Shown here piece after piece: positions 1-64,000 of a stretch of 64,000 nucleotides of DNA (position 1 is the stretch's first letter; every line of letters begins with the position of its first letter). The position numbers were made by a program, and so were the translations under genes. Origin of the DNA: Komagataeibacter xylinus (lineage in GTDB: Bacteria > Pseudomonadota > Alphaproteobacteria > Acetobacterales > Acetobacteraceae); contig NZ_JARWSK010000001.1 of assembly GCF_031081985.1 (NCBI RefSeq), positions 248,001 through 312,000 of the forward strand, written 5' to 3'. The notes under the pieces were generated by a model. It was not told the origin of the DNA, searched no databases, and saw nothing but the letters and a program-made list of their open reading frames with translations.

Positions 1-1
1 G

Positions 2-604
2 CTCGATGGCTATCAGGATCTCACCACGCTGTTCTTCGAGTTTGGCGGTGCGCCTGCCAGCGTGCAGGAGCAGGTGGCGGCGGTCGAGGCCATTGCGCTT
101 TCCAATAACGGGCTGGCCTTTGCCTGGGTCGATACGGCAGAGGAACGCACCCGGCTATGGAAGGCCCGGCACGATGCCTTCTGGGCCGCCAAGGCCATCG
201 AGCCGACAGCGCGCGTCATTTCAACCGACTGCATCGTGCCGATCTCGAAACTGGGCGAACTGATCGCGGGCGTGCGGGAAGATATTGCGGCCTCCGGCCT
301 CCGCGTGCCGCTTTTGGGGCATGTGGGTGATGGTAATTTTCACTCCCTCATCATCACCGAGGATACGCCCGCAGGCCATGCCCGCGCATTGGATCTTGAC
401 CGCAGGATCGTGCACCGGGCGCTTGCTTTGGGTGGTTCATGCAGTGGCGAGCATGGCGTGGGCATGGGCAAGCTGGAATTTCTCGAGACCGAGCACGGCG
501 CGGGCACGCTTGCGGTCATGCGCGCGCTCAAGCACACCATGGACCCGCTCAACATCCTCAACCCCGGCAAGCTGCTGCCGCCGGGGCCGGTCTATCAGGG
601 CTAG
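2..604 (+). CDS. FAD-linked oxidase, C-terminal part (D-lactate/glycolate dehydrogenase type), 5' end missing
   Basis: The reading frame is open from the first bases and stops at 602-604, so the window holds only the C-terminal ~200 residues of a flavoprotein that oxidises a 2-hydroxy acid (glycolate, D-lactate). The visible part is the substrate-binding/cap domain of the FAD-linked oxidase C family: TLFFEFGG near the start, WKARHDAFWA, GHVGDGNFH (metal/substrate His), CSGEHGVGMGK, and the closing MDPLNILNPGKLLP. These motifs are shared by GlcD and Dld-type enzymes, so the exact substrate cannot be told. It converges with the next gene with a gap of 7 bases. Confidence 0.9.
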   Translation, partial: LDGYQDLTTLFFEFGGAPASVQEQVAAVEAIALSNNGLAFAWVDTAEERTRLWKARHDAFWAAKAIEPTARVISTDCIVPISKLGELIAGVREDIAASGLRVPLLGHVGDGNFHSLIITEDTPAGHARALDLDRRIVHRALALGGSCSGEHGVGMGKLEFLETEHGAGTLAVMRALKHTMDPLNILNPGKLLPPGPVYQG

Positions 605-611
605 GCGCTTT

Positions 612-2228
612 TCAGATGGCTGGCAGCAGGCGTGATGGCGGCAGGTCGCGCTTGGCCAGCATGCTGCACAGGCGGCGCACCACATCATCCCACTGCCCGG
701 CGCGGATCTGGCGGATGATGCGTAGGGTGGGGTACCACGGGCTGTCGGTGCGGCCCGAGAGCCAGCGCCAGCAATTGTCAAACCGGTCGAGCAGCAGCAC
801 CGGGCAGCCCAGTGCGCCAGCGAGGTGGGCGACCGACGTATCGACCGACACCACCACATCGAGGCCCGCGATGAGGGCTGCCGTGTCATCCATGTCGCGC
901 ACGCTTTCCATGGGGTCATGCAGGCGCATGCCGGCTGGCATATCCATCATCTGCCGGGCGTAGGTGCCCATCTGCAGGCTGACCATCGAAATGCCGGGCA
1001 CGCCCGCCAGCGGGGCCAGGCTGCGTAGCGGAATGGAGCGCCTGCGGTCCATGGCGTGGGCTGCTGGCACGTCGGGCCTGCTGGCCCCGCCCCATACCAG
1101 CCCTACCCGGAGTGTCGGGCGCTGCGGCAGGAAGGGCGCCCAGGCCTGCACGCGCCCTGCATCGGCATGTAGGTAGGGCACGGCAACACCTGCATGGCCC
1201 GGCATGCGGTGCAGTACATGCGGCAGGCTGAGGAAAGGGCAGTGCCAGTCATAAAACGGCACGGGCTGGCGGTCATTGAACACGCGGCGCACGCCATCCA
1301 TGCGGCGGATCAGGCCGTGCAGCGTGTCGGGAGCCTGCACGATCACGCGCGCGCCCAGGGCTGCCAGCACCGGCACGAAGCGCAGCATCATCAGCATGTC
1401 GCCCAGCCCCCCTTCGCGCGTGATGAGGATGGTCTTGCCCCGCAGGTCGGCATCTGGCGCCAGCACGGGCAGGGTTCGTGCTTCAGGCAGGCGGGCGCGA
1501 CCGGGGAGTTTGCGCCGCCATTCATATTCGGCCCAGCCCCGGGCCATCTGCCCGTTCTTGAGCAGGGTCAGGGCATGGTTCAGGCGCAGGTTGGCATCAT
1601 CGGGGCGGAGTGCTAGGGCGCGGGCATGGATTGTGAGCGATTCATCGGTGCGGTTCCAGCCCGCGAGCAGGTGCGCAAGGTTGGCATGCGTCATGGCGCT
1701 GCGGGGGTGATGCTCGAGGATATAAAGCAGCAGGTCGCGCCCGGCGGCGTATTCGCCCTGTTCCATCAGGCATACGGCCATGAGGTTGCCGGTGGTGAGC
1801 TGGGCGGGTGACAGGCTCAGCCCGTCGGTCAGCACGGCATGCGCCTCCGCCGTGCGGCCGCGTTGCAGCAGCAGTTCGCCAAGCATGTCATGCGTGCGGA
1901 TATCCTGCCCCGCGCGCTGGCGCACGGCGCGGAGCACGGCTTCGGCCTCATCCACGCGCTCATGGGGCAGCAGCAGGTCGAGCATGTCGCGCGCCGGGTG
2001 GCGGGCGCCGGGATTGGCCACGGCCTGCCGGCACAGCAGGCGGGCCGCCTCCTGCACCCGGTTGCATCCTGCATGGGCATGCGCGAGCAGAATCTCGACC
2101 TCAGGCGAGGACGTACAGCTTTCAAGCACGGCACGAGCCTGGGCAAACTGGCCCTGGCGCAGCAGGCCGAGCGCATCGGCAAGCATGGCGTTGGTGGCGG
2201 TGACCGTGCGGGGGGCTTTTTTGTTCAT
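612..2228 (-). CDS. TPR-repeat protein with glycosyltransferase family 9-like C-terminal domain
   Basis: About 538 residues. The N-terminal half is a run of tetratricopeptide-like helices rich in Ala/Leu (GLLRQGQFAQARAVLE, LLLQRGRTAEAHAVL, LAHLLAGWNRTDESL). The C-terminal half looks like the ADP-heptose:LPS transferase (GT9) fold: ITREGGLGDMLMMLRFVPVL, then RVGLVWGG, and VSVDTSVAHLAGALGCPVLLL. Such TPR-GT9 hybrids are frequent in alphaproteobacteria and are presumed to act on surface polysaccharide or protein glycosylation; the substrate is unknown. I chose ATG 2228 (MNKK) over an in-frame ATG at 2249, whose first seven residues look untranslated. Confidence 0.8.
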   Translation of the reverse strand: MNKKAPRTVTATNAMLADALGLLRQGQFAQARAVLESCTSSPEVEILLAHAHAGCNRVQEAARLLCRQAVANPGARHPARDMLDLLLPHERVDEAEAVLRAVRQRAGQDIRTHDMLGELLLQRGRTAEAHAVLTDGLSLSPAQLTTGNLMAVCLMEQGEYAAGRDLLLYILEHHPRSAMTHANLAHLLAGWNRTDESLTIHARALALRPDDANLRLNHALTLLKNGQMARGWAEYEWRRKLPGRARLPEARTLPVLAPDADLRGKTILITREGGLGDMLMMLRFVPVLAALGARVIVQAPDTLHGLIRRMDGVRRVFNDRQPVPFYDWHCPFLSLPHVLHRMPGHAGVAVPYLHADAGRVQAWAPFLPQRPTLRVGLVWGGASRPDVPAAHAMDRRRSIPLRSLAPLAGVPGISMVSLQMGTYARQMMDMPAGMRLHDPMESVRDMDDTAALIAGLDVVVSVDTSVAHLAGALGCPVLLLDRFDNCWRWLSGRTDSPWYPTLRIIRQIRAGQWDDVVRRLCSMLAKRDLPPSRLLPAI

Positions 2229-2378
2229 GTCACGCCATGACCACGGCATGCGACGTGACAGGCGCAGCCCCCGGGCTGGCCAAGCTGTGCGGCACGGAAA
2301 AAAAAGAGGAGCATGGCGGCGGATTTCTTTGGATTCAGGAGCGTGGGGCGTCCAGTCTAGCGCCCTTGCCGCCTGCGT

Positions 2379-2762
2379 CTAGGGCGTGGCCAGGCCCAGA
2401 TGTGCTTCAAGGAGCGCCACGTTGCGCAGGTCGGCCTTGAAGGCGGTATCAAAAATATCGCCCAGCACGGGCACGAGGTCTGCCGCCGCCTCGATCAGCA
2501 CATTGGCCAGCATGCGGGCCAGCACCTTCTGGCTGGCACCGAGCGTCGCGCTTTTCCAGATAATGTAGAGGGAAGGGATGAGCATGATCGCCGTGCCGCC
2601 CACCGGCAGCAGGCCGATCACCGTATCAAGCCCCCAGCGCGCCTTCGTGCCGGGAATACGGAAGGCGGCATCGAGCAGGGTCGCCAGTTTCCGCAGCCGT
2701 GCAACTTCAGCACGGATATCGGCAGGCCGCGCGCCGGCGACCGAAGAAGCAAAAGCGTTCAT
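2379..2762 (-). CDS. DUF4112 domain protein
   Basis: 127 residues matching DUF4112 in length and pattern: an N-terminal amphipathic helix, RIPGTKARWGLDTVIGLLP, GGTAIMLIPSLYIIWKSA (a hydrophobic hairpin) and LVPVLGDIFDTAFKADLRN. Family members are small, probably membrane-associated proteins of unknown function. It stands alone, about 130 bases after the TPR/GT9 gene start on the same strand. Confidence 0.8.
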   Translation of the reverse strand: MNAFASSVAGARPADIRAEVARLRKLATLLDAAFRIPGTKARWGLDTVIGLLPVGGTAIMLIPSLYIIWKSATLGASQKVLARMLANVLIEAAADLVPVLGDIFDTAFKADLRNVALLEAHLGLATP

Positions 2763-2864
2763 GCTGTTATTATGGGGTGTGCCCTGAGGCGTTACAATGC
2801 GGCAGGCTTCATGGCGCGCGCTTTAAAAGCGGCTAAAAGATTTCATCGAGGCCCGATATCGCCC

Positions 2865-3179
2865 TTAGCCGGACGCGCCCCCATCGCGATCAATATGACC
2901 CATGTCACGCCCCGGCGCGATCACGTCGCGCACGCGCTGCTTGAGGTCCTTGGGGCCGGGAAAGCCGCCATCGCGCTTGCGCTCCCACACAAGCTGGCTG
3001 TTGACCGTGATCTCGAACCGTCCGCCGCTTGCCGGGATGAGGCTGACGCTGCCCAGTTCCTCGCCAAAGGTGGAGAGCAGTTCCTGCGCCATCCATGCCG
3101 CGCGCAGCAGCCAGTTGCAGCGCGTGCAGTAAAGGATGGAGATATCGGGGCGGCCTGTGATGGGGATCGGGGCAGTCAT
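2865..3179 (-). CDS. SelT/SelW/SelH (Rdx) family thioredoxin-like protein
   Basis: 104 residues with the thioredoxin-like Rdx signature near the N terminus, ISILYCTRCNWLLRAAW, where C-x-x-C is the redox pair (the second Cys is Sec in animal SelW). It ends in the family's GGFPGPKDLKQRVRD helix. Bacterial members are presumed redox proteins; the partner is unknown. SD-like GGAGG precedes the ATG (rev. comp. of 3183-3190). Confidence 0.85.
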   Translation of the reverse strand: MTAPIPITGRPDISILYCTRCNWLLRAAWMAQELLSTFGEELGSVSLIPASGGRFEITVNSQLVWERKRDGGFPGPKDLKQRVRDVIAPGRDMGHIDRDGGASG

Positions 3180-3892
3180 GGGCGTTCCTCCTGTCTCATC
3201 CAGCCGGACGGGGCCGCCCGGCTGCCCTGATGGGTATCATGCACCATGAATGGATATAGCGCCTTTCAGGCCATGAAGCACCGGAAACCTTGCGGGCCAT
3301 GTGCCCCCACATATCAATGCAGTGACGGAGATATGGAAATGAAAACAGGGATTCAGTCGAGACGATAAAGAAGATATTCCGAGGAAAGTGTTGTCACAGA
3401 CGATCTTCGGCAAATCAGGAAGGAAGACGTCCATGCATGATAGACAGTTCACTCCATTATGCCGGAGATTTGGGGCCGGACCATCTGCAGCTTCCCTGTC
3501 GTCACGGGAATTCCGCAGGGCAGTTCACAACGTGTGGGAGCGGGTTACAAATATTGTGGAATCAGCGACCCGGGTGGAAACTTTCAGGTTCCGGCAAGGG
3601 CATCCTGCCTATCGCGTTTTCTGGGATTTTACCCTTGTTTTTTACAGGCAATACATTTGTTACGAGCCTGATCGGGTCGAGTTTGGACTGACCCGCCCCC
3701 GGAGACTGTCTGAAAATTTTACCCGGAAAACCTCCACAAATCATAAGGACGTTTCTGGTGAAGCTTTTTTCAAAAAGCTTCGAAGAATGCCGCCTTTTTG
3801 AAAAAAGGCGGCACCCCGAAACCTTCATCATTTTTTATCGATAGTTTTTTCAACCCGTTTCTCAGGCAGCCGGAAGGGCGGGTGCCGCGTGG
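3180..3892. other. Intergenic stretch without a convincing gene
   Basis: No open frame here has a plausible start, codon usage and recognisable protein. The right part carries the palindromic element at 3750-3830. The katE stop codon lies immediately to the right. Confidence 0.6.
3750..3830. repeat. Dispersed palindromic (REP-like) element, intact copy
   Basis: Two consecutive near-perfect hairpins: 3760-3781 (arms GAAGCTTTTT / AAAAAGCTTC) and 3788-3813 (arms GCCGCCTTTTT / AAAAAGGCGGC). Degenerate relatives occur at 8240-8300 and 8905-8985, always between host genes and never inside the prophage. The arms end in T-runs in both directions, so the element can also serve as a bidirectional terminator downstream of katE. 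Confidence 0.65.
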
Positions 3893-5995
<2,103 letters not shown>

Positions 5996-6163
5996 GATGG
6001 GGGTGTGTCCAGGCTGGAGATGAAGGGATGTGCTTTCCCAACGGGGCGGAATGGGGTGAGTTGCATGGTGATGTCGGGGCCGTTGCTGATGGCGGTTGCC
6101 AATTGCGCGGCGACAGGGCACACGGGCGCATGAACCGCCAGCAGCCAGAGAGCCCTGCCATCC

Positions 6164-7009
6164 ATGCGTAACCGTTCAGCCCTTCTGGCCGCAGGCAGCC
6201 TGCTTGCCGCCCTTTGGTGCGCCCCGGCCGTGGCCAGCCCCAGCCCCAGCCCCAGCCCCAGCCCCGGCACGGTCGATTTCACGGACCTGACCTGGACCGA
6301 AATCCGCAACGCGGTGCAGGGGGGCGATACCACCATCATCGTGCCGGTGGGCGGCACGGAACAGAGCGGGCCTTACATTGCGGTGGGCAAGCATGACGTG
6401 CGCGCCCTGCTGCTTGCCCGCCGCATTGCGCGCGCGGCGGGCCATGCGCTCGTGGCCCCGGTGGTGGCCTACGTGCCTGAAGGTGGCACGTCGCCGCGCA
6501 CGTCGCACATGCGCTTTCCCGGCACCATCAGCATAACCCCGGCCACCTTCCGCGCATTGCTCAGCGATGCCGCCGAGAGCTTTCGCGTGCAGGGGTTTAC
6601 GCGCGTGGTGCTGATTGGCGATCATGGCGGCTACCAGAAGGATCTGCGCACCGTGGCCGATACGCTCAACCACCGCTGGCAGGGCACGGGGGCGCATGTG
6701 CTGTACGTGCCCGCCTATTACGACGTGGTGCCGGGCGCCTATGCCACCTGGCTGCGCCAGCATGGCCATGCGGCGGAGGTCGGCATGCATGCCGACCTGT
6801 CTGACACTTCACTGATGCTGGCCCTTGACCCCGCCCTTGTGCGCACGCAGGCGCTGCAGGCCGCCCCCCTGCCTGGCGCAGCGCAGGGCGTCTATGGCGG
6901 CGACCCGCGCCGCGCCGATGCAGCCCTTGGGCAGGTGGGGGCGGACATGCAGGTCAACGCCACGGTTGCGGCCATGCAACACGACCTAACAGGACGGAAT
7001 TCGCCCTGA
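6164..7009 (+). CDS. Exported creatininase-family amidohydrolase
   Basis: 281 residues. Residues 1-25 form a signal peptide ([11 protein letters not shown] ... VASPS). A Ser-Pro repeat follows, then a creatininase/creatinine amidohydrolase domain: [19 protein letters not shown] (metal-binding Glu/His/Asp), [26 protein letters not shown], and a C-terminal [12 protein letters not shown]. The family binds two metals and cleaves cyclic or linear amides; the substrate here is unknown and the location is likely periplasmic. It is divergent from katE, with 168 bases between the starts. Confidence 0.85.
6236..6265 (+). repeat. Five tandem AGCCCC hexamers in coding sequence
   Basis: Five uninterrupted AGCCCC units encode the (Ser-Pro) linker between the signal peptide and catalytic domain of the creatininase-family protein. 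Gain or loss of a unit keeps the frame and only changes the linker by two residues. Confidence 0.85.
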
Positions 7010-7061
7010 TTGCGCTGCTGCCATGGCGTGCTATAGGGGCCGCGACGAACAGGATCACACT

Positions 7062-8216
7062 ATGACACACAAGAAAAAACTACCGGTTCTGGGGCTGGGC
7101 ATGCTGCTGCTGCAAGGTGGGGTGGCCCTCGCACAGGCTGTTGACACCATTCCCGGCATGCCGCCCGTGCTCGACCCCCACAATATTTACAGCGAGACCC
7201 AGGCCAACAACCTCAACCCCGAGGTTGCCAAGGATCCGCCACGCATTTACGTGCCCAACCTGCGCTCGAACAATGTGTATGTGATCGATCCGCAGACCTA
7301 TACGGTCATCTCGCGCTTCAAGGTGGGCCAGAGCCCGCAGCACGTCGTGCCCTCGTGGGATCTGCGCACCCTGTGGGTGACCAACAATGCCGAAGGCACG
7401 ACCAACGGCACGCTCACCCCCATCGACCCGCGCACCACCCAGCCACTGGCCGAGGTGGCGGTGGATGATCCGTACAACATGTATTTCACCCCCGATGGCA
7501 AATCCGCCATCACGGTGGCCGAGGCACGCCAGAGGCTCGATTTCCGCGATCCGCATACCATGGCATTGCAGGGCTCGGTCTCGGTGCCGCAGTGCAAGGG
7601 CGTCAACCACGCCGATTTCTCCATCGACGGGCGTTACGCCATCTTTACCTGTGAGTTCGGCGGCTATCTGGCCAAGATCGATACGGTCAACCGCACGGTC
7701 ATCGGCTACCTCAAGCTCTCGGCCGGGGGCATGCCGCAGGATATCCTGACCGCGCCCGATGGCCACAAATTCTACGTGGCCGACATGCATGCCGATGGCG
7801 TGTTCGTGATTGATGGCGACAGCTTCCGCGAGACGGGCTTCATCCCCACCGGCATTGGCACCCATGGCCTGTATCCCAGCCGTGACGGCACGAAGATGTA
7901 CGTGGCCAACCGTGGCTCGCACAAGATTCATGGGCCGCCACATGGCAAGGCGGGTGGCGTGAGCGTGATCGATTTCGCGACTGACAAGGTCGTGGCCAAC
8001 TGGCCCATTCCCGGTGGCGGCAGCCCTGACATGGGCAATGTCAGCAATGACGGCAGGACGCTCTGGCTTTCGGGCCGGTTTGATGATGTCGTCTATGCCA
8101 TCGACACCACCACGGGCACCATGCGCAAGATCCCCGTGGGGCTGGAGCCTCATGGCCTGACCGTATGGCCGCAGCCGGGCCGCTATTCGATCGGGCATAC
8201 CGGAATTCTGCGTTAA
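7062..8216 (+). CDS. Exported YVTN-type beta-propeller protein
   Basis: 384 residues with a signal peptide (MTHKKKLPVLGLGMLLL ... ALAQA). A seven-bladed propeller follows, built from repeats such as RIYVPNLRSNNVYVIDPQTY, KFYVADMHADGVFVIDGDS and KMYVANRGSHKIHG. These proteins are periplasmic; some act in metal or quinoprotein metabolism, but no catalytic motif is visible. ATG 7062 was chosen over the in-frame ATG at 7023 because AGGA lies 9 bases upstream and the signal peptide starts there. Confidence 0.85.
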   Translation: MTHKKKLPVLGLGMLLLQGGVALAQAVDTIPGMPPVLDPHNIYSETQANNLNPEVAKDPPRIYVPNLRSNNVYVIDPQTYTVISRFKVGQSPQHVVPSWDLRTLWVTNNAEGTTNGTLTPIDPRTTQPLAEVAVDDPYNMYFTPDGKSAITVAEARQRLDFRDPHTMALQGSVSVPQCKGVNHADFSIDGRYAIFTCEFGGYLAKIDTVNRTVIGYLKLSAGGMPQDILTAPDGHKFYVADMHADGVFVIDGDSFRETGFIPTGIGTHGLYPSRDGTKMYVANRGSHKIHGPPHGKAGGVSVIDFATDKVVANWPIPGGGSPDMGNVSNDGRTLWLSGRFDDVVYAIDTTTGTMRKIPVGLEPHGLTVWPQPGRYSIGHTGILR

Positions 8217-8220
8217 GGAA

Positions 8221-8300
8221 CTGTTTTAAAAAATAAAAACTTTTTGGGCGCTGTCTTTTTCAAAAAGGCGGCGTCTTTTTTTGTGCCTCCAACAAAAACT
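8221..8300. repeat. Degenerate copy of the REP-like element
   Basis: The arrangement resembles 3750-3830: a T-rich arm, CTTTTTCAAAAAGGCGGCG and a second T-rich arm, but the pairing is imperfect. It lies directly after the beta-propeller stop and before ogt, where it may terminate transcription. Confidence 0.45.
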
Positions 8301-8360
8301 TTTGCATGATTCCCCGCTCTTTGCTGCAATATCCGCTACGCACAAAGGGGCTGGCCGGTC

Positions 8361-8897
8361 ATGACACTATCAAAACAGGATGCCGACATCCGTTTCATCA
8401 CCGGGCCTTCAGGTCTTGGCATGGTCATGGTGGCACTTGGGCCGGAAGGGATTGCGGCCATTATGCTCGATGCGGATGAGCGCGCGCTGCGACGGGCCGC
8501 CGTGGCGTCTTTTCCCACGGCACGGGCCGGGGGCGCGGATGATGTGGCGCTGGCCCATTGGCTGGAGGTCGTGACTGCCGGCATCGAGGCCCCGTGGACC
8601 ATGCCCGACCTGCCACTTGCGCTGCAAGGCACGCCTTTCCAGCATCAGGTCTGGCAGGCCCTGCGCGCAGTACCCTGTGGCCACACCGTGACATATACCG
8701 AACTGGCCGCCCGCATTGGCCGCCCGACTGCCGTGCGGGCGGTGGCCGGAGCCTGTGCCGCCAACCGGCTGGCCGTGGTGGTGCCCTGCCATCGCGTCAT
8801 CCGCCACGATGGCAGCCTCTCGGGCTATCGCTGGGGTGTGGCCCGCAAGCAGGCCCTTCTGGCGCGGGAGCGGGCCTGGCACCTGGGGGGAAAATGA
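8361..8897 (+). CDS. ogt: Methylated-DNA--protein-cysteine methyltransferase
   Basis: 178 residues. Repairs O6-methylguanine by suicidal transfer of the methyl group to a cysteine. The C-terminal domain is diagnostic: [20 protein letters not shown], the DNA-binding helix-turn-helix around [17 protein letters not shown], and active site [21 protein letters not shown]. The N-terminal ribonuclease-like domain is short and diverged, as in Ogt rather than Ada. Monocistronic. Confidence 0.93.
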
Positions 8898-8899
8898 TA

Positions 8900-8995
8900 A
8901 CGGGTTTTTGGTAAGGTCTTTTTTTCCAACCAGTGTTCTCTGAATCTTTTTGAAAAAAGCTTCACCAAAAACTTTCAGGCTGTTGAAAATTTAAA
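8900..8995. repeat. Degenerate copy of the REP-like element
   Basis: CTTTTTGAAAAAAGCTTC followed by ACCAAAAACTTTC repeats the outer half of the 3750-3830 element in inverted orientation. It lies between the convergent genes ogt and the PRC-barrel gene. Confidence 0.45.
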
Positions 8996-9057
8996 AAACC
9001 GCAGGTTACGGCCCAAGGCTGTTCCCTGCGGTTCCAGTTTACGGATTACGGCCTGAT

Positions 9058-9435
9058 TCAGGCGTGGGGTAATCCGCCGTAATAGGTATCGACCTGCTGG
9101 CCATAGGTGCTGTTGCTCCAGTCAGGCGACATGTCCTGCGCATAGGCCGGTGCGCCTTCAAGCTGCTCGCGCGTGAGCGACACGATATAGCCGCCCTGGC
9201 GGGGGTCGTAATGCAGGGCTTTCCAGGGCAGGGGGTGGTAGCTGTTCCCCATGCCCATGAAGCCGCCAAAGCTCATGACAACATAGGCGACATCGCCTGA
9301 AATCTTGTCGACCATGAAATACTTGACCGTGCCCAGTTTTTCGCCCGCCGGTGAATACACGGCCGTGCCTTCAACCTGGTCGGACGAAATGAGGTCATGC
9401 TTGTTGGTCATTGTGTTGCTTGCCGTAGCAGACAT
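9058..9435 (-). CDS. PRC-barrel domain protein
   Basis: 125 residues with the PRC-barrel beta pattern: AVYSPAGEKLGTVKYFMVDK, GDVAYVVMSFGGFMGMG, YHPLPWKALHYD and GGYIVSLTREQLEGAP. Such proteins are common in acetic acid bacteria and rhizobia, often stress-linked; no enzymatic role is known. ATG 9435 is preceded by a strong AAGGAGA. Confidence 0.85.
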   Translation of the reverse strand: MSATASNTMTNKHDLISSDQVEGTAVYSPAGEKLGTVKYFMVDKISGDVAYVVMSFGGFMGMGNSYHPLPWKALHYDPRQGGYIVSLTREQLEGAPAYAQDMSPDWSNSTYGQQVDTYYGGLPHA

Positions 9436-9576
9436 GTAACTTCTCCTTGCCGGTTCTTCGTGCCGCGCCACGCAGGGGCATGCCTGCCTTCTCGTGTGGC
9501 TGTGGCGCGGGGCCTGTTGCAAAGGGAGAGGAGCCACGGCACCGCCATGGCCTCCTCCTGCCCTGAGCCGGTGGGT

Positions 9577-9936
9577 TCAGGTTTTGGTGTGACTGTGCTG
9601 GCCGCCCTTGCGCCCGGCCTGCGCCGCCCGCTCGGGGTCATCGGCAAAATTGCCGGACCGGTGTTCCGTGCCCTTGTGACTGGCCTGGTTGGTTTTTTCC
9701 GCCTCATGGCCCGTGCCGCCGTGGCTGTGCTGGCCACCCTTGCGGCCCGCCTCGGCGGCGCGTTCGGGGTCGCGGGCAAAGTTGCCAGAACTGTTTTGGC
9801 CCCCCTTGTGCCCGGCCTCGGCCGCCTTTGCGCGGTCATTGGCAAAGTTGCCGGGGTTGTGCGCGGCACCGCCGCCGCCGCGACTATCGGCAGGGGACAG
9901 GACAATACGGTTATGCAGGGAGATATGAGAATTCAT
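9577..9936 (-). CDS. KGG-repeat (Con-10/GsiB-like) hydrophilic stress protein
   Basis: 119 residues, highly hydrophilic, with repeats of the KGG motif: NPGNFANDRAKAAEAGHKGG, SGNFARDPERAAEAGRKGGQ and SGNFADDPERAAQAGRKGGQ. The family includes GsiB and Con-10, intrinsically disordered proteins made under desiccation or general stress. ATG 9936 is preceded by AAGGTGAAG. Confidence 0.85.
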   Translation of the reverse strand: MNSHISLHNRIVLSPADSRGGGGAAHNPGNFANDRAKAAEAGHKGGQNSSGNFARDPERAAEAGRKGGQHSHGGTGHEAEKTNQASHKGTEHRSGNFADDPERAAQAGRKGGQHSHTKT

Positions 9937-10386
9937 GATCTTCACCTTTCGCTGGCAGCGGCTACAGGGGATCCTTGTTTTTCCTCGCTCCATCATAGGG
10001 TTTTACTGAGGAAGCAATCCCGGGGACATCCGCTGTGAGGAGATCAACGATGCATTCCTTTCCCGGTTGCAGCCGGGCCGTATAAAATAAAAAAGTAGCC
10101 ATTACAATAAGAGTCGATATCGGAATGAGTCCGGTCATAATAAAATTAAGACCATGGACCTTATAATTCAGACTAGAACGGGACGGGGAGGGGCAGTAGG
10201 AGAAAAAGTATTGCGCAAGGCGCGGGTTCAGGGCGTCAATATACCCGGCTCCCTGTGCTGCCGATCTGTCGCGACGGGCATCGGCCCTGCCGTGACCCGG
10301 TTCATGTTGGTGCGGATTTTGCCCGGATCGGGGCGACAAACCGGGAATGTGGGTGGCAAGCGCAGCTTTATCCGCGTCTGTGCGGC
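9937..10386. other. Intergenic stretch without a convincing gene
   Basis: Contains the promoter side of the KGG gene. A short leftward frame with one hydrophobic segment (around 10070-10140) has no Shine-Dalgarno sequence and no recognisable product, so I do not call it. Confidence 0.5.
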
Positions 10387-11247
10387 CTATTCGGCTGCCA
10401 TCTGGGCCAGCGTGTCGCCATACTGCGCCAGCATGGCCACGACTTCCATCAGCACGGCTTGCAGCCGCGTGAAGCCTTCATGGGGTTGCAGGCTGTCCTG
10501 ATCCATATACAGCGCCCGGCTCATTTCCAGTTGCAGGGCCTGCACGCCGCGCCGTGGCCGCCCGTAATGGCGGGTTACATACCCCCCTGCAAAAGGCACG
10601 TTACGCGCAACGCTGTAGCCGTGGGCCGTCAGCACATGCTCGACGAGCGCCGTCATCTGCTGGGTGCAGGCCGTGCCCCAGGCATTACCCAGAACAAAAT
10701 CCGGCTGGTCCCCGCGTCCCTTCACCACGGGCATGGAATGGGCATCAAGCAGCAGGCAGAAGCCATGTCGCGCCACGCTGTCCTGCACCAGATGGGCAAG
10801 GGCATCATGATAGGGTTGCCAGCAGGTGCGGACCCGTTTCTCGGCCTCCGCGAAGGGGAGCGGGCGGGCATAGATCGGCCCATCACGCGACACGATGCGG
10901 GCAATGGTGCCAAACCCGGCCCTGACCTTGCGGCTGGTGGTATTGCACCACGCAGGCAGGGCCTCGCGGAACATGGTGGGATCGAGTTCCCATGCCTCAC
11001 GGTTCACATCGCAATAGGCCCGTGGAAAGGTGGCGTGCAGCAAGGTAGCGCCCTGCTTTGGTGCGCCTTCAAACAACTGCTCCACGTAACAGTCCTCGCT
11101 GCGCCGCAGCGCAAGTGCGCCCAGCCGGGACAGGCGCAGGAATTCGGACATGTAGTTACGCCCCGAATGGGGAGACGCCACGATAACCGGCCGATGGATG
11201 CCTTGGGGTTCAATGATATGAAAGGGCGGCACGGCGCGTTCCGTCAT
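10387..11247 (-). CDS. N-formylglutamate amidohydrolase family protein
   Basis: 286 residues of the HutG-like N-formylglutamate amidohydrolase family: PVIVASPHSGRNYMSEF near the N terminus, DCYVEQLF, YCDVNREAWELDP, the central LLLDAHSMP (zinc-ligand region) and GGYVTRHYGRPRRGVQALQL. Members hydrolyse N-formylglutamate or related N-formyl amino acids; there are no hut genes nearby, so pathway assignment is open. The start at 11247 (MTERAV) is preferred to 11274, though not proven. Confidence 0.85.
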   Translation of the reverse strand: MTERAVPPFHIIEPQGIHRPVIVASPHSGRNYMSEFLRLSRLGALALRRSEDCYVEQLFEGAPKQGATLLHATFPRAYCDVNREAWELDPTMFREALPAWCNTTSRKVRAGFGTIARIVSRDGPIYARPLPFAEAEKRVRTCWQPYHDALAHLVQDSVARHGFCLLLDAHSMPVVKGRGDQPDFVLGNAWGTACTQQMTALVEHVLTAHGYSVARNVPFAGGYVTRHYGRPRRGVQALQLEMSRALYMDQDSLQPHEGFTRLQAVLMEVVAMLAQYGDTLAQMAAE

Positions 11248-11424
11248 GCGGGTTTTCCTATAGGGAACAGCCACATGGGAACAGGTAGCGGGAAGGAAAA
11301 GGCAGGCCAGCGCATGGCCGCCATAGGGGCAGGCGGCACGCCGGGGGTCAATGCGTTTTTTTTAAAAAAGGGGGGTTGCATCCGCCTGAAAGGGCCAGTA
11401 AAAGCCTCTTCATCGACGGACGAT

Positions 11425-11499
11425 GGGCGCATAGCTCAGCGGTAGAGCACTATCTTGACATGGTAGGGGTCACAGGTTCAATCCCTGTTGCGCCCACCA
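11425..11499 (+). tRNA. tRNA-Val (anticodon GAC)
   Basis: 75 bases fold as a full cloverleaf: acceptor GGGCGCA/TGCGCCC, D-arm GCTC/GAGC, anticodon stem CTATC/GGTAG around TTGACAT (anticodon GAC), T-arm ACAGG-TTCAATC-CCTGT, and encoded ACCA end. It is the left border of the prophage: the integrase starts just beyond it and points towards it. Confidence 0.95.
11474..11499 (+). other. Probable attL within the tRNA-Val 3' end
   Basis: Tyrosine integrases of this type usually recombine in the T-arm/acceptor part of a tRNA gene, and the intact tRNA sits next to the integrase. The matching attR repeat is not in the window, so the exact core is not determined. Confidence 0.45.
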
Positions 11500-11521
11500 T
11501 CGGTTCCGGAGAAAACCTTAG

Positions 11522-11547
11522 AAAACCGCCATTTATTGGCGGTTTTT
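11522..11547 (+). terminator. Rho-independent terminator after tRNA-Val
   Basis: AAAACCGCC - ATTTATT - GGCGGTTTT stem-loop followed by T residues. It can end the tRNA transcript and, on the other strand, the leftward integrase transcript. Confidence 0.8.
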
Positions 11548-11632
11548 CTATTTTCATCCCTTTTTCATAAAGTCCGCTATAGTCCGTATCAGTTCACCTG
11601 AAATCGCCCCTATCCGTGCAAAATCCGTGCAG

Positions 11633-12745
11633 TCATTTTCTGCGAGATGGCAGGTCTGGCCCGTGGTCCCACCATCGGATTATCTCCTCACGGTAGGCAT
11701 CCGGCATGAGCTTTGTGTATCCGGCAACCGTATTCGTATTGCTCCAATCACCATCCGCCTTGAGCCTCAATAGGTCTCGGTAAACGCAATAGTGCCATGT
11801 CGCCCACGTATGCCTCAGAGTGTGAGGGGTGAAATCAGGCACATAGACCTGTTTTGGTATCTTGCTGCCCTTGGGAACCCATTCCCTAATGCGACCCGGC
11901 AGACCGGCCCGATTGCACGCCCCAGCCCATCCGGTTTTGATCTGGCCGCCATACTGGCGCTCAGAATTGTGATACCGATCCCCAAACTCCTGACCGTATC
12001 GGGTTTTGATGATGGGGCGAAACACAAATCCGTCCCGATACGGGATGCCCTTTAATCGCTCCAGAGCGGCTGGCGGCAGATCAACGTGGCGCTCGCGCCC
12101 CTGCTTTTGCCAAACCACCGCCCGCCTGCCGTGTAGATCAACATCCTTCCATTCCAGATCCAGCGCTTCCGAAAGTCGGCACCCTGTTGATGCCAAAAAC
12201 ACAATCAGGGGTCGCAGGTGAGGGGCAGCACAGACAACAAGTTGCGAAACCTGATCGGGCCGCATGAATTTTTTTGGCCTGCTCTGAACAGAGATGGGAG
12301 CAAATGATGGCCGGTCACACCAGCCATTTATCGCGCCAAACTCAAGAACCGCCTGCAATGGCGTGCGAATTGATCGCTTTTTGGTGGATGCTGCCGCCTG
12401 TTCGCCATCACGCAGTATGGCGCGGTAAGCAGGACGCAGGGATGATTGGTTGATGTCTCCCAGTTTTGTTGTTCCGAAATGTTCCAGCAGGCGCAGAAGA
12501 TAGCGTTGCGTGGCCTGCGACCTGGGACTGTCATCCAGATATGCCGTTACGGCCTCTGCGAATGTGATGACGGCCCGCTTGCCATAGATCGTCTCATTCC
12601 AGAGTTCGGCCTCGCGTTTGCGCCGGATTTCTTCTGCAAGCCGTTTGTCAGCCGTGCCCGTGCTTTCATATATGCTTTGTCCGGAGACAGTGCCGCGAAT
12701 GTAGAAGTTTTTGGATCTCGGCTTGGTGACGAGCTTGAGGGGCAT
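11633..12745 (-). CDS. int: Phage tyrosine recombinase (integrase)
   Basis: 370 residues. Catalyses site-specific integration and excision. The catalytic core has Arg in STGCRLSEALDLEW, His-x-x-Arg in HTLRHTWATW, and the nucleophilic Tyr in VAGYTKLM; the N-terminal part is a SAM-like core-binding domain. It faces and adjoins tRNA-Val, as expected for the integrating enzyme. It is the last gene of the leftward operon; its start overlaps the 3' part of the upstream excisionase-like gene. Confidence 0.95.
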   Translation of the reverse strand: MPLKLVTKPRSKNFYIRGTVSGQSIYESTGTADKRLAEEIRRKREAELWNETIYGKRAVITFAEAVTAYLDDSPRSQATQRYLLRLLEHFGTTKLGDINQSSLRPAYRAILRDGEQAAASTKKRSIRTPLQAVLEFGAINGWCDRPSFAPISVQSRPKKFMRPDQVSQLVVCAAPHLRPLIVFLASTGCRLSEALDLEWKDVDLHGRRAVVWQKQGRERHVDLPPAALERLKGIPYRDGFVFRPIIKTRYGQEFGDRYHNSERQYGGQIKTGWAGACNRAGLPGRIREWVPKGSKIPKQVYVPDFTPHTLRHTWATWHYCVYRDLLRLKADGDWSNTNTVAGYTKLMPDAYREEIIRWWDHGPDLPSRRK

Positions 12746-12933
12746 TCGATGCTTTCAATAAGTCTTATGTAATCATCCGGGGAAAAGAGATATTTTTTTC
12801 CCCACCGGCGACAGATAGGGGCGCCGTTATGCTCCGGATATGAGCGCAGATGAGACAGCAGTCGCGTTCGGCCGATACGGCCCTTTAGCCGATCTAGAAC
12901 ATCGCGCAGGGTCATGAGGTCTGCTTCACCCAT
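12547..12933 (-). CDS. Excisionase-like small DNA-binding protein (3' half overlaps int)
   Basis: 128 residues from ATG 12933, which has GGAGGTGGGG just upstream. The first ~75 residues (TLRDVLDRLKGRIGRTRLLS ... KKYLFSPDDYIRLIESI) look like a winged-helix excisionase/AlpA-type fold. The remainder reads through int codons in another frame and is low in order. Position directly before int supports a role in excision control; family membership is inferred. The 200-base overlap with int is unusual. Confidence 0.5.
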   Translation of the reverse strand: MGEADLMTLRDVLDRLKGRIGRTRLLSHLRSYPEHNGAPICRRWGKKYLFSPDDYIRLIESIECPSSSSPSRDPKTSTFAALSPDKAYMKARARLTNGLQKKSGANARPNSGMRRSMASGPSSHSQRP

Positions 12934-13096
12934 TCCCCACCTCCACCACACGCCCGCTATCAACGAGCCGCTGCCAGACGACAGCCTCCATCGCCACGAT
13001 TTCCTTCCGATGGCGCACCAGAACGCGATGCGGGCCCTGCATGATCAGTTCCAGCGGCTCGGGATCGCCACCAGGGTTGTTCAAGGTATGGGTCAT
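12926..13096 (-). CDS. Phage micro-protein, 56 residues, unknown
   Basis: Starts at ATG 13096 after GGGGAGAAATT, and its stop overlaps the ATG of the excisionase-like gene. It is hydrophilic (MTHTLNNPGGDPEPLELIMQ ..., ending VVEVGNG) with a central RVLVRHRKEIVAMEA helix. No family recognised. Overlaps on both sides show that it belongs to the coupled operon. Confidence 0.65.
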   Translation of the reverse strand: MTHTLNNPGGDPEPLELIMQGPHRVLVRHRKEIVAMEAVVWQRLVDSGRVVEVGNG

Positions 13097-13272
13097 GCCA
13101 ATTTCTCCCCGGCAATCACGCGCTCCACGTCCCGCTCAATGGCCGTGCGAGAGATAGCCCGAGACTGTCCGACCAGCTTGTCGCGCAGAAAAATCCGCGC
13201 GACGTTGCTTGTGCATTCCACTCGGTAGCCTTTGCAGAAAAAGCCAAAATGGCTATCGACGCGGAGCCTCAT
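13093..13272 (-). CDS. Phage micro-protein, 59 residues, unknown
   Basis: MRLRVDSHFGFFCKGYRVEC at the start, basic middle, ends RVIAGEKLA. GGGAGG lies upstream of the ATG; ATGA-type overlaps join it to both neighbours. Function not recognised. Confidence 0.65.
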   Translation of the reverse strand: MRLRVDSHFGFFCKGYRVECTSNVARIFLRDKLVGQSRAISRTAIERDVERVIAGEKLA

Positions 13273-13754
13273 GCCGCCTCCCGATTGCTGGAAGGCCGGT
13301 CATCCTTCCCAACGCCGCGCAGCGTGTAAGCCACCATCGCCATCGCATTCCACAGCACGCAAACTAGATGGAGGCTACCGCTTTCCTTATCACGATCTTC
13401 TCCCTGAGCCCAGGCAAACAGGTGTCGCAACAGCGATGCGTAACACGTCATGAGCGGCATGCCTTTCTCCCAGTTACGCTCAGGATATTTCTTTCCCGGC
13501 CCCATGCTTTTTGTCATGTGCTCAGCAAGGGCGGTCATCACGTCAGGGGGCAGGTAATCCAGTCGTGCTTTCCCATGGTTGTGGCGTTCCGCCCGATCTT
13601 CAGTGGGTGGATTGGCTGGAACGCTATCCCAGCCGCGATACCAGTCATCTTCTCCGGTCTCGGCCTTGTGGATGTCATCAGGCACCACTCGCGGCGCTCC
13701 ACGCTCAGCAGCCCGGCGGCCGCGCTGGTATGGGGTGTGGGTTTGTTCGGTCAC
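13269..13754 (-). CDS. DUF5664 / dATP-dGTP diphosphohydrolase N-domain-like protein
   Basis: 161 residues. The C-terminal half, PGKKYPERNWEKGMPLMTCY followed by LLRHLFAWAQGEDRDKESG and HLVCVLWNAMAMVAY, matches the all-alpha DUF5664 domain of phages, related to MazG-type nucleotide pyrophosphohydrolases and annotated in some phages as dATP/dGTP diphosphohydrolase. The N-terminal half is hydrophilic. It overlaps thyX by four bases, suggesting joint control of the deoxynucleotide pool. The enzymatic role is inferred from the family. Confidence 0.65.
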   Translation of the reverse strand: MTEQTHTPYQRGRRAAERGAPRVVPDDIHKAETGEDDWYRGWDSVPANPPTEDRAERHNHGKARLDYLPPDVMTALAEHMTKSMGPGKKYPERNWEKGMPLMTCYASLLRHLFAWAQGEDRDKESGSLHLVCVLWNAMAMVAYTLRGVGKDDRPSSNREAA

Positions 13755-14587
13755 AGGCTTTTCTCCATCAGGGATCGGTTCTGGACCCAGCCCCGGAAAT
13801 TGCGTTGGTCGGTTTCATCGTGGAAGCTGGGCACGTAGGGCGTGGACTGGTGCTCGAACGGGCTGGCGTGGAATGGCCTTGATTTGGTCAGACGTTCACC
13901 AAGCGCCACATCCTCAGCCAGCGATGACTGGCGGCCATCATGTGTCAGGTAGGACGTGCGGGCACAACGGGCCGACGACACGGCACGAAGGTTGCGTGTC
14001 GGGTCCATGAGGCCCTGGTATTCGCGGATTTCCTCTGGCGTCACGAACGGCAGGTGCCATTGCCCTGTATAGAGGTGCTGCGTATCCGCCGTTGAAATAG
14101 CCGATTTCATTGTCTGTGCCAGCGCACGGATTTCCGGCTGTGCATCCTCATGGTCACGCAAGTCCATGAAATTGTCCCATTCTGTGGCAGTCACCACCAC
14201 GTTGATGTGGGCAAACGGTTCAAGGATGCGGTTGACGATCTGTTTATGAGCGCCGTGTCCAGCCATAAGGCGTGCAGTTTCGACGGCATATTTAGCACTG
14301 TCATGCCAAAGCATTTCTGTGGCCGACCTATCGTCGATTGACATTTCCTCACGCGCCTGCATCCCTGTCTGGTTCATCCCCCAGAACACAGGCACGGCTT
14401 GATCGCGATCAACGTCCACAATCAATCGCTCGACCGGTATAGCCCTGCTGCTGCTGGCGTTCCGGCTGAACTGCCGGTGCGTCATGAATTCGGCATGGAT
14501 GAAGCGAGGATACCGCAAGAGAAGCGTGTCGATACGTTTTCCAGCATTGCTAATGCTGGCGAGGATTGAGGTGGCTGTGATGGTCAC
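13751..14587 (-). CDS. thyX: FAD-dependent thymidylate synthase (ThyX-like)
   Basis: 278 residues. ThyX methylates dUMP to dTMP using FAD and methylene-tetrahydrofolate. The signature region reads THRQFSRNASSSRAIP, close to the ThyX motif RHRxxSxNxxSxR but with Thr in place of the first Arg. Further family features are VVTATEWDNFMDLR and SPFEHQSTPY near the end. Phage-borne ThyX of this type is widespread. Cotranscribed with the nucleotide-hydrolase-like gene and the recombination genes. Confidence 0.85.
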   Translation of the reverse strand: MTITATSILASISNAGKRIDTLLLRYPRFIHAEFMTHRQFSRNASSSRAIPVERLIVDVDRDQAVPVFWGMNQTGMQAREEMSIDDRSATEMLWHDSAKYAVETARLMAGHGAHKQIVNRILEPFAHINVVVTATEWDNFMDLRDHEDAQPEIRALAQTMKSAISTADTQHLYTGQWHLPFVTPEEIREYQGLMDPTRNLRAVSSARCARTSYLTHDGRQSSLAEDVALGERLTKSRPFHASPFEHQSTPYVPSFHDETDQRNFRGWVQNRSLMEKSL

Positions 14588-15102
14588 TGGCAGTTCTCCG
14601 CGTTCATGGCGGCGTCAATGGCATCACGCGCCGTATCCATGCCGCTTGATCGACAAACCTGATCCGTGGCTACGAGAAAGCCATCATCGAAAGCGCGTAG
14701 TTCGGGGAAACGCTGCTTTTCCAGCCAATCCAACCGCTCTGTATCCCGCTTCGTGCAGTTGCAGGGGCCATTCGGAAACGCCGGTTCGTTATGTGTAGCG
14801 CAGTCGCTATCGTGGCCGTCACCAACGCCACCAAGGGCACGACGAACGATTTCGGTCAGTTCCTCTGCTGTGACCAGCATCATATCCGGATTTCCATCCG
14901 GCGATGTCCGGTCCGGAAGTTCCGCAACATCCCGGGCAACGCGGACCGCCACATCGAACATCTCCGCACGCTCCAGTTCACGCCCGCGCTGGATGGCAGC
15001 ATCAATCGTCTCTTGAGCGAATGCATAGGAGGCTTCTTTTTTGCCTCCTTCATCCATCATTACCACGGCAAGGTCGTTGATCTGTTCTTCCCGACTTCTC
15101 AC
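14584..15102 (-). CDS. Phage hypothetical protein, 172 residues
   Basis: Starts with GTG at 15102 overlapping the previous stop (GTGA). Acidic, largely helical, with a Cys/His cluster DSDCATHNEPAFPNGPCNCT in the middle that could bind a metal, then TERLDWLEKQRFPELRAF, a pattern common in phage early-region proteins of unknown role. No function assigned. Confidence 0.7.
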   Translation of the reverse strand: MRSREEQINDLAVVMMDEGGKKEASYAFAQETIDAAIQRGRELERAEMFDVAVRVARDVAELPDRTSPDGNPDMMLVTAEELTEIVRRALGGVGDGHDSDCATHNEPAFPNGPCNCTKRDTERLDWLEKQRFPELRAFDDGFLVATDQVCRSSGMDTARDAIDAAMNAENCQ

Positions 15103-15251
15103 GACTGCAATCCCTCAAAATACGGGCAATCCTCTCGATCACCGTCTATCCAATCCAAAATCTGTCCCAAGGCGTCTTCGGTTTCTTCTGTCTGTTCTTC
15201 GACAGGCAATTCCATCAACCGACGATATTCGGCATATTCTCGGCTGGTCAC
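15099..15251 (-). CDS. Phage micro-protein, 50 residues, acidic
   Basis: Starts with GTG 15251 inside the stop of the gene before it and ends inside the start of the next (GTGA at both ends). Sequence begins VTSREYAEYRRLMELPVEEQ and is strongly acidic. Function unknown; the double overlap is the main support. Confidence 0.6.
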   Translation of the reverse strand: MTSREYAEYRRLMELPVEEQTEETEDALGQILDWIDGDREDCPYFEGLQS

Positions 15252-15637
15252 GACTTCTTCCCTTTATCGTCGGTTAGGGCGCGGATGGCGACGGCACATT
15301 CATCTGCGGCAAACATACGTTCCTCAAATGCCACGACATCCACATCATTTTCCGCCGCGTCACCCAGTGCGTAATAATGAACGCTGATTTCCTGAGCGAC
15401 TTTGGCAGCCCGCTCCCGCTCATCCTTCCGCATCTGCGCGAGTTCGGATGGGTCTGGGCATGGGCAGATGTATTGCCACTCCTCATAAATAACTGTTTCA
15501 AGAACTTTGGGTCCAGCAGCAGTAATGTATGCCTTTACATTAGCCTTCCAAAGGACTGGCAACTCATAACCGTCCCAATTCACCCAATGCCACCCACTCC
15601 GCTCCGGCTGGTCTGGCAGGCCGTTCCAGTCGCTCAT
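15248..15637 (-). CDS. Phage hypothetical protein, 129 residues
   Basis: The N-terminal half resembles short phage proteins with a Trp-rich start (SGWHWVNWDGYELPVLWK) and a CPCPDP segment; the C-terminal half is helical (ERERAAKVAQEISVHYYALG). Overlaps neighbours by four bases on each side. No function recognised. Confidence 0.65.
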   Translation of the reverse strand: MSDWNGLPDQPERSGWHWVNWDGYELPVLWKANVKAYITAAGPKVLETVIYEEWQYICPCPDPSELAQMRKDERERAAKVAQEISVHYYALGDAAENDVDVVAFEERMFAADECAVAIRALTDDKGKKS

Positions 15638-16236
15638 TCCACTGGCCTTCCGTTGATGGCTGCATCTGACCAGCGCAAAACCTTCAGGGCAGAGGAGACC
15701 AAATTATCCGTAGGGGCTTCGCTCTCTGTGGCTTGCAGAAGCGTGCACCAAATGTCTGACAGGGCCATTTTCAGTCGCTTAATATCCGCATCCTTCTCAG
15801 CCGCTACACGGGCCTGCTGATTGCATGCGTCACGTTTCCCCGCAGCCCATCCCTTTTCGTATGCGAGGGCAACCTGCGCCTCCATGTCGGTGCGGCGGAC
15901 GAGGGGCACGCCACCTTCAAATTCATTGTGGATTGAAACTGCGCAGCACCCGGGGTTCTTGAGGGCGGCGAAAACGTAATCCCGTGCCCATCCAACCGTC
16001 TCCACATCCGCGCACGGCGGGATGGGGGCGGCAACGTTACGAATACCAGCTTCTGCCACCTTACGGTCATCGCGAGAAACCACCATCTCCCTTTCCGCAC
16101 CATCACAGAATTTATCGACCTGCTCGTCCGACAGCGGAAACCGCACCACCACAAACTGTTCTTCGTTTTTCATAATCACATCTTCCAAATCAACCTGCCG
16201 AGCATCAGCTATCAGTTCGTTTTCAGAACCACACAT
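15634..16236 (-). CDS. Phage hypothetical protein, about 200 residues
   Basis: Unknown product with a middle segment GWARDYVFAALKNPGCCAVS and a C-terminal helical part (VALAYEKGWAAGKRDACNQQ). The start is uncertain: ATG 16236 (after GGGGG) overlaps the upstream gene by 14 bases; ATG 16173 (MKNEEQ) with GGAAGA is the alternative. Confidence 0.65.
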   Translation of the reverse strand: MCGSENELIADARQVDLEDVIMKNEEQFVVVRFPLSDEQVDKFCDGAEREMVVSRDDRKVAEAGIRNVAAPIPPCADVETVGWARDYVFAALKNPGCCAVSIHNEFEGGVPLVRRTDMEAQVALAYEKGWAAGKRDACNQQARVAAEKDADIKRLKMALSDIWCTLLQATESEAPTDNLVSSALKVLRWSDAAINGRPVE

Positions 16237-16429
16237 TGTCAGCCCCCACGATCTGGTCGAATGCGGCCCACGGCTCGACCCCGTTGGCGCGGGCAATCTG
16301 GAGCCTCTCGTGCTGCTGGGCGGTTAGGGGCGCAGAATTATGCGCCCGCATGTGGAGTTTGACCTGCTCCAGCCACGATGTGGTTCGGGTCAGGTGTTCG
16401 GGTTCGGCGGCGTCGGAGATCTGGCTCAT
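16223..16429 (-). CDS. Phage hypothetical protein, 68 residues
   Basis: Helical protein (TRTTSWLEQVKLHMRAHN, QQHERLQIARANGVEPWAAF). Its start overlaps the stop of the next upstream gene by four bases, so it is translated as part of the leftward chain. Function unknown. Confidence 0.6.
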   Translation of the reverse strand: MSQISDAAEPEHLTRTTSWLEQVKLHMRAHNSAPLTAQQHERLQIARANGVEPWAAFDQIVGADNVWF

Positions 16430-17100
16430 GCGAACTCTGCCTCGCTGATACGCTGAGCATTATCGGTTGCGCATTTGGTCAGAGCAGAAAACGTTGCCTT
16501 GTCGTGCTTTTCGACAAATTCGATCAACTCCTTGTAGCGATTAGACATGTTGATTCTTTCAAGGGCCTTCATGTCGGAAGCAGCATTCATGGCATTAATT
16601 GCCCTTTCTGCCGCTTCTTGAGCAGAGCGTACCTGTTCCGCCAAGCCATCTACCACTTGCTTGGTTTCATTTTCTGCCGGTGCTGCCTTAGATTGAGACT
16701 TTTCCGTCTGGGTAGCTTGCAACGGTTTGACCGTATAAAGCTTTTTGCTTCCGCGTGTGACCTGCAGAGCTATGGGCATATCTTTTTGCAAGCCACTCAT
16801 ATGGCTTATGCGTATGCCGCCCACCATGATGCCACCAAACTTCACGTTGGGCTCGCGGAACAAGGTCATAGCCTTCCCGGCGTAGCTGTGACCATCCGAT
16901 CCCCAGACATGAACCATAACCCTGCGCATAGATTTGCACGGATAGTATGGCTTCCCATTACAACCCTTGTAGAGCACTGCCACAGGCTGATCCGCATTGC
17001 CTTCGGTTACGCGCTCAATCTCAACTGTGCGCGGGCCACCAAGTAGATCATCAGCATTAAGCTGATCAGACTTGGCGATAATCGTCTTGCTCATGTCCAT
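16426..17100 (-). CDS. Phage protein associated with recombination exonuclease, unknown
   Basis: 224 residues. The first ~130 form a conserved phage pattern (SKTIIAKSDQLNADDLLGGP, KPYYPCKSMRRVMVHVWG, KFGGIMVGGIRISHMS, LYTVKPL). After a linker, a helical C-terminal region follows. In other phages proteins like this sit next to a YqaJ/lambda-type exonuclease, as here (TGATG overlap), so a part in recombination or replication of phage DNA is likely, but the biochemical role is not known. Confidence 0.7.
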   Translation of the reverse strand: MDMSKTIIAKSDQLNADDLLGGPRTVEIERVTEGNADQPVAVLYKGCNGKPYYPCKSMRRVMVHVWGSDGHSYAGKAMTLFREPNVKFGGIMVGGIRISHMSGLQKDMPIALQVTRGSKKLYTVKPLQATQTEKSQSKAAPAENETKQVVDGLAEQVRSAQEAAERAINAMNAASDMKALERINMSNRYKELIEFVEKHDKATFSALTKCATDNAQRISEAEFA

Positions 17101-17792
17101 CAGATTACGATGTCCTCTTCCATCGCCCTTCGCTCAACGTAAATAAAACTGAGCGCAGGGTCAGCCAATGCTTCAGAATATTCGGTATGCTTCTCGGCCA
17201 GACGGGCTTCAAACTGTGTGGCTGCGTCTATCAGAAGCGCCTGGTATTGCGGATCAGGCAGAACTCGCTTTATCATCATCTTTCCGCCGCCTCGGGCAGG
17301 AAAACTGATGAAGTCAAGCCATTCTCGGCCTGAGATCATAAGGCCAGTCTGTATCTGAGCCATATATTCAGTTGGCACTGACCTGCTACAGATCACTTCA
17401 AGCTGCAAACCATGGGCTCGGGACTTGCATTCGAGCAGCCCCTTGCTGCCAACCAGTCCATCTGGGGAATAGCCGATCTTAAAACCCCATTTGTCCTCGA
17501 CCATGAAGCCAACATCACTGACTGGTGCGACGTGACCAGCATAGTAAATCTTGGCTTCAATCTCGTCCTCATGACCACGCTGCATGGCGTAGGTTTGGGG
17601 CGTTTCCTCAACAATCCCGGTGATGCGCTGGGACAGAAGATCGGCGACCAGACGGCGCACGGTCTCGTTATTGGCGATCTTTCCGGTAGGCGTGACCAAT
17701 TTACCGATTACGCTGGCCGTCAGCACACCACAGCGCGCCTGAAGCCACTCATCCGTTCCTTGCTCAAGATCATCATAAACCGTGAGGGCCAT
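17100..17792 (-). CDS. YqaJ/lambda exonuclease-type viral recombinase
   Basis: 230 residues with the PD-(D/E)XK fold of lambda Exo/YqaJ: GTDEWLQARCGVLTASVIGK, MQRGHEDEIEAKIYY, KIGYSPDGLVGSKGLLECKS (Asp and E-x-K metal site) and YMAQIQTGLMISGREWLDFI. Degrades one strand of dsDNA ends for single-strand annealing. No RecT/Bet is recognisable beside it; the neighbouring gene at 16426-17100 may be its partner. ATG 17792 has GAGGGG upstream; a GTG at 17801 is an alternative. Confidence 0.85.
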   Translation of the reverse strand: MALTVYDDLEQGTDEWLQARCGVLTASVIGKLVTPTGKIANNETVRRLVADLLSQRITGIVEETPQTYAMQRGHEDEIEAKIYYAGHVAPVSDVGFMVEDKWGFKIGYSPDGLVGSKGLLECKSRAHGLQLEVICSRSVPTEYMAQIQTGLMISGREWLDFISFPARGGGKMMIKRVLPDPQYQALLIDAATQFEARLAEKHTEYSEALADPALSFIYVERRAMEEDIVI

Positions 17793-17974
17793 CACATGCA
17801 CCCCTCAACAAACGCCGCCCGCTGACCACCAGGAAGCCACAGTGCGCTATAATCAGGGAACGGACATGCCGGGATGGTCAGATCATCTGATGGCCGCCGG
17901 ATCTTGCTATCCCATTCGCCGCCATACTGCTCTTGCATGCCCCGGATAAAGGATTGCCTCTGTGCGTTCGTCAC
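17792..17974 (-). CDS. Phage hypothetical protein, 60 residues
   Basis: Starts with GTG 17974 after GAGGAAGG. Compact protein (TNAQRQSFIRGMQEQYGGEW, ending PGGQRAAFVEGCM). It is linked by overlapping start/stop codons to the micro-gene upstream. Function unknown. Confidence 0.65.
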   Translation of the reverse strand: MTNAQRQSFIRGMQEQYGGEWDSKIRRPSDDLTIPACPFPDYSALWLPGGQRAAFVEGCM

Positions 17975-18054
17975 AGCCCCTTCCTCCCTACATGGTTCTG
18001 CATCACGCGCCGGTTGATCCGCACGCGCTGGTGTTCGGTCAGGGGGAAGGTCAT
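17971..18054 (-). CDS. Candidate 27-residue micro-protein
   Basis: ATG 18054 overlaps the stop of the gene before it (ATGA), and its TGA overlaps the GTG of the next (GTGA). The product is short and basic (MTFPLTEHQRVRINRRVMQN ...). Without it, a gap would break the otherwise continuous overlap chain, which is the reason for calling it; it could also merely hand ribosomes to the next start. Confidence 0.45.
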   Translation of the reverse strand: MTFPLTEHQRVRINRRVMQNHVGRKGL

Positions 18055-18236
18055 GGCAGCATCTCCGCAAGAAATGAGTGGCTTTTACGGGCCTCGCACA
18101 GGCGCGCCAGAACATCCTCAAGATCGGCTTTGATCTCGGGCCGCGTTTCCTTCTCTACGTCGCGGCGCAGAACGATTTCAGCGCGCGATAGACCCTCGTA
18201 AATGTTGTCGAGGGGCTGTTCATACTGGCTGGTCAT
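18051..18236 (-). CDS. Phage hypothetical protein, 61 residues
   Basis: Charged, fully helical protein (SRAEIVLRRDVEKETRPEIK, DVLARLCEARKSHSFLAEML). Four-base overlaps with both neighbours. Function unknown. Confidence 0.65.
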   Translation of the reverse strand: MTSQYEQPLDNIYEGLSRAEIVLRRDVEKETRPEIKADLEDVLARLCEARKSHSFLAEMLP

Positions 18237-18580
18237 GCCGCGAACTCCATACGCTCGGCCCGGCGAATATCGGCGCGGTCAAAAGCGAGGCTCTCCCGCT
18301 CGCCTGCCTCAATGCGCTCAACCGTTTCCGGGAAGTCCTTGATGGACTTGTTCACCATGACGATTTCATCATCCAGCGCGCCACCATGCACACCGCCCGT
18401 CATGTCGCTCACGTCATGAAAGCGGGCATCAACACCCTTCGCCTGTTCGCGCAGAGCGATCAAAGATGACTGATACTCACGCAGCCGCTGATATTCGTCC
18501 TCGGCCCATGCGGGCCAGTAGCCGCCCAGAGCGTTATCAATATCACCCTGCGAACAACCGTCAGGAAGATTACTGCACAT
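18233..18580 (-). CDS. Phage hypothetical protein, about 115 residues
   Basis: Acidic helical protein (WPAWAEDEYQRLREYQSSLI, DDEIVMVNKSIKDFPETVER). ATG 18580 has AGAGGAA upstream; a TTG at 18586 is an alternative. Function unknown; first gene after the 80-base gap that separates it from the coiled-coil gene. Confidence 0.65.
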   Translation of the reverse strand: MCSNLPDGCSQGDIDNALGGYWPAWAEDEYQRLREYQSSLIALREQAKGVDARFHDVSDMTGGVHGGALDDEIVMVNKSIKDFPETVERIEAGERESLAFDRADIRRAERMEFAA

Positions 18581-18665
18581 AATCAATTCCTCTCATTACT
18601 TGGAAAATAATCGGCCAACTCGGCCATTTCACCGGCTCCCGTAAGAGCCGATGCGTATGGGCGTG

Positions 18666-19727
18666 TCAGTAGGACAGGATGACGTTCGGGACTTTCCCCT
18701 GCACGATTGCTGTGATTACGGCCTTCCCCTGATCATCAGATAATCCCAGAGTGATCAGGGCGCGCAGAGCATCACCATTGACCTTAGCTTTGTGGGCGCG
18801 GTCGTTTGCCCTGCGCTCGGCTTCCTGTTGTTCGCGCCGCTTTTCGTCTTCAGCGCGCTTTCTCTCGGCGGCAATAGCCGCCTGCTTGTCTTCTTCTGCC
18901 TTCTTTTCCGCAGCCTTGCGCTGCTCTTCCGCCTGCTTAGCCGCCTCAATTTTCTGCTGCACGGCACGCCGTGCCTGCTCAATCGCTGCCTGCCGTTCGC
19001 GCTCAACCCGATCCTGCTCAATCTTCGCCCGGCGCTCGGCTTCTATACGGGCGGTTTCCGCGGCCTGCCGTGCGATCTCTTCCTCACGGGCCTTACGTTC
19101 TTCTTCCTGTCTGACGCGCTGCTTCTCAGCCTCTATCGCTGCAATGCGATCGGCATCTTCCTTCGCCTCACGTCGCTCCTTGGCAGCAATGGAATGCGCG
19201 TTCAGGTTTCTTTCTGCGTCTTCATAGGCTTGTGCGCCGCGCGCCGCGAATTCCTGCCAGTCCCGACCACTGAACGATGCCAAAGCATCCAGACGCTGAC
19301 GGACAAGTTCCTCATTTGGTTCGGCATCAAAGCGCGCCAGGTATTCAATCTCACGAATGGCAGACTGATGCGCTTCAACGCGGTCCTTTTCCCGTGCCTC
19401 ATATTCATCGACGGGTGCGCGCACTTCATCGCGCAAGGCATCCAAACGATCACGGATAACCCGGCGATCTTCGTTTACGCGATCAACAATGGCCTTCGCC
19501 TCGGCCTGAACCTCTTTACCCATGCCATCTAAAGCCGTCTTTGACCGCGCGACTTTATGGGCAATAGACTTGATCTCTTTCCGGCCCTTTTCAGTCGTCG
19601 GATCAACTCGCATTGCACGAACATCGCGCTCTAACTTACTAATTACATCTTCAACGCCGCCCTTCTGGAAAACAACCTGAGGGGTTAAGGTCTGGATTAC
19701 TTCAATAGCATTTATAGTTTCGCTCAT
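18666..19727 (-). CDS. Long coiled-coil phage protein
   Basis: 353 residues. The N-terminal ~110 resemble DUF1351-like phage recombination-associated proteins (VEDVISKLERDVRAMRVDPT, IAHKVARSKTALDGMGKEVQ). The middle ~150 are an almost uninterrupted charged coiled coil rich in Glu/Arg/Ala/Lys (EEERKAREEEIARQAAETAR), and a small C-terminal domain ends KVNGDALRALITLGLSDDQG. The position beside the exonuclease suggests a role in DNA recombination or replication. ATG 19727 follows GGAG. Confidence 0.7.
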   Translation of the reverse strand: MSETINAIEVIQTLTPQVVFQKGGVEDVISKLERDVRAMRVDPTTEKGRKEIKSIAHKVARSKTALDGMGKEVQAEAKAIVDRVNEDRRVIRDRLDALRDEVRAPVDEYEAREKDRVEAHQSAIREIEYLARFDAEPNEELVRQRLDALASFSGRDWQEFAARGAQAYEDAERNLNAHSIAAKERREAKEDADRIAAIEAEKQRVRQEEERKAREEEIARQAAETARIEAERRAKIEQDRVERERQAAIEQARRAVQQKIEAAKQAEEQRKAAEKKAEEDKQAAIAAERKRAEDEKRREQQEAERRANDRAHKAKVNGDALRALITLGLSDDQGKAVITAIVQGKVPNVILSY

Positions 19728-19793
19728 CATGGTCTCCATATCGTGCCAACTCGGCCAGACTGCCGGGACCGCAATCCCGGTGGCCTGGGCGTG

Positions 19794-19904
19794 TCAGGGC
19801 ATTGCAACAGTGGCGAATGCGTAGAACAGCGTTCCCAGAAGCATGGCGCCGAGCAGCGCCATGCCTATGAAGCGGGTTAGGTGGTTGTCGGGTATGGGAG
19901 GCAT
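19794..19904 (-). CDS. Small membrane protein, 36 residues
   Basis: ATG 19904 overlaps the stop of the repeat protein (TAATG). The product MPPIPDNHLTRFIGMALLGA continues into one transmembrane helix (MLLGTLFYAFATVAMP). No Shine-Dalgarno of its own; expressed by coupling. Function unknown. Confidence 0.55.
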   Translation of the reverse strand: MPPIPDNHLTRFIGMALLGAMLLGTLFYAFATVAMP

Positions 19905-20818
19905 TACTGCCTCACCATTTTGCCATTCTTGATGGCATAGAGAACGCCAGCCTCAATGCCATCTTCGCCTTCGTAGATGTTGATGAAGCGATTGCGGATG
20001 CCGTCATGCCAGACCAAAGAGGCGGCGCCGCCTTTGCCCAGTCTTACCGATCCGCGACGACCTGCAAATGCTATGGTGGCATTCTCCCCAGAGCATACAA
20101 TCCGCGTGCCGTCGCCCGAGGAACCGATCTGCGCGCCGTTGCCAGAGGAACCGATCCGCGTGCCGTCGCCCGAGGAACCGATCCGCGCGCCGTTGCCCGA
20201 GGAACCGATCCGCGCGCCGTAGCCCGAGGAACCGATCTGCGCGCCGTTGCCAGAGGAACCGATCCGCGCGCCGTAGCCCGAGGAACCGATCCGCGCGCCG
20301 TAGCCCGAGGAACCGATCTGCGCGCCGTTGCCAGAGGAACCGATCTGCGCGTCGTAGCCCGAGGAACCGATCCGCGCGCCGTAGCCCGAGGAACCGATCC
20401 GCGCGTCGTTGCCCGAGGAACCGATCCGCGTGCCGTCGCCCGAGGAACCGATCCGCGCGTCGTTGCCCGAGGAACCGATCCGCGTGCCGTCGCCCGAGGA
20501 ACCGATCCGCGCGCCGTCGTTCTCGTCAATATCAACACCTTCGGTTACGGCAATGATCGAACGAACGTCGCTTTTGATGAAATCAGCACTGATGTTCTTT
20601 ACATCGAACGCCATATTGGCCAGCCAATGCGCATCATCGTAACGCTTGTCAGCATAAAGGCCATTCATGACCTCGCCATACGAGCCGCCCTGGGGGAACT
20701 TCTCGCGGAACCAGTAGCGACCGTCGGAGCACGCGCCCCATTTTCGGATCTTGAGGAGGGTAATCTGTGCGGGGTTGTTTTCGGGAGCAGTCTGCTGCTC
20801 GGGCTGTGTGTGGGTCAT
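19904..20818 (-). CDS. Phage protein with ~15 tandem 9-residue IGSSG repeats
   Basis: 304 residues in three parts. Residues ~20-100 are a globular N-domain (LLKIRKWGACSDGRYWFREK ... ADKRYDDAHWLANMAFD). Residues ~108-250 are tandem 9-mers of the form IGSSG-x-x-A/T-R/Q, which should fold as a right-handed beta-solenoid. A C-terminal cap follows (GSVRLGKGGAASLVWHDG). Related proteins occur in early regions of other temperate phages; the role is unknown. The solenoid is too regular for much independent drift, implying recent unit duplication. Confidence 0.75.
   Translation of the reverse strand: MTHTQPEQQTAPENNPAQITLLKIRKWGACSDGRYWFREKFPQGGSYGEVMNGLYADKRYDDAHWLANMAFDVKNISADFIKSDVRSIIAVTEGVDIDENDGARIGSSGDGTRIGSSGNDARIGSSGDGTRIGSSGNDARIGSSGYGARIGSSGYDAQIGSSGNGAQIGSSGYGARIGSSGYGARIGSSGNGAQIGSSGYGARIGSSGNGARIGSSGDGTRIGSSGNGAQIGSSGDGTRIVCSGENATIAFAGRRGSVRLGKGGAASLVWHDGIRNRFINIYEGEDGIEAGVLYAIKNGKMVRQ
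20100..20515 (-). repeat. 27-bp tandem repeat array inside the repeat-protein gene
   Basis: About 15 units of 27 bp, each containing GAGGAACCGATC on the + strand. Variable positions follow a few types (GDGTR, GNDAR, GYGAR, GNGAQ) in a patchwork order, the expected outcome of unequal exchange. All units are in frame with the protein. Confidence 0.9.
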
Positions 20819-21201
20819 CAGTGCGCCTCCCCGATACGGCCCGTCTCAAGCTGCGGGACCATGCCATCTGTCGGCACATAGACCACGGTCTTGTTGGTCT
20901 GATTGTCGAGCTTGCTGATCCAGAGCCAGCGCAGGTAGTCTGCGTTCTCTTTCAGGCTATCGCCGATGATCTTGTTGGCCTGCGCAGTTCCTTCGGCACG
21001 AAGAACCTCCGCATCCCGCTCCGCCTGTGCAGTCTGAACCAGCACCTGCCGGTTCTGCGTCGCCTGCGCCAGTTCGGCCTCTCCGCTCATTTTGGCCGAA
21101 TAGACAGAATACTGAGGGCAACCATACAGCCCTGCGCCAGCGCACAGCGCCACGACCATTCCCAAGCCGAATACGGCACCAAAGCCAATATCGTCTGACA
21201 C
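20818..21201 (-). CDS. Small phage membrane protein with SPFH-like helical tail
   Basis: 127 residues from GTG 21201, which has GGAGATGGGAA upstream. One transmembrane helix near the N terminus (IGFGAVFGLGMVVALCAGAG), then an Ala/Gln/Glu-rich helix typical of band-7/SPFH proteins (VLVQTAQAERDAEVLRAEGT) and a short conserved end. A longer reading from ATG 21234 would begin inside the promoter/operator and is less likely. First gene of the leftward operon. Confidence 0.7.
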   Translation of the reverse strand: MSDDIGFGAVFGLGMVVALCAGAGLYGCPQYSVYSAKMSGEAELAQATQNRQVLVQTAQAERDAEVLRAEGTAQANKIIGDSLKENADYLRWLWISKLDNQTNKTVVYVPTDGMVPQLETGRIGEAH

Positions 21202-21229
21202 TTCCCATCTCCGTGTTGGTGATGGGGTA

Positions 21230-21303
21230 ATCATGCGGCCAAATGACCGCGACAGTCAACGGTCAAATGACCGCTCAGTGAATTTTTTTGGTCAATTGTC
21301 CGG
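21230..21303 (-). promoter_or_regulatory. Leftward early promoter with three repressor operators
   Basis: On the minus strand TTGACT (21259-21254) and CATGAT (21235-21230) form -35/-10 boxes with an 18-base spacer. Operators: 21235-21250 GCGGCCAAATGACCGC, 21259-21274 ACGGTCAAATGACCGC and a weaker TTGGTCAATTGTCCGG at 21288-21303. The first covers the -10 and spacer, the second abuts the -35, so a bound repressor would block transcription, as at lambda OL. Confidence 0.7.
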
Positions 21304-21368
21304 GCGTGCAAAAACCGCCTTCGCGAATCATGCGGAACACAATAAGAACATAGAGGAAAGGATTCGCC

Positions 21369-21626
21369 ATGCCCGCACCCGAGACCGAAGCCTACGTGTT
21401 CCAATCCTACAGGCTGAAAGGGGAGCCAGGCGCGCAATATCCATGGCCAACAGGTCTCGTGCACTGTCAGTCGCGCCAAGAGGCCATGATGCGGTTCTAT
21501 CAGGTCAGATCAGGGCTGACCGATGATGTGGGAGCCAGCGTGTTTCGGTTCTCTGTGGGGGATGATGGCGCACCACTGACCGAGACGCTGGAGGAAGTGG
21601 GGCAGGTGGCTGTCGTCCAGGCATGA
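21369..21626 (+). CDS. Phage hypothetical protein, 85 residues, rightward between PL and the terminator
   Basis: ATG 21369 follows AGGAAAGG. Compact beta-rich protein (ETEAYVFQSYRLKGEPGAQY, SVFRFSVGDDGAPLTETLEE). It is the only rightward gene left of the immunity region and is transcribed away from the leftward operon, possibly from a promoter next to the operators, so it could be expressed in the lysogen. Function unknown. Confidence 0.7.
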   Translation: MPAPETEAYVFQSYRLKGEPGAQYPWPTGLVHCQSRQEAMMRFYQVRSGLTDDVGASVFRFSVGDDGAPLTETLEEVGQVAVVQA

Positions 21627-21646
21627 AAAACCCCGCCGGAGCGGGG
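21625..21646 (-). terminator. Terminator of the leftward immunity operon
   Basis: CCCCGC-CGGA-GCGGGG stem with an A-run on its left side, which gives hairpin plus U-run for leftward transcription. It lies 7 bases after the stop of the membrane-anchored coiled-coil gene. Confidence 0.75.
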
Positions 21647-21652
21647 TGCATA

Positions 21653-21994
21653 TTAGTGATTGGGCATTGTCATTAAAATTCGAAGAGCTATCCCTCCAAC
21701 TGCTACAGTGGCCGTCACTCCTAATCCCAGTAGCCACTTAACGGCAGAAAGACCATCTTTCCTAAGATCTTTTATATCTGACCGAAGGTCGCGCAAATCT
21801 GTCCGCAGATCCTTGAGCGAATCCTTGGTGTTTTCTGCAATCGCTTCTAATTTTGCAACACGTGCATCCATGTCTGGATCATATGGCCCATTTCCGAGTG
21901 AATGCAAGGAATCTTGGTCGGCGGCGCCAGGGAAGTTTTTTGCCGAATAAACCTTAAATTTCTCCTGAAGTTCAGCCAGATTATTTTTCATCAT
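21653..21994 (-). CDS. Coiled-coil protein with C-terminal membrane anchor (rexB position)
   Basis: 113 residues. Residues ~40-80 form a heptad coiled coil (KLEAIAENTKDSLKDLRTDL, LRDLRSDIKDLRKDG) and residues ~85-108 a single transmembrane helix (AVKWLLGLGVTATVAVGGIA). AT-rich compared with neighbours. It overlaps the upstream gene by 14 bases and is followed by the operon terminator. Lying between the repressor and the leftward operator, it should be made in the lysogen; a superinfection-exclusion role is my inference. Confidence 0.7.
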   Translation of the reverse strand: MMKNNLAELQEKFKVYSAKNFPGAADQDSLHSLGNGPYDPDMDARVAKLEAIAENTKDSLKDLRTDLRDLRSDIKDLRKDGLSAVKWLLGLGVTATVAVGGIALRILMTMPNH

Positions 21995-22268
21995 TAATTA
22001 CCGCCTCAGGGTATTCCTTACGAATTAATGCTATCAAATTCCTTTGCTCCGAAGACTGCTCCCGCAGAGATTCAAGAGATTCGCTTATCCCTTTCATAAG
22101 ATCATCTGTTGATAAAATATCATGGCTGACTTCAATTCCGTTCTTTTTTAAAGAAACTATTATTTCTACTACTTTCATTGATAGTTCTACTAGTTTCTTT
22201 TGAATATCATCGGCCCTGGAATGAAGTTCCAAGATATACAGTAATATTTTTACATCGCTTTTGTTCAT
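21981..22268 (-). CDS. Soluble helical protein (rexA position)
   Basis: 95 residues, almost entirely helical, predicted coiled coil (LYILELHSRADDIQKKLVEL, ISESLESLREQSSEQRNLIA). Codon use is clearly AT-rich, unlike the phage core genes, suggesting later acquisition. It comes directly downstream of the repressor on the same strand and overlaps the membrane-anchored partner. No family recognised. Confidence 0.7.
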   Translation of the reverse strand: MNKSDVKILLYILELHSRADDIQKKLVELSMKVVEIIVSLKKNGIEVSHDILSTDDLMKGISESLESLREQSSEQRNLIALIRKEYPEAVINDEK

Positions 22269-22413
22269 GTAAAATTTCCGATACTATAATGAATAGACCA
22301 TATCCAAATTACGTATATAAACCACCCGACATGTTCTGCTATCGTTCCATGAGAACGAAAGGGAAACAATGAACGGAAACGCGGCGAAAGACCTACGGGT
22401 GCTTGAAGATGGG
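22269..22413. promoter_or_regulatory. Spacer between repressor and rex-like pair with inverted repeat
   Basis: AT-rich. Holds an inverted repeat TCGTTC-CATGA-GAACGA at 22342-22358 just after the repressor stop. It may be an operator for a separate promoter of the two small genes or an attenuator; no convincing -35/-10 pair is visible. Confidence 0.35.
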
Positions 22414-22791
22414 TCAGGCCGCATTGGTGTCGATTCTGGCCTTGAGAAGCGCCATCAGACCGAAACGCTCTTCCTCGCTCATAGCGCGCCAGATCTTGAG
22501 GAGAAGAACCTCGAATCTATCATGAGCCACATCACCACCCGACTGATCCGGCGCAGGACTGAAGAGCATGTTAGGGGTCAGCCCCAGCGGCTTCAGGAAC
22601 TCAAATGGCAGCACGTTCAAGGTGTGAGCTATTTTTACCACTGCGAGAAGATCAGGCGCAGTGGTGCGGCGCCGAGCGTTTCGCATGGTGTCGATCCCCA
22701 CACCAGCCGCACGCATGACTGACGACTCCGACGGTGAACCGGCGGCTTTCAGGGCTGCGTCATAGACGCTGAAGAACTCCTCTACGCTCAT
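22414..22791 (-). CDS. Phage repressor (short, HTH, no peptidase domain)
   Basis: 125 residues. Residues ~20-70 form a Cro/CI-type helix-turn-helix (SSVMRAAGVGIDTMRNARRR, PDLLAVVKIAHTLNVLPFEF). The C-terminal ~40 residues are a small helical dimerisation region; there is no S24/LexA serine-lysine peptidase domain, so RecA-stimulated self-cleavage is not expected. It is divergent from the rightward early operon, with operator-like sites between them and matching sites at the leftward promoter. No Shine-Dalgarno precedes ATG 22791. Confidence 0.8.
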   Translation of the reverse strand: MSVEEFFSVYDAALKAAGSPSESSVMRAAGVGIDTMRNARRRTTAPDLLAVVKIAHTLNVLPFEFLKPLGLTPNMLFSPAPDQSGGDVAHDRFEVLLLKIWRAMSEEERFGLMALLKARIDTNAA

Positions 22792-22826
22792 GCGGTCTTT
22801 TTGCCGTTTTTTGAGGAAAATTGCAT

Positions 22827-22880
22827 GCGGTAATACGACCGCACTTTCTTGTTGACGAAGCGGTCAAATGACCGCATTGT
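22827..22880 (+). promoter_or_regulatory. Rightward early promoter and repressor operators
   Basis: Operators GCGGTCAAATGACCGC (22860-22875) and GCGGTAATACGACCGC (22827-22842) share half-sites with those at 21235-21274. A rightward promoter reads TTGACG (22852-22857), a 17-base spacer containing the operator, and CATTGT (22875-22880, a weak -10). The predicted transcript would start at or near the ATG at 22887. Confidence 0.65.
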
Positions 22881-22886
22881 TCCGTC

Positions 22887-23162
22887 ATGGAACTCACAGA
22901 GAAACTCTCGAAACTGACTGATGCCTACTGCGAGGCGCGTGGTGTATCGGTCGCGACAGTTTCGGGGATTATTTTCAAAAATAGTCGAACCCTTCCACGA
23001 GTGAAATCCGGTGGGGATCTTAAGACGCGGAGTTATCAGCGCGCCGTCGCATGGCTAAGCGATAATTGGCCCCATGACGCTGCGTGGCCCGATGGCATTG
23101 CTCGCCCCGACCTGTTCCGAGGCGTGACGGTCGTGCGGCCTGAAGGGGAGGGGGTGCGGTGA
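22887..23162 (+). CDS. Cro-position protein, probably leaderless
   Basis: 91 residues, first gene of the rightward operon. Contains a helix-turn-helix-like stretch (LTDAYCEARGVSVATVSGII) followed by KSRTLPRVKSGGD-type basic segments; a DNA-binding Cro-like role fits both sequence and place. No Shine-Dalgarno is present and the ATG is only ~7 bases after the -10, so translation may be leaderless. Confidence 0.65.
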   Translation: MELTEKLSKLTDAYCEARGVSVATVSGIIFKNSRTLPRVKSGGDLKTRSYQRAVAWLSDNWPHDAAWPDGIARPDLFRGVTVVRPEGEGVR

Positions 23163-23608
23163 TGAGAAAGATCCAGAACCTGACAGGAAAAAAATTCGGC
23201 AGCCTGACAGTTATTGATTTGGCCGAACCATCCAAACACCGCGTCCAACGCTGGCTGTGCAAATGCGACTGTGGTGCCGATCACATTTCACCCGCAGGCA
23301 ATTTGATCAAAGGAACATCATTGCGATGCCGTGGATGCGCAAATGTTCTCCGCATCAAGACGATGCGTGCATTTCCGCCGGATCAGCATAAAAAAAATGC
23401 TCCGCGCGCACGGACGGTGAGGCCAGCCCCCATCCCCGCATCTAAGAAGCCAACATCTATTGAGCGCCAATACCGAACAATGCTGGCGAATGGTGACAAA
23501 ATCCATCCCGACAACTGCATCCGTTTCTCCAATTTCACCGAAGTCCGGCTTTATGACCGGCTGATACAGCGCGACGTGGACAAAATGACGCAGGGAGCGA
23601 TGGGATAA
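23162..23608 (+). CDS. Zinc-ribbon phage DNA-binding protein (AP2/HNH-associated type)
   Basis: 148 residues. The N-terminal region GKKFGSLTVIDLAEPSKHRV plus WLCKCDCGADHISPAGNLIK and RCRGCAN is the four-cysteine module that precedes AP2 or HNH domains in phage proteins. Here the C-terminal part is a different basic segment with no AP2 domain. ATG 23162 overlaps the previous stop and follows GGGGAGGGGG. Likely DNA-binding; role unknown. Confidence 0.65.
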   Translation: MRKIQNLTGKKFGSLTVIDLAEPSKHRVQRWLCKCDCGADHISPAGNLIKGTSLRCRGCANVLRIKTMRAFPPDQHKKNAPRARTVRPAPIPASKKPTSIERQYRTMLANGDKIHPDNCIRFSNFTEVRLYDRLIQRDVDKMTQGAMG

Positions 23609-24078
23609 TGGCTGGTCATTTCTCACAGACAATCATCCTCGGAAACGTGGGTAAAGATCCGGAAATCCGGACCAATCAGGGCGGCCAGAAGGTTGCCAGC
23701 TTCACAGTGGCTACGTCCGAAACATGGAAGGACAAGCAGTCTGGCGAGCGGCGCGAAAAGACCGAATGGCATCGCGTTGTGTGCTGGAATGAGGGCCTGA
23801 CCAGCGTGATTGAGCGGTTCGTCCGCAAGGGGGCAAAGGTGCAGGTTGTGGGCCAGAACCAAACCCGCAAGTGGACCGACCAGAGTGGGCAGGATCGCTA
23901 CACGACCGAGGTTGTGATCCAGAAGTTTGGCGGCAATTTGGTGCTGTGTGGCGAACGTGGTGGGGATGGCAATTCACCCCCTGAGCAGTCCCAGCCACGC
24001 CAGCAGGGCGGTCAGCAGCGTTCGGGCGGATGGGATGCGCCGTCCGGTGACAATCTGGATGATGAAATTCCTTTCTGA
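23608..24078 (+). CDS. ssb: Single-stranded DNA-binding protein
   Basis: 156 residues. OB-fold SSB: IILGNVGKDPEIRTNQGGQK, VASFTVATSETWKDKQSG, TEWHRVVCWNEGLTSVIERF, VRKGAKVQVVGQ. A disordered Gln/Gly-rich tail ends in DDEIPF, the acidic tip that recruits replication and repair partners. Protects ssDNA during phage replication and recombination. Confidence 0.95.
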   Translation: MAGHFSQTIILGNVGKDPEIRTNQGGQKVASFTVATSETWKDKQSGERREKTEWHRVVCWNEGLTSVIERFVRKGAKVQVVGQNQTRKWTDQSGQDRYTTEVVIQKFGGNLVLCGERGGDGNSPPEQSQPRQQGGQQRSGGWDAPSGDNLDDEIPF

Positions 24079-24082
24079 TGCC

Positions 24083-24379
24083 TCACCCGCGCCCTGCCAA
24101 TTCAGTGGCCACCATGCCTGCCAGGTGCTGCCGGACCTCAATGGTCGCGAAGGGATGGGTGACCGCCCATACCCGCGCCATGAGGACCAGCGTCTGTGGA
24201 ATTGACAGGGTGCGGTCGGCTTCTTTCATGCCGTCCGCTGTTTCTATGGGCGGTTTTTCCAACAAGGGTTTCTCCAGTTCCGTCCGTCGCTGTTCGGAAG
24301 ATGGAGAAACAGTTGTCCAAGCAGAGAGAAATTTTTTCCGTGAGAGCAGAAAGGGTGGAAATGAGCACGCCTGAAGCAA
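24083..24379 (-). CDS. Possible antisense gene between ssb and the next early gene
   Basis: Up to 98 residues leftward. The segment KPPIETADGMKEADRTLSIP to HLAGMVATELAGRG has balanced composition and GC-rich third positions, unlike the Ser/Arg-rich rightward readings of the same DNA. No good start or Shine-Dalgarno is visible, and it would run against the operon. Either a small real gene, a remnant, or chance. Confidence 0.3.
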   Translation of the reverse strand: MLQACSFPPFLLSRKKFLSAWTTVSPSSEQRRTELEKPLLEKPPIETADGMKEADRTLSIPQTLVLMARVWAVTHPFATIEVRQHLAGMVATELAGRG

Positions 24380-24753
24380 TCGCGAGCAACGTTCAGGCGA
24401 ACCTTCACGTGATCGCCGGAACCTTCGGCGCCCGCGCTGGCCTGAAAGAAGTTTTCAGCCGCCTGTCCCTGCATACCGGCCTGACCGCCGGGCAGGTCAA
24501 GCGGCTCTGGTACGGGGAATGGAGCGTCATCCCGGCGCATGTGTTCCTGGCTGTCCAGAAATCATACCGCAAACACATGGAGCGCGCAGAGCGGCAGGCC
24601 GAGCACCAGGCCGCCATCTACCGCGCCCTGAGCACTGAATGGGACGAACAGTGGAGCGATACATCCTCCTACGACGCGCAGCCATCACCCGATGGCGCGC
24701 CAGCCGCGCACTCCGCCGCGCCATCTCCCTGCGGCGATGGGCTGAATACCTGA
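24361..24753 (+). CDS. Phage early protein, 130 residues, unknown
   Basis: ATG 24361 (MSTPEAIASNV) follows AGGGTGG. Helical, with a helix-turn-helix-like stretch ARAGLKEVFSRLSLHTGLTA - GQVKRLWYGEW that suggests DNA binding. The low-complexity tail is rich in Pro/Ala/Ser. Similar proteins precede Cro-like genes in other Acetobacteraceae prophages as far as I can judge from pattern alone. Confidence 0.6.
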   Translation: MSTPEAIASNVQANLHVIAGTFGARAGLKEVFSRLSLHTGLTAGQVKRLWYGEWSVIPAHVFLAVQKSYRKHMERAERQAEHQAAIYRALSTEWDEQWSDTSSYDAQPSPDGAPAAHSAAPSPCGDGLNT

Positions 24754-24815
24754 GCGAACGGGCTGACCGGCTTGAGCGCCGGGCCAATGAACTGAAGAGG
24801 GAGGCTGGAGAGTGA
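24639..24815 (+). CDS. Arginine-rich micro-protein, 58 residues, nested in another frame
   Basis: Starts inside the preceding gene and ends with a stop overlapping the GTG of the next one. Very basic helical product (RWAEYLSERADRLERRANEL). The nested position and junction overlap argue for translation; the long overlap with the other frame argues caution. Confidence 0.45.
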   Translation: MGRTVERYILLRRAAITRWRASRALRRAISLRRWAEYLSERADRLERRANELKREAGE

Positions 24816-25039
24816 CGCACCAAATAACCGGCCGCCCGATTGCAGAAATGAAATCAGTTCTGGCCGACGCGGTGGAACTGGCAGGCGGCCAGCACGCGTG
24901 GAGCCGGAAAACCGGCATTCCGCAGTCGGTCGTGTCGCTCACGCTGAGCGGACGCCGCGACGTGTCGGAGAACATCGTCAATGCGCTGGGATACGTGACC
25001 CGGACCGTTTGCCTGCCGATGAAAGGGCAGAACGCATGA
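24812..25039 (+). CDS. Cro/YdaS-like helix-turn-helix protein
   Basis: 75 residues from GTG 24812. VLADAVELAGGQHAWSRKTG followed by IPQSVVSLTLSGRRDVSENI is a Cro/YdaS-type helix-turn-helix. Probably a transcriptional regulator of the early or late region; target unknown. Overlaps both neighbours. Confidence 0.7.
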   Translation: MTHQITGRPIAEMKSVLADAVELAGGQHAWSRKTGIPQSVVSLTLSGRRDVSENIVNALGYVTRTVCLPMKGQNA

Positions 25040-25599
25040 AGGTGCTTGTTGGCTGTGAATACAGCGGCATCGTGCGCGATGCGTTCATTTCCCGCGGTCA
25101 TGATGCCATGTCGTGTGACCTGCTGCCTTCTGAGCGTCCTGGCCCTCATTACGCGGGAGATGTGAGGGACGTGCTGGATTATCCGTGGGATCTGGCCATC
25201 TTCCATCCGCCGTGCACGGACCTGTCCGTCAGTGGCGCGCGCCATTTCAAGGAGAAGCGCCTGGACGGCCGGCAGCAGGCATCCGTCGCGTTTTTCATGA
25301 GCCTGACGAAAACCGGCATACCGCGGGTCGCGATCGAAAACCCGGTCTGCATCATGTCCTCGCTATGGCGTCGGCCGGACCAGATCGTCCAGCCCTGGCA
25401 GTTCGGGCATGGAGAGACCAAGGCAACGTGCCTGTGGCTGAACAACCTGCCGCTTCTTGAGCCGACCCGGATTGTCGATGGGCGCGAGGCGCGCATCCAC
25501 CGGATGCCGCCTTCGGCTGACCGCGGAAAACTGAGAAGCGCAACCTATCAGGGGATTGCCGATGCAATGGCAGACCAGTGGGGGCGCTCAGATGCCTGA
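25036..25599 (+). CDS. Short cytosine-C5 DNA methyltransferase-like protein
   Basis: 187 residues. Begins MKVLVGCEYSGIVRDAFISR (a motif I variant), then FHPPCTDLSVSGA, which carries the Pro-Cys catalytic motif of C5-cytosine methyltransferases, and AIENPVCIMSSLWR. The protein is shorter than full Dcm enzymes and the target recognition part is minimal; such proteins are common in phages. Likely protects phage DNA; activity is inferred. Confidence 0.7.
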   Translation: MKVLVGCEYSGIVRDAFISRGHDAMSCDLLPSERPGPHYAGDVRDVLDYPWDLAIFHPPCTDLSVSGARHFKEKRLDGRQQASVAFFMSLTKTGIPRVAIENPVCIMSSLWRRPDQIVQPWQFGHGETKATCLWLNNLPLLEPTRIVDGREARIHRMPPSADRGKLRSATYQGIADAMADQWGRSDA

Positions 25600-25807
25600 C
25601 CGCACATGGACCCGCGTGTCCGGCGTTGACCGGGACGGCACGTATTTCGTGGGGATCTACAACGTGCGCACGAATATCGAGGCGCGCGCGTGGCTCCTTT
25701 TTGAGAACGTGGAATTCATTCGGGGTCGCGTAACCGGGCTGCGCTATGAGGCGCTAGGGCCGGGCGACCGCGCCTGTCCGTTTCCGCCAAGGGAGATGGC
25801 GGCATGA
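25592..25807 (+). CDS. Phage hypothetical protein, 71 residues
   Basis: Small beta-rich protein (WTRVSGVDRDGTYFVGIYNV, VEFIRGRVTGLRYEALGPGD) from ATG 25592, which has GGGGGCG upstream and overlaps the methyltransferase end. Function unknown. Confidence 0.6.
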   Translation: MPDRTWTRVSGVDRDGTYFVGIYNVRTNIEARAWLLFENVEFIRGRVTGLRYEALGPGDRACPFPPREMAA

Positions 25808-26064
25808 GCACCATTTCCTTTCCCCTCGCACGATCGACGCCCGTATCTAGCGCAAAATCTAGGAAGGGGGTGCCCAGAGGGACATCGTTCTTTGACGGTA
25901 GAGAAGGCGAACTTAGAGACTTATCCGCGACGATGACACTTGCGCAGTTGTCTTCTTATTTCGGATGTTCCGAAATTTGTGTCTCAAGGGCGAAAAGGCG
26001 GCTTGGAATCAAGATTTCCCCCCCCGCGTCAAAAATTTTCCAAAATTATCGGCATGGAAGCTGA
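25804..26064 (+). CDS. HTH N-terminal part of a frameshifted endonuclease
   Basis: 86 residues. Ends in a helix-turn-helix (MTLAQLSSYFGCSEICVSRA KRRLGIK) and runs out of frame right after a run of eight C residues at 26018-26025. With seven C the frame joins the next reading frame to give a ~362-residue protein. It is AT-rich relative to its neighbours. Either inactivated, phase-variable, or a sequencing miscount in the C-run. Confidence 0.6.
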   Translation: MSTISFPLARSTPVSSAKSRKGVPRGTSFFDGREGELRDLSATMTLAQLSSYFGCSEICVSRAKRRLGIKISPPASKIFQNYRHGS

Positions 26065-26893
26065 ATTCCTCTCAATCCATAACTCGTTGCCCGATAAGGA
26101 TCTAGCCAAGCATTTTTCGGTTTACGTAAGCACAATTGAAAAATGGCGCGTTCGTTTAGGCGTAAAAAAAACTGCGAACCGGTGGGATATAAATCCCCAT
26201 CCACGAGGCGCCTTAGGCATGAGGCATTCCGACAAGGCAAGACATGCAATATCGAAAAGTGCGTCTGCATGGTGGGAAGCGTTGTCCGATGAGGATAAGA
26301 ACATTGCAGTATTGAAGCGAATGAAAACTCGAGAAAAAAACGGGACGCTCTACCCCAGCCGAAGGGCTTCCTCTTGGAAGGCTGGGTGGCGAGAGATAGG
26401 TGGAAAAAGGATATATTTCCGGTCTGCGTGGGAAGCAAATTTTGCGCGATATCTTAATTGGCTGCAGGAGAAAGGGGAGATTTCAGAATGGGAACATGAA
26501 CCGGAAACATTTTGGTTTGACCAGCCCAAGAAAACGATCGATGGGAAACGACTCGGCGGCATTAGGCGCGGTGTCGTCAGTTATCTTCCTGACTTTGTAG
26601 TAACAGAACTACCAGGTTCTCTAACATATTACGAAGTTAAGGGATGGATGGACGCGAAAAGTAAAACAAAGATAGCGCGGATGAGGCTTTATTATCCCGA
26701 GATCTCTTTAAGAGTTATCGACGGTAAATCTTATGCCGATCTGAAGAAAAAAATGAGCATGATTATTCCGGGATGGGAGGATGGGACAAAGAAAAATATC
26801 TTGCCAGAAAAGTGCCCTAACAAATCCGTCCAATCTGTGAAGAGCAAGCTGTGTGAACAGCGGACGGTCGTGACCATCACTGAGCATAAATAA
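26054..26893 (+). CDS. PD-(D/E)XK endonuclease with HTH, homing-type (downstream part of frameshifted gene)
   Basis: 279 residues from ATG 26054. A second helix-turn-helix (LAKHFSVYVSTIEKWRVRLG) is followed by a nuclease domain of the phage VSR/DUF1064-like kind: YFRSAWEANFARYLNWLQEK, EISEWEHEPETFWFD, YLPDFVV and YYEVKGWMDAKSKTKIARMR, giving Asp and E-x-K catalytic residues. Such free-standing nucleases often behave as homing or strand-nicking enzymes. The separate AT-rich composition points to a recently arrived gene within the early operon. Confidence 0.7.
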   Translation: MEAEFLSIHNSLPDKDLAKHFSVYVSTIEKWRVRLGVKKTANRWDINPHPRGALGMRHSDKARHAISKSASAWWEALSDEDKNIAVLKRMKTREKNGTLYPSRRASSWKAGWREIGGKRIYFRSAWEANFARYLNWLQEKGEISEWEHEPETFWFDQPKKTIDGKRLGGIRRGVVSYLPDFVVTELPGSLTYYEVKGWMDAKSKTKIARMRLYYPEISLRVIDGKSYADLKKKMSMIIPGWEDGTKKNILPEKCPNKSVQSVKSKLCEQRTVVTITEHK

Positions 26894-26939
26894 AAATGAC
26901 CCGGCACGCAGTAATGCGGCCGGGCCAATAGGATCAAAA

Positions 26940-27194
26940 ATGAACACGAATTCTATTGCACAGATTGGTGACAATTCCAAGCATTTCGCGGCCGATCCGG
27001 TTCTATCGAGCATGATCGTGCAGGGCGGACACAAGGCTGACGTGGCCCGAATGATCATGCTGCGCCAGGAGTTCAGTGCAGCCTTTCAGGCAGCCATCAA
27101 GAGCGCTTCAGACCTTTCGGAGATGCAGGAGCACGCCGACGATACCGGCCGAATGCTGTCCTACCTGATGCAGATCGAGGGGTGGGATCGATGA
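26940..27194 (+). CDS. Phage hypothetical protein, 84 residues
   Basis: Helical protein (GGHKADVARMIMLRQEFSAA, AADDTGR-type end MLSYLMQIEGWDR). Overlaps the replication gene start by four bases, hinting at a replication-linked role. No family recognised. Confidence 0.6.
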   Translation: MNTNSIAQIGDNSKHFAADPVLSSMIVQGGHKADVARMIMLRQEFSAAFQAAIKSASDLSEMQEHADDTGRMLSYLMQIEGWDR

Positions 27195-28048
27195 GCAAAC
27201 CCACCTACAAAAAGCGCTACGGTTGGTCCAAGTTCTGGTGGAAGGACTGGCAAAATGACCTTGCCCTGAAGTCCTGCTCCTACGCTGCGCGTGGCCTCTG
27301 GATGGAGATGTTGGCCATCATGCATGCTGCAGAACGCATCGGTTTTTTTGAGATTTCTGGCAAGAAAGTTGGAATAAAACAGCTTGCCGGACTGACAAAT
27401 GGAAGCGATCGGGAAGTCAGAAAACTACTCTCCGAACTGCAGGAAAACAACGTGTTCAGCGTCGATGAAGACGGGTTTATCTTCTCGCGCCGCATGGTCA
27501 GAGACAAGGAAAACTCTGACATTTCGGCAGAATATGGTCGTTCGGGGGGTAATCCCTCACTGACAAAAAACGATGACAAAAATAGCAAGGGAGGGGTTAA
27601 CCCCCCCGATAAGGGGGCGGATAAGCCGAGGGATAAACTCAAGAAGCTAGAAGCTAGAAATAACCCTATAGTCCCTTTGATTTCGGATGCCGATGAGCAG
27701 ACCCTGGGCTTCGAAGATTTCTGGTCAGCCTACCCGAAGAAGGTTGGCAAGGGTGCTGCGCTGAAGGCGTTCGAAAAGGCCCGGCAGCGCGTCGACGTCC
27801 AGACCCTCCTCGACGCCATTGCGGGGACGAGCTGGTCCGAGGATCACAAGTTCATACCCCACGCCTCGACCTGGCTCAACGGCGAGCGTTGGGCGGATGA
27901 GGGTGTTCTGCTGCAGCAGTCGGCAGCCAAGGCGCAGTTCGACCTACCAGCCTACGAGGAGGCTGCGCGGAAATGGGCCAAGAGCGGCTTCGAGGGTAGC
28001 ATGCCGCTTCCTGAGCATTTCCCGCTGAAGGAGGCTGTCGATGCCTGA
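27191..28048 (+). CDS. Replication initiation protein (phage O-like, winged helix)
   Basis: 285 residues from ATG 27191 after GAGGGGTGGG. N-terminal ~110: winged-helix (FWWKDWQNDLALKSCSYAAR, KKVGIKQLAGLTNGSDREVR). A low-complexity linker is encoded by repeat-rich DNA (possible origin). C-terminal ~100: FEDFWSAYPKKVGKGAALKA and FIPHASTWLNGERW, typical of phage O/DnaT-type primosomal proteins. It precedes the DnaB helicase with an 8-base overlap, the usual initiator-helicase pair. Confidence 0.8.
   Translation: MSKPTYKKRYGWSKFWWKDWQNDLALKSCSYAARGLWMEMLAIMHAAERIGFFEISGKKVGIKQLAGLTNGSDREVRKLLSELQENNVFSVDEDGFIFSRRMVRDKENSDISAEYGRSGGNPSLTKNDDKNSKGGVNPPDKGADKPRDKLKKLEARNNPIVPLISDADEQTLGFEDFWSAYPKKVGKGAALKAFEKARQRVDVQTLLDAIAGTSWSEDHKFIPHASTWLNGERWADEGVLLQQSAAKAQFDLPAYEEAARKWAKSGFEGSMPLPEHFPLKEAVDA
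27561..27660 (+). other. Candidate phage replication origin inside the initiator gene
   Basis: Direct repeats TGACAAAAA at 27561 and 27574, perfect palindrome GGGGTTAACCCC at 27593-27604, three GATAA(G/A) iterons at 27608, 27620 and 27632 spaced exactly 12 bp, and a 7-bp repeat GAAGCTA twice at about 27642-27655. Lambdoid phages keep ori within gene O in the same place, between the two protein domains. Confidence 0.5.
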
Positions 28049-29528
28049 GGCGTTGCATTTCGAGCCCGCGGCGCAGGAAGCGCCCGCCAACGCCTTGGCC
28101 GAAGCCTGCGTGATCGGGTCGATCCTGCTCAACAACGCGGCCTACGACAGCGTGGCGGACGTGGTGAAGCCGGAGCATTTCTACCACACCGACATGGCCG
28201 AGATGTTCCGGCTAGTGCAGGGCGAAATCACGGCAGGCCGGAAGGTCTCACCCGTCACCATCGCGCCTCAGATCCGCGCCAGCGAATACCTCGGCGCCGA
28301 GTGGCAGGCGAAAAACCTGCCTCGCATCATTTCGGCTGGCGATGTGCGCATGGCCCGCGAGGCTGCGCGGTCAGTGGCCGCGTGTTGGGTCAAGCGTTCA
28401 ATCCAGTCCTACGCCGACGAGATGCGCGCGCGGGCAGCCAATTCGGAAGCCACGGCAGACGATATCCTGACCGAAGCGTTGGAACATCTGGAGGCGCTGG
28501 CGAAAGGGGCCGATGCGAGCCGTCCGGCAGTTTCGGCCTACGCGGCCGGACAGGCGCTGATGGAGGAGACCAACGCGAATTGGCAGGAAGGGCGCTACCT
28601 GTCTGGCCTCGACACGGGCTTCGCGGAACTGAACAACAAGATCCGCGGCTTTCGGCCGGGCGCGATGTATGTCGTTGCTGCTCGCCCAGGCATGGGCAAG
28701 TCGGCGTTTGCGCTGTCCTTGGCCGTGCGCATGGCGCAGCGGAATGGCCGCGGGCTGTTCTGGTCGGGCGAGATGTCGGCCGAGGAGCTGATGGGGCGCG
28801 CGATCGCTGCCAAGGTCCGCATGCCGCTGGACATGGTGCTGACCGGGATGGATGACCGAGAGGGGCAGCCCGAGCGCGTCCTGCAGCGGGACATGGCTCG
28901 GATGGTCAATGCTTCGATCGCGCTGAAAGAAATCCCGCTTTCGATCGATGACCGCGAGGGGATCACGGTTCCGCAGCTACTCTCCCGCGCTCGCCAGATG
29001 AAGCGCTCGAAGCAGGGCCTGCAGTTCGTCGTGGTGGATTACATGGCGCTTCTCCGGCCATCGGCCATCGCACGCAAGTCGGGCAATCGCACGACCGAGA
29101 TGACCGAGATCAGCGCCGACCTTGCCCGGATGGCGCGCGAACTGAAGGTCCCGGTCATTGCCCTGTCCCAGCTCAACCGGCAGTCCGAAAACCGCGAGGA
29201 TAGGCGGCCAATGCTTTCCGACCTGCGGGACTCTGGAGCGATCGAGCAGGACGCCCGATGCGTGATCGGCCTTTACCGCGAGGAGGAAACGCTGCGGACG
29301 CGTCTGAGCAGCGAGGGGCAGCTTGCCCGGAACGCCAACGAGGCTGAGGCGGCCTACGAGAAGCGCCGCAATGAGTTTCATGCCGCGCTGGAGCGCTCGA
29401 AGGGGAAGGCTGAGGCGATCGTTCTGAAGAACCGCGGCGGCCGGACTGGCATCGTGGACATGCTGTTTGACGGCCCCTGCACCTGGTTCCGGGATGTGAA
29501 TGATGGCGAAAGATCAGAAGCTTGGTGA
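28041..29528 (+). CDS. dnaB: Replicative DNA helicase, DnaB family
   Basis: 495 residues. N-terminal helical domain (PANALAEACVIGSILLNNAA). The RecA-like ATPase domain has Walker A ARPGMGKSAFALSLA, Walker B region LQFVVVDYMALLRP, QLNRQSENREDRRPMLSDLR and the arginine finger region. Unwinds the fork 5'-3' ahead of the host polymerase. Longer than typical by an insert near LRTRLSSEGQLARNANEAEA. Confidence 0.93.
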   Translation: MPEALHFEPAAQEAPANALAEACVIGSILLNNAAYDSVADVVKPEHFYHTDMAEMFRLVQGEITAGRKVSPVTIAPQIRASEYLGAEWQAKNLPRIISAGDVRMAREAARSVAACWVKRSIQSYADEMRARAANSEATADDILTEALEHLEALAKGADASRPAVSAYAAGQALMEETNANWQEGRYLSGLDTGFAELNNKIRGFRPGAMYVVAARPGMGKSAFALSLAVRMAQRNGRGLFWSGEMSAEELMGRAIAAKVRMPLDMVLTGMDDREGQPERVLQRDMARMVNASIALKEIPLSIDDREGITVPQLLSRARQMKRSKQGLQFVVVDYMALLRPSAIARKSGNRTTEMTEISADLARMARELKVPVIALSQLNRQSENREDRRPMLSDLRDSGAIEQDARCVIGLYREEETLRTRLSSEGQLARNANEAEAAYEKRRNEFHAALERSKGKAEAIVLKNRGGRTGIVDMLFDGPCTWFRDVNDGERSEAW

Positions 29529-29779
29529 TGCAAAAAATGGCTGAAAACCAACACGAAAACAGTACCAATCCGCGCGCCGGGGTGGTACTATCCAGCATGG
29601 ATAACGCCGACGAAATATGGCCGCACCGCTGCGGCGCCGACTACGTGGCCAACCTCGCGCCGCCAATCGACTGGAACGCGGCGGCTGCGAGATGTCGGGC
29701 GCGGTGTGAGCGTGACATGGCTGTTTCCGCTTCTAGGATTGGCGCTGAGGGCGGTTCAGCGTCTGATATGGGAGATTAA
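29528..29779 (+). CDS. Phage hypothetical protein, 83 residues
   Basis: ATG 29528 overlaps the helicase stop (TGATG). Hydrophilic with three Cys (EIWPHRCGADYVANLAPPID, RCRARCERDM). No function recognised. Confidence 0.5.
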   Translation: MQKMAENQHENSTNPRAGVVLSSMDNADEIWPHRCGADYVANLAPPIDWNAAAARCRARCERDMAVSASRIGAEGGSASDMGD

Positions 29780-29781
29780 CC

Positions 29782-30120
29782 GTGCGAGACGATAAGGGCG
29801 CTGTGCGGACGAATATGGAGGGTATGGCAATGTGCCTTGATTGCGACATATCCCGCTCTGACGGGTCAAAAATACGTGCTAGAGACTGCGGCGAGCTGGC
29901 TGCGGCGCTCCGTATGGAGTTTCGCGACTTACCCCTGAACTGCCCTGACCCGCGCGGTCCTATTGAGGCTGCCGAGTGCCTGTGTTGGGTTGATGTGCCC
30001 GCGCTGGCTGAGCGGCACGGCATGATTTTCGAGGAACCGGATTATTCTCCGGGCAGTGACCGTTGGGATGCCTATGCGCTTCGAGAGCGTGTGGGTGAAT
30101 TGGGAGGCGAAGAACGATGA
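29782..30120 (+). CDS. Phage hypothetical protein, 112 residues
   Basis: Starts with GTG 29782 after GGGAG. Acidic, with Cys-rich opening (MAMCLDCDISRSDG) and conserved-looking AAECLCWVDVPALAERHGMI. Function unknown; translation coupled to the small genes that follow. Confidence 0.6.
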   Translation: MRDDKGAVRTNMEGMAMCLDCDISRSDGSKIRARDCGELAAALRMEFRDLPLNCPDPRGPIEAAECLCWVDVPALAERHGMIFEEPDYSPGSDRWDAYALRERVGELGGEER

Positions 30121-30263
30121 TTGCGGAAATATGCCTCGCTCTTGGCGTCGGTTGGTTTCTCGGGTGCTACATGGCGTTCAGTTCGCTTTCCAAGAAAGCC
30201 AAGGCAGGGAAATTAATCTCGCTGGATGGTGTCGTTTACCGAGTGACTGAGGTTCGGGGATGA
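30117..30263 (+). CDS. Small membrane protein, 48 residues
   Basis: ATGA overlaps on both sides. N-terminal transmembrane helix (IAEICLALGVGWFLGCYMAF), then a short basic cytoplasmic tail (SKKAKAGKLISLDGVVYRV). Function unknown. Confidence 0.6.
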   Translation: MIAEICLALGVGWFLGCYMAFSSLSKKAKAGKLISLDGVVYRVTEVRG

Positions 30264-30367
30264 GCAAATGGCAGGCCATCGCGGCGATCAGCGAAAACGC
30301 ATCCATGGCTGTTGGGGTAATAGGCTGCGTTTGGGCGGTCGCGTGGTTTCTGGTGAAAACCAGATGA
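30260..30367 (+). CDS. Small membrane protein, 35 residues
   Basis: MSKWQAIAAISENASMAVGV continuing to a transmembrane helix (VIGCVWAVAWFLVKTR). Overlaps both neighbours by four bases. Function unknown. Confidence 0.55.
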   Translation: MSKWQAIAAISENASMAVGVIGCVWAVAWFLVKTR

Positions 30368-30567
30368 TCCGCTTCCTGAAACGCCACGTATGGCCGTGGT
30401 CGGAGATTGAGCAAGGTCGGCGCATCGCTAGCAGTCGGCTTGAAGACTGGTGCAGTGCGGAAGGGCGTATAATTGATCTCCGCGCCCAGATCGTTGATCT
30501 GCAAATGCGCCTCGACAAATACGAGCGCCCACGCGGGAAGGACGGGAGGTTCGTTCGGGATGAGTGA
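30364..30567 (+). CDS. Phage hypothetical protein, 67 residues, coiled coil
   Basis: MIRFLKRHVWPWSEIEQGRR, then a coiled-coil helix (RIIDLRAQIVDLQMRLDKYE) and a basic end. Start overlaps the stop of the micro-gene before it. Function unknown. Confidence 0.6.
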   Translation: MIRFLKRHVWPWSEIEQGRRIASSRLEDWCSAEGRIIDLRAQIVDLQMRLDKYERPRGKDGRFVRDE

Positions 30568-30673
30568 CGCGCTGAAAATCGCCCTGATCTGGGTTCTGTT
30601 CCTCGTCTTGATCGTGCCTGTGTCGGCTGTGTGCTGGGTGGTTATTCAGTGGCGTAAGTGGAACGGAGCATGA
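30560..30673 (+). CDS. Small membrane protein, 37 residues
   Basis: One strongly hydrophobic helix (LKIALIWVLFLVLIVPVSAV) flanked by a short acidic start and basic end. Overlaps the coiled-coil gene by 8 bases and the methyltransferase by four. Function unknown. Confidence 0.6.
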   Translation: MSDALKIALIWVLFLVLIVPVSAVCWVVIQWRKWNGA

Positions 30674-31239
30674 GGGCATCTGGATACGAACGAAATACCA
30701 GCGATTGGTACGTAGAGCCCGCTTGGTCCGTGGACGCGCTGCTCCAGGTTGAGCGCCGTTTTATTGGCCCCGTTATGGACCCGTGTTGTGGAGGCGGAAA
30801 TATCCCCAGACAGTTGGCGCGAGATGGTGTTTATACCGTCAGTGCGGATGTGCATGATCGTGGGGTGTGGCCGGTTGATATGGTTGGTGATTTCCGTAGT
30901 GCCATACCGGCAGTTGGCCCTAATAGTATCATCAGCAATCCGCCCTATGGTGAAGCGCGGGAGTTCATTGACTGCGCACTCGCACATACAGCGGATCGCG
31001 TTTGCGTGCTGTTGCGTCTGGCGTTTCTGGAGGGGATCGCGCGCCGGGAGTGGTTCAAATCGGTGCCTTTGGCGCGCGTGTGGGTGTCGTCGCGTCGAAT
31101 GTCCATGCCGCCCGGCGGCTCGGATATCCCCGCCAAGGGAGGCGCGATCGCTTACGCGTGGTTCGTGTTTGAGCATGGATGGAAGGGCGCGCCTATTATT
31201 GGCTTTCTTCCAGATGTTTCTGAACGGGTGACAGCATGA
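30670..31239 (+). CDS. N6-adenine DNA methyltransferase-like protein
   Basis: 189 residues. Motif I-like MDPCCGGGNIPRQLARDG and catalytic motif IV SNPPYGEAREFID (NPPY) identify an amino-methyltransferase, here acting on adenine or cytosine N4. No recognition domain is obvious. Phage enzymes of this kind protect DNA from restriction or set methylation signals. ATG 30670 chosen for its ATGA overlap. Confidence 0.8.
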   Translation: MRASGYERNTSDWYVEPAWSVDALLQVERRFIGPVMDPCCGGGNIPRQLARDGVYTVSADVHDRGVWPVDMVGDFRSAIPAVGPNSIISNPPYGEAREFIDCALAHTADRVCVLLRLAFLEGIARREWFKSVPLARVWVSSRRMSMPPGGSDIPAKGGAIAYAWFVFEHGWKGAPIIGFLPDVSERVTA

Positions 31240-31424
31240 TCCCCAGACGCCAACGCCACTTCCAGCAGGAAATGCAGGCGCGAGGGGGGTCAGCCACCAT
31301 CTCACGCGGCGGACACCTGAAATGGACCCACAGCAACGGCGCAATCTATTTCTCGGCAGGAACGCCGGGTGACCGCAGGGCAGTGAAGAACGCTCGGGCG
31401 GATATGAGGAGGTTGGAGAAGTGA
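31236..31424 (+). CDS. Small HicA-like fold phage protein, 62 residues
   Basis: GGHLKWTHSNGAIYFSAGTP followed by DRRAVKNARADMRRLEK resembles the dsRNA-binding-like fold of HicA and related phage proteins (basic beta-hairpin with a conserved His). No HicB partner is adjacent, so I do not call a toxin-antitoxin pair. Confidence 0.5.
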   Translation: MIPRRQRHFQQEMQARGGSATISRGGHLKWTHSNGAIYFSAGTPGDRRAVKNARADMRRLEK

Positions 31425-31585
31425 GCGTGCAGGCATTGGTGATGGCTGGCCCTGCCGAATACTGGCTGTGGCAATCAGGATGGCTTATCCCTCTGGAATT
31501 GTTTGTCGGGTCAGTTTTTGTTTGCTGGTTTTTGTTTGTCACAGTTTCGATCATGAACGTCCGTCATCGGGCTATGAAAGGTTAG
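31421..31585 (+). CDS. Small membrane protein, 54 residues
   Basis: GTG start overlapping the previous stop. One long hydrophobic segment (ELFVGSVFVCWFLFVTVSIM) followed by a basic end. Function unknown. Confidence 0.55.
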   Translation: MSVQALVMAGPAEYWLWQSGWLIPLELFVGSVFVCWFLFVTVSIMNVRHRAMKG

Positions 31586-31588
31586 GGA

Positions 31589-31807
31589 GTGCACGTCAAA
31601 AACCCTTTCTTACGCCGCAAGAAAACAGTCTCTGAACTGGAAGGCCTTGTCTGTGAGGCATGGAATGAAGGCATCCGCGACGCCAAGGCGCGCCGATGCT
31701 TCATGGTTCATAAATGGGGAATGTGGGAACCTTTATCCGGTCATGAATATCAATGGCAGACACGCCGATGTTTGCAATGTGGGAAATTTCAGGATAAGCG
31801 CCGATGA
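31589..31807 (+). CDS. Small zinc-ribbon-like phage protein, 72 residues
   Basis: GTG 31589. HKWGMWEPLSGHEYQWQTRR followed by CLQCGKF gives a His/Cys set that could bind zinc, a pattern seen in many phage early-late junction proteins. Overlaps the next gene. Function unknown. Confidence 0.6.
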   Translation: MHVKNPFLRRKKTVSELEGLVCEAWNEGIRDAKARRCFMVHKWGMWEPLSGHEYQWQTRRCLQCGKFQDKRR

Positions 31808-32376
31808 CTCAGACCATCTCCAAAGAAACCCAGAGGACCCTTAACGCAGTCGTCACGCCCGAACGCCAGCGCCGGTCGGAATGGACATTACAGCACGGCG
31901 CTCCGCGTGTGCGCTCAGCGGTCAAGACACTGTTGAACAGCGAGTATATCGAACAGGATGCGGCGGACGCTGCCGAACGATGGTTGCGGGCTTACAATCT
32001 TGGCAAGAACGATTACGTGGAATATGACGAAAACCACGTGATGAATACGACCGTGAAGCACGATGAGGTGTCATGGCAGATGCTACGCGCGGTTTCGTGG
32101 CGCGAGGTGGCGTTTGTCAGGTCACATCTTGGGCGGCAGGCACATCAGTTGTTCGAATTGATGCTAGTTGATGAAAAGCCGTTCGGGCAGATCGCGGAGA
32201 TTGTTTTTCCGTCGCTCGGCCTCACCACCGGCATCACGCGGTCATCGGCGGCATGTGCGATGGTCCTGTCCCAGCTTCCCGGCGCGTTCAAGGCATATGA
32301 CCGGTGGGTAAAAAACCAGTCACACAGGCAGGATCGGGGCGACTGCTGGCTGTCCAAAGAGATGTCGGAAAAATAG
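31804..32376 (+). CDS. Last early-operon protein, candidate late regulator
   Basis: 190 residues. N-terminal half hydrophilic; the C-terminal half has a helix-turn-helix-like arrangement (LMLVDEKPFGQIAEIVFPSL, GITRSSAACAMVLSQLPGAF) similar to DUF6456-type phage regulators. It stands immediately before a terminator that separates early from late genes, the place of lambda Q and other late activators. Regulatory role is inferred. Confidence 0.5.
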   Translation: MTQTISKETQRTLNAVVTPERQRRSEWTLQHGAPRVRSAVKTLLNSEYIEQDAADAAERWLRAYNLGKNDYVEYDENHVMNTTVKHDEVSWQMLRAVSWREVAFVRSHLGRQAHQLFELMLVDEKPFGQIAEIVFPSLGLTTGITRSSAACAMVLSQLPGAFKAYDRWVKNQSHRQDRGDCWLSKEMSEK

Positions 32377-32437
32377 CACTTGCCCTTTTCGAAGAAATAT
32401 GGTGCTTTGTCGTTACATTAGATTAATTGCGTTCAAT

Positions 32438-32462
32438 GGCCGCCGGTTGGTGGCCTTTTTTT
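32438..32462 (+). terminator. Terminator between early operon and terminase genes
   Basis: Stem GGCCGCC / GGTGGCC (one G-T pair), loop GGTT, followed by seven T. It lies just 13 bases before the small terminase start, so late genes need their own promoter or antitermination. Confidence 0.8.
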
Positions 32463-32475
32463 GTTCGAGGGTGAT

Positions 32476-32904
32476 GTGGACGAGAAGATGAAGGCGGGCA
32501 GGCCGTCTGGTTTCTCAACTGCTGTTGCGGACGAAATTTGCGCGAGAATCATGGATGGGGAAAGCCTTCGCGCGATATGTCTAGACGATCATATGCCGGG
32601 CCGAAGAACGGTATTTGAATGGCTTGACAACGACGCGCATAAGGATTTCCGCGCCAGGTACGCGCACGCACGCGCGCGAGCCGCTGAGGCGTTTGAGGAT
32701 GAAATTGTTGACGTCGCGCGTGCAGCAAATGCCGAGGATGCCGCCGCCAAGCGCCTTCATGTCGATACCCTGAAATGGGTGATGTCAAAGCGCGCCCCCA
32801 AGGTATACGGCGACAAGGTTACGCAGGAGCATACAGGACCGGACGGCGGCCCCATGCAGGTCAGTGAAATTCGTCGCGTAATAGTGGATGCCCCTAAAGA
32901 CTGA
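32476..32904 (+). CDS. terS: Terminase small subunit
   Basis: 142 residues from GTG 32476 (GAGGG six bases upstream; ATG 32488 is an alternative). N-terminal DNA-binding helix-turn-helix (FSTAVADEICARIMDGESLR, RRTVFEWLDNDAHKDF), a helical oligomerisation part (RYAHARARAAEAFEDEIVDV) and a tail contacting the large subunit. Recognises the packaging site on phage DNA. Confidence 0.85.
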   Translation: MDEKMKAGRPSGFSTAVADEICARIMDGESLRAICLDDHMPGRRTVFEWLDNDAHKDFRARYAHARARAAEAFEDEIVDVARAANAEDAAAKRLHVDTLKWVMSKRAPKVYGDKVTQEHTGPDGGPMQVSEIRRVIVDAPKD

Positions 32905-32906
32905 CG

Positions 32907-34133
32907 ATGAAACCTCTGGATATTCCTACAGCGCGCGTGTTCGAGCCATTGCTTGCGCCGCGTAGGTATAAAGGGGCATACGGCGGTCGCGGATCTGGTA
33001 AATCGCACTTCTTTGGTGAATGCATTGTCGAGGAGCATTTGCGCATCCCAGGGCACCGAACGGTGTGTATCCGTGAGGTGCAAAAATCCATCGAACGATC
33101 ATCAAAGCAGTTGATCGTGGACAAGATCAGCAAGTTCAATTTGAACGGCCTGTTTGACGTTCAGGATCAGTTGATAAAAACGCCCGGTGGCGGCCTGATT
33201 ATCTTTCAGGGCATGCAAAACCATACTGCGGATAGCATCAAGTCCCTTGAGGGGTTTGACCGGGCATGGATTGAGGAAGCGCAGTCGATCAGTGCCTATT
33301 CGTGGCGCATGCTGCGTCCGACTATGCGAAAGGCGGGGTCGGAAATATGGGCCAGTTGGAACCCGGCCAGCCCCGATGACCCTATAGATGACTTCTTTCG
33401 TGGTCCGGGGTCTGATCGCCCTGACCTGATCTCAGTTCGGGCGAACTGGTCCGATAACCCGTGGTTTCGCTCTGGCACCCTCCCCACGGAACGCATCGAG
33501 GACCAGAGGGCGCGACCGGACGAATATGGGCACATCTGGGAAGGCGATTACGTCAGCATCACGGATGCGATCATATTCAGGAACCGGGTATCGGTCGAGG
33601 AATTCAAAACCCCGGATGACATGCGGTTTTACTACGGCGTTGACTGGGGTTTTGCGAAAGACCCGACGGCGGCGGTGCGTTGCTTTGTGTCGGATGGGTG
33701 CCTTTACGTGGATCATGAGGCGGGCGGCGTCGGGATAGAACTGGACGATACTCCAGCCATCCTGAGTCAGATACCTGGCGCGCTCGATTGGCCGTGGAAG
33801 GCGGACGGTGCGAGGCCGGAAACGATCAGTTTTCTTGCCAACAGGTTTGGGTTTCGCATCAGTGCGGCGAAGAAATGGCCCGGAAGTGTCGAGGACGGGG
33901 TGGCGCGCCTGAAATCGTTCAAGCGCATTATTGTTCATCCTCGCTGCAAGCGGGTGGCAGAAGAGTTCAGGAAGTATTCATACAAGGTGGACAAGAGGAC
34001 TGAGGAAGTCCTTCCTGTCATTGCGGATGCGTGGAATCACTGGATAGACGCCCTGCGCTATGCGCTTGATGGGGTAATCCAGAACAGGCGCACCGTTCCG
34101 GTTTTCAGTTCAGCAGACAACGACCAGATTTAG
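32907..34133 (+). CDS. terL: Terminase large subunit
   Basis: 408 residues of the Terminase_3/PBSX type. ATPase: Walker A-like GAYGGRGSGKSHFFGE, Walker B-type FDRAWIEEAQSIS. C-terminal RNase H-like nuclease: YYGVDWGFAKDPTAAVRCFV with the first catalytic Asp, and IADAWNHWIDALRYALDG near the end. Motor and nuclease of DNA packaging. Confidence 0.93.
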   Translation: MKPLDIPTARVFEPLLAPRRYKGAYGGRGSGKSHFFGECIVEEHLRIPGHRTVCIREVQKSIERSSKQLIVDKISKFNLNGLFDVQDQLIKTPGGGLIIFQGMQNHTADSIKSLEGFDRAWIEEAQSISAYSWRMLRPTMRKAGSEIWASWNPASPDDPIDDFFRGPGSDRPDLISVRANWSDNPWFRSGTLPTERIEDQRARPDEYGHIWEGDYVSITDAIIFRNRVSVEEFKTPDDMRFYYGVDWGFAKDPTAAVRCFVSDGCLYVDHEAGGVGIELDDTPAILSQIPGALDWPWKADGARPETISFLANRFGFRISAAKKWPGSVEDGVARLKSFKRIIVHPRCKRVAEEFRKYSYKVDKRTEEVLPVIADAWNHWIDALRYALDGVIQNRRTVPVFSSADNDQI

Positions 34134-34140
34134 GCGACAA

Positions 34141-35682
34141 ATGTTCTTCAGGCGCAAGAAAGAAGCAGCTCCCGTGCCTGTGCGGGTTGAGCCTGTGCTT
34201 ACGCGCGCCCATCGCAATCCTATGGTCATGCGGGACACGGACTGGCGTGAGGTAGACCGCAAGCCCGTCGCGTCTAGAGAGATCGCAAAGCCATACCAGC
34301 CAATACCCGGCGTCATCCCTGACGGTCAGGTTCTGGCGATGGACAGCGCGTATGGTCCCGGAGTTGCCCAGTCGATCAACAACGCCATTGCCGACGGCGT
34401 GGTGTTTCTTGGCTATCCGCGACTGGCGGAAATGTGGTCCCAGCGCGTTGAATACCGGCATATCGTCGGCACCCTGTCTGAGGAGGCCACTCGCGAATGG
34501 ATCGAGTTTCACGGCCCGAGTGACGAAGCAAAGAAGGAGCGCATCGAGCAGCTTGAGGCCGAATTTGTCCGGCTCAAGGTGCGCGAGCACTTCAAGATGC
34601 TGTCGGATCTGGATGGTGCTTTCGGCATCGGTCAACTGTTCCTCAACACAGGATTGCCGCACCTGTCCGACGATCTGGCGACGCCACTCCTTCTCACGCC
34701 GGAGACATTCCCCAAGGGCAGCCTAAAGGAAATTGTTCCTATAGAGCCGATCTGGACCAGCCCGAACGAATACAATTCAGAAAACCCGCTGCGCCTGGAC
34801 TTCTATCGACCCACGAAATGGTGGGTTATGGGGGCGACCGTCCATCATACGCGACTGTTGCGGTTCGTGTCGCGTGAGCCGAGCCAGATCCTCGCGCCAA
34901 CCTACAATTTCGGCGGCGTGCCCCTGATCCAGCTTGCCAAGCCCTACGTCGATAATTGGGTGCGCACACGTCAGTCCGTGAGCGACCTAATCAACGGCTG
35001 TTCGATTGTCAGTCTCAAGACTGACATGGTGTCCGTATACGAAAATGCGGGCATCGGCGGCCTGATCGATCGGGTCCAGAATTTCATCAAGTTCCGCGAT
35101 AACCGTGGCGTGTTCCTGTCCGACAAGGATAGCGAAGAACTCCAGATTTTGTCTGCGCAGTTGGCCGGTCTGGACAAACTCCAAAATCAGGCGCTCGAGC
35201 AGATTTGCGTGGTCGCGCAGATGCCGCTTGTCAAGTTCTCGGGCATATCCCCGTCAGGCTTGAACGCATCGGCAGAAGGTGAAATTCGCGTTTGGTATGA
35301 CCGCGTTGCGGCCTATCAGGAGGCGTTTTTCCGACCCGGCCTCACGCATGTCATGCACGCGGCCATGCTGAACATATGGGGAGAGATCGATAAAGATATC
35401 GATTTCAGGTTCATCCCCCTGTGGCAGTTGGATGAAGCCGCAAAGGCCGCGATCGCAAAGACGCGCGCTGACACGCGTGCCGTCTACGAGGAAATGGGCG
35501 CGGTCAATAACGACGAGGTGCGTTCTTCCCTGCGCACAGATGAAGATGGGTTGTTTGACGGGGCCGATCTTGGTGGCCCCGGATATGAGCCTCTGGCCGA
35601 ACAGGAAGGGAAAGACCCTGAAAACGGGGGAATTCACCTGTTCAATAATCCAGCCGCCCATACGGATAATGACGGTGTTTGA
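34141..35682 (+). CDS. Portal protein (DUF1073)
   Basis: 513 residues. Matches DUF1073 portals: DSAYGPGVAQSINNAIADGV, FLGYPRLAEMWSQRVEYRHI, LLRFVSREPSQILAPTYNFG, VVAQMPLVKFSGISPSGLNA and an acidic C-terminus. Forms the dodecameric ring at the head vertex through which DNA passes. No Acb1-type phosphodiesterase domain is recognisable at either end. Confidence 0.88.
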   Translation: MFFRRKKEAAPVPVRVEPVLTRAHRNPMVMRDTDWREVDRKPVASREIAKPYQPIPGVIPDGQVLAMDSAYGPGVAQSINNAIADGVVFLGYPRLAEMWSQRVEYRHIVGTLSEEATREWIEFHGPSDEAKKERIEQLEAEFVRLKVREHFKMLSDLDGAFGIGQLFLNTGLPHLSDDLATPLLLTPETFPKGSLKEIVPIEPIWTSPNEYNSENPLRLDFYRPTKWWVMGATVHHTRLLRFVSREPSQILAPTYNFGGVPLIQLAKPYVDNWVRTRQSVSDLINGCSIVSLKTDMVSVYENAGIGGLIDRVQNFIKFRDNRGVFLSDKDSEELQILSAQLAGLDKLQNQALEQICVVAQMPLVKFSGISPSGLNASAEGEIRVWYDRVAAYQEAFFRPGLTHVMHAAMLNIWGEIDKDIDFRFIPLWQLDEAAKAAIAKTRADTRAVYEEMGAVNNDEVRSSLRTDEDGLFDGADLGGPGYEPLAEQEGKDPENGGIHLFNNPAAHTDNDGV

Positions 35683-36479
35683 TGGCCGGAAGAACCAAGA
35701 TGCTCAAGCCGATCCGCCCGAATGCTGGGGTGGGATCGGCTTATGAGCGGAGCCTTATCGCGCTTATTGATGAAATGGAGCGGAGCATTCGACGCTGGCT
35801 GCGAGCCAGGTATCGAAAGGTCGAGGACCGCATAACGCAGGACGCAAGCCCGGCGGCAGAATTGCAGAGCCTGATGGACAAGCTGACCGAACGTTGGCGG
35901 TCGCGGTTCGATGAACTGGCCGAAAGTCTGGCGCCACGCTTCGTGGACAGGGCCACGGCCAGTATCGATCGGACCTATAAGCGGGAACTGGACCGGGCCG
36001 CAGGGTTCACGATCCAGTTCCGGCCGACCGAGGGCGTGACCGATGCGATGAAGGCATGCGTCAATGAAAACGTATTGCTGATCAAGAGCATCGGCGAGCA
36101 TCACCTGAGCGAAGTGAACCAGATGGTGATGCGCGCCGTGGCGCATGGCGGTGATCTGGGGGAACTGACAGATGGCCTGCAACAGCGTTTCGGCATCACT
36201 CGCCGCCGGGCCGCGAACATCGCACGCGACCAGAACGCCAAGGTGACAAGCGCCATCAATAAGCAGCGCCAGATTGAGACCGGTCTGTTTGAGTCGGAAT
36301 GGGTTCACTCGGCAGGCGGAAAGCATCCGCGCGAAAGCCATGTGGAGGCCGGGCGCAAGCGCCTGCGTTTCGATGTGCGCGAAGGTGCGCTGATTGACGG
36401 TGAACGCATATGGCCGGGGCAACTGCCGAATTGCAGATGCTCAAGCCGGGTAATCCTTCGAGGGTTTAACGATAAATGA
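35682..36479 (+). CDS. Minor head protein, SPP1 gp7/Mu F-like
   Basis: 265 residues; ATG 35682 overlaps the portal stop. Helical N-terminal region, then FGITRRRAANIARDQNAKVT and the C-terminal head-morphogenesis signature EWVHSAGGKHPRESHVEAGR with PNCRCSSRVIL. Ejected or portal-associated minor head protein. Confidence 0.88.
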   Translation: MAGRTKMLKPIRPNAGVGSAYERSLIALIDEMERSIRRWLRARYRKVEDRITQDASPAAELQSLMDKLTERWRSRFDELAESLAPRFVDRATASIDRTYKRELDRAAGFTIQFRPTEGVTDAMKACVNENVLLIKSIGEHHLSEVNQMVMRAVAHGGDLGELTDGLQQRFGITRRRAANIARDQNAKVTSAINKQRQIETGLFESEWVHSAGGKHPRESHVEAGRKRLRFDVREGALIDGERIWPGQLPNCRCSSRVILRGFNDK

Positions 36480-36652
36480 TCCCCATAGCTGCGTTTTATT
36501 TGGTGCTCACTTATTGGGGCACGCAGATGATCACACTCCCAATGAACAGTGGGGAGTCGTGTCAGAAGGCGGCATCTGAATACATGAGGGAAAGATCATC
36601 CATGTATGAGTTTTCAGCCCGCTGCTTGCCATCTGGATTTTCTGAAAAATGA
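36476..36652 (+). CDS. Small exported-looking protein, 58 residues
   Basis: ATGA overlaps at both ends. Hydrophobic start (MIPIAAFYLVLTYWGTQMIT) then a Cys-containing hydrophilic part ([22 protein letters not shown]). Could be an uncleaved membrane anchor or signal peptide with one disulfide. Unknown function within the head operon. Confidence 0.6.
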   Translation: MIPIAAFYLVLTYWGTQMITLPMNSGESCQKAASEYMRERSSMYEFSARCLPSGFSEK

Positions 36653-38172
36653 CCAACATCCTCGCCTATGACCGCATGGGGACCGTCCGCACGACTGACG
36701 TGGAAGGGCGGTTGCGTGTAGCCAAGACACCGATCAGCAAAGCCAACATCTGCCCGTATATGGGAAAGGAAATCCCGGAAGGGCAGAAGCTAGGCCTTGA
36801 TCCTGAACGAATATACCAGATGTTGCGCGATCCTGACGAACTGAAAAAGGCCGCGCCGAGCTTTAATGGCCTCCCTGTTCTTGAGGAGCACTTTCATGTC
36901 ACGGCAGCAAATCCGCGCCGTGATCTGGTGGTGGGCACGACGGGGAATGAAGCCGCGTTTGACGCGCCCTATCTGATGAACAGCCTTGTGGTGTGGGACG
37001 GTGAAGCCATCAGCCGGATCAAAACCGGCGAACAGCGCGAACTGTCCAGTGCCTATCGCTACACGGCTGACATGACCCCCGGTGAATACGAGGGGCAGAA
37101 ATACGACGGCGTGATGCGCGACATTGTCGGTTCTCACGTGGCGGTCGTTCCCACAGGACGCGCCGGACCGGACGTTCTGGTTGCAGACTCCCAAATGGAA
37201 AACACGAACATGAAGTATATCCCCCGCGCTTCGCGGCGTGCGATGTTCGCAAAACTGCGCCCGTTTCTGGCGCAGGATGCCGATATTGACGCCGCCAAGA
37301 AGGCGCTTGATTGCGATGAAATGGGCAAGGATGACGCATGCGAAACGCTGCGCAACCTGCTCGGCGGCCGCGTTCCTGACGAAATCATGGACCAGGTTCT
37401 TGCCCTGTTCGAAAATGCGTCCACTGGCGGCGCGCTGAACACGGCGCAGGATTCCGACGAAGCGGAGCGGCGCGAAAAGCTGCGCGCGGCAGGCCTGTCC
37501 GATGATGAGATCGACAAGGTGATCGCCTCCCTTGCCGATGTGGCAGAGGACGATGACGACGACTTCGCCGAAATGGCGGAGAAGATGCGCAAGGCCGGGA
37601 TGTCGGAGGAGGACATCGAAGCGTGCCGCGCCCTTTGCGCACCGCAGGCCGCACAGGACACGGACCAGACCGAAGCGGATCGCGCGCGTGAGGCCGCAGG
37701 TGCGAGCGAGGCCGACAAGGCCCGTGCGGAACGTGAACGCAAGGACCGTCGCGATGAGGCGGAAGGCGCGCGTCGCGCCGATGAGGAGCGTGCGGAGCGT
37801 GAGCGGCGCGACCGTGAGCGTGAATCCGCCGGGGCCAAGGCCGCGATGGACGCCGCCATCAGCAAGGCGAAGTCGGACGCCGTGGCGGAAACGATGGCCG
37901 CCATGCGGGAGCTTCACACCGCGCAGGACGCCGTGAAGCCGTTCGTGGGCACCGTGGCGATGGACAGTGCTGAAGGCGTCTACCGCTTCACCCTGCGCCA
38001 GCTTGGCTACGACCTGTCCGGCATCCCCGCGACCGCATACCGCTCCATGTTCGATCAGCATGCGCGTCGCGCCGATAGCGCCAAGCGCCCGACCATCGCG
38101 GCGGACAGCAAGGCCGGGCTTGGGCTGCTGGACAAGTTCCCCGGCCTCAAGGCCGTGAAGATCAAGGGATAA
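36649..38172 (+). CDS. DUF2213 prohead protease/scaffold fusion
   Basis: 507 residues. Residues 1-180 match DUF2213 ([54 protein letters not shown]), regarded as a capsid maturation protease. Residues ~190-420 are a charged helical scaffold ([20 protein letters not shown]), and the C-terminal ~80 are globular. Protease-scaffold fusion placed before the capsid gene, as in other DUF2184-capsid phages. Confidence 0.85.
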
Positions 38173-38176
38173 TCAC

Positions 38177-39178
38177 ATGCCTTTCCAGAATCAGGTTTAT
38201 CAGGAACCCGCATATGGCGTTCCGGGCACGTATGCCTCCAACAACCCGTCGGCCAGCGTGCTGGCGGGTGAGGGCGCGCTTGTCGCGGGCACCGGCGGAT
38301 GCACGATCGCGGCGTTCGGGTGGATTCAGGGGGACGGCCAGACCGTCCTGAACGCACCGCCCGGAACCAGCGTTGGCAGCGGAGCGACTGCGACCGCAAC
38401 CCTCGGCACCGAGGTGATCTATACCGTTTCGGCTCTGGCTGTGAACGCGGCAGGCACCGGGTACGCTGTTGACGATACCGTGACGTTCACGGGCGGCACG
38501 GCGACGGTGTCCACCATCGGGACCGGCGGCGCAGTCACGGCGGTTACGCTCAAGACCTCCCCGGCCCAGACCACGGACCCGGCGGCGACCGGCGTTGCGA
38601 CCACGACCAGCGGAAGCGGAACGGGCCTGACGCTGGATGTGACAGCGACCCCCGGCACATCGTCCAACGGCGCCGTTGCATCTGTCACGGTGTCGGCTGG
38701 CGGTTCAGGCTATACCGCTGTTCCCACCGTGACCATTTCGGGTGGTGGCGGCACGGGCGCCACGGCTACGGCCACGATCTACGGGGGCGCCGTGACAGGC
38801 GTGACCGTGACCGATGGCGGCTCTGGTTACACATCCGCCCCGACCGTGACCATCACGCAGGAGGCCGTGACGCCCGGCGCGCCCGATGGCTTCGTGTTCA
38901 ATGACCGCAGCGCGTGGATTGCCGACATCTACGACGAAGCGACCATGGTCATGCCGCAGGGCTACATGCTCGATCTCAAGGCGCAGGGCGATTATTTCGC
39001 TGTGTCCACGACCGCATCCACGCGCGGCCAGAAGGTCTTTGCCTCCACCACGGATGGCACGATCAGCACGGCGGCTGCTGGAAGCACGGTTTCCGGTTCC
39101 CTTGAGACCGAATTTTACGTCGCAATCGGCGGGAATGCCGGTGAGACGATCACCATCAGCACGTGGGATCACAACTGA
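38177..39178 (+). CDS. Capsid decoration/cement protein with inserted Gly-rich beta domain
   Basis: 333 residues. Residues 1-65 and ~228-333 form the structural cement part usually encoded between the DUF2213 protease and the DUF2184 capsid. Residues ~66-227 are a Gly/Thr-rich beta insert ([54 protein letters not shown]). The same insert, equally long, interrupts the tail sheath protein of this phage. Confidence 0.75.
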
Positions 39179-40215
39179 TGCCTTTTGAAACCGAATTCGC
39201 GCTCCTTGCCGAGCGCGGTTTTGTCATGCCCGAGGGCGCACACATCCTGCCGAGCGATGATGTCATCGCGTCCGACCGGCTGGCGATGGATGCCGCCCCG
39301 ACCCTGTCCACCACCGCCAATGCCGGTATCCCGGCTTTCATGGCGACCTATGTTGATCCCAAGCTGATCAATGTCGTGTTCTCCCCCATGCGGGGCGCGG
39401 AACTGAACGGAGAGAGCAAGAAGGGGGATTGGGTCACGCCGACCGCGATCTTCCCGATGATTGAAAGCACGGGTCGCGTTGCCAGCTATGGCGACTGGAA
39501 CAACAACGGCGTTGTTGACCTGAACGCCAACTTCCCGGACCGGCAGTCCTATCACTACCAGGCGTTCGCGCGCTGGGGCGAGCGAGAAGTCGAAATGGCG
39601 GGGGCGGCCCGCATTTCGTGGGTGGCCGGTCTGCGTCAGGCTGCTGCCCTGAAGCTGAACAAGTTTCAGAACCAGTCCTACTTCTATGGCGTGAAGGGGC
39701 TGCGCAATTACGGATACCTGAACGACCCGCGCCTGCCCGCGTCGGAAGTGGCGGCGGCCAAGACGGCTGGCGGAACATCATGGAACAAGGCGACGCCCGA
39801 GGAAGTCACGGACGACGTGATTGACCTCATCAATCAGCTTCGTTCGCAGTCCGCCGGTTACGTGGATACGGATTCCGAAATCACCATCGGACTTTCCCCC
39901 ACACGCGCTGGCATCATGACCAAGCCGAACATGTACGGCCTGTCGGCATGGGACCAGCTTAAGAAGCAGTATCCGAACCTGCGCTTCGTTCAGGCCATCG
40001 AGTTTGGCGACGCGGCGGGTATGACTGTGCAGTCCATGATCGCCATCGCCAAGGAGATCGAGGGGCAGCAGGTTGCCGAAGCAGCCTTTACCGAAAAGCT
40101 GCGCACCCATTCCGTGGTCGTGAAGGCGTCGGGCTGGGAGCAGAAGATGTCGCAGGGCACCTGGGGCGCAATCATCTACATGCCGCTGGGCGTGGCAACC
40201 ATGACGGGGATCTGA
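39178..40215 (+). CDS. Major capsid protein (DUF2184)
   Basis: 345 residues; ATG 39178 overlaps the previous stop (TGATG). DUF2184 pattern: PAFMATYVDPKLINVVFSPM, SYGDWNNNGVVDLNANFPDR, ARWGEREVEMAGAARISWVA, FYGVKGLRNYGYLNDPRLPA and a C-terminal MSQGTWGAIIYMPLGVATMT. HK97-fold shell protein. Confidence 0.92.
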   Translation: MPFETEFALLAERGFVMPEGAHILPSDDVIASDRLAMDAAPTLSTTANAGIPAFMATYVDPKLINVVFSPMRGAELNGESKKGDWVTPTAIFPMIESTGRVASYGDWNNNGVVDLNANFPDRQSYHYQAFARWGEREVEMAGAARISWVAGLRQAAALKLNKFQNQSYFYGVKGLRNYGYLNDPRLPASEVAAAKTAGGTSWNKATPEEVTDDVIDLINQLRSQSAGYVDTDSEITIGLSPTRAGIMTKPNMYGLSAWDQLKKQYPNLRFVQAIEFGDAAGMTVQSMIAIAKEIEGQQVAEAAFTEKLRTHSVVVKASGWEQKMSQGTWGAIIYMPLGVATMTGI

Positions 40216-40218
40216 TCC

Positions 40219-40539
40219 ATGACCATTGCAAACCCTGTCACGGTCGGCTGCAAGCTGCCCAACGGCCTCGTGCTGCGCTCCGGCGAGCATAAGGTGGTGC
40301 TGTCCGGCGCCAATTCCTCCCGCGTGATTGGCGGTTACGGGCTGACTTCCGTGCCGTCCGACCTGTGGGAAGATTGGGCGAAGCGCCACGCTGATACCCC
40401 GTTCATCAAGAAGCGCATCGTGTTCGCGCAGGCTACTCCGGCCAAGGCTGAGGGGCAGGCCAAGGAGCAGGAGGGCGTACGCACGGGTCTGGAACCTCTG
40501 GACCCGGACAACGAGAAGAACGGCATCAGCAAGCTGTGA
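40219..40539 (+). CDS. Head-region protein, 106 residues, unknown
   Basis: N-terminal beta part ([20 protein letters not shown]) and [20 protein letters not shown], then an acidic tail. Small proteins like this follow DUF2184 capsids; probably a head completion or accessory protein. Confidence 0.65.
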
Positions 40540-40546
40540 GGGCACC

Positions 40547-40969
40547 ATGGCGGTAGCGACGTTCGATTATGCCACATGGTCGGCGCGCTACCCCGACCTT
40601 GCGGCGAAGGTTCCTGAGACGCTGGCTGACCTGTATTTCGGGGAGGCCCAGCTTTATCTGGACAATACCGAGTGCAGCCCCGTGCGTAACATCATGCAGC
40701 GCACGATGCTGCTCTACATGCTGGTGGCGCACATCGCATACCTGAACCTGCCGACAGCCAGCGGCGGGAACGGGGCGGGTCTGGTGGGGCGTGTGTCGAA
40801 CGCCACGCGCGGCTCTGTTTCGATTGGCACGGACATGGGCGCGCAGCCCGGTTCGGCGCAGTGGTTCCTGCAAACGCAATACGGAGCCGCGTTCTGGCAG
40901 GCCACGATATGGCTGCGCACGGCGCGATACGTCCACATCCCACGGATTCAGAGGCAGACATGGCCGTAA
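40547..40969 (+). CDS. Head-tail connector protein (DUF4054)
   Basis: 140 residues matching DUF4054: [55 protein letters not shown] and [17 protein letters not shown]. Forms a connector ring under the portal. Confidence 0.85.
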
Positions 40970-41496
40970 ACTTCAATGGTGGTTCGAAACTGAAGGCGGC
41001 GCTGGAAAAGCTGTCGCAGAAGGTGAAGGACGGGGGGCATGTGAGGGTTGGCTTCCTTGAGGGTAAGTCATACCCGGACGGAACGCCTGTTGCGCAGGTG
41101 GCCGCGTGGAATGAGTTCGGAACTAAAACGGCTCCTCCCCGACCATTTATGAGAAACACAATATCTGCTCATTCTGGGCAATGGGGGGATGCGCTATCGG
41201 CGGCCTTGAAGAGCACGGATTGCGACGCGAAAAAATCGCTTGAAGTCGTGGGAATGGTTATTGAGGGGCAGATTCGCGACGAGATTTCGAACCTTAACGA
41301 CCCTCCCAATGCCCCCCTGACCAACCTGCTGAAGGATCGTTTCCCAAGGGGGGATTATTCAACTGAAGATTTCCTTCAGGCGGTTCACGACCTGAAAAAT
41401 GGCGAGACAGCGCCCGAAGGAAAGCCTCTGGTCTGGTCGGGCCTCATGAGGCAGGACGTATCTCACGAAGTCAAGGACGGCCCCGATGAGTCTTAA
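40960..41496 (+). CDS. HK97 gp10-like neck/tail completion protein
   Basis: 178 residues from ATG 40960, overlapping the connector gene. [52 protein letters not shown] is the HK97 gp10-like signature. Neck or tail-completion component. Confidence 0.85.
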
Positions 41497-41826
41497 CATC
41501 TTCGGAGCAGCCGGTAACGTCTGTCAGGCCGTCAACCCGCATATCACCATCCCGATCCGGTTTAGCACCGGCAGCACGGATAATGCCGATGGCTCACCCA
41601 ACCCGACCTACTCAACCGCGTCTGTCGAAGTCGAGGTTCAGGCGGTCAGTTCGGAAGACCTGAAGCAGATTGAGAACATCAATCAGCAGGCGGACATGCG
41701 CTCTGTTTACGTGTTCGGCGTGCTGAATGCGCTGAACAGGCCGCTACAGATCGGCGGCGATATCCTGACATTCTACGGGTCGGACTGGCTCGTAACCCAA
41801 CAGCTTGAAGAATGGGGAGACGGCGA

Positions 41827-44044
<2,218 letters not shown>

Positions 44045-44046
44045 TT

Positions 44047-44484
44047 ATGGCTGATCTTGATATCACGGCGGCCAATAGCATCTTTGTGATAACCGTCACG
44101 TCGCTGCTGAACGCCCCCGTCCGGCTGGAAAACTACGCGGCTGATCGCGCGTGGGATGCGCCGGAACTGGAAATGGCAGAAACTGAGATGTCTATTGACG
44201 GATATCTCAATGCGGGCTGGGTGCCGAACCCGGTTGACCAGACCGTATCCCTGTCCGCAGCCAGTTCCAGCGTGCCGGTGTTTGAGGCGATCATCGCAGC
44301 CCAGCAGACTGCACGCTCCCTCTATCGCATCGGCGGCGAAATCACGCTGACCAGCACGGGGCGCAAGTATACCATGGTCAATGGCCTTCTGCGCGCCGCC
44401 AGTGTGCTGCCCGCCGCCGGACGCGTACTGGAAACCCGGACATTCGCCATCCGCTGGCAGTCCGTAACTGCGGCAGGGGTGTGA
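44047..44484 (+). CDS. Tail tube protein (DUF3277)
   Basis: 145 residues, DUF3277-like: VRLENYAADRAWDAPELEMA, EMSIDGYLNAGWVPNPVDQT, VFEAIIAAQQTARSLYRIGG. Directly after the sheath gene, as in other myoviruses of this group; forms the inner tube. Confidence 0.85.
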   Translation: MADLDITAANSIFVITVTSLLNAPVRLENYAADRAWDAPELEMAETEMSIDGYLNAGWVPNPVDQTVSLSAASSSVPVFEAIIAAQQTARSLYRIGGEITLTSTGRKYTMVNGLLRAASVLPAAGRVLETRTFAIRWQSVTAAGV

Positions 44485-44485
44485 T

Positions 44486-44962
44486 ATGGCCCGCAAGGAA
44501 GTGACTGTCACGTGCCCGCATGAGGGCGCGGACAAGGGCAAGCGGTTCATCATCACCCGCATGTCCGCCGTGGATGCCGACCGCTGGGGGCGTCACTGCC
44601 TTCAGGCGGCAGCAGCCTCTGGTGGCGATATTCCCGGCGTGGTTCAGGGCGGCGGGGTCGCTGCCGTCGCGGCGGCGGGCATCGGCATCTTCGCTGCCAT
44701 GGACCCGGTGCGCATGGACGCGCTGATTGACCGGCTCATGCAGTGCATCGAGATGCAGCCCGATCCGGGCAATCCGGCCACGCGCCTGAACTGGACCATC
44801 GCGCAAACCCAGATTGAGGAAATACCCACAATCGGCTGGCTTCAGTCCGAGGCATTCAAGCTGCATGTGGATTTTTTCAAGGGCGCAGGCCGCTTGTTCT
44901 CCCTCATATCCCTGATGCTGGGGACGGAAGAAAGCGCCCCTGTGCCCGTGTCCGAAACCTAG
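44486..44962 (+). CDS. Tail assembly chaperone (G-type short product)
   Basis: 158 residues encoded between tube and tape measure, the universal chaperone position. KRFIITRMSAVDADRWGRHC at the N terminus and EIPTIGWLQSEAFKLHVDFF near the end. It contains the in-frame heptamer T TTT TTC at 44872-44878, a canonical -1 slippery site. Confidence 0.8.
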   Translation: MARKEVTVTCPHEGADKGKRFIITRMSAVDADRWGRHCLQAAAASGGDIPGVVQGGGVAAVAAAGIGIFAAMDPVRMDALIDRLMQCIEMQPDPGNPATRLNWTIAQTQIEEIPTIGWLQSEAFKLHVDFFKGAGRLFSLISLMLGTEESAPVPVSET

Positions 44963-45087
44963 ACGAACGGCACGCAGCCGTGATTATGGAGGGGCTGGCA
45001 ACCCTCCATGAACTACAGACCATATATGATAGCGAGGACTTCGAGGACTTGCTTGAGGCCGCGATTGTGAAGAGGTTTAACGGGTAA
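44872..45087 (+). CDS. -1 frameshift extension of the tail chaperone (GT product)
   Basis: From the slippery heptamer T TTT TTC the -1 frame is open through RNLDERHAAVIMEGLATLHE to EDLLEAAIVKRFNG and stops at 45085-45087, overlapping the tape measure start. The fused product would have ~200 residues. A separate start at ATG 44986 (33 residues) has no Shine-Dalgarno, which favours frameshifting, as in lambda G/GT. Confidence 0.7.
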   Translation, partial: FFQGRRPLVLPHIPDAGDGRKRPCARVRNLDERHAAVIMEGLATLHELQTIYDSEDFEDLLEAAIVKRFNG

Positions 45088-47354
45088 TGGCCACTGTAAT
45101 TGACGCCCTTGTTGTCACGCTCGGCCTTGACCCGAAAGGGGTGCAGAAGGGGCAGAAAGAGGCTGACACTTCGTTCGGAAAGGTCAAGTCTTCTGCCCAG
45201 AATATGGGGAAGAGCGTTGACGCCGCAGCCACCAGTGGCGCGCAGGCCATACGCACCATGTCGCGCGAGGCCCTGTCGTTCTTCGCAGTCCTGACGGCGG
45301 GCAAGAGCCTGAAGGCGTTTGTGCAGGACAACACCCGATCCAACGTGGCGCTTGGCAACCTGTCGCGCAATCTGGGCGTGTCGGCGCAGTCCCTTGGTGC
45401 GTGGCAGAAAGTGGCGCAGTCGTTCGGCGGCACGGCAGAGGACGTGTCCGGCTCAATGCAGTCCCTCGTTTCGCAGTTCCAGACTGTGGAGGGGCGCACG
45501 AATCTGGCCCTGACATTTGGGCAGATGGGCGTGCGGCTACAGGGCGCCAACGGCCAGTTGCGCGACATGAACGAAATGCTGCCCGATCTGGCCCGCGCGG
45601 CACAGCGCCTGGGCCCACAGATGTTCTCTGCCCTCGGTTCTCAGGCCGGACTGTCGCAGGGATTCATCAATATGCTGGAGCAGGGGCCGCAAAAGATCGA
45701 GGCCATGTATGCGGCCCTGAAAAAATACGCCCCCACCAAGGCGGATACACAGGCATCCGGCCAGTTGATGATGGACTGGACCAAGCTGACGGCACAGTCC
45801 GAGGCATTTGGCCGCACCATCATGACCAGCCTGACGCCGGAACTGCATCATCTTCTGAGTTTGGTATCCGGTCTCGTGGACAAATATCAGGATACAATCC
45901 GAACACATATTGATGATTATGTGAAACGGATTGGTGATGCCGTTGAGGCGGTAGACTGGAAGTCTGTAGGCGACCAGATTAAGCAGATGTGGGATTATCT
46001 GCGCTCCATCGACTGGAAAGCGGTAGGGGACGGCATCAAGAGTTTTGCATCTGGTGCGAATACGGCAGCCCAAGCTGTTGGCGGCTGGTCCGAGGCAGTT
46101 CGTATCCTGTTTGATCTCTGGCTAGGGTCCAAGTTCATCAAGGTTATAGCCGCAGTTCGTCAGTTCGCCGCTCTCGGCGGGTTTGGCGCGAAAGGCGCTC
46201 AGGGAGCCTTGGGGATTGGTGGTGGAGTTTTAGGTGGAGTGCTTGCTACCGGAGCATCGGGGGCATTCGCTACCTATCAGGGTCTGAAGCTGATTCAGGA
46301 AATTGACCACGACACGTCCGACGAAGGAAAGCAGGAAAACCGCCGGAAGATCTACAATAGGCACGACCCGTATTATTCATCAAACCGATACACCGATCTG
46401 GAGCAGGCCCAGCGGCGGCAGGCACTGACGGAATACGGCACGAAAACACTGCACCTTGACCCCAAGGAAGTGGCTGATCTGATCAAGCGGATACAGGAGC
46501 AGAGCGGTTTCAACACGCAGGCCATCGGCAATAATGGCCGCACTGTCGGCATGTTCCAGTGGGGGCAGGACGAGGAAAACTGGATCGAGCAGCAGTCGGG
46601 CCAGTCCGCTATGTCAATGTCCGCAGAAGACCAGATGAAGTGGGACGTTGCAGCGCGACAGCCGGGCGGCTATGTCCCGCGCGGCGTGCGTAACAACAAT
46701 CCCGGAAATCTTGAATACCAGGGGCAGCGCGGCGCGCGCATGGAAACGGGCGTTGCCAGGCCACGCTACGCTGCATTTCCCACGATGGAGGCCGGGATTC
46801 AGGCGCTCCGCGATCAATTGGTGCTGTATAAATCCCGTGGCATTGATTCGGTCGATGCCATTATCTCCAAATACGCCCCAAAGGAGGAGAACGACACCGC
46901 CGCGTATATCGCGCAACTGTCGCGGCATATGGGGGTGTCACCCGACGCTCATCTTGACCTGAGAAATCCTGCAATCCAGAAGCAGATGATCGCCGGTATT
47001 GCGGGGGTGGAGATAGGGCACGGACAGATCAGCCAGGCGCAGATAGACCGCGCCCTGTCCATGGGCCAAAATCGGGGCGGGAATTATAACGACACACTGA
47101 CCGCGCAGATTTATTCCAAGGCCATGGGGAAGGCGGCGCACGACAGCGCAAGGGCGGCTGTGGATGCCACGGCACAAAACCTGCAGGCCGCGCAGGACAA
47201 TTCCACATCAAACAGCACGGTGAACAACAACGCCCACATCACAGGGAATTATCATATGGTCTTTAACGGCGCAGATCCGCAAACGACGCGCCGTGCGGTA
47301 GAGGACAGCCACAGCAACCTTGCCAGACAGGCAAACAGCGCATTCCCGGCATAG
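45087..47354 (+). CDS. Tail tape measure protein with muralytic domains
   Basis: 755 residues. N-terminal helical tape measure region (LGLDPKGVQKGQKEADTSFG, LGNLSRNLGVSAQSLGAWQK), a hydrophobic stretch near 365-400 (GIGGGVLGGVLATGASGAFA), a lysozyme/SLT-like part (IKRIQEQSGFNTQAIGNNGR - TVGMFQWGQDE), then a P5-like transglycosylase domain at ~531-650 (RGVRNNNPGNLEYQGQRGAR) that closely matches the free endolysin-like gene at 58225. Short for a tape measure, suggesting a short tail. Confidence 0.88.
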   Translation: MATVIDALVVTLGLDPKGVQKGQKEADTSFGKVKSSAQNMGKSVDAAATSGAQAIRTMSREALSFFAVLTAGKSLKAFVQDNTRSNVALGNLSRNLGVSAQSLGAWQKVAQSFGGTAEDVSGSMQSLVSQFQTVEGRTNLALTFGQMGVRLQGANGQLRDMNEMLPDLARAAQRLGPQMFSALGSQAGLSQGFINMLEQGPQKIEAMYAALKKYAPTKADTQASGQLMMDWTKLTAQSEAFGRTIMTSLTPELHHLLSLVSGLVDKYQDTIRTHIDDYVKRIGDAVEAVDWKSVGDQIKQMWDYLRSIDWKAVGDGIKSFASGANTAAQAVGGWSEAVRILFDLWLGSKFIKVIAAVRQFAALGGFGAKGAQGALGIGGGVLGGVLATGASGAFATYQGLKLIQEIDHDTSDEGKQENRRKIYNRHDPYYSSNRYTDLEQAQRRQALTEYGTKTLHLDPKEVADLIKRIQEQSGFNTQAIGNNGRTVGMFQWGQDEENWIEQQSGQSAMSMSAEDQMKWDVAARQPGGYVPRGVRNNNPGNLEYQGQRGARMETGVARPRYAAFPTMEAGIQALRDQLVLYKSRGIDSVDAIISKYAPKEENDTAAYIAQLSRHMGVSPDAHLDLRNPAIQKQMIAGIAGVEIGHGQISQAQIDRALSMGQNRGGNYNDTLTAQIYSKAMGKAAHDSARAAVDATAQNLQAAQDNSTSNSTVNNNAHITGNYHMVFNGADPQTTRRAVEDSHSNLARQANSAFPA

Positions 47355-47364
47355 GAACCCAAAA

Positions 47365-48102
47365 ATGGTCATGACGCTGGTAGCCCAGCCCACAACGGCA
47401 AATGTCGGAACGGGCACGGGCGTTCCCAAACTGTGGTCAACGGTCATGTCGGATGCCGAGGCGGTGGCGTCCGTTGAACTGGACACCCTGCTGCAAAGCT
47501 ATCTGGTCAGCAATGCTGCCACGCAATGGGGGCTGTTCAACACCTACAGCAAGCCGGTGCTGACGGCGGCGCGGGTGCGGGCGATTGATATCCGGTCACA
47601 GTATCGCAAGTCCGATGCCCCGCAGGAGAACGGCGGCTTCATGTCCTATAACAAGGTCAAGATGCCCCGACAGGTGATGCTTGAGGTGCTGTGCGATGGC
47701 ACCGCCATGAGTTACGGCAACGTAAGCGCCATCACCAGCCTGCTGTCGGTGGCAGGCATAGGCGGCACGACGCAGGGCGTGACCGTGCGCAAGCAGTTCC
47801 TGGCTGCGCTGGACTCTCTTGTCGCGGACCTGAACACCTATCTGGTGGTTACGCCAGAGGCTACATACTCGAATATGAATGTGATCGGCTACGCAATCAG
47901 GCGTGAAACGCATCGCGGCGTAACCATGGTCCGGGCAGAAATCATGCTTGAGGAAGTCCGGTTGCAGCACAGCAAGTCTGTCTCTGTCACCAGCCCCTCA
48001 CAGCCGTCCGGCGCCAGCCAGACAAACGGCGGCAATGTGCAGTCACAAAGCCTGACATCCGCGCAGACAGATACCTACGCCAATGGGACCACCACATCAT
48101 GA
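47365..48102 (+). CDS. Baseplate/distal tail protein, 245 residues
   Basis: From ATG 47365. Beta-rich with NTYSKPVLTAARVRAIDIRS, MPRQVMLEVLCDGTAMSYGN and YAIRRETHRGVTMVRAEIML, the Dit-like pattern of myovirus proteins coded right after the tape measure; Ser/Thr/Gln-rich tail. Hub of the baseplate by position. Confidence 0.65.
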   Translation: MVMTLVAQPTTANVGTGTGVPKLWSTVMSDAEAVASVELDTLLQSYLVSNAATQWGLFNTYSKPVLTAARVRAIDIRSQYRKSDAPQENGGFMSYNKVKMPRQVMLEVLCDGTAMSYGNVSAITSLLSVAGIGGTTQGVTVRKQFLAALDSLVADLNTYLVVTPEATYSNMNVIGYAIRRETHRGVTMVRAEIMLEEVRLQHSKSVSVTSPSQPSGASQTNGGNVQSQSLTSAQTDTYANGTTTS

Positions 48103-48407
48103 CCGCCGCCGTCACAATACCCGTCAGCGCAGTAGCGAGTCAGACCCTGACCGTGCCGCTGTCCAGCCACACGGCCAAGCTGAACATATACCAGCTTGAT
48201 ACCGGACTGTTCATGGATATCTATCTGGATGGTACCCTGATCATGGCGGGCCTGCTATGTCAGGACCGGACATGGATCATCCGCAAGGCATATTACGGCT
48301 TCCCCGGTGATCTGGTCTTTATCGACAGTCAGGGCACGACAGACCCGGACTATAGCGGCCTGAATGACCGATGGTGCCTGTATTATCAGGAGGGCAAAAA
48401 TGTCTGA
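48099..48407 (+). CDS. Tail protein (DUF6983-like plug)
   Basis: 102 residues, ATGA overlap with the previous gene. LSSHTAKLNIYQLDTGLFMD, LLCQDRTWIIRKAYYGFPGD and YYQEG match the small plug-like baseplate protein family. Structural. Confidence 0.7.
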   Translation: MTAAVTIPVSAVASQTLTVPLSSHTAKLNIYQLDTGLFMDIYLDGTLIMAGLLCQDRTWIIRKAYYGFPGDLVFIDSQGTTDPDYSGLNDRWCLYYQEGKNV

Positions 48408-49350
48408 CAGAAGTTTCACACGCAAGCGTCTGCGGGTGAAATTCCTGATTCATGAGGAGGCAGGATATTCCGCCATAACCCTGACGGATCTGCGCGTAGC
48501 CTGCCAGGTTGCCAATGCAGGTCTTGAGGGCGGCGTAATGTGCTCCCTGCGCATAGAGGGTGTAAACATCAACCACATGAATCGCCTGTCCATGGTTCAG
48601 GCTGGCGTGGTGGCCCAGAATGCAAACACCGTTACGGTGGAGGCGTGTGATACTGGTGACGATGTGTGGCAGATGGTGTTTTCCGGTGGCGTGGTCGGGG
48701 CGTTTGCAGATTTCAACAGCGCTCCGAACACCGCTTTTATGGTTACGGCCCAGAGCATGGCGCAGCCATCCGCAATGCCGATCACGCCAACGGCCTTCAA
48801 GGGCAGTGTGGCGGTGGCCGATATCATGAAAGCGATAGCCGAGAAAGTTGGCCTGTCATTTCAGAACAACGGCGTGACGGCAGTCATGAACGGCAGCGTC
48901 ACGCTGAATGGGTCTGGCGCGGACCAGATTCAGGCCATCGCACAGGCTGCGCAGATAACCTATATCGTCGCCACGAATGTCCTGAGCATCTGGCCCGCAA
49001 GCGGCCCGACCAGCACGACCGCGCAGGTCACGATTTCATCTGAAACAGGCATGATAGGTTACCCGGCCTATGCGCAGTATGGCGTAACGCTGCGCACGCT
49101 GTTCAACAGCGCCATAGGCTTTCAAAGCGTCATCAAGCTGGAAAGCGAATATGCCCCGGCTGCATGGGTTAACGAAATGGGGCAGCTTAACCAGTTGGGC
49201 GGGAATAACATCTTCCCGGCATCGAATGGCATATGGGTAGCCTACCGCGTGCAGCACGACCTGCAATCTGAAATCCCCGGCGGGGAATGGACCACCTACA
49301 TCGAGGCGCAGCGTCAGGATCTGGCAAAGGGGACGGTATTTGCCCGATAA
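48400..49350 (+). CDS. Baseplate hub protein
   Basis: 316 residues from ATG 48400. RKRLRVKFLIHEEAGYSAIT, then GDDVWQMVFSGGVVGAFADF, and IGYPAYAQYGVTLRTLFNSA near the end; resembles gp27/gpD-like hub proteins of DUF3383 myoviruses. Overlaps the spike gene. Confidence 0.7.
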   Translation: MSDRSFTRKRLRVKFLIHEEAGYSAITLTDLRVACQVANAGLEGGVMCSLRIEGVNINHMNRLSMVQAGVVAQNANTVTVEACDTGDDVWQMVFSGGVVGAFADFNSAPNTAFMVTAQSMAQPSAMPITPTAFKGSVAVADIMKAIAEKVGLSFQNNGVTAVMNGSVTLNGSGADQIQAIAQAAQITYIVATNVLSIWPASGPTSTTAQVTISSETGMIGYPAYAQYGVTLRTLFNSAIGFQSVIKLESEYAPAAWVNEMGQLNQLGGNNIFPASNGIWVAYRVQHDLQSEIPGGEWTTYIEAQRQDLAKGTVFAR

Positions 49351-49999
49351 CACATACATAGGAACGAACCGGCCCGAGGACGCGGGCTGCACGTTCAACG
49401 TGTTCAACGCCATGATCCGCCGCGTAATGGGACGGATGGGCGCGAACCTGCCAGTCAAGGTGCTGGCGGTTAATGGCGTGGGCCTGAACCCGGTCGGGTT
49501 TGTCGATGTTCAGCCGCTTGTGCATCAGGTTGACGGGACAGGAAAGCCGACCCCGCGTGGTGTGATCTATGATGTGCCCTACATCCGCATGCAGGGTGGC
49601 AGCCGGGCCATCATCTGTGACCCGCAGGTGGGCGATATCGGATATGCAATCGTGTCTGGCCGCGACATATCCAACGTCAAGGTCAACCGGGCGGCGTCGG
49701 TTCCGGGATCATACCGGCATCATGATGTGTCAGACGCCGTGTATGTGGGCGGCCTGCTGAACGCCGCGCCGACCGAATATATCGGCTGGGTGGGCGATGA
49801 CGTGCATGTCCACACGGCGGGGAAGTTCATTGTGGACGCCGCCAGCATGCAGGTGAATTGCGCCATCACCACCACCGGCGACATTACGGCGCAGGGCACC
49901 GTTACAGGCCAGACAGACGTGAAGGCCGCAGGCATTTCCGGCAAAAGCCACACGCACCCGGTCACAGACGCGCCGGGAACGACAGGAGCCCCAGAGTGA
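49340..49999 (+). CDS. Baseplate spike protein (Gp138/gpV-like)
   Basis: 219 residues from TTG 49340 with AAGGGGAC upstream. OB-like N-domain of the Gp138 family (VKVLAVNGVGLNPVGFVDVQ, GVIYDVPYIRMQGG, DIGYAIVSGRDIS) followed by a beta-helical stalk (AKFIVDAASMQ-type repeats ending GKSHTHPVTDAPGTTGAPE). Membrane-piercing spike. Confidence 0.82.
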   Translation: MPDNTYIGTNRPEDAGCTFNVFNAMIRRVMGRMGANLPVKVLAVNGVGLNPVGFVDVQPLVHQVDGTGKPTPRGVIYDVPYIRMQGGSRAIICDPQVGDIGYAIVSGRDISNVKVNRAASVPGSYRHHDVSDAVYVGGLLNAAPTEYIGWVGDDVHVHTAGKFIVDAASMQVNCAITTTGDITAQGTVTGQTDVKAAGISGKSHTHPVTDAPGTTGAPE

Positions 50000-50583
50000 A
50001 GAAGGTCGAACCATTCACCGTCGATGTGTCGCTAGACTTTCAGCCGGATATTGCTGAGCGCGAAGACGGGTTTCATCTATGGCTAGCCAAGGAAAAACGC
50101 GCCCTTGTCGATGCGGCTTATGCCGAAAATCAGGCCGCAGCCGACCGGATGAAGGGCCGGGCGTCCTCCCTGCTGGGCTGGAGCGTCACCCTTACAACCG
50201 GGGCGCTCGCCGCAACGCAATATGACGGGCACAGGGCTATGGCATGGGCGTTTGTGGCTGGCTTTGGGGGGTGCGCTTTCTGCTGTATCCGCACGCTATA
50301 TTCGACCCCATGGCACACGAAAAATGTCGCTCCCGATGTTGTGGACGACGTGCTGCGCGACATTGCCGGGCGCACCGAAGCAGCAGGGACGGAGCGGATG
50401 GCCCATGCCATTGATGCAGTCAATTTCCTGAACCGGGAGAGCCTGACTTATGATCGAAGATGGCTTAAGGCATCTTGGGTTCTAGCAGCGATAACGCCAA
50501 TTGTTGCCATCGCAATTACCGCTGCGGGCTCCTCGGCTGCACTCAAGGCTTATCAGCTTCTTTCTTCAGCGATTCATCCATAG
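49996..50583 (+). CDS. Membrane protein in tail operon, 195 residues, unknown
   Basis: GTG 49996 overlaps the spike stop. Two adjacent transmembrane helices (SLLGWSVTLTTGALAATQYD, AMAWAFVAGFGGCAFCCIRT) and a third near the C-terminus (WVLAAITPIVAIAITAAGSS), joined by a helical cytoplasmic part. The layout is similar to SLATT/PycTM-type two-helix effectors, but I cannot assign the family. Misplaced among structural genes, so probably a moron such as a superinfection-exclusion protein. Confidence 0.6.
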   Translation: MKKVEPFTVDVSLDFQPDIAEREDGFHLWLAKEKRALVDAAYAENQAAADRMKGRASSLLGWSVTLTTGALAATQYDGHRAMAWAFVAGFGGCAFCCIRTLYSTPWHTKNVAPDVVDDVLRDIAGRTEAAGTERMAHAIDAVNFLNRESLTYDRRWLKASWVLAAITPIVAIAITAAGSSAALKAYQLLSSAIHP

Positions 50584-50695
50584 CCATAGGCGGGGTGGCT
50601 TTGGTCATGCGCTCCAGCAATTCAGTGCGAGCGGGTTGCTGCGCCTTGGCCTGACTATTCGGTACTGGATTTTTATCGCTCAAGGGTGCCTCCAT
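50543..50695 (-). CDS. Candidate 50-residue protein, start codon in a hairpin
   Basis: Leftward frame MEAPLSDKNPVPNSQAKAQQ to KKEADKP, hydrophilic, convergent with and overlapping the end of the membrane protein gene. Its ATG lies in the loop/stem of the 50683-50709 hairpin. Third positions are less GC-rich than in core genes. Could belong to the cassette that begins here. Confidence 0.4.
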   Translation of the reverse strand: MEAPLSDKNPVPNSQAKAQQPARTELLERMTKATPPMAMDESLKKEADKP

Positions 50696-50709
50696 AAAAA
50701 AGGCACCCT
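50683..50709. promoter_or_regulatory. 8-bp inverted repeat around a start codon
   Basis: AGGGTGCC - 11-base loop - GGCACCCT. Not followed by T-runs in either direction, so a poor terminator. On the minus strand it encloses the ATG of the 50-residue reading frame and could hide it from ribosomes. Confidence 0.45.
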
Positions 50710-50877
50710 CCCACGCGCCCCAGAGTCGGGATTATAGAATATGGCGGATAGGGGCTATTCAGCCGCCACTGTATTGAACGTTAAGCGGAAGATAGCAAGA
50801 GATTAGCCGTCTTCGGACCGATCCACATCGCGTAGGCGTGTTTCATAGCTTCTTCTATTCAGTATTAATTATATATA
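50710..50877. other. AT-rich spacer at left edge of cassette
   Basis: Holds no gene. Composition falls sharply here compared with the tail operon, marking the border of inserted DNA. Confidence 0.5.
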
Positions 50878-51696
50878 TTATTTTAATAAATAAACAGGAA
50901 TTCCAGATTCTTTTAGTTGGTCATAGAAACCTTGATGAATTATTATATTGGAATAATCAACGCACAATGGAACGTATTCTCCTGATACGCTTTGTGTGCA
51001 TTTAAAAATAAATTTTTGACGATACCCAATTATATTTTCATCAGAAATTGAGTTATTTACTAGGGTTGGTATTGGTGAAAAATAAACCTCTCCATGAGTT
51101 TTTTTGTATTCTAATAAATACACCTCTTTTGAGGCGTCGTATAAGTCATTGCCATATGGTGTGGATGGTGAATATGAATGTATATCTTTATACATGGCAA
51201 ATAGTTTTTTATATATTTTAGACTTTTCTGGATCACCAACAAAATGAACACACGCTATTACCCTTTGTGCATATAAATCTTCAATTTCCTTACTATTGTT
51301 CTGGTCCTTATTACCTGATGATTTTATTATCTCGTAAGAGAGATTTGAACCATAAAGTAACGCATTATATATATACCAATCGTCTGAATATCTTATTGGT
51401 GCCTGAGCCTCTATTGAGAGTATCTGCTGGATTCTTTGTGCCATCTTAAGGGCGCTTCCAGGGGCTAGCGGGTCCATATTTCCCCACGCTATTTTTTCGA
51501 ATACAGTTCCTTTTATGTAATCATCATACCACATAAGAGCCTTTACTATTCGGTTTTGATCTACTGAACCATCAGCGGGCCCGATTGGCTCGCAAGTTGA
51601 TGTGGGCTTTAAATCAGATATTGAATCACCCGCATAAGCATGAGACGAATATGGAATAGATATTGATGCCGCCAATAACACATACCTAAATATCAT
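50878..51696 (-). CDS. Secreted protein of unknown function, AT-rich moron
   Basis: 272 residues with a clear signal peptide (MIFRYVLLAASISIPYSSHA YA) and a mature helical/beta part containing four Cys (STCEPIG, VIACVHF, FKCTQS, PLCVDY) that could form disulfides. Codon use is strikingly AT-rich. Its ATG overlaps the stop of the ribbon-helix-helix repressor gene, so it is cotranscribed with a gene that should be active in the lysogen: a lysogenic conversion candidate. No family recognised. Confidence 0.7.
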   Translation of the reverse strand: MIFRYVLLAASISIPYSSHAYAGDSISDLKPTSTCEPIGPADGSVDQNRIVKALMWYDDYIKGTVFEKIAWGNMDPLAPGSALKMAQRIQQILSIEAQAPIRYSDDWYIYNALLYGSNLSYEIIKSSGNKDQNNSKEIEDLYAQRVIACVHFVGDPEKSKIYKKLFAMYKDIHSYSPSTPYGNDLYDASKEVYLLEYKKTHGEVYFSPIPTLVNNSISDENIIGYRQKFIFKCTQSVSGEYVPLCVDYSNIIIHQGFYDQLKESGIPVYLLK

Positions 51697-51935
51697 TTCT
51701 CAGTTTTCCCCTGCGCATCCTTCGCCCTCTCAAGAGCCTCAAGCGCGATCTTCTTAATCTCTGCCAGTTCGCTATCCCGCGTGGCGATTTCCTTCTGATA
51801 GCCGTCGCGCATGAACTCGATCATCCAGACGAGTTCGGCATTCACAGATCTGCCGTTTCGGGCAGCCTGTTCATCAAGCCAGCGCTTTAACTCGGCTGGG
51901 AAACGGACATGGAACTGTGCAGCTTTCTCTCGCAT
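51693..51935 (-). CDS. Mnt/Arc-type ribbon-helix-helix repressor, immI module 1 (leftward)
   Basis: 80 residues from ATG 51935. QFHVRFPAELKRWLDEQAAR NGRSVNAELVWMIEFM is the Arc family beta-strand plus two helices; a C-terminal coiled coil follows (ELAEIKKIALEALERAKDAQ) as in Mnt for tetramer formation. Divergent from a second RHH gene with paired operators between. The downstream secreted protein is translationally coupled. Confidence 0.8.
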   Translation of the reverse strand: MREKAAQFHVRFPAELKRWLDEQAARNGRSVNAELVWMIEFMRDGYQKEIATRDSELAEIKKIALEALERAKDAQGKTEK

Positions 51936-51947
51936 GCAACCACAGTG

Positions 51948-51986
51948 TACCAAAAAGGTATTGACGACAATTCTACCTTATTGGTA
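51948..51986. promoter_or_regulatory. Paired operators of immI module 1
   Basis: Two palindromes TACC-N5-GGTA: TACCAAAAAGGTA (51948-51960) and TACCTTATTGGTA (51974-51986), centres 26 bp apart, between the divergent RHH genes. TTGACG at 51961-51966 may be the rightward -35. Spacing of about two and a half helical turns allows cooperative binding of RHH tetramers. Confidence 0.7.
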
Positions 51987-51995
51987 GGAAGTGGT

Positions 51996-52220
51996 ATGGG
52001 TAAACACATGAGAGAGGTCATGAAACAGAGAGACCCGCAAATTCACGTCCGCATCCCGCAGTCCATGAAGGACGCATTGGAAGCGAACGCAAAGGCAAAC
52101 TGCCGATCCGTCAATTCAGAGATTGTTTTTGGATTGAAGTTTTATGCTCAACATCTTGAGCAAGCAGAAAAGGCGTTGGGCATCGCCGTGCAAAGCCAGC
52201 CCAACGCCCCTCAGAAATGA
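51996..52220 (+). CDS. Arc-type ribbon-helix-helix repressor, immI module 1 (rightward)
   Basis: 74 residues from ATG 51996 (AGGAAG upstream). DPQIHVRIPQSMKDALEANA KANCRSVNSEIVFGL is the Arc signature. It is the first gene of the antirepressor operon, as arc precedes ant in P22; it would dampen antirepressor synthesis. Confidence 0.8.
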   Translation: MGKHMREVMKQRDPQIHVRIPQSMKDALEANAKANCRSVNSEIVFGLKFYAQHLEQAEKALGIAVQSQPNAPQK

Positions 52221-52239
52221 CCTTACAAGGAACATCACT

Positions 52240-53172
52240 ATGACCGCTCTTACCACAATCGACTTCCACGGTTCAAACCTTATTGCGATCCCCGGTGATC
52301 GTCCCGAAACAACGCTGGTGGCGATGAAGCCGGTGGTTGAGGGGATGGGGCTGTCATGGCAGCCACAGCACAGGAAAATTATGTCTCATTCGGTGCTTAA
52401 AAAGGGTATCACCATGACGGTGATACCTTCTGACGGCGGCGAACAGGACGGAACCTGCCTCTCCCTCGACCTCCTCAACTTCTGGCTCGCCACGATCCAC
52501 CCCGACCGGATCAAGAATGAAGCAACCCGCGCGAAGGTCATTGAATACCAGACCGAATGCGCCCGCGTTCTGTTCGATCATTTCTTCGGTAAGGCGCTAG
52601 CACGTGGCGCTCAATCCGCCCCTCATCACCTGACGGCGCAGGAAGTCGGTGGCATCGTGAAGGGTATCGTCAATAAGCGTGTGTCCGAGAGCGAAAAGCG
52701 CCTGGAAGAGATGTCCAGCATGTTGGCGGCCCTCAATGTGGAAATCCGCGAGAAGCTGACACCGACACAGCGGGAACTTTCCGACCATGCCGTTGCCGTG
52801 GTGCAGGAAAAGGTTGCCGAAAAGCAGGCTCTGGTCGAAACCCGCGTGCCCGGCCAGATCGCAGCCTTTCCCATCCCGGCTAACCTGATCCCCAAGCGCC
52901 GCCCGAACACCGGAACGTGCCGTCTGCCGGTTGGTGAGATCGGTCGTCGCCTTGGCATTGGTGCTGCGAAGGTCAACGCCATGCTGGCCGATCTTGGCTT
53001 GCAGTCGACTGGCACGACAAACCAGCCATGGATGGTCACGGACAATGGCGAGTTCTTCGGCATTCATCATACCAAGCGGCAGATCCTGTGGTCGGCCCGA
53101 ACCCTTGACGTGCTGCGCTGGCGCATGGAGGTGCGCCCTTTCGCCAAGGCCAAGGAGCGAGCCCCGGCGTAG
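52240..53172 (+). CDS. Phage antirepressor, P22_AR_N type (immI module 1)
   Basis: 310 residues. The N-terminal ~120 match the P22 antirepressor N-domain (FHGSNLIAIPGDRPETTLVA, MKPVVEGMGLSWQPQHRKI, LNFWLATIHPDRIKNEATRA, KVIEYQTECARVLFDHFFGK). A coiled-coil middle leads to a C-terminal wHTH-like domain (LPVGEIGRRLGIGAAKVNAM) ending RPFAKAKERAPA. AAGGA precedes ATG 52240. Binds and inactivates phage repressors. In-frame C CCT TTC at 53136-53142. Confidence 0.88.
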   Translation: MTALTTIDFHGSNLIAIPGDRPETTLVAMKPVVEGMGLSWQPQHRKIMSHSVLKKGITMTVIPSDGGEQDGTCLSLDLLNFWLATIHPDRIKNEATRAKVIEYQTECARVLFDHFFGKALARGAQSAPHHLTAQEVGGIVKGIVNKRVSESEKRLEEMSSMLAALNVEIREKLTPTQRELSDHAVAVVQEKVAEKQALVETRVPGQIAAFPIPANLIPKRRPNTGTCRLPVGEIGRRLGIGAAKVNAMLADLGLQSTGTTNQPWMVTDNGEFFGIHHTKRQILWSARTLDVLRWRMEVRPFAKAKERAPA

Positions 53173-53441
53173 CCCTGACAGAAAACCCCATCAGCGGACA
53201 CCTGCCGCCAGATGAAGAGCTTCTTATCTGGATGGCGGAGTGTGAGGGATGGGAGCGTGTGAACGCGGACAAGCCACGGGATATGGAAGCGCTCATGCAT
53301 ATCAACCTGCTCAGGAGGTGGATCAGGGACCGCCGGGGCATCCGCTCCTATGTTGAACAGGCCCGGCAGAACTGGTTGCAGAAGCGGCGTGTGGTGACGT
53401 TGAGGGCGCGGAAGGTAGAGGAGCGTGAGTTGATCGGGTAG
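53136..53441 (+). CDS. -1 frame extension of antirepressor 1, or separate small gene from 53232
   Basis: The frame is open from before the antirepressor stop: ...RQGQGASPGVALTENPISGH, LPPDEELLIWMAECEGWERV, then a basic helical end (LLRRWIRDRRGIRSYVEQAR). The clearly protein-like part upstream of ATG 53232 has no ATG/GTG/TTG start, but is reached by -1 slippage on C CCT TTC at 53136-53142; the fusion would have ~400 residues. ATG 53232 alone would give 69 residues. Confidence 0.5.
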   Translation, partial: PFRQGQGASPGVALTENPISGHLPPDEELLIWMAECEGWERVNADKPRDMEALMHINLLRRWIRDRRGIRSYVEQARQNWLQKRRVVTLRARKVEERELIG

Positions 53442-53461
53442 ACAGAAGTTAACTTGACGGC

Positions 53462-53498
53462 TGCCCTTCAAGCAACCAATGTGCAGTCGAAGGGCAGT
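53462..53498. promoter_or_regulatory. 9-bp inverted repeat between cassette genes
   Basis: CTGCCCTTC - 19 bases - GAAGGGCAG, with GTTAAC and GTTAATT flanks. No T-run follows, so an operator or mRNA structure is likelier than a terminator. Confidence 0.45.
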
Positions 53499-53527
53499 CG
53501 CAGACGTTAATTGATTGGGAGGGGAAA

Positions 53528-53734
53528 ATGCTCAAGACTTATTTTGCGCGGTCGATCCTCGCCGCCTTCGGTGACCTTCTGAATTTTAGTGCACCCGTAA
53601 GGCATTACAATGTCTCAACGGCTGATGAGATCAATCGCAGCGCTTGGGAGGCAACCGGCAGATCCATGCGCTCAGCAATGCAGCAGGTTGATGGAGAAAT
53701 CCACTCCGACGGTAGATTCGTCGCCAATCACTAA
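53528..53734 (+). CDS. Hypothetical protein, 68 residues
   Basis: ATG 53528 follows GGGAGGGG. MLKTYFARSILAAFGDLLNF then STADEINRSAWEATGRSMRS. Overlaps the next gene by 44 bases. Function unknown. Confidence 0.6.
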   Translation: MLKTYFARSILAAFGDLLNFSAPVRHYNVSTADEINRSAWEATGRSMRSAMQQVDGEIHSDGRFVANH

Positions 53735-54191
53735 TCCATCCCATATTCCGCAAAACCCAACATATGCTCCGACGATGATAAACGGGCAGGTGGTGGTTGC
53801 CGCTGCCCAGCGCATTTCTGGACCCATTCCGGCCGCATCTGAAATGATGGGGTATAAGGATGTTGGTGAGGATCTGCCAGACCGCATAATGAAAATGGCT
53901 GAACTCAACGCGGTAACCGAAAGGAAGCTGCGGGAGCGGAATCAGATTTTTCAGTTTGCCGATTCCGCTCTCCGGCGGCTTATCGCCCTCCTTGCGCTAC
54001 TAGCGATGCTTGGCATGTCTGGATGGGTCATTCAATCCGGGCATGGTGCTGCGGGCGCGTTCCTTGGCGGCTCAACCATCGTCGCAGTGATTTACGCTTT
54101 TGTACGGAAAGACGGAAGCGAGAATGAACCGAACACGAAAAAACCAGATGCGTCGAAACAATCCGACGATAATCCATCCGGCGAAGGGTAA
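53691..54191 (+). CDS. DUF2335-like membrane protein
   Basis: 166 residues. Disordered N-terminal ~50, then DVGEDLPDRIMKMAELNAVT (helix typical of DUF2335), two hydrophobic helices (LIALLALLAMLGMSGWVIQS, AAGAFLGGSTIVAVIYAF) and a charged tail. Unknown function; last gene before the cassette terminator, maybe another exclusion protein. Confidence 0.65.
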   Translation: MEKSTPTVDSSPITNPSHIPQNPTYAPTMINGQVVVAAAQRISGPIPAASEMMGYKDVGEDLPDRIMKMAELNAVTERKLRERNQIFQFADSALRRLIALLALLAMLGMSGWVIQSGHGAAGAFLGGSTIVAVIYAFVRKDGSENEPNTKKPDASKQSDDNPSGEG

Positions 54192-54330
54192 TCGCAATAA
54201 AGCGATAGGCTGGACGTTGAGTTGATCGCGTAGGAAACACGCTGGCCGCTCTATAAAAGCGGCCAGCAAACTTCACTTGTACTTTTCGAAACAGACTGCT
54301 AGATTTCAAACACACTGCAACAAATGCGCC

Positions 54331-54359
54331 AAAGCCGCCCCTTATCCGGGCGGCTTTTT
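54331..54359 (+). terminator. Terminator ending immI module 1
   Basis: AAAGCCGCCC - CTTATCC - GGGCGGCTTT stem of ten pairs followed by T. It isolates the cassette from the baseplate genes that resume at 54382. Confidence 0.85.
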
Positions 54360-54381
54360 GCGTTTATGCCCCCGAGAAAAC

Positions 54382-54735
54382 ATGAACACGCTCCTTCTGG
54401 ACCGCTCAACGTGGGATCTGCTGCTTGATGCCAGCGGCAACATAGCGGTGGCGTCGGACGTGTATGCGATCGCGCAGGACATATCGTCCGCCGTGCGCGT
54501 GTTTCTGGGGGAATGCTGGTACGACACCACTCAGGGTATGCCCTACCGGCAGAATATCCTGGGCCGCAGCCAATCCGTGGCAGCATTCGAAAAGCAGGTT
54601 GAGCAGGTGGCCTTGACCGTGACCGGCGTTGCCGACGCGCAATGCCTGGTGTCCGGCCTGACTGCATCGCGGCAGATGTCCGGAACAATTCTCTTTACCA
54701 CTACCAGCGGAAGCACTGGCAATGTCAACCTCTGA
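54382..54735 (+). CDS. Baseplate wedge protein (gp25/gpW-like)
   Basis: 117 residues from ATG 54382. LLLDASGNIAVASDVYAIAQ, DISSAVRVFLGECWYDTTQG MPYRQNILG is the usual pattern of the gp25-like/Mu gp46-type wedge protein just before gpJ. Structural. Confidence 0.78.
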   Translation: MNTLLLDRSTWDLLLDASGNIAVASDVYAIAQDISSAVRVFLGECWYDTTQGMPYRQNILGRSQSVAAFEKQVEQVALTVTGVADAQCLVSGLTASRQMSGTILFTTTSGSTGNVNL

Positions 54736-55942
54736 TACCGGAACCACGTCCGTTCCCGCGCCATCCTTTACGGATGCAGGCTTCGCAGCCCCGGCTGAGA
54801 CGGATATTCTCTCCGGCGCACTGGCTGACCTCAATGCCGCCATGGGTGGAAACATGAATACGGCCCTGTCCACACCGCAGGGGCAGCTTGCCACCTCCTT
54901 CACGGCGGCGTTAGGGGATGCCTATGCGCAGATCCTCAACGTCCTGAACGGTGTTGACCCTGATCGTGCGTTTGGTCGCCTTCAGGATGCTATCGGCAAC
55001 ATCTATTTCATGAGCCGGAAGGGAGCGACCGCAACGGTTGTGACGGTCGTATGCACCGGCGCATCCGGCACGGTCATACCTGAGGGGACTCTGGTTCAGG
55101 ATGTCAGCGGCTACTACTATGCGGCTGATGGGGCGATAACCATCGCGGCCACCGGCGCTGGAACAGGAACATTTTCCTGCACCACCCTTGGCGCGATTGA
55201 CTGTGCGGCCAATAGCATCAGCGTCTATCAGGCTGTAACCGGCCTTACGTCCGCCACCAACCCCGCCGCTGGTTCAACCGGATCGGCGGAAGAGGGGCGG
55301 GCGGCATTCGAGGCAAGGCGCGCCGCCTCTGTAGCATCAAACAGCGTAGGGACGCTTGATGCTATAGCGGGGGCGGTAAGCGCGGTTGATGGTGTGACGG
55401 CCAGCTACGTCGCGGATAACAGCACATCAACCGCCGTTACGACTGGCGGTGTCAGCCTCGCCGCGAATAGCCTGTATGTGTGCGTCAATGGCGGAACGGA
55501 TGAAGCCGTTGCCCTGGCTATCCTGACCAAAAAACCACCGGGCTGCGGCTATACCGGCACAACTACGGTAACGGTGGCGGACCCGAACAGCGCATATCAG
55601 ACCGCTCCGACCTATAGCGTGTCGTTTACACGGGCCACTGATACCGCCCTGTATTTTGTCGTGACGATCAAAAGTGGCTCTAGCGTTCCGTCAACAGCAG
55701 CCACCGATATACAGGCCGCTATCGTGGCGGCCTTCACGGCAGATGACGGGGATGGCTCCATCATCGGCGGGACCGTCTATGCCAGCACCTATTACTCGGC
55801 TGTTGCTGCGCTCGGTTCATGGGTCAGGATTGTTGAAATAACGGTTGGCACATCGGCCAGCCCGACCGGGTTTACCGCGGCCCTTGATATCGACCAGATC
55901 CCCACGCTCGATGCGTCCGACATAACCGTGACGATTTCCTGA
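54722..55942 (+). CDS. Baseplate J-like protein
   Basis: 406 residues. Baseplate J/gp47 family: ILSGALADLNAAMGGNMNTA, YFMSRKGATATVVTVVCTGA, GTVIPEGTLVQDVSGYYYAA, AEEGRAAFEARRAASVASNS and NSLYVCVNGGTDEAVALAIL. Connects wedge to fibres. Confidence 0.9.
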   Translation: MSTSDTGTTSVPAPSFTDAGFAAPAETDILSGALADLNAAMGGNMNTALSTPQGQLATSFTAALGDAYAQILNVLNGVDPDRAFGRLQDAIGNIYFMSRKGATATVVTVVCTGASGTVIPEGTLVQDVSGYYYAADGAITIAATGAGTGTFSCTTLGAIDCAANSISVYQAVTGLTSATNPAAGSTGSAEEGRAAFEARRAASVASNSVGTLDAIAGAVSAVDGVTASYVADNSTSTAVTTGGVSLAANSLYVCVNGGTDEAVALAILTKKPPGCGYTGTTTVTVADPNSAYQTAPTYSVSFTRATDTALYFVVTIKSGSSVPSTAATDIQAAIVAAFTADDGDGSIIGGTVYASTYYSAVAALGSWVRIVEITVGTSASPTGFTAALDIDQIPTLDASDITVTIS

Positions 55943-56511
55943 TGGAAAACATACAGCAGACAGTTCTATCGCAATACGCGAACAGCCCGGCGCTATGCAC
56001 GATTATCAACGCATGGAATCAGTGCATCGACCCGTCCAGTCTCATCGACCAGTGGTATGACCTGATATGGAACGTGCAGACGGCGCAGGGATATGGGTTG
56101 GACATATGGGGCCGGATTGTTGGCGTATCACGTGTCCTGACAATTTCATCGACGGATTATCTCGGGTGGAGGGAGGCAAACGACCTGACGGAAGTCGGGT
56201 TTAATCAGGCCCCTTGGTATTCGGGAAAGGCCGCGACTACGAACTACAGGATGTCAGATGCAGGATTTAGGCAACTGATTTATGCCAAGGCACTCGCCAA
56301 TATATCCGACTGCTCCATCACCTCTACAAACGCCGTCTTGATGACTTTATTTCCAGATCAAGGGGACGTTTATGTGAAGGATAACATGGACATGACGATG
56401 ACCTACGTTTTCGATTTCGTTCCTACTGATGTCCAGGTCAGCATTATTCAGAACAGTGGTGTGCTGCCTCGCGCTGCTGGTGTTGCAATCTCCTACCAAA
56501 TCAAGAGCTAA
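55942..56511 (+). CDS. Baseplate/tail protein (DUF2612, gpI-like)
   Basis: 189 residues matching DUF2612: LCTIINAWNQCIDPSSLIDQ WYDLIWNVQTAQGYGLDIWG, RQLIYAKALANISDCS, TMTYVFDFVPTDVQ. Placed between J and the fibre as gpI is in P2/Mu. Confidence 0.88.
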   Translation: MENIQQTVLSQYANSPALCTIINAWNQCIDPSSLIDQWYDLIWNVQTAQGYGLDIWGRIVGVSRVLTISSTDYLGWREANDLTEVGFNQAPWYSGKAATTNYRMSDAGFRQLIYAKALANISDCSITSTNAVLMTLFPDQGDVYVKDNMDMTMTYVFDFVPTDVQVSIIQNSGVLPRAAGVAISYQIKS

Positions 56512-56512
56512 C

Positions 56513-57793
56513 ATGAAAAGCACCGACAGCCTGAATAAGTTCGGCACCCTGATCGGGGCTTCCGCCTCGTCGTCTGATATTACAACAATCCCAGCCACTC
56601 AATCAACGGCGGGTGATGGATCAGCCTCAATCGCGTTAGCGTTTCCGCCTGAGTCATTTATCGCACGGGCGGCTGGGGGCGAGCCGCCGAACGGAAAGGA
56701 TATGAACGGGTTCCTAAACCTGATTTCGGCGGCCATACAGCCGTTACAGGCCGGGTATCTGGGGCCGTTTGACGCAACCTTTGCCGCAGAAATAGGCGGA
56801 TACCCCTCTGGAGCAATCGTTTCTGGATCTACGGTTGGCGTCTTCTGGGTTTCTACTGCCGATAACAACACGACAACGCCCGGCGATGATGGTGCGGCAT
56901 GGCAATCCCTATTCAATGGATACGCATCTCAGGCGTGGGCCAATCTGCAATATTTGCGCCTGTCATATTCATCTACCCAGACCGTGACCGGCCCGGTGGC
57001 GTTCGACACATCTCCCACTGTTCCTAATGCCACGGCGGCGCAGAACCCTGTGGCCCTGGGCCAGCTTGCCACCCTGACGCCGGGGCGGCTGCTGAAAGTC
57101 CAACGCTTCAATACGGCAGGAACATCCACATTCACCCCGACATCCGGTGCAAACTTCTGGCGTGTCCACGTACAGGCAGGAGGCGGTGGTGGTGGCTCCG
57201 CCGCTTACAATGAAGGCGACAGCGTATCAGTGGCTCATGCGGGCGGTGGTGGAACATACGCCATGGCCGAATACACCGCATCCGACATGGCAAGCGCCAT
57301 CGCGGCAGGCATAACCGTCACAGTGGGCGCAGGCGGTGCCCGTCTGGTCACATCTGGGGCCATCGATGGACTGCCCGGAAATAACGGTGAAGCCAGTTCG
57401 TTCGGGTCGCTTCTTACGTGTCCGGGTGGCTTAGGTGGGAATGCGGGCACATGGTCAAACTCCGGTCAGTGGGCATCGGCCAATAGCATCCAGTCCGCAG
57501 CGGCGACCGGAAGCGGCATCGTGCAGCAGATCCGGGGCGGCTCTCCCGGCGCATCCACCAGCTACGCATTCTCACAGGCGGGCCTCCTGTCGTGGCCGGG
57601 TGGCGCGAGCGCTTTTGGTCCGGGCGCTCCGGCTGTCGATGGCGCAAGCGGAAATGTCTACGACGCCATCAACCCCGGCTCGGGCGGCTCTGGCGTCTGC
57701 CTGCCTCAGAACAGCGCCAATGCGATGCCTGGAGGCGCGGGGGCGGATGGCCTCGTCTGGGTCGAGGAGTGGATACTGGATGAAAGCGAGTAA
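56513..57793 (+). CDS. Tail fibre protein with Gly-rich tip domain
   Basis: 426 residues from ATG 56513. N-terminal phage-fibre start (FPPESFIARAAGGEPPNGKD MNGFLNLISAAIQPLQAGY) attaching to the baseplate, a middle shaft, and a C-terminal Gly/Ala/Ser-rich beta-sandwich region (FWRVHVQAGGGGGGSAAY, GLPGNNGEASSFG, PGGAGADGLVWVEEW) of the polyglycine type used for receptor contact. Confidence 0.85.
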   Translation: MKSTDSLNKFGTLIGASASSSDITTIPATQSTAGDGSASIALAFPPESFIARAAGGEPPNGKDMNGFLNLISAAIQPLQAGYLGPFDATFAAEIGGYPSGAIVSGSTVGVFWVSTADNNTTTPGDDGAAWQSLFNGYASQAWANLQYLRLSYSSTQTVTGPVAFDTSPTVPNATAAQNPVALGQLATLTPGRLLKVQRFNTAGTSTFTPTSGANFWRVHVQAGGGGGGSAAYNEGDSVSVAHAGGGGTYAMAEYTASDMASAIAAGITVTVGAGGARLVTSGAIDGLPGNNGEASSFGSLLTCPGGLGGNAGTWSNSGQWASANSIQSAAATGSGIVQQIRGGSPGASTSYAFSQAGLLSWPGGASAFGPGAPAVDGASGNVYDAINPGSGGSGVCLPQNSANAMPGGAGADGLVWVEEWILDESE

Positions 57794-57796
57794 CCC

Positions 57797-58228
57797 ATGA
57801 CAGCAAAAACCTATGCCTGGATCGACCCGCAGGGCCTTGTCGGGCAAACCATAACGACCGATGCCGATCTCTCAACGCTCTACGCCCCCGACTTCGTGGC
57901 GGCGTGCGTGGATGTGACCAGCGTTACCCCCCAGCCTGCCCAGCACTGGACGGCTACGAAATCGACTGCAGGGGTGTGGTCGTTTGCAACGCCTGTTGCG
58001 GCCACGGTTTCTCTGGCGACGCAGGCAAAAAACGCCCTGACCGCTGCTGCATCCGCCACATGGGAAGCCTACGGCATGTATGGGGAGACAACGCCTGCCG
58101 ATGTCGTGACCTATCTCAAAGCCCTGCAGGCCATCGCCAATGGCACGGACACGACCAGTACGGCATTGCCTGCGGCTCCGACCGACCTGAACGGCACGAC
58201 CACCACGACGACAGGAAGCACGACATGA
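57797..58228 (+). CDS. Tail fibre-associated protein, 143 residues
   Basis: N-terminal YAWIDPQGLVGQTITTDADL, middle QHWTATKSTAGVWSFATPVA and helical ALTAAASATWEAYGMYGETT, resembling short fibre accessory/assembly proteins; Thr-rich end. Immediately after the fibre gene. Confidence 0.65.
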   Translation: MTAKTYAWIDPQGLVGQTITTDADLSTLYAPDFVAACVDVTSVTPQPAQHWTATKSTAGVWSFATPVAATVSLATQAKNALTAAASATWEAYGMYGETTPADVVTYLKALQAIANGTDTTSTALPAAPTDLNGTTTTTTGSTT

Positions 58229-58635
58229 CCCCGCGCGGCATCCGCAACAACAACCCCGGCAACCTAAACTTTGCCCACCAGCCCGGCGCGTATCTGGAAA
58301 CCGGCGTGAGCAACCCGCGCTTTGCGGCATTCCCGACCATGGCGGATGGCATCCGCGCCCTGCGCGACCAGCTTCTGCGCTACGCGGCACGCGGCCTGAC
58401 CACGGTTTCCAGCATCATCTCGGTCTATGCGCCCTCAACCGAAAACGAGACCGCCGCCTACATCACCACCCTGTGCCACCACATGGGCGTGCAGGCCGAT
58501 ACCGTGCTGGACCTGAACGATCCGGCCACGATGGCGGCCCTGATCGGCGGCATCACGACCATCGAGAACGGCCCCGGCCACCTCACGCCAGCCCGGATTG
58601 ACCAGGCGCTTGGCGTAACACCTGCCGCAACCTGA
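58225..58635 (+). CDS. Endolysin-like transglycosylase (P5-like domain)
   Basis: 136 residues. RGIRNNNPGNLNFAHQPGAY - LETGVSNPRFAAFPTMADGI followed by YAPSTENETAAYITTLCHHM is the PRD1 P5/structural-lytic-protein type muralytic domain. No signal peptide, so release would need a holin. The tape measure protein carries a close relative. Likely cell lysis; catalytic residues not proven. Confidence 0.75.
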   Translation: MTPRGIRNNNPGNLNFAHQPGAYLETGVSNPRFAAFPTMADGIRALRDQLLRYAARGLTTVSSIISVYAPSTENETAAYITTLCHHMGVQADTVLDLNDPATMAALIGGITTIENGPGHLTPARIDQALGVTPAAT

Positions 58636-58664
58636 CCGCCCCGCACAGTCCGCGCCTGCCATGC

Positions 58665-58687
58665 CGCCCACCCGGGCGTTTTTTTTA
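58665..58687 (+). terminator. Rho-independent terminator after endolysin
   Basis: CGCCC-ACCC-GGGCG stem followed by eight T; a short stem, so perhaps partial. Confidence 0.65.
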
Positions 58688-58698
58688 TGAGAAAACGA

Positions 58699-59127
58699 AT
58701 GAACGAAACCACACCCCTGACGCAGGGCGGCCCGGTGGCAACCGTCCGCTGTGCCACGGTCGAGGATCTGGCCCGTGTGCGCGAGCGGCTGGCCAAGGTT
58801 GAGGGCGGTCACGACAACCTGCGCGACGGGCTGAACACGCTCTCGCAGCAATTTGCCGATCTCAGGCGCGACCTCACGCAGTCCGTCACGGAAAACGCCG
58901 CCCAGACCCGCCGCGAGATCATGGAGCGCGTGGACGACATGACCGACACGGCCACCGAACGCAACAACGAGATATCGGGCAGGCTGGCCCGCATCGAAGG
59001 CGGCATCAAGCTGACGTCATGGGTCACCATGACCTTCATCGTGCTCGCCACCGGCCTGCTCGGCTGGGGGCAGATTGGCGATGCGGCGTGGTCCTTCTGC
59101 AAGCGCGCCTTCGGCTACGGCCCCTGA
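58699..59127 (+). CDS. Coiled-coil membrane-anchored protein (spanin/holin-like)
   Basis: 142 residues from ATG 58699. Long coiled coil (LARVRERLAKVEGGHDNLRD, RREIMERVDDMTDTATERNN) and a C-terminal transmembrane helix (LTSWVTMTFIVLATGLLGWG). This topology is known in phage-lysis and tail-adhesion proteins such as hemolysin XhlA. In the lysis cluster; exact role uncertain. Confidence 0.65.
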   Translation: MNETTPLTQGGPVATVRCATVEDLARVRERLAKVEGGHDNLRDGLNTLSQQFADLRRDLTQSVTENAAQTRREIMERVDDMTDTATERNNEISGRLARIEGGIKLTSWVTMTFIVLATGLLGWGQIGDAAWSFCKRAFGYGP

Positions 59128-59158
59128 CCGGCCACCATACATCCCATCGAGGCATGAC

Positions 59159-59497
59159 ATGATCACAACCGCAAAACTCGGCGGCCTCGGGGCCGTCATC
59201 ACGCTCCTGCTGACCGAGGTGCCGGAACAATACGCGCTGTATGTTGCGATCTTCGTGTTCGCGTGCAGCGCCGCCGCCGCCATCATCCCGCCGCCGCATG
59301 CAGGCAGCCGGTGGGCCGTGGCCTACCAGCTCATGACCACCATCGGCCTGAACATCGGCTGGGCGGAGAACCACTTCAAGCCGGGGCAGTCGGGCGTGCG
59401 GGTGCCGCTGGCCGACAAGCCTGCGGCCAAGCAGGCCGTGACCGCAGCGGGCATTCCGGTCCTGAACAAGAAGGGGCGCCCTGAAACCCCTACGTGA
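59159..59497 (+). CDS. Holin candidate, two transmembrane helices
   Basis: 112 residues from ATG 59159. Two hydrophobic helices (LGGLGAVITLLLTEVPEQ, YALYVAIFVFACSAAAAIIP) with a basic, Ala-rich cytoplasmic tail (KPAAKQAVTAAGIPVLNKKG). Between endolysin and lipoprotein genes; the layout fits a class II holin. Confidence 0.65.
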   Translation: MITTAKLGGLGAVITLLLTEVPEQYALYVAIFVFACSAAAAIIPPPHAGSRWAVAYQLMTTIGLNIGWAENHFKPGQSGVRVPLADKPAAKQAVTAAGIPVLNKKGRPETPT

Positions 59498-59532
59498 CTG
59501 GCCGGTCCCGGCTCGATCATCCTGATTCCCCG

Positions 59533-59555
59533 ACCGCCCGCGAGGCGGTTTTTTC
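59533..59555 (+). terminator. Rho-independent terminator
   Basis: ACCGCC-CGCGA-GGCGGT followed by T residues, 36 bases after the holin candidate. Confidence 0.75.
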
Positions 59556-59572
59556 ATATGGAGGCGGCAGAC

Positions 59573-59854
59573 ATGCCTGATACGAACATCACCACCATTC
59601 CGGCCCTTGAAGGTCTCGTTGAAACCGCGCTGGGCAAGAAGGACTCGGCCACGACGCAGGCCGATATCGCTCTGGCAGGCAACCTGTTGCAGACGCTTCT
59701 GCCGGTCATCGTCGAGAAAGCCGCACCGAACCTTGATCTGTCCGGCATCGACGCGGCTCTGACCCAGATCCTGAGCGGCATTTCCAATCTCAAGACAGCG
59801 ATCGAGACGAAGCCCGCGACGACTGCGACCCCGACCGTCACCACTGTTTCCTAA
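59573..59854 (+). CDS. Hypothetical protein, 93 residues
   Basis: ATG 59573 after GGAGGCGG. Helical with repeated Leu-rich faces (TTQADIALAGNLLQTLLPVI, DLSGIDAALTQILSGISNLK) and a Thr-rich tail. No signal peptide or membrane helix. Unknown. Confidence 0.6.
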   Translation: MPDTNITTIPALEGLVETALGKKDSATTQADIALAGNLLQTLLPVIVEKAAPNLDLSGIDAALTQILSGISNLKTAIETKPATTATPTVTTVS

Positions 59855-59876
59855 CTGATCAACAAAGGAAAACACC

Positions 59877-60455
59877 ATGAACCAGAATATCTCCCGCCGG
59901 TCCCTGCTGCGTGCCGGGGCTGGAACGCTGGCGGCTGGCCTGCTGGCAGCCTGCACCGTGACCAAGAACGGCACGACCACCACGCTGACCCTCAACGTGG
60001 CCGAGGTCACAGACTACGGGAACGCGATCCTGTCATTCGCCAACACGGCCATCAATGTCTCGTTCGTGGCGAGCGCGATGGGGACCGCGAACCTGGCACT
60101 CGCAAACACGGTGATTGCGTCGCTGAAATCGGCCCTGTCCGCGTTCTCGACTGCCGCCGGGTCGAGCACGTCCGTCAGCTACGACAGCGCCAGCGTGAAA
60201 ACCGCGTTCGACAGCATCCTTGCCGATGTGGAGAAGGTGGACACGCTCATCATTTCCACGATCACAGGCACGGCAGCAAACCTGTCCAGCAGCGTGGTGT
60301 CCGAGGCCAAGACGGCGGCGGGTGCGGCTGAAACGCTGATCTCGCTGCTCAAGGCCATGATCGACATGACTGGCCCGCGCCTGCGTGGTGTGTCGCCCCT
60401 GAGCGGTGATGCGGCCATCGGGCAGATTGCCGTTTTCTCGGCCTCGCAGGGATGA
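59877..60455 (+). CDS. Phage-encoded Tat-type lipoprotein
   Basis: 192 residues. Twin-arginine start SRRSLLRAGAGTLAAG followed by a lipobox LLAAC, so export by Tat and lipidation at the Cys are predicted. Mature part is Ala/Ser/Thr-rich and helical (VEKVDTLIISTITGTAANLS). Tat export is unusual for a phage protein. Could be an envelope-modifying or outer-membrane lysis factor; unknown. Confidence 0.65.
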   Translation: MNQNISRRSLLRAGAGTLAAGLLAACTVTKNGTTTTLTLNVAEVTDYGNAILSFANTAINVSFVASAMGTANLALANTVIASLKSALSAFSTAAGSSTSVSYDSASVKTAFDSILADVEKVDTLIISTITGTAANLSSSVVSEAKTAAGAAETLISLLKAMIDMTGPRLRGVSPLSGDAAIGQIAVFSASQG

Positions 60456-60595
60456 CCACCCACACGCTCGCCGGTCTAGGCCTGTTCCTGACCGGCGCAG
60501 CGTTCTCGCAGGTGCTGGCTTTCGGCATCGCCGCGTGGCGGGAATACCGGCGCGAACGGCAGATTGACGACACGCTTGGGCCTCCTGCGCCCTAG
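60452..60595 (+). CDS. Small membrane protein, 47 residues
   Basis: ATGA overlap with the lipoprotein gene. One hydrophobic helix (LAGLGLFLTGAAFSQVLAFG) and a basic tail (IAAWREYRRERQIDD). Its stop overlaps the end of the leftward RHH gene by four bases. Confidence 0.6.
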   Translation: MTTHTLAGLGLFLTGAAFSQVLAFGIAAWREYRRERQIDDTLGPPAP

Positions 60596-60891
60596 TCTGG
60601 GTCTATATCATTTAGGTGGGTTATTTTGATCTGATGGCCCTTTGTGGGATGGTCAATAACCTTCAAACCCACGGTAATATTACCCTGCTTGTCGCGGAAT
60701 GGTTTTTGGGGTGCTGGCGCATCCATACCACTCAAGGTCAGATCCATTTTTGTTGAAGGATTAACGCTTTCTTCCAGACGATAAACGACCTCGGCGTTCA
60801 TGGAACGTCCGTTCGCTTTCGCTGATTTCTCAAGCGTTGCCTTTAGTTCGTCCGACATGCGGACATGAATCATGGGGTCGCGTCTAGCCAT
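60592..60891 (-). CDS. Mnt/Arc-type ribbon-helix-helix repressor, immI module 2 (leftward)
   Basis: 99 residues. RRDPMIHVRMSDELKATLEK SAKANGRSMNAEVVYRLEES is the Arc family domain; the C-terminal half (PFRDKQGNITVGLKVIDHPT) is a small beta region. Divergent from a second RHH gene. Same layout as module 1 but different protein and operator. Confidence 0.85.
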   Translation of the reverse strand: MARRDPMIHVRMSDELKATLEKSAKANGRSMNAEVVYRLEESVNPSTKMDLTLSGMDAPAPQKPFRDKQGNITVGLKVIDHPTKGHQIKITHLNDIDPD

Positions 60892-60903
60892 ACGAACTAT
60901 TTA

Positions 60904-60966
60904 TAACACAGTGATATTGACTTCAATGATAACACGGTGTTACCTATGATTTGTAACACGGTGTTA
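60904..60966. promoter_or_regulatory. Three operators of immI module 2
   Basis: Perfect palindrome TAACACGGTGTTA at 60930-60942 and again at 60954-60966, plus a variant TAACACAGTGATA at 60904-60916; centres 26 and 24 bp apart. They fill the divergent promoter region between the RHH genes. TTGACT at 60917-60922 may be part of the rightward promoter. Confidence 0.75.
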
Positions 60967-60975
60967 GGGGAGAAT

Positions 60976-61161
60976 ATGGCACGCCGCGATCCAATGATCC
61001 ACATTCGCTTGGCAACGGAAGTTAAAGATTTCCTTGCTTACCGAGCGAAGAATCAAGAGCGAACGATGGGCGCTCACATCACTTTCTTGCTCAAGCAGGA
61101 AATGGAAACAGAAAAGGCACCGGGCCGCCTGGCAGCTAGTCCCGATGCCTCTGAACAGTAA
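60976..61161 (+). CDS. Arc-type ribbon-helix-helix repressor, immI module 2 (rightward)
   Basis: 61 residues from ATG 60976 (GGGGAGA upstream). RRDPMIHIRLATEVKDFLAY RAKNQERTMGAHITFLL, same N-terminal start (MARRDPMIH) as its divergent neighbour, so the two probably arose by duplication. First gene of the antirepressor operon. Confidence 0.82.
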   Translation: MARRDPMIHIRLATEVKDFLAYRAKNQERTMGAHITFLLKQEMETEKAPGRLAASPDASEQ

Positions 61162-61180
61162 CCGCAAGGAAACCATTCCT

Positions 61181-61435
61181 ATGAGTGACATTATCACATC
61201 AGGCATCACGCCTGCAATGATTCCGGGCATTCGCAAGGCCATTGAGGTTTGTGAGGAATATGCAAGTGAAAATGCCTTCATCTGCATGGATGAAGTGGAC
61301 CGTCTTTGCCAATCAAACGCTTGGAAAGATCCCTCAAAGCACGAATTGGCGGCGATTCATCGTCATCAGTCCAATCTATGCACACGCATAGCTGATCACT
61401 TCCGCACATTGATTGGTGAAGGAGTAGAGGTATGA
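61181..61435 (+). CDS. Hypothetical protein upstream of antirepressor 2, 84 residues
   Basis: ATG 61181 after AAGGA. Helical (MIPGIRKAIEVCEEYASENA, MDEVDRLCQSNAWKDPSKHE). Stop overlaps the antirepressor start. Unknown; module 1 has no counterpart. Confidence 0.65.
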   Translation: MSDIITSGITPAMIPGIRKAIEVCEEYASENAFICMDEVDRLCQSNAWKDPSKHELAAIHRHQSNLCTRIADHFRTLIGEGVEV

Positions 61436-62274
61436 CCCAGAATATCATTCCCTTCGCGTTCAAGGGGCATGAAATCCGTACCGTTCTGGTTGATGGCAAA
61501 CCTGCCTTTGTTGGAAAGGATGTGGGCGAACGTCTCGGATATGCCGACCCTACCAACGCTATGAAGCTGCATTGCCGTGGGGTGGTAAAACGCCACCCCA
61601 TCGTTGATTCCCTTGGGCGCACCCAGAACGCACGCATCATCTTCGAGCCTGACGTACTGCGCCTTATCATCAAGAGCAAGTTGCCCGAGGCGGAAGAATT
61701 TGAGCGCTGGGTGTTTGATGAGGTTCTGCCTTCCATCCGCAAGACTGGAAGTTATGGTGCCATCAAAGCCCCGGAACAGAAGCCCAAGCGCATCCGCAAG
61801 CCTGCCTTCGATGTAGCCTTCGAGCGCTGCCTGCGTGTCGCATCGCACCTGTCCAATCTGGATGAAAACCAGCGCCTTCTGATGGCCGCTCGCGGCACGA
61901 AGGAACTGTCCGGTGTCAATCCTCTGGAATTAATGGGTGTCACGTCCGTTGCCGCGCCGACGCAGGATAATTACCTGACGCCCACGCAGATCGGCAAGGA
62001 AATCGGCCTGAGCCCGATTGCCACGAACAAGCTGATTACCACCATTGGATATCAGGTGAAGTCGGTCGGTTCCAGCGTTTCGAGCGACTATTCAATGACC
62101 GATGCAGGCGCGAAGCATGGCCGGATGTTCGACACGACGCGTCGCCACGGCAAGGGATCGCAGCAGCAGTTGAAGTGGTCGCCCAATCTGGTGGGTATTC
62201 TGCGCGCCGCCATGCTGGCGGATAAGGATGCGCCGCGCCCTTTCGCCAAGGCCAAGGAGTCGGCCCCGGTGTAG
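61432..62274 (+). CDS. Phage antirepressor, Bro-N type (immI module 2)
   Basis: 280 residues. N-terminal Bro-N domain (IIPFAFKGHEIRTVLVDGKP, FVGKDVGERLGYADPTNAMK, EFERWVFDEVLPSIRKTGSY), then a C-terminal DNA-binding-like domain (YLTPTQIGKEIGLSPIATNK LITTIGYQ) ending RPFAKAKESAPV. In-frame C CCT TTC at 62238-62244, identical in place to antirepressor 1. Presumed to bind and inactivate repressors. Confidence 0.88.
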   Translation: MTQNIIPFAFKGHEIRTVLVDGKPAFVGKDVGERLGYADPTNAMKLHCRGVVKRHPIVDSLGRTQNARIIFEPDVLRLIIKSKLPEAEEFERWVFDEVLPSIRKTGSYGAIKAPEQKPKRIRKPAFDVAFERCLRVASHLSNLDENQRLLMAARGTKELSGVNPLELMGVTSVAAPTQDNYLTPTQIGKEIGLSPIATNKLITTIGYQVKSVGSSVSSDYSMTDAGAKHGRMFDTTRRHGKGSQQQLKWSPNLVGILRAAMLADKDAPRPFAKAKESAPV

Positions 62275-62513
62275 CTTCGACGGCAAAGCCCCTCACCAAA
62301 TCGCACCTCGGCTTTCTCGCTGGCCGTTCATCAGATTATGCGATGGACTATCTGGCCGGGCATCGGCCTGCCGAAGTGGTCTGGCAGACCATGACCGAGT
62401 ATGTGCAAGCCGTGGCGCGTATGATCGCGGACAGGGAAGGGAAGTCACGACCGCCCGCTGCAATGCGGTTGATGGTGCCGGGGTGCGACATGAAACGGCT
62501 GGAAATAGCTTAA
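62238..62513 (+). CDS. -1 frame extension of antirepressor 2, or separate small gene from 62343
   Basis: The -1 frame is open from the slippery heptamer through RQGQGVGPGVASTAKPLTKS, HLGFLAGRSSDYAMDYLAGH, RPAEVVWQTMTEYVQAVARM to GCDMKRLEIA. No ATG/GTG/TTG occurs in the protein-like stretch before ATG 62343. Fusion would have ~360 residues; from ATG 62343 alone 56 residues. Confidence 0.5.
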   Translation, partial: PFRQGQGVGPGVASTAKPLTKSHLGFLAGRSSDYAMDYLAGHRPAEVVWQTMTEYVQAVARMIADREGKSRPPAAMRLMVPGCDMKRLEIA

Positions 62514-62518
62514 CCACA

Positions 62519-62546
62519 AGGCGGTTCTTCGGAGCCGCCTTTTTTA
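62519..62546 (+). terminator. Strong terminator ending immI module 2
   Basis: AGGCGGTTC - TTCG - GAGCCGCCT, nine pairs closed by a UUCG tetraloop, followed by a T-run. Confidence 0.9.
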
Positions 62547-62557
62547 TTGGAGAAATC

Positions 62558-62698
62558 ATGACAAAACGCTTTCTCGGGTGCCTGCTTCTGGCGGCCATTT
62601 TTCTTTCGGGATGCGCGACATACAAGGATTGTCGTTCTGAAAATATCCCCAAAGGGCAGTGCATTTTTGTAACTGTGTTTGAGAACATCCAGCCATGA
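62558..62698 (+). CDS. Small phage lipoprotein, 46 residues
   Basis: TKRFLGCLLLAAIFLSGCAT has a signal peptide and lipobox LSGC; short mature part with two more Cys (YKDCRSENIPKGQC). Size fits o-spanin (Rz1-like) or exclusion lipoproteins; not Pro-rich as Rz1 usually is. Confidence 0.65.
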   Translation: MTKRFLGCLLLAAIFLSGCATYKDCRSENIPKGQCIFVTVFENIQP

Positions 62699-63495
62699 CC
62701 AATCGCAAACTCGGCTGCCGCCCGGCTGAACACCGACCCGGCCAGCCGCATCTGTCCGCCATGCGGGGCTTCTGTACCCGGCGTGCTCCGGCGCGGCTGA
62801 TCCGCGACCATATCGACCCACACCCCGGCATGCTGGGCAATGATGCTCTGGGCGATTGCACAAGTGCTGGCATCGGCAATCACCTGCACGCCACGGCAGC
62901 GCTGGGCGGGTTTGACGTGGCCGTGACGCCTGACGACGCGGTACGGTTCTACAGCCGCTCCACCGGCTACGTGCCCGGAAACCCGAACACAGACAATGGC
63001 GGCGTTGAGGTCGATGTGCTGACCGCAGCTTCCCGAGACGGATACGCGCTCGAAACCCAGACCCTGTATCCGTGCTGGGGGAGCGCCGACCCGGGCGACC
63101 TGAACGGCATCCGCAATATCACTGCTGGCCTGTCTGCCGCCTATCTGGGCGTGCAGCTCGCGCAGTCGGATATGTGGGAAGATCAGGACGGCAATCTGCC
63201 GCCAGTGTGGGACACGGACAGTCCGGCCAATCACGGCGATCCGACACCGGGCAGCGCGGGAGGCCACTGCCTGCTGCTGTGGGATTACGCGGGCACCGCC
63301 GACACCGATCTGGTCACGCTCCTGACATGGGGCAGCAAACAGAAAGCGACATGGCGATGGGTTCGGTCCCGCATCATGGAGGCGCACGGGCTGGCATGGG
63401 GGCAGTTGCACGCGCCCGGCGCCCTGTATCCGGCTGGTGACGACTGGACGGCGCTGGTCGAGGCCAATGCTGCGTATCTGCGGGGCGTGTCGTGA
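62695..63495 (+). CDS. Papain-like (C39/C1-type fold) protein, 266 residues
   Basis: Contains GMLGNDALGDCTSAGIGNHL with a candidate nucleophilic Cys, GSAGGHCLLLWDYAG with a candidate catalytic His, and LTWGSKQKATWRWVRSRIME at the place of the Asn/Trp motif. This Cys-His-W order matches papain-like peptidases and peptidoglycan amidases. No signal peptide. A cargo or virion-associated enzyme is possible; activity is inferred from motifs only. Confidence 0.6.
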   Translation: MTNRKLGCRPAEHRPGQPHLSAMRGFCTRRAPARLIRDHIDPHPGMLGNDALGDCTSAGIGNHLHATAALGGFDVAVTPDDAVRFYSRSTGYVPGNPNTDNGGVEVDVLTAASRDGYALETQTLYPCWGSADPGDLNGIRNITAGLSAAYLGVQLAQSDMWEDQDGNLPPVWDTDSPANHGDPTPGSAGGHCLLLWDYAGTADTDLVTLLTWGSKQKATWRWVRSRIMEAHGLAWGQLHAPGALYPAGDDWTALVEANAAYLRGVS

Positions 63496-64000
63496 GGGCA
63501 GTTCTGGGGCTGCTGTGTGCTCTTGGCCTGTCTGCCTGCGCCCATCAGGTACCCGTGCAGACCACGATTCCGGCAGCTATGGCTTCCATTCAGTCCAGCC
63601 TAGCGCAGGCCGGGGTGGTGTCGGTCTCGCATGCCGGAGAATGGACGGCGGAGCAGGACGCCCGGTTCACGCGCGCCGTGCGTGCCGACCAGTGCAGGCA
63701 GCATACGCCCGACCCGGTGGTTGGCACGATTGCAGGCGATGTGACGCTGCAGCTCTCCGGCCAGTTCACGCAGGGAGGGCAGTTCAGCGTAGGTGCGGCC
63801 ACCACAGTGCCCACGTTCGGGGTGCAGGCCGATGCCAGCCGGACGCGAGGGCAGGCCATCAGCCTGCCGGTGGCCTATGCGCCGCTTTCGTCCATGCCAG
63901 ATGTGGAGATGGGGCGGCAGCTTGGCTACGAGGCGTCCATGTTCGCCCAGAACGATGATGCCCGGCATGCTGAGGCCAAGCGCCTTATCGCCGACCGCGA
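63492..64000 (+). CDS. Lipoprotein, 3' end beyond window
   Basis: GTG 63492 overlaps the previous stop. Signal peptide with lipobox (VLGLLCALGLSACAH), then a beta-rich mature part (VVGTIAGDVTLQLSGQFTQG) continuing past the window edge. Function unknown. Confidence 0.65.
   Translation, partial: MRAVLGLLCALGLSACAHQVPVQTTIPAAMASIQSSLAQAGVVSVSHAGEWTAEQDARFTRAVRADQCRQHTPDPVVGTIAGDVTLQLSGQFTQGGQFSVGAATTVPTFGVQADASRTRGQAISLPVAYAPLSSMPDVEMGRQLGYEASMFAQNDDARHAEAKRLIADR

Follow-up and report, generated by a model that had tools for sequence, protein, structure and literature searches.

At 60592-62546 of the window, by which is meant the whole 64-kb stretch analysed (C9:248001-312000 of a 3.53-Mb genome), lies an intact cassette resembling immI of phage P22, in which two divergent RHH repressor genes flank a set of predicted operators and are followed by an antirepressor gene and a terminator. 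The initial annotation had placed a second immI-like cassette here, in the same prophage as the first, and both its coordinates and its features are confirmed. The cassette, hereafter cassette 2, comprises the following features:

60592-60891, minus strand: RHH repressor in the Mnt position, 99 aa, contact triplet M-H-R (Pfam Arc, 2.7e-9)
60904-60916, no strand: predicted operator O1, TAACACAGTGATA (palindrome, triad scoring)
60917-60929, no strand: O1-O2 spacer of 13 bp, TTGAC...CAA, a possible shared -35 region
60930-60942, no strand: predicted operator O2, TAACACGGTGTTA (palindrome, triad scoring)
60954-60966, no strand: predicted operator O3, TAACACGGTGTTA (palindrome, triad scoring)
60976-61161, plus strand: RHH repressor in the Arc position, 61 aa, contact triplet M-H-R, with SD-like GGGGAG upstream
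61181-61435, plus strand: 84-aa ORF between the RHH and antirepressor genes, no known family
61432-62274, plus strand: Bro-N antirepressor of 280 aa whose C-terminal tail contains PF (Pfam Bro-N, 3.8e-19)
62271-62513, plus strand: small ORF after the antirepressor (phrog_32902, 1.7e-27)
62518-62541, plus strand: intrinsic terminator with a 10-bp stem (terminator scan)

The RHH protein in the Arc position falls below the Pfam cut-off (Arc, 0.0044) and is matched clearly by the family HMM; upstream of the gene in the Mnt position no SD-like motif was found. The succession of a Bro-N antirepressor and a terminator, also claimed at the outset, is borne out by the Pfam match and the stem listed above, and the antirepressor additionally matches the PHROG family anti-repressor Ant (phrog_130, 1.4e-50). 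Its predicted structure is of low confidence (mean pLDDT 63), and neither its fold nor its sequence finds a significant match in the PDB. Two reading frames were missing from the earlier description, namely the 84-aa ORF, which has no Pfam match above the cut-off and no PHROG match and is represented by homologues in loci L006, L011, L063, L086 and L087/L157, and the small ORF at 62271-62513, homologues of which adjoin antirepressors in L155 (at two places), L156, L067 and L075. Terminator-like sites in the cassette 2 region number five, compared with 2.8 +/- 1.6 in shuffles, and a sigma-70 scan of the same region returned no promoters against 1.1 expected.

The intergenic region between the divergent RHH genes contains three 13-bp palindromes, 26 and 24 bp apart, in keeping with the three sites originally described. 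As a triad they score 58, whereas 60 dinucleotide shuffles average 31.8 and reach at most 37. The exact sequence TAACACNGTGNTA occurs at these three sites only across the genome; with one mismatch allowed on the forward and reverse strands there are 20 matches, the cassette's own counted, against 21 for a reversed-pattern control, and this control-level count leads us to reject a host regulon governed by operator copies elsewhere. LexA control of either cassette is likewise rejected, given the absence of GTTC-N7-GTTC, which we take to be the alphaproteobacterial LexA box, near cassette 1 or 2; the window as a whole contains three such boxes, about two being expected by a rough estimate.

Both cassettes lie within a prophage of about 53.6 kb that has 49-bp att repeats at its two ends, the second copy residing at contig C9:313019-313067 (window-equivalent 65019-65067). 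A tyrosine-type integrase gene (Phage_integrase, Pfam) adjoins the tRNA-Val gene, and the interval from 32.9 to 57.8 kb carries terminase, portal, head, tail-sheath, tape-measure, baseplate and tail-fibre genes. Among named records, the closest relatives of the window are phages and genomes from Komagataeibacter and other acetic acid bacteria. A domain search of the prophage found no Peptidase_S24 domain; a candidate lysogeny repressor at 22414-22791 has a PHROG match of 1e-4 and is without a Pfam match. The left end of the prophage and the components of cassette 1 (51693-53172), which follows the plan of cassette 2, are:

11454-11502, no strand: attL, a 49-bp repeat that takes in the 3' end of tRNA-Val
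51693-51935, minus strand: RHH repressor in the Mnt position, contact triplet Q-H-R (Pfam Arc, 1.3e-7)
51948-51986, no strand: predicted operators TACCAAAAAGGTA (51948) and TACCTTATTGGTA (51974), third site not clear
52020-52220, plus strand: RHH repressor in the Arc position, contact triplet Q-H-R (Pfam Arc, 1e-8, scanned from 51972)
52240-53172, plus strand: P22_AR_N antirepressor, 310 aa (Pfam, 6.9e-31)

The window has no TACC-N5-GGTA besides the sites at 51948 and 51974. Because a third site is not clear, the operator triad of cassette 1 stays at shuffle level, with a score of 36 against a shuffle maximum of 38. Its P22_AR_N match is the sole one in the genome, and two further Bro-N genes in the genome have no Arc-type gene nearby, as judged by Pfam and, for loci L061 and L062, by the family HMM.

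A broken cassette had been considered when the pair was first noticed, and here the reading frames of both are open throughout, so that neither appears to be defective. The two are non-identical, as had been claimed, in their operators, their RHH sequences and their antirepressor families (P22_AR_N versus Bro-N). That they form insulated circuits, a further claim, is only partly supported. The two cassettes fall into a single contact class, xHR, and share a TA-n-C...G-n-TA operator frame and a 26-bp O1-O2 spacing, and their contacts differ mainly at residue 9, which is Q or M. In addition, mixed cassettes exist: in the related cassettes L004 and L079 a Q-type repressor is paired with an M-type one, and the half-sites are mixed too. 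Taken together with the common contact class, these make cross-binding between cassettes 1 and 2 plausible, and the similarity of the two operators would allow some cross-talk.

A wider set of cassettes was compiled from antirepressor searches, a scan of the genus with its regions, and phages phiKX1 and phiKX2. It yielded 90 divergent RHH pairs, of which 55 are distinct and 36 come from acetic acid bacteria, a grouping drawn from the locus numbers of the searches, in which the hosts of viral contigs are assumed; 35 of the latter were kept after removal of the second L015 row, in which the minus-strand RHH gene is apparently frameshifted. The RHH domains were aligned, and agreement between the two partners of a cassette was compared in each column with that of shuffled partners. 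Partners match far above chance at Arc positions 9 and 11, an observation that is new here. In column 11 they agree in 29 of 34 clusters (8.3 expected) and in column 9 in 20 of 34 (5.8 expected), each with 0 of 3000 permutations; the columns that follow are 19 (z 3.4, 3/3000), 10 (z 3.1, 10/3000) and 5 (z 3.0, 22/3000). When the pairs are reduced to 16 clusters at 50% identity, column 11 still ranks first (12 versus 3.3, 0/3000) and column 9 second (8 versus 3.2, 12/3000). Held-out pairs, drawn from 15 fetched regions of which three lacked a pair and one had two pairs sharing a gene, were compared over 16 columns and behave similarly, with matches in 10 of 13 at column 11 (3.7 expected, 0/5000), 7 of 13 at column 9 (1.9 expected, 2/5000) and some excess at column 10 (6 versus 2.5, 53/5000).

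Relatedness of the partners is largely rejected as the cause of this coupling, because the agreement is concentrated in columns 9 and 11, with helix identity scarcely raised (0.329 within pairs versus 0.294 between pairs). Both contact columns are identical in just 17 of the 34 clusters. By way of PDB sequences, the contact columns map to Q9, N11 and R13 of Arc and to H6, N8 and R10 of Mnt, two proteins that the family profile also retrieves from the PDB, and residues 9 and 11 of Arc, with R13, are presumably those that read operator DNA. The specificity of Arc and Mnt has been assigned to their N-terminal residues (Knight and Sauer, 1989, as named by PMC3325190). Agreement of partners at the variable, DNA-reading columns 9 and 11 argues for one operator common to both, and it is probable that the two divergent repressors of each cassette read the same sites.

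The regions between the RHH genes can be compared in a similar way. Within the xHR class, TACC half-sites accompany Q at position 9 and TAAC or TATC half-sites accompany M, in a handful of cassettes compared by eye. With a 13-bp operator model, only 12 of the 32 cassettes scored exceed every one of their 60 shuffles (the intergenic regions of the other three of the 35, L007, L011 and L087, are too short or mis-started), and no operator triad was seen in the mixed cassette L070. The motif TTGAC lies within the O1-O2 spacer in eight of nine scored xHR cassettes, counted by eye, the ninth (L088) having TTGCC. Under automatic start assignment, an SD-like motif precedes 6 of 35 genes in the Mnt position and 26 of 35 in the Arc position, a rarity and a commonness that fit low maintenance synthesis and strong feedback synthesis, respectively. 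Conceivably, as a guess, the Mnt-position transcript is leaderless. By raw count, contact triplets differ in each of the four cases where a single contig or record has two RHH pairs (the window, G044, G046 and G011).

Cassette 2 occupies a slot with recognizable borders:

59877-60595, plus strand: conserved left border, 192-aa and 47-aa ORFs, 82% DNA identity to phiKX1 and phiKX2
62695-63495, plus strand: conserved right border, with a match at E 1e-20 in 18 of 19 genomes of the genus

In phiKX1 and phiKX2 the slot lies between homologues of 59875-60595 (82% DNA identity) and of 62701-63997 (73%). An antirepressor was found at this slot in 8 of 31 distinct intervals with a small antirepressor panel; L195 was left uncounted, with an RHH pair and an ORF6N antirepressor beside the right border and the left border past the contig end. 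Elsewhere the slot contains single-RHH units or is as short as 158-392 bp, in phiKM1 it holds HicAB and a RelA/SpoT-family gene, and in IMGVR_UViG_2848231700_000002, a relative with respect to cassette 1, it spans 662 bp without an antirepressor.

RHH-pair cassettes recur in the prophages of acetic acid bacteria, and their plan is not exotic. In a sample of 200 genomes of the family, 60 have an RHH match and 15 a divergent RHH pair, as counted by eye, with two pairs only in the present genome. The downstream antirepressors in the scanned cassettes are of the P22_AR_N, Bro-N, KilA-N, Rha or ORF6N type, some with a KilAC domain, and no plasmid relatives were found at the sensitivity used. Nor is the doubled arrangement unique, as the initial annotation had implied. 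Two RHH-pair cassettes occur in each of two viral records, G044 and G046 (IMGVR_UViG_2619619235_000002 and IMGVR_UViG_2576861739_000003), each record having a Rha and a P22_AR_N antirepressor, one of those in IMGVR_UViG_2576861739_000003 stopping at the contig edge. A pair cassette with a second antirepressor unit is present in phiKX1, phiKX2, IMGVR_UViG_2751185764_000002 and G018. In the last two, a P22_AR_N RHH-pair cassette is accompanied by a slot that carries a Rha-type antirepressor and one CopG-type RHH gene (above the Pfam cut-off in IMGVR_UViG_2751185764_000002, below it in G018); the two units of G018 share a contig at a distance of about 10 kb and so appear to belong to one prophage. 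No description of any of these six as a double switch was found in the open-access text that was searched, and the word "antirepressor" is absent from the main text of the description of phiKX1 and phiKX2 (Omata et al., 2021; PMC8566455).

The immI locus of P22 (mnt, arc and ant; the "ant moron") likewise has two RHH genes, of the Mnt and Arc types, diverging from a set of operators, with the antirepressor downstream of arc, and is inserted between late genes (PMC2629481). Cassette 2 also lies among late genes, the stretch at 54.7-57.8 kb matching baseplate and tail-fibre families and the slot having conserved borders, and P22-like cassettes (L121, L128 and L129) were retrieved by the same search. 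In P22, Mnt and Arc bind different operators, and an antisense RNA, sar, is located between arc and ant. The near-identical operator sites and identical contact residues (MHR/MHR) of cassette 2 argue against different operators there. Partners in the present cassettes match at both variable contact positions around a repeated single palindrome, unlike the P22-like pair of L129, which agrees at position 11 and differs at 9 (H and Q). Further departures from P22 are the replacement of P22_AR_N by Bro-N in cassette 2, though not in cassette 1, the extra 84-aa ORF, and the presence of two cassettes within one prophage.

Phages phiKX1 and phiKX2 (LC644975 and LC644976) resemble the present prophage in having two antirepressor loci, an RHH-pair cassette and the slot of cassette 2. 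They differ in that the pair cassette carries a KilA-N antirepressor and sits elsewhere than the slot, which holds one RHH-like gene, weakly matched by Pfam in phiKX1 and unmatched in phiKX2, and a KilAC antirepressor whose N-terminus has a weak resemblance to Rha that passes the Pfam cut-off in phiKX1 but not in phiKX2. They also differ in possessing an S24 repressor, which was found in these two of the six records searched and not in G035, G044, G046 or phiKM1. The antirepressors of Gifsy and Fels-1 prophages (GftA, FsoA and others) similarly target their own and foreign repressors, but are small proteins under LexA or prophage-repressor control, and RHH pairs are not mentioned in the accessible portion of that account (PMC3121763). 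Transcription factor-small ORF modules of polylysogenic phages also provide a route to lysis besides DNA damage, through an activating factor and a small protein rather than RHH proteins with Bro-N or P22_AR_N antirepressors (PMC10432266).

On the strength of these sequence comparisons, we consider it rather likely that both loci are immI-type anti-immunity cassettes in which the operator and its repressors diversify together. In a lysogen, the leftward RHH protein in the Mnt position would occupy the operators and keep the antirepressor off, and the rightward one in the Arc position, made from the antirepressor transcript, would bind the same operators and cap expression after derepression; both probably compete for a single operator array. 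Upon entry into a cell without a matching RHH protein, or upon failure of repression, the Bro-N and P22_AR_N antirepressors would be produced and could inactivate lysogeny repressors, whether the phage's own, those of resident prophages, or both. The two cassettes would thus represent two anti-immunity channels, each of which a resident would need to block separately. As operator, Mnt and Arc must change together, the cassettes may act as exchangeable specificity units, and the variety of contact triplets, combined with cassette turnover, suggests selection for different specificities among cassettes, which would be anticipated were a resident Mnt to block an incoming Ant. A more tentative extension, possible but doubtful, is that each cassette's operator co-evolves with its maintenance and autoregulatory repressors as one specificity unit, diversifying as a second superinfection-immunity system. 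RHH residues 9 and 11 and the operator half-site would then be its readable code, and a resident prophage would need a double match to block a phage whose two cassettes differ in specificity and in antirepressor family.

It is unlikely that the cassettes are instead separate induction switches of their own prophage, in which a signal inactivates each Mnt-position RHH protein in place of a self-cleaving repressor. There is no sign of sensing by the RHH proteins and no LexA-type box near either cassette, although DNA-damage-independent modules for repressor inactivation are known (PMC10432266) and in Gifsy prophages whose repressors cannot be cleaved, antirepressors bring about induction (PMC3121763). 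The lack of an S24 domain here and in G035, G044 and G046, which are possibly fragments, would fit such a switch; phiKX1 and phiKX2, however, combine two antirepressor loci with a retained S24 repressor, so that antirepressors need not be the route of induction, and a simple scheme in which the antirepressor makes up for a non-cleavable repressor is thereby weakened. We regard it as quite improbable that cassette 2 is a moron of little regulatory use, a transient cargo of the variable slot maintained mainly through selfish exchange or an influence on late transcription, for although related slots hold the phiKM1 genes, single-RHH units or the short 158-392-bp intervals, and the P22 ant moron is thought to influence read-through into the tailspike gene (PMC2629481) with Ant dispensable for induction (PMC3121763), both cassettes are intact and the contact-residue coupling persists among divergent cassettes, which implies continuing selection on repression.

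Natural variety among cassettes whose two repressors seem locked to one operator opens a possible heteroimmunity role to direct testing, and it supplies candidate specificity pairs for RHH proteins. Doubled antirepressor loci recur among phages of acetic acid bacteria.

The antirepressor genes of the two cassettes, of the P22_AR_N type in cassette 1 and the Bro-N type in cassette 2, end in much the same way. Their 3′ ends (53133-53172 and 62235-62274, respectively) align over approximately 40 bases with about 4 mismatches, as counted by eye, and this near-identity suggests that exchange has occurred between the cassettes. A tail with PF in the last 24 residues is found in 31 of 32 antirepressors from the acetic-acid-bacterium group (grouped here by locus number from the searches, with viral-contig hosts taken as such) and in none of the 17 others, and is present regardless of the type of N-terminal domain. 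It could be a motif that these proteins have in common, or it could mark a border of recombination. Two features of the window lie in or next to the cassettes:

62200-62274: PF-tail region of the cassette 2 antirepressor
50878-51696, minus strand: AT-rich 272-aa ORF adjoining cassette 1 on the left

The 272-aa ORF, within which GC content is 34% at 51001-51500, had no match in a Pfam search and is likely cargo.

Among relatives, contig C171 of genome G011 carries two tandem divergent RHH pairs (L064, 6140-7342). One Rha/KilAC antirepressor lies next to them, and no antirepressor adjoins the second pair. The Mnt-position RHH gene of L015 is split across two frames (9022-9424); either the cassette is broken or the sequence contains an error. 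The Arc-position RHH of phiKX1 (L156, 19453-19665) is annotated as a phosphopantothenoylcysteine decarboxylase-type enzyme, and that of phiKX2 (L155, 19621-19812) has no annotation.

In phiKM1, the slot equivalent to that of cassette 2 is occupied by HicA-like, HicB-like and RelA/SpoT-family genes (L232, 18755-19934). The product of the right border of the slot (62695-63495) belongs to phrog_19005, which has no known function; of 19 genomes examined in the genus, 18 encode it, most of these more than once, and it is a marker for this phage group.
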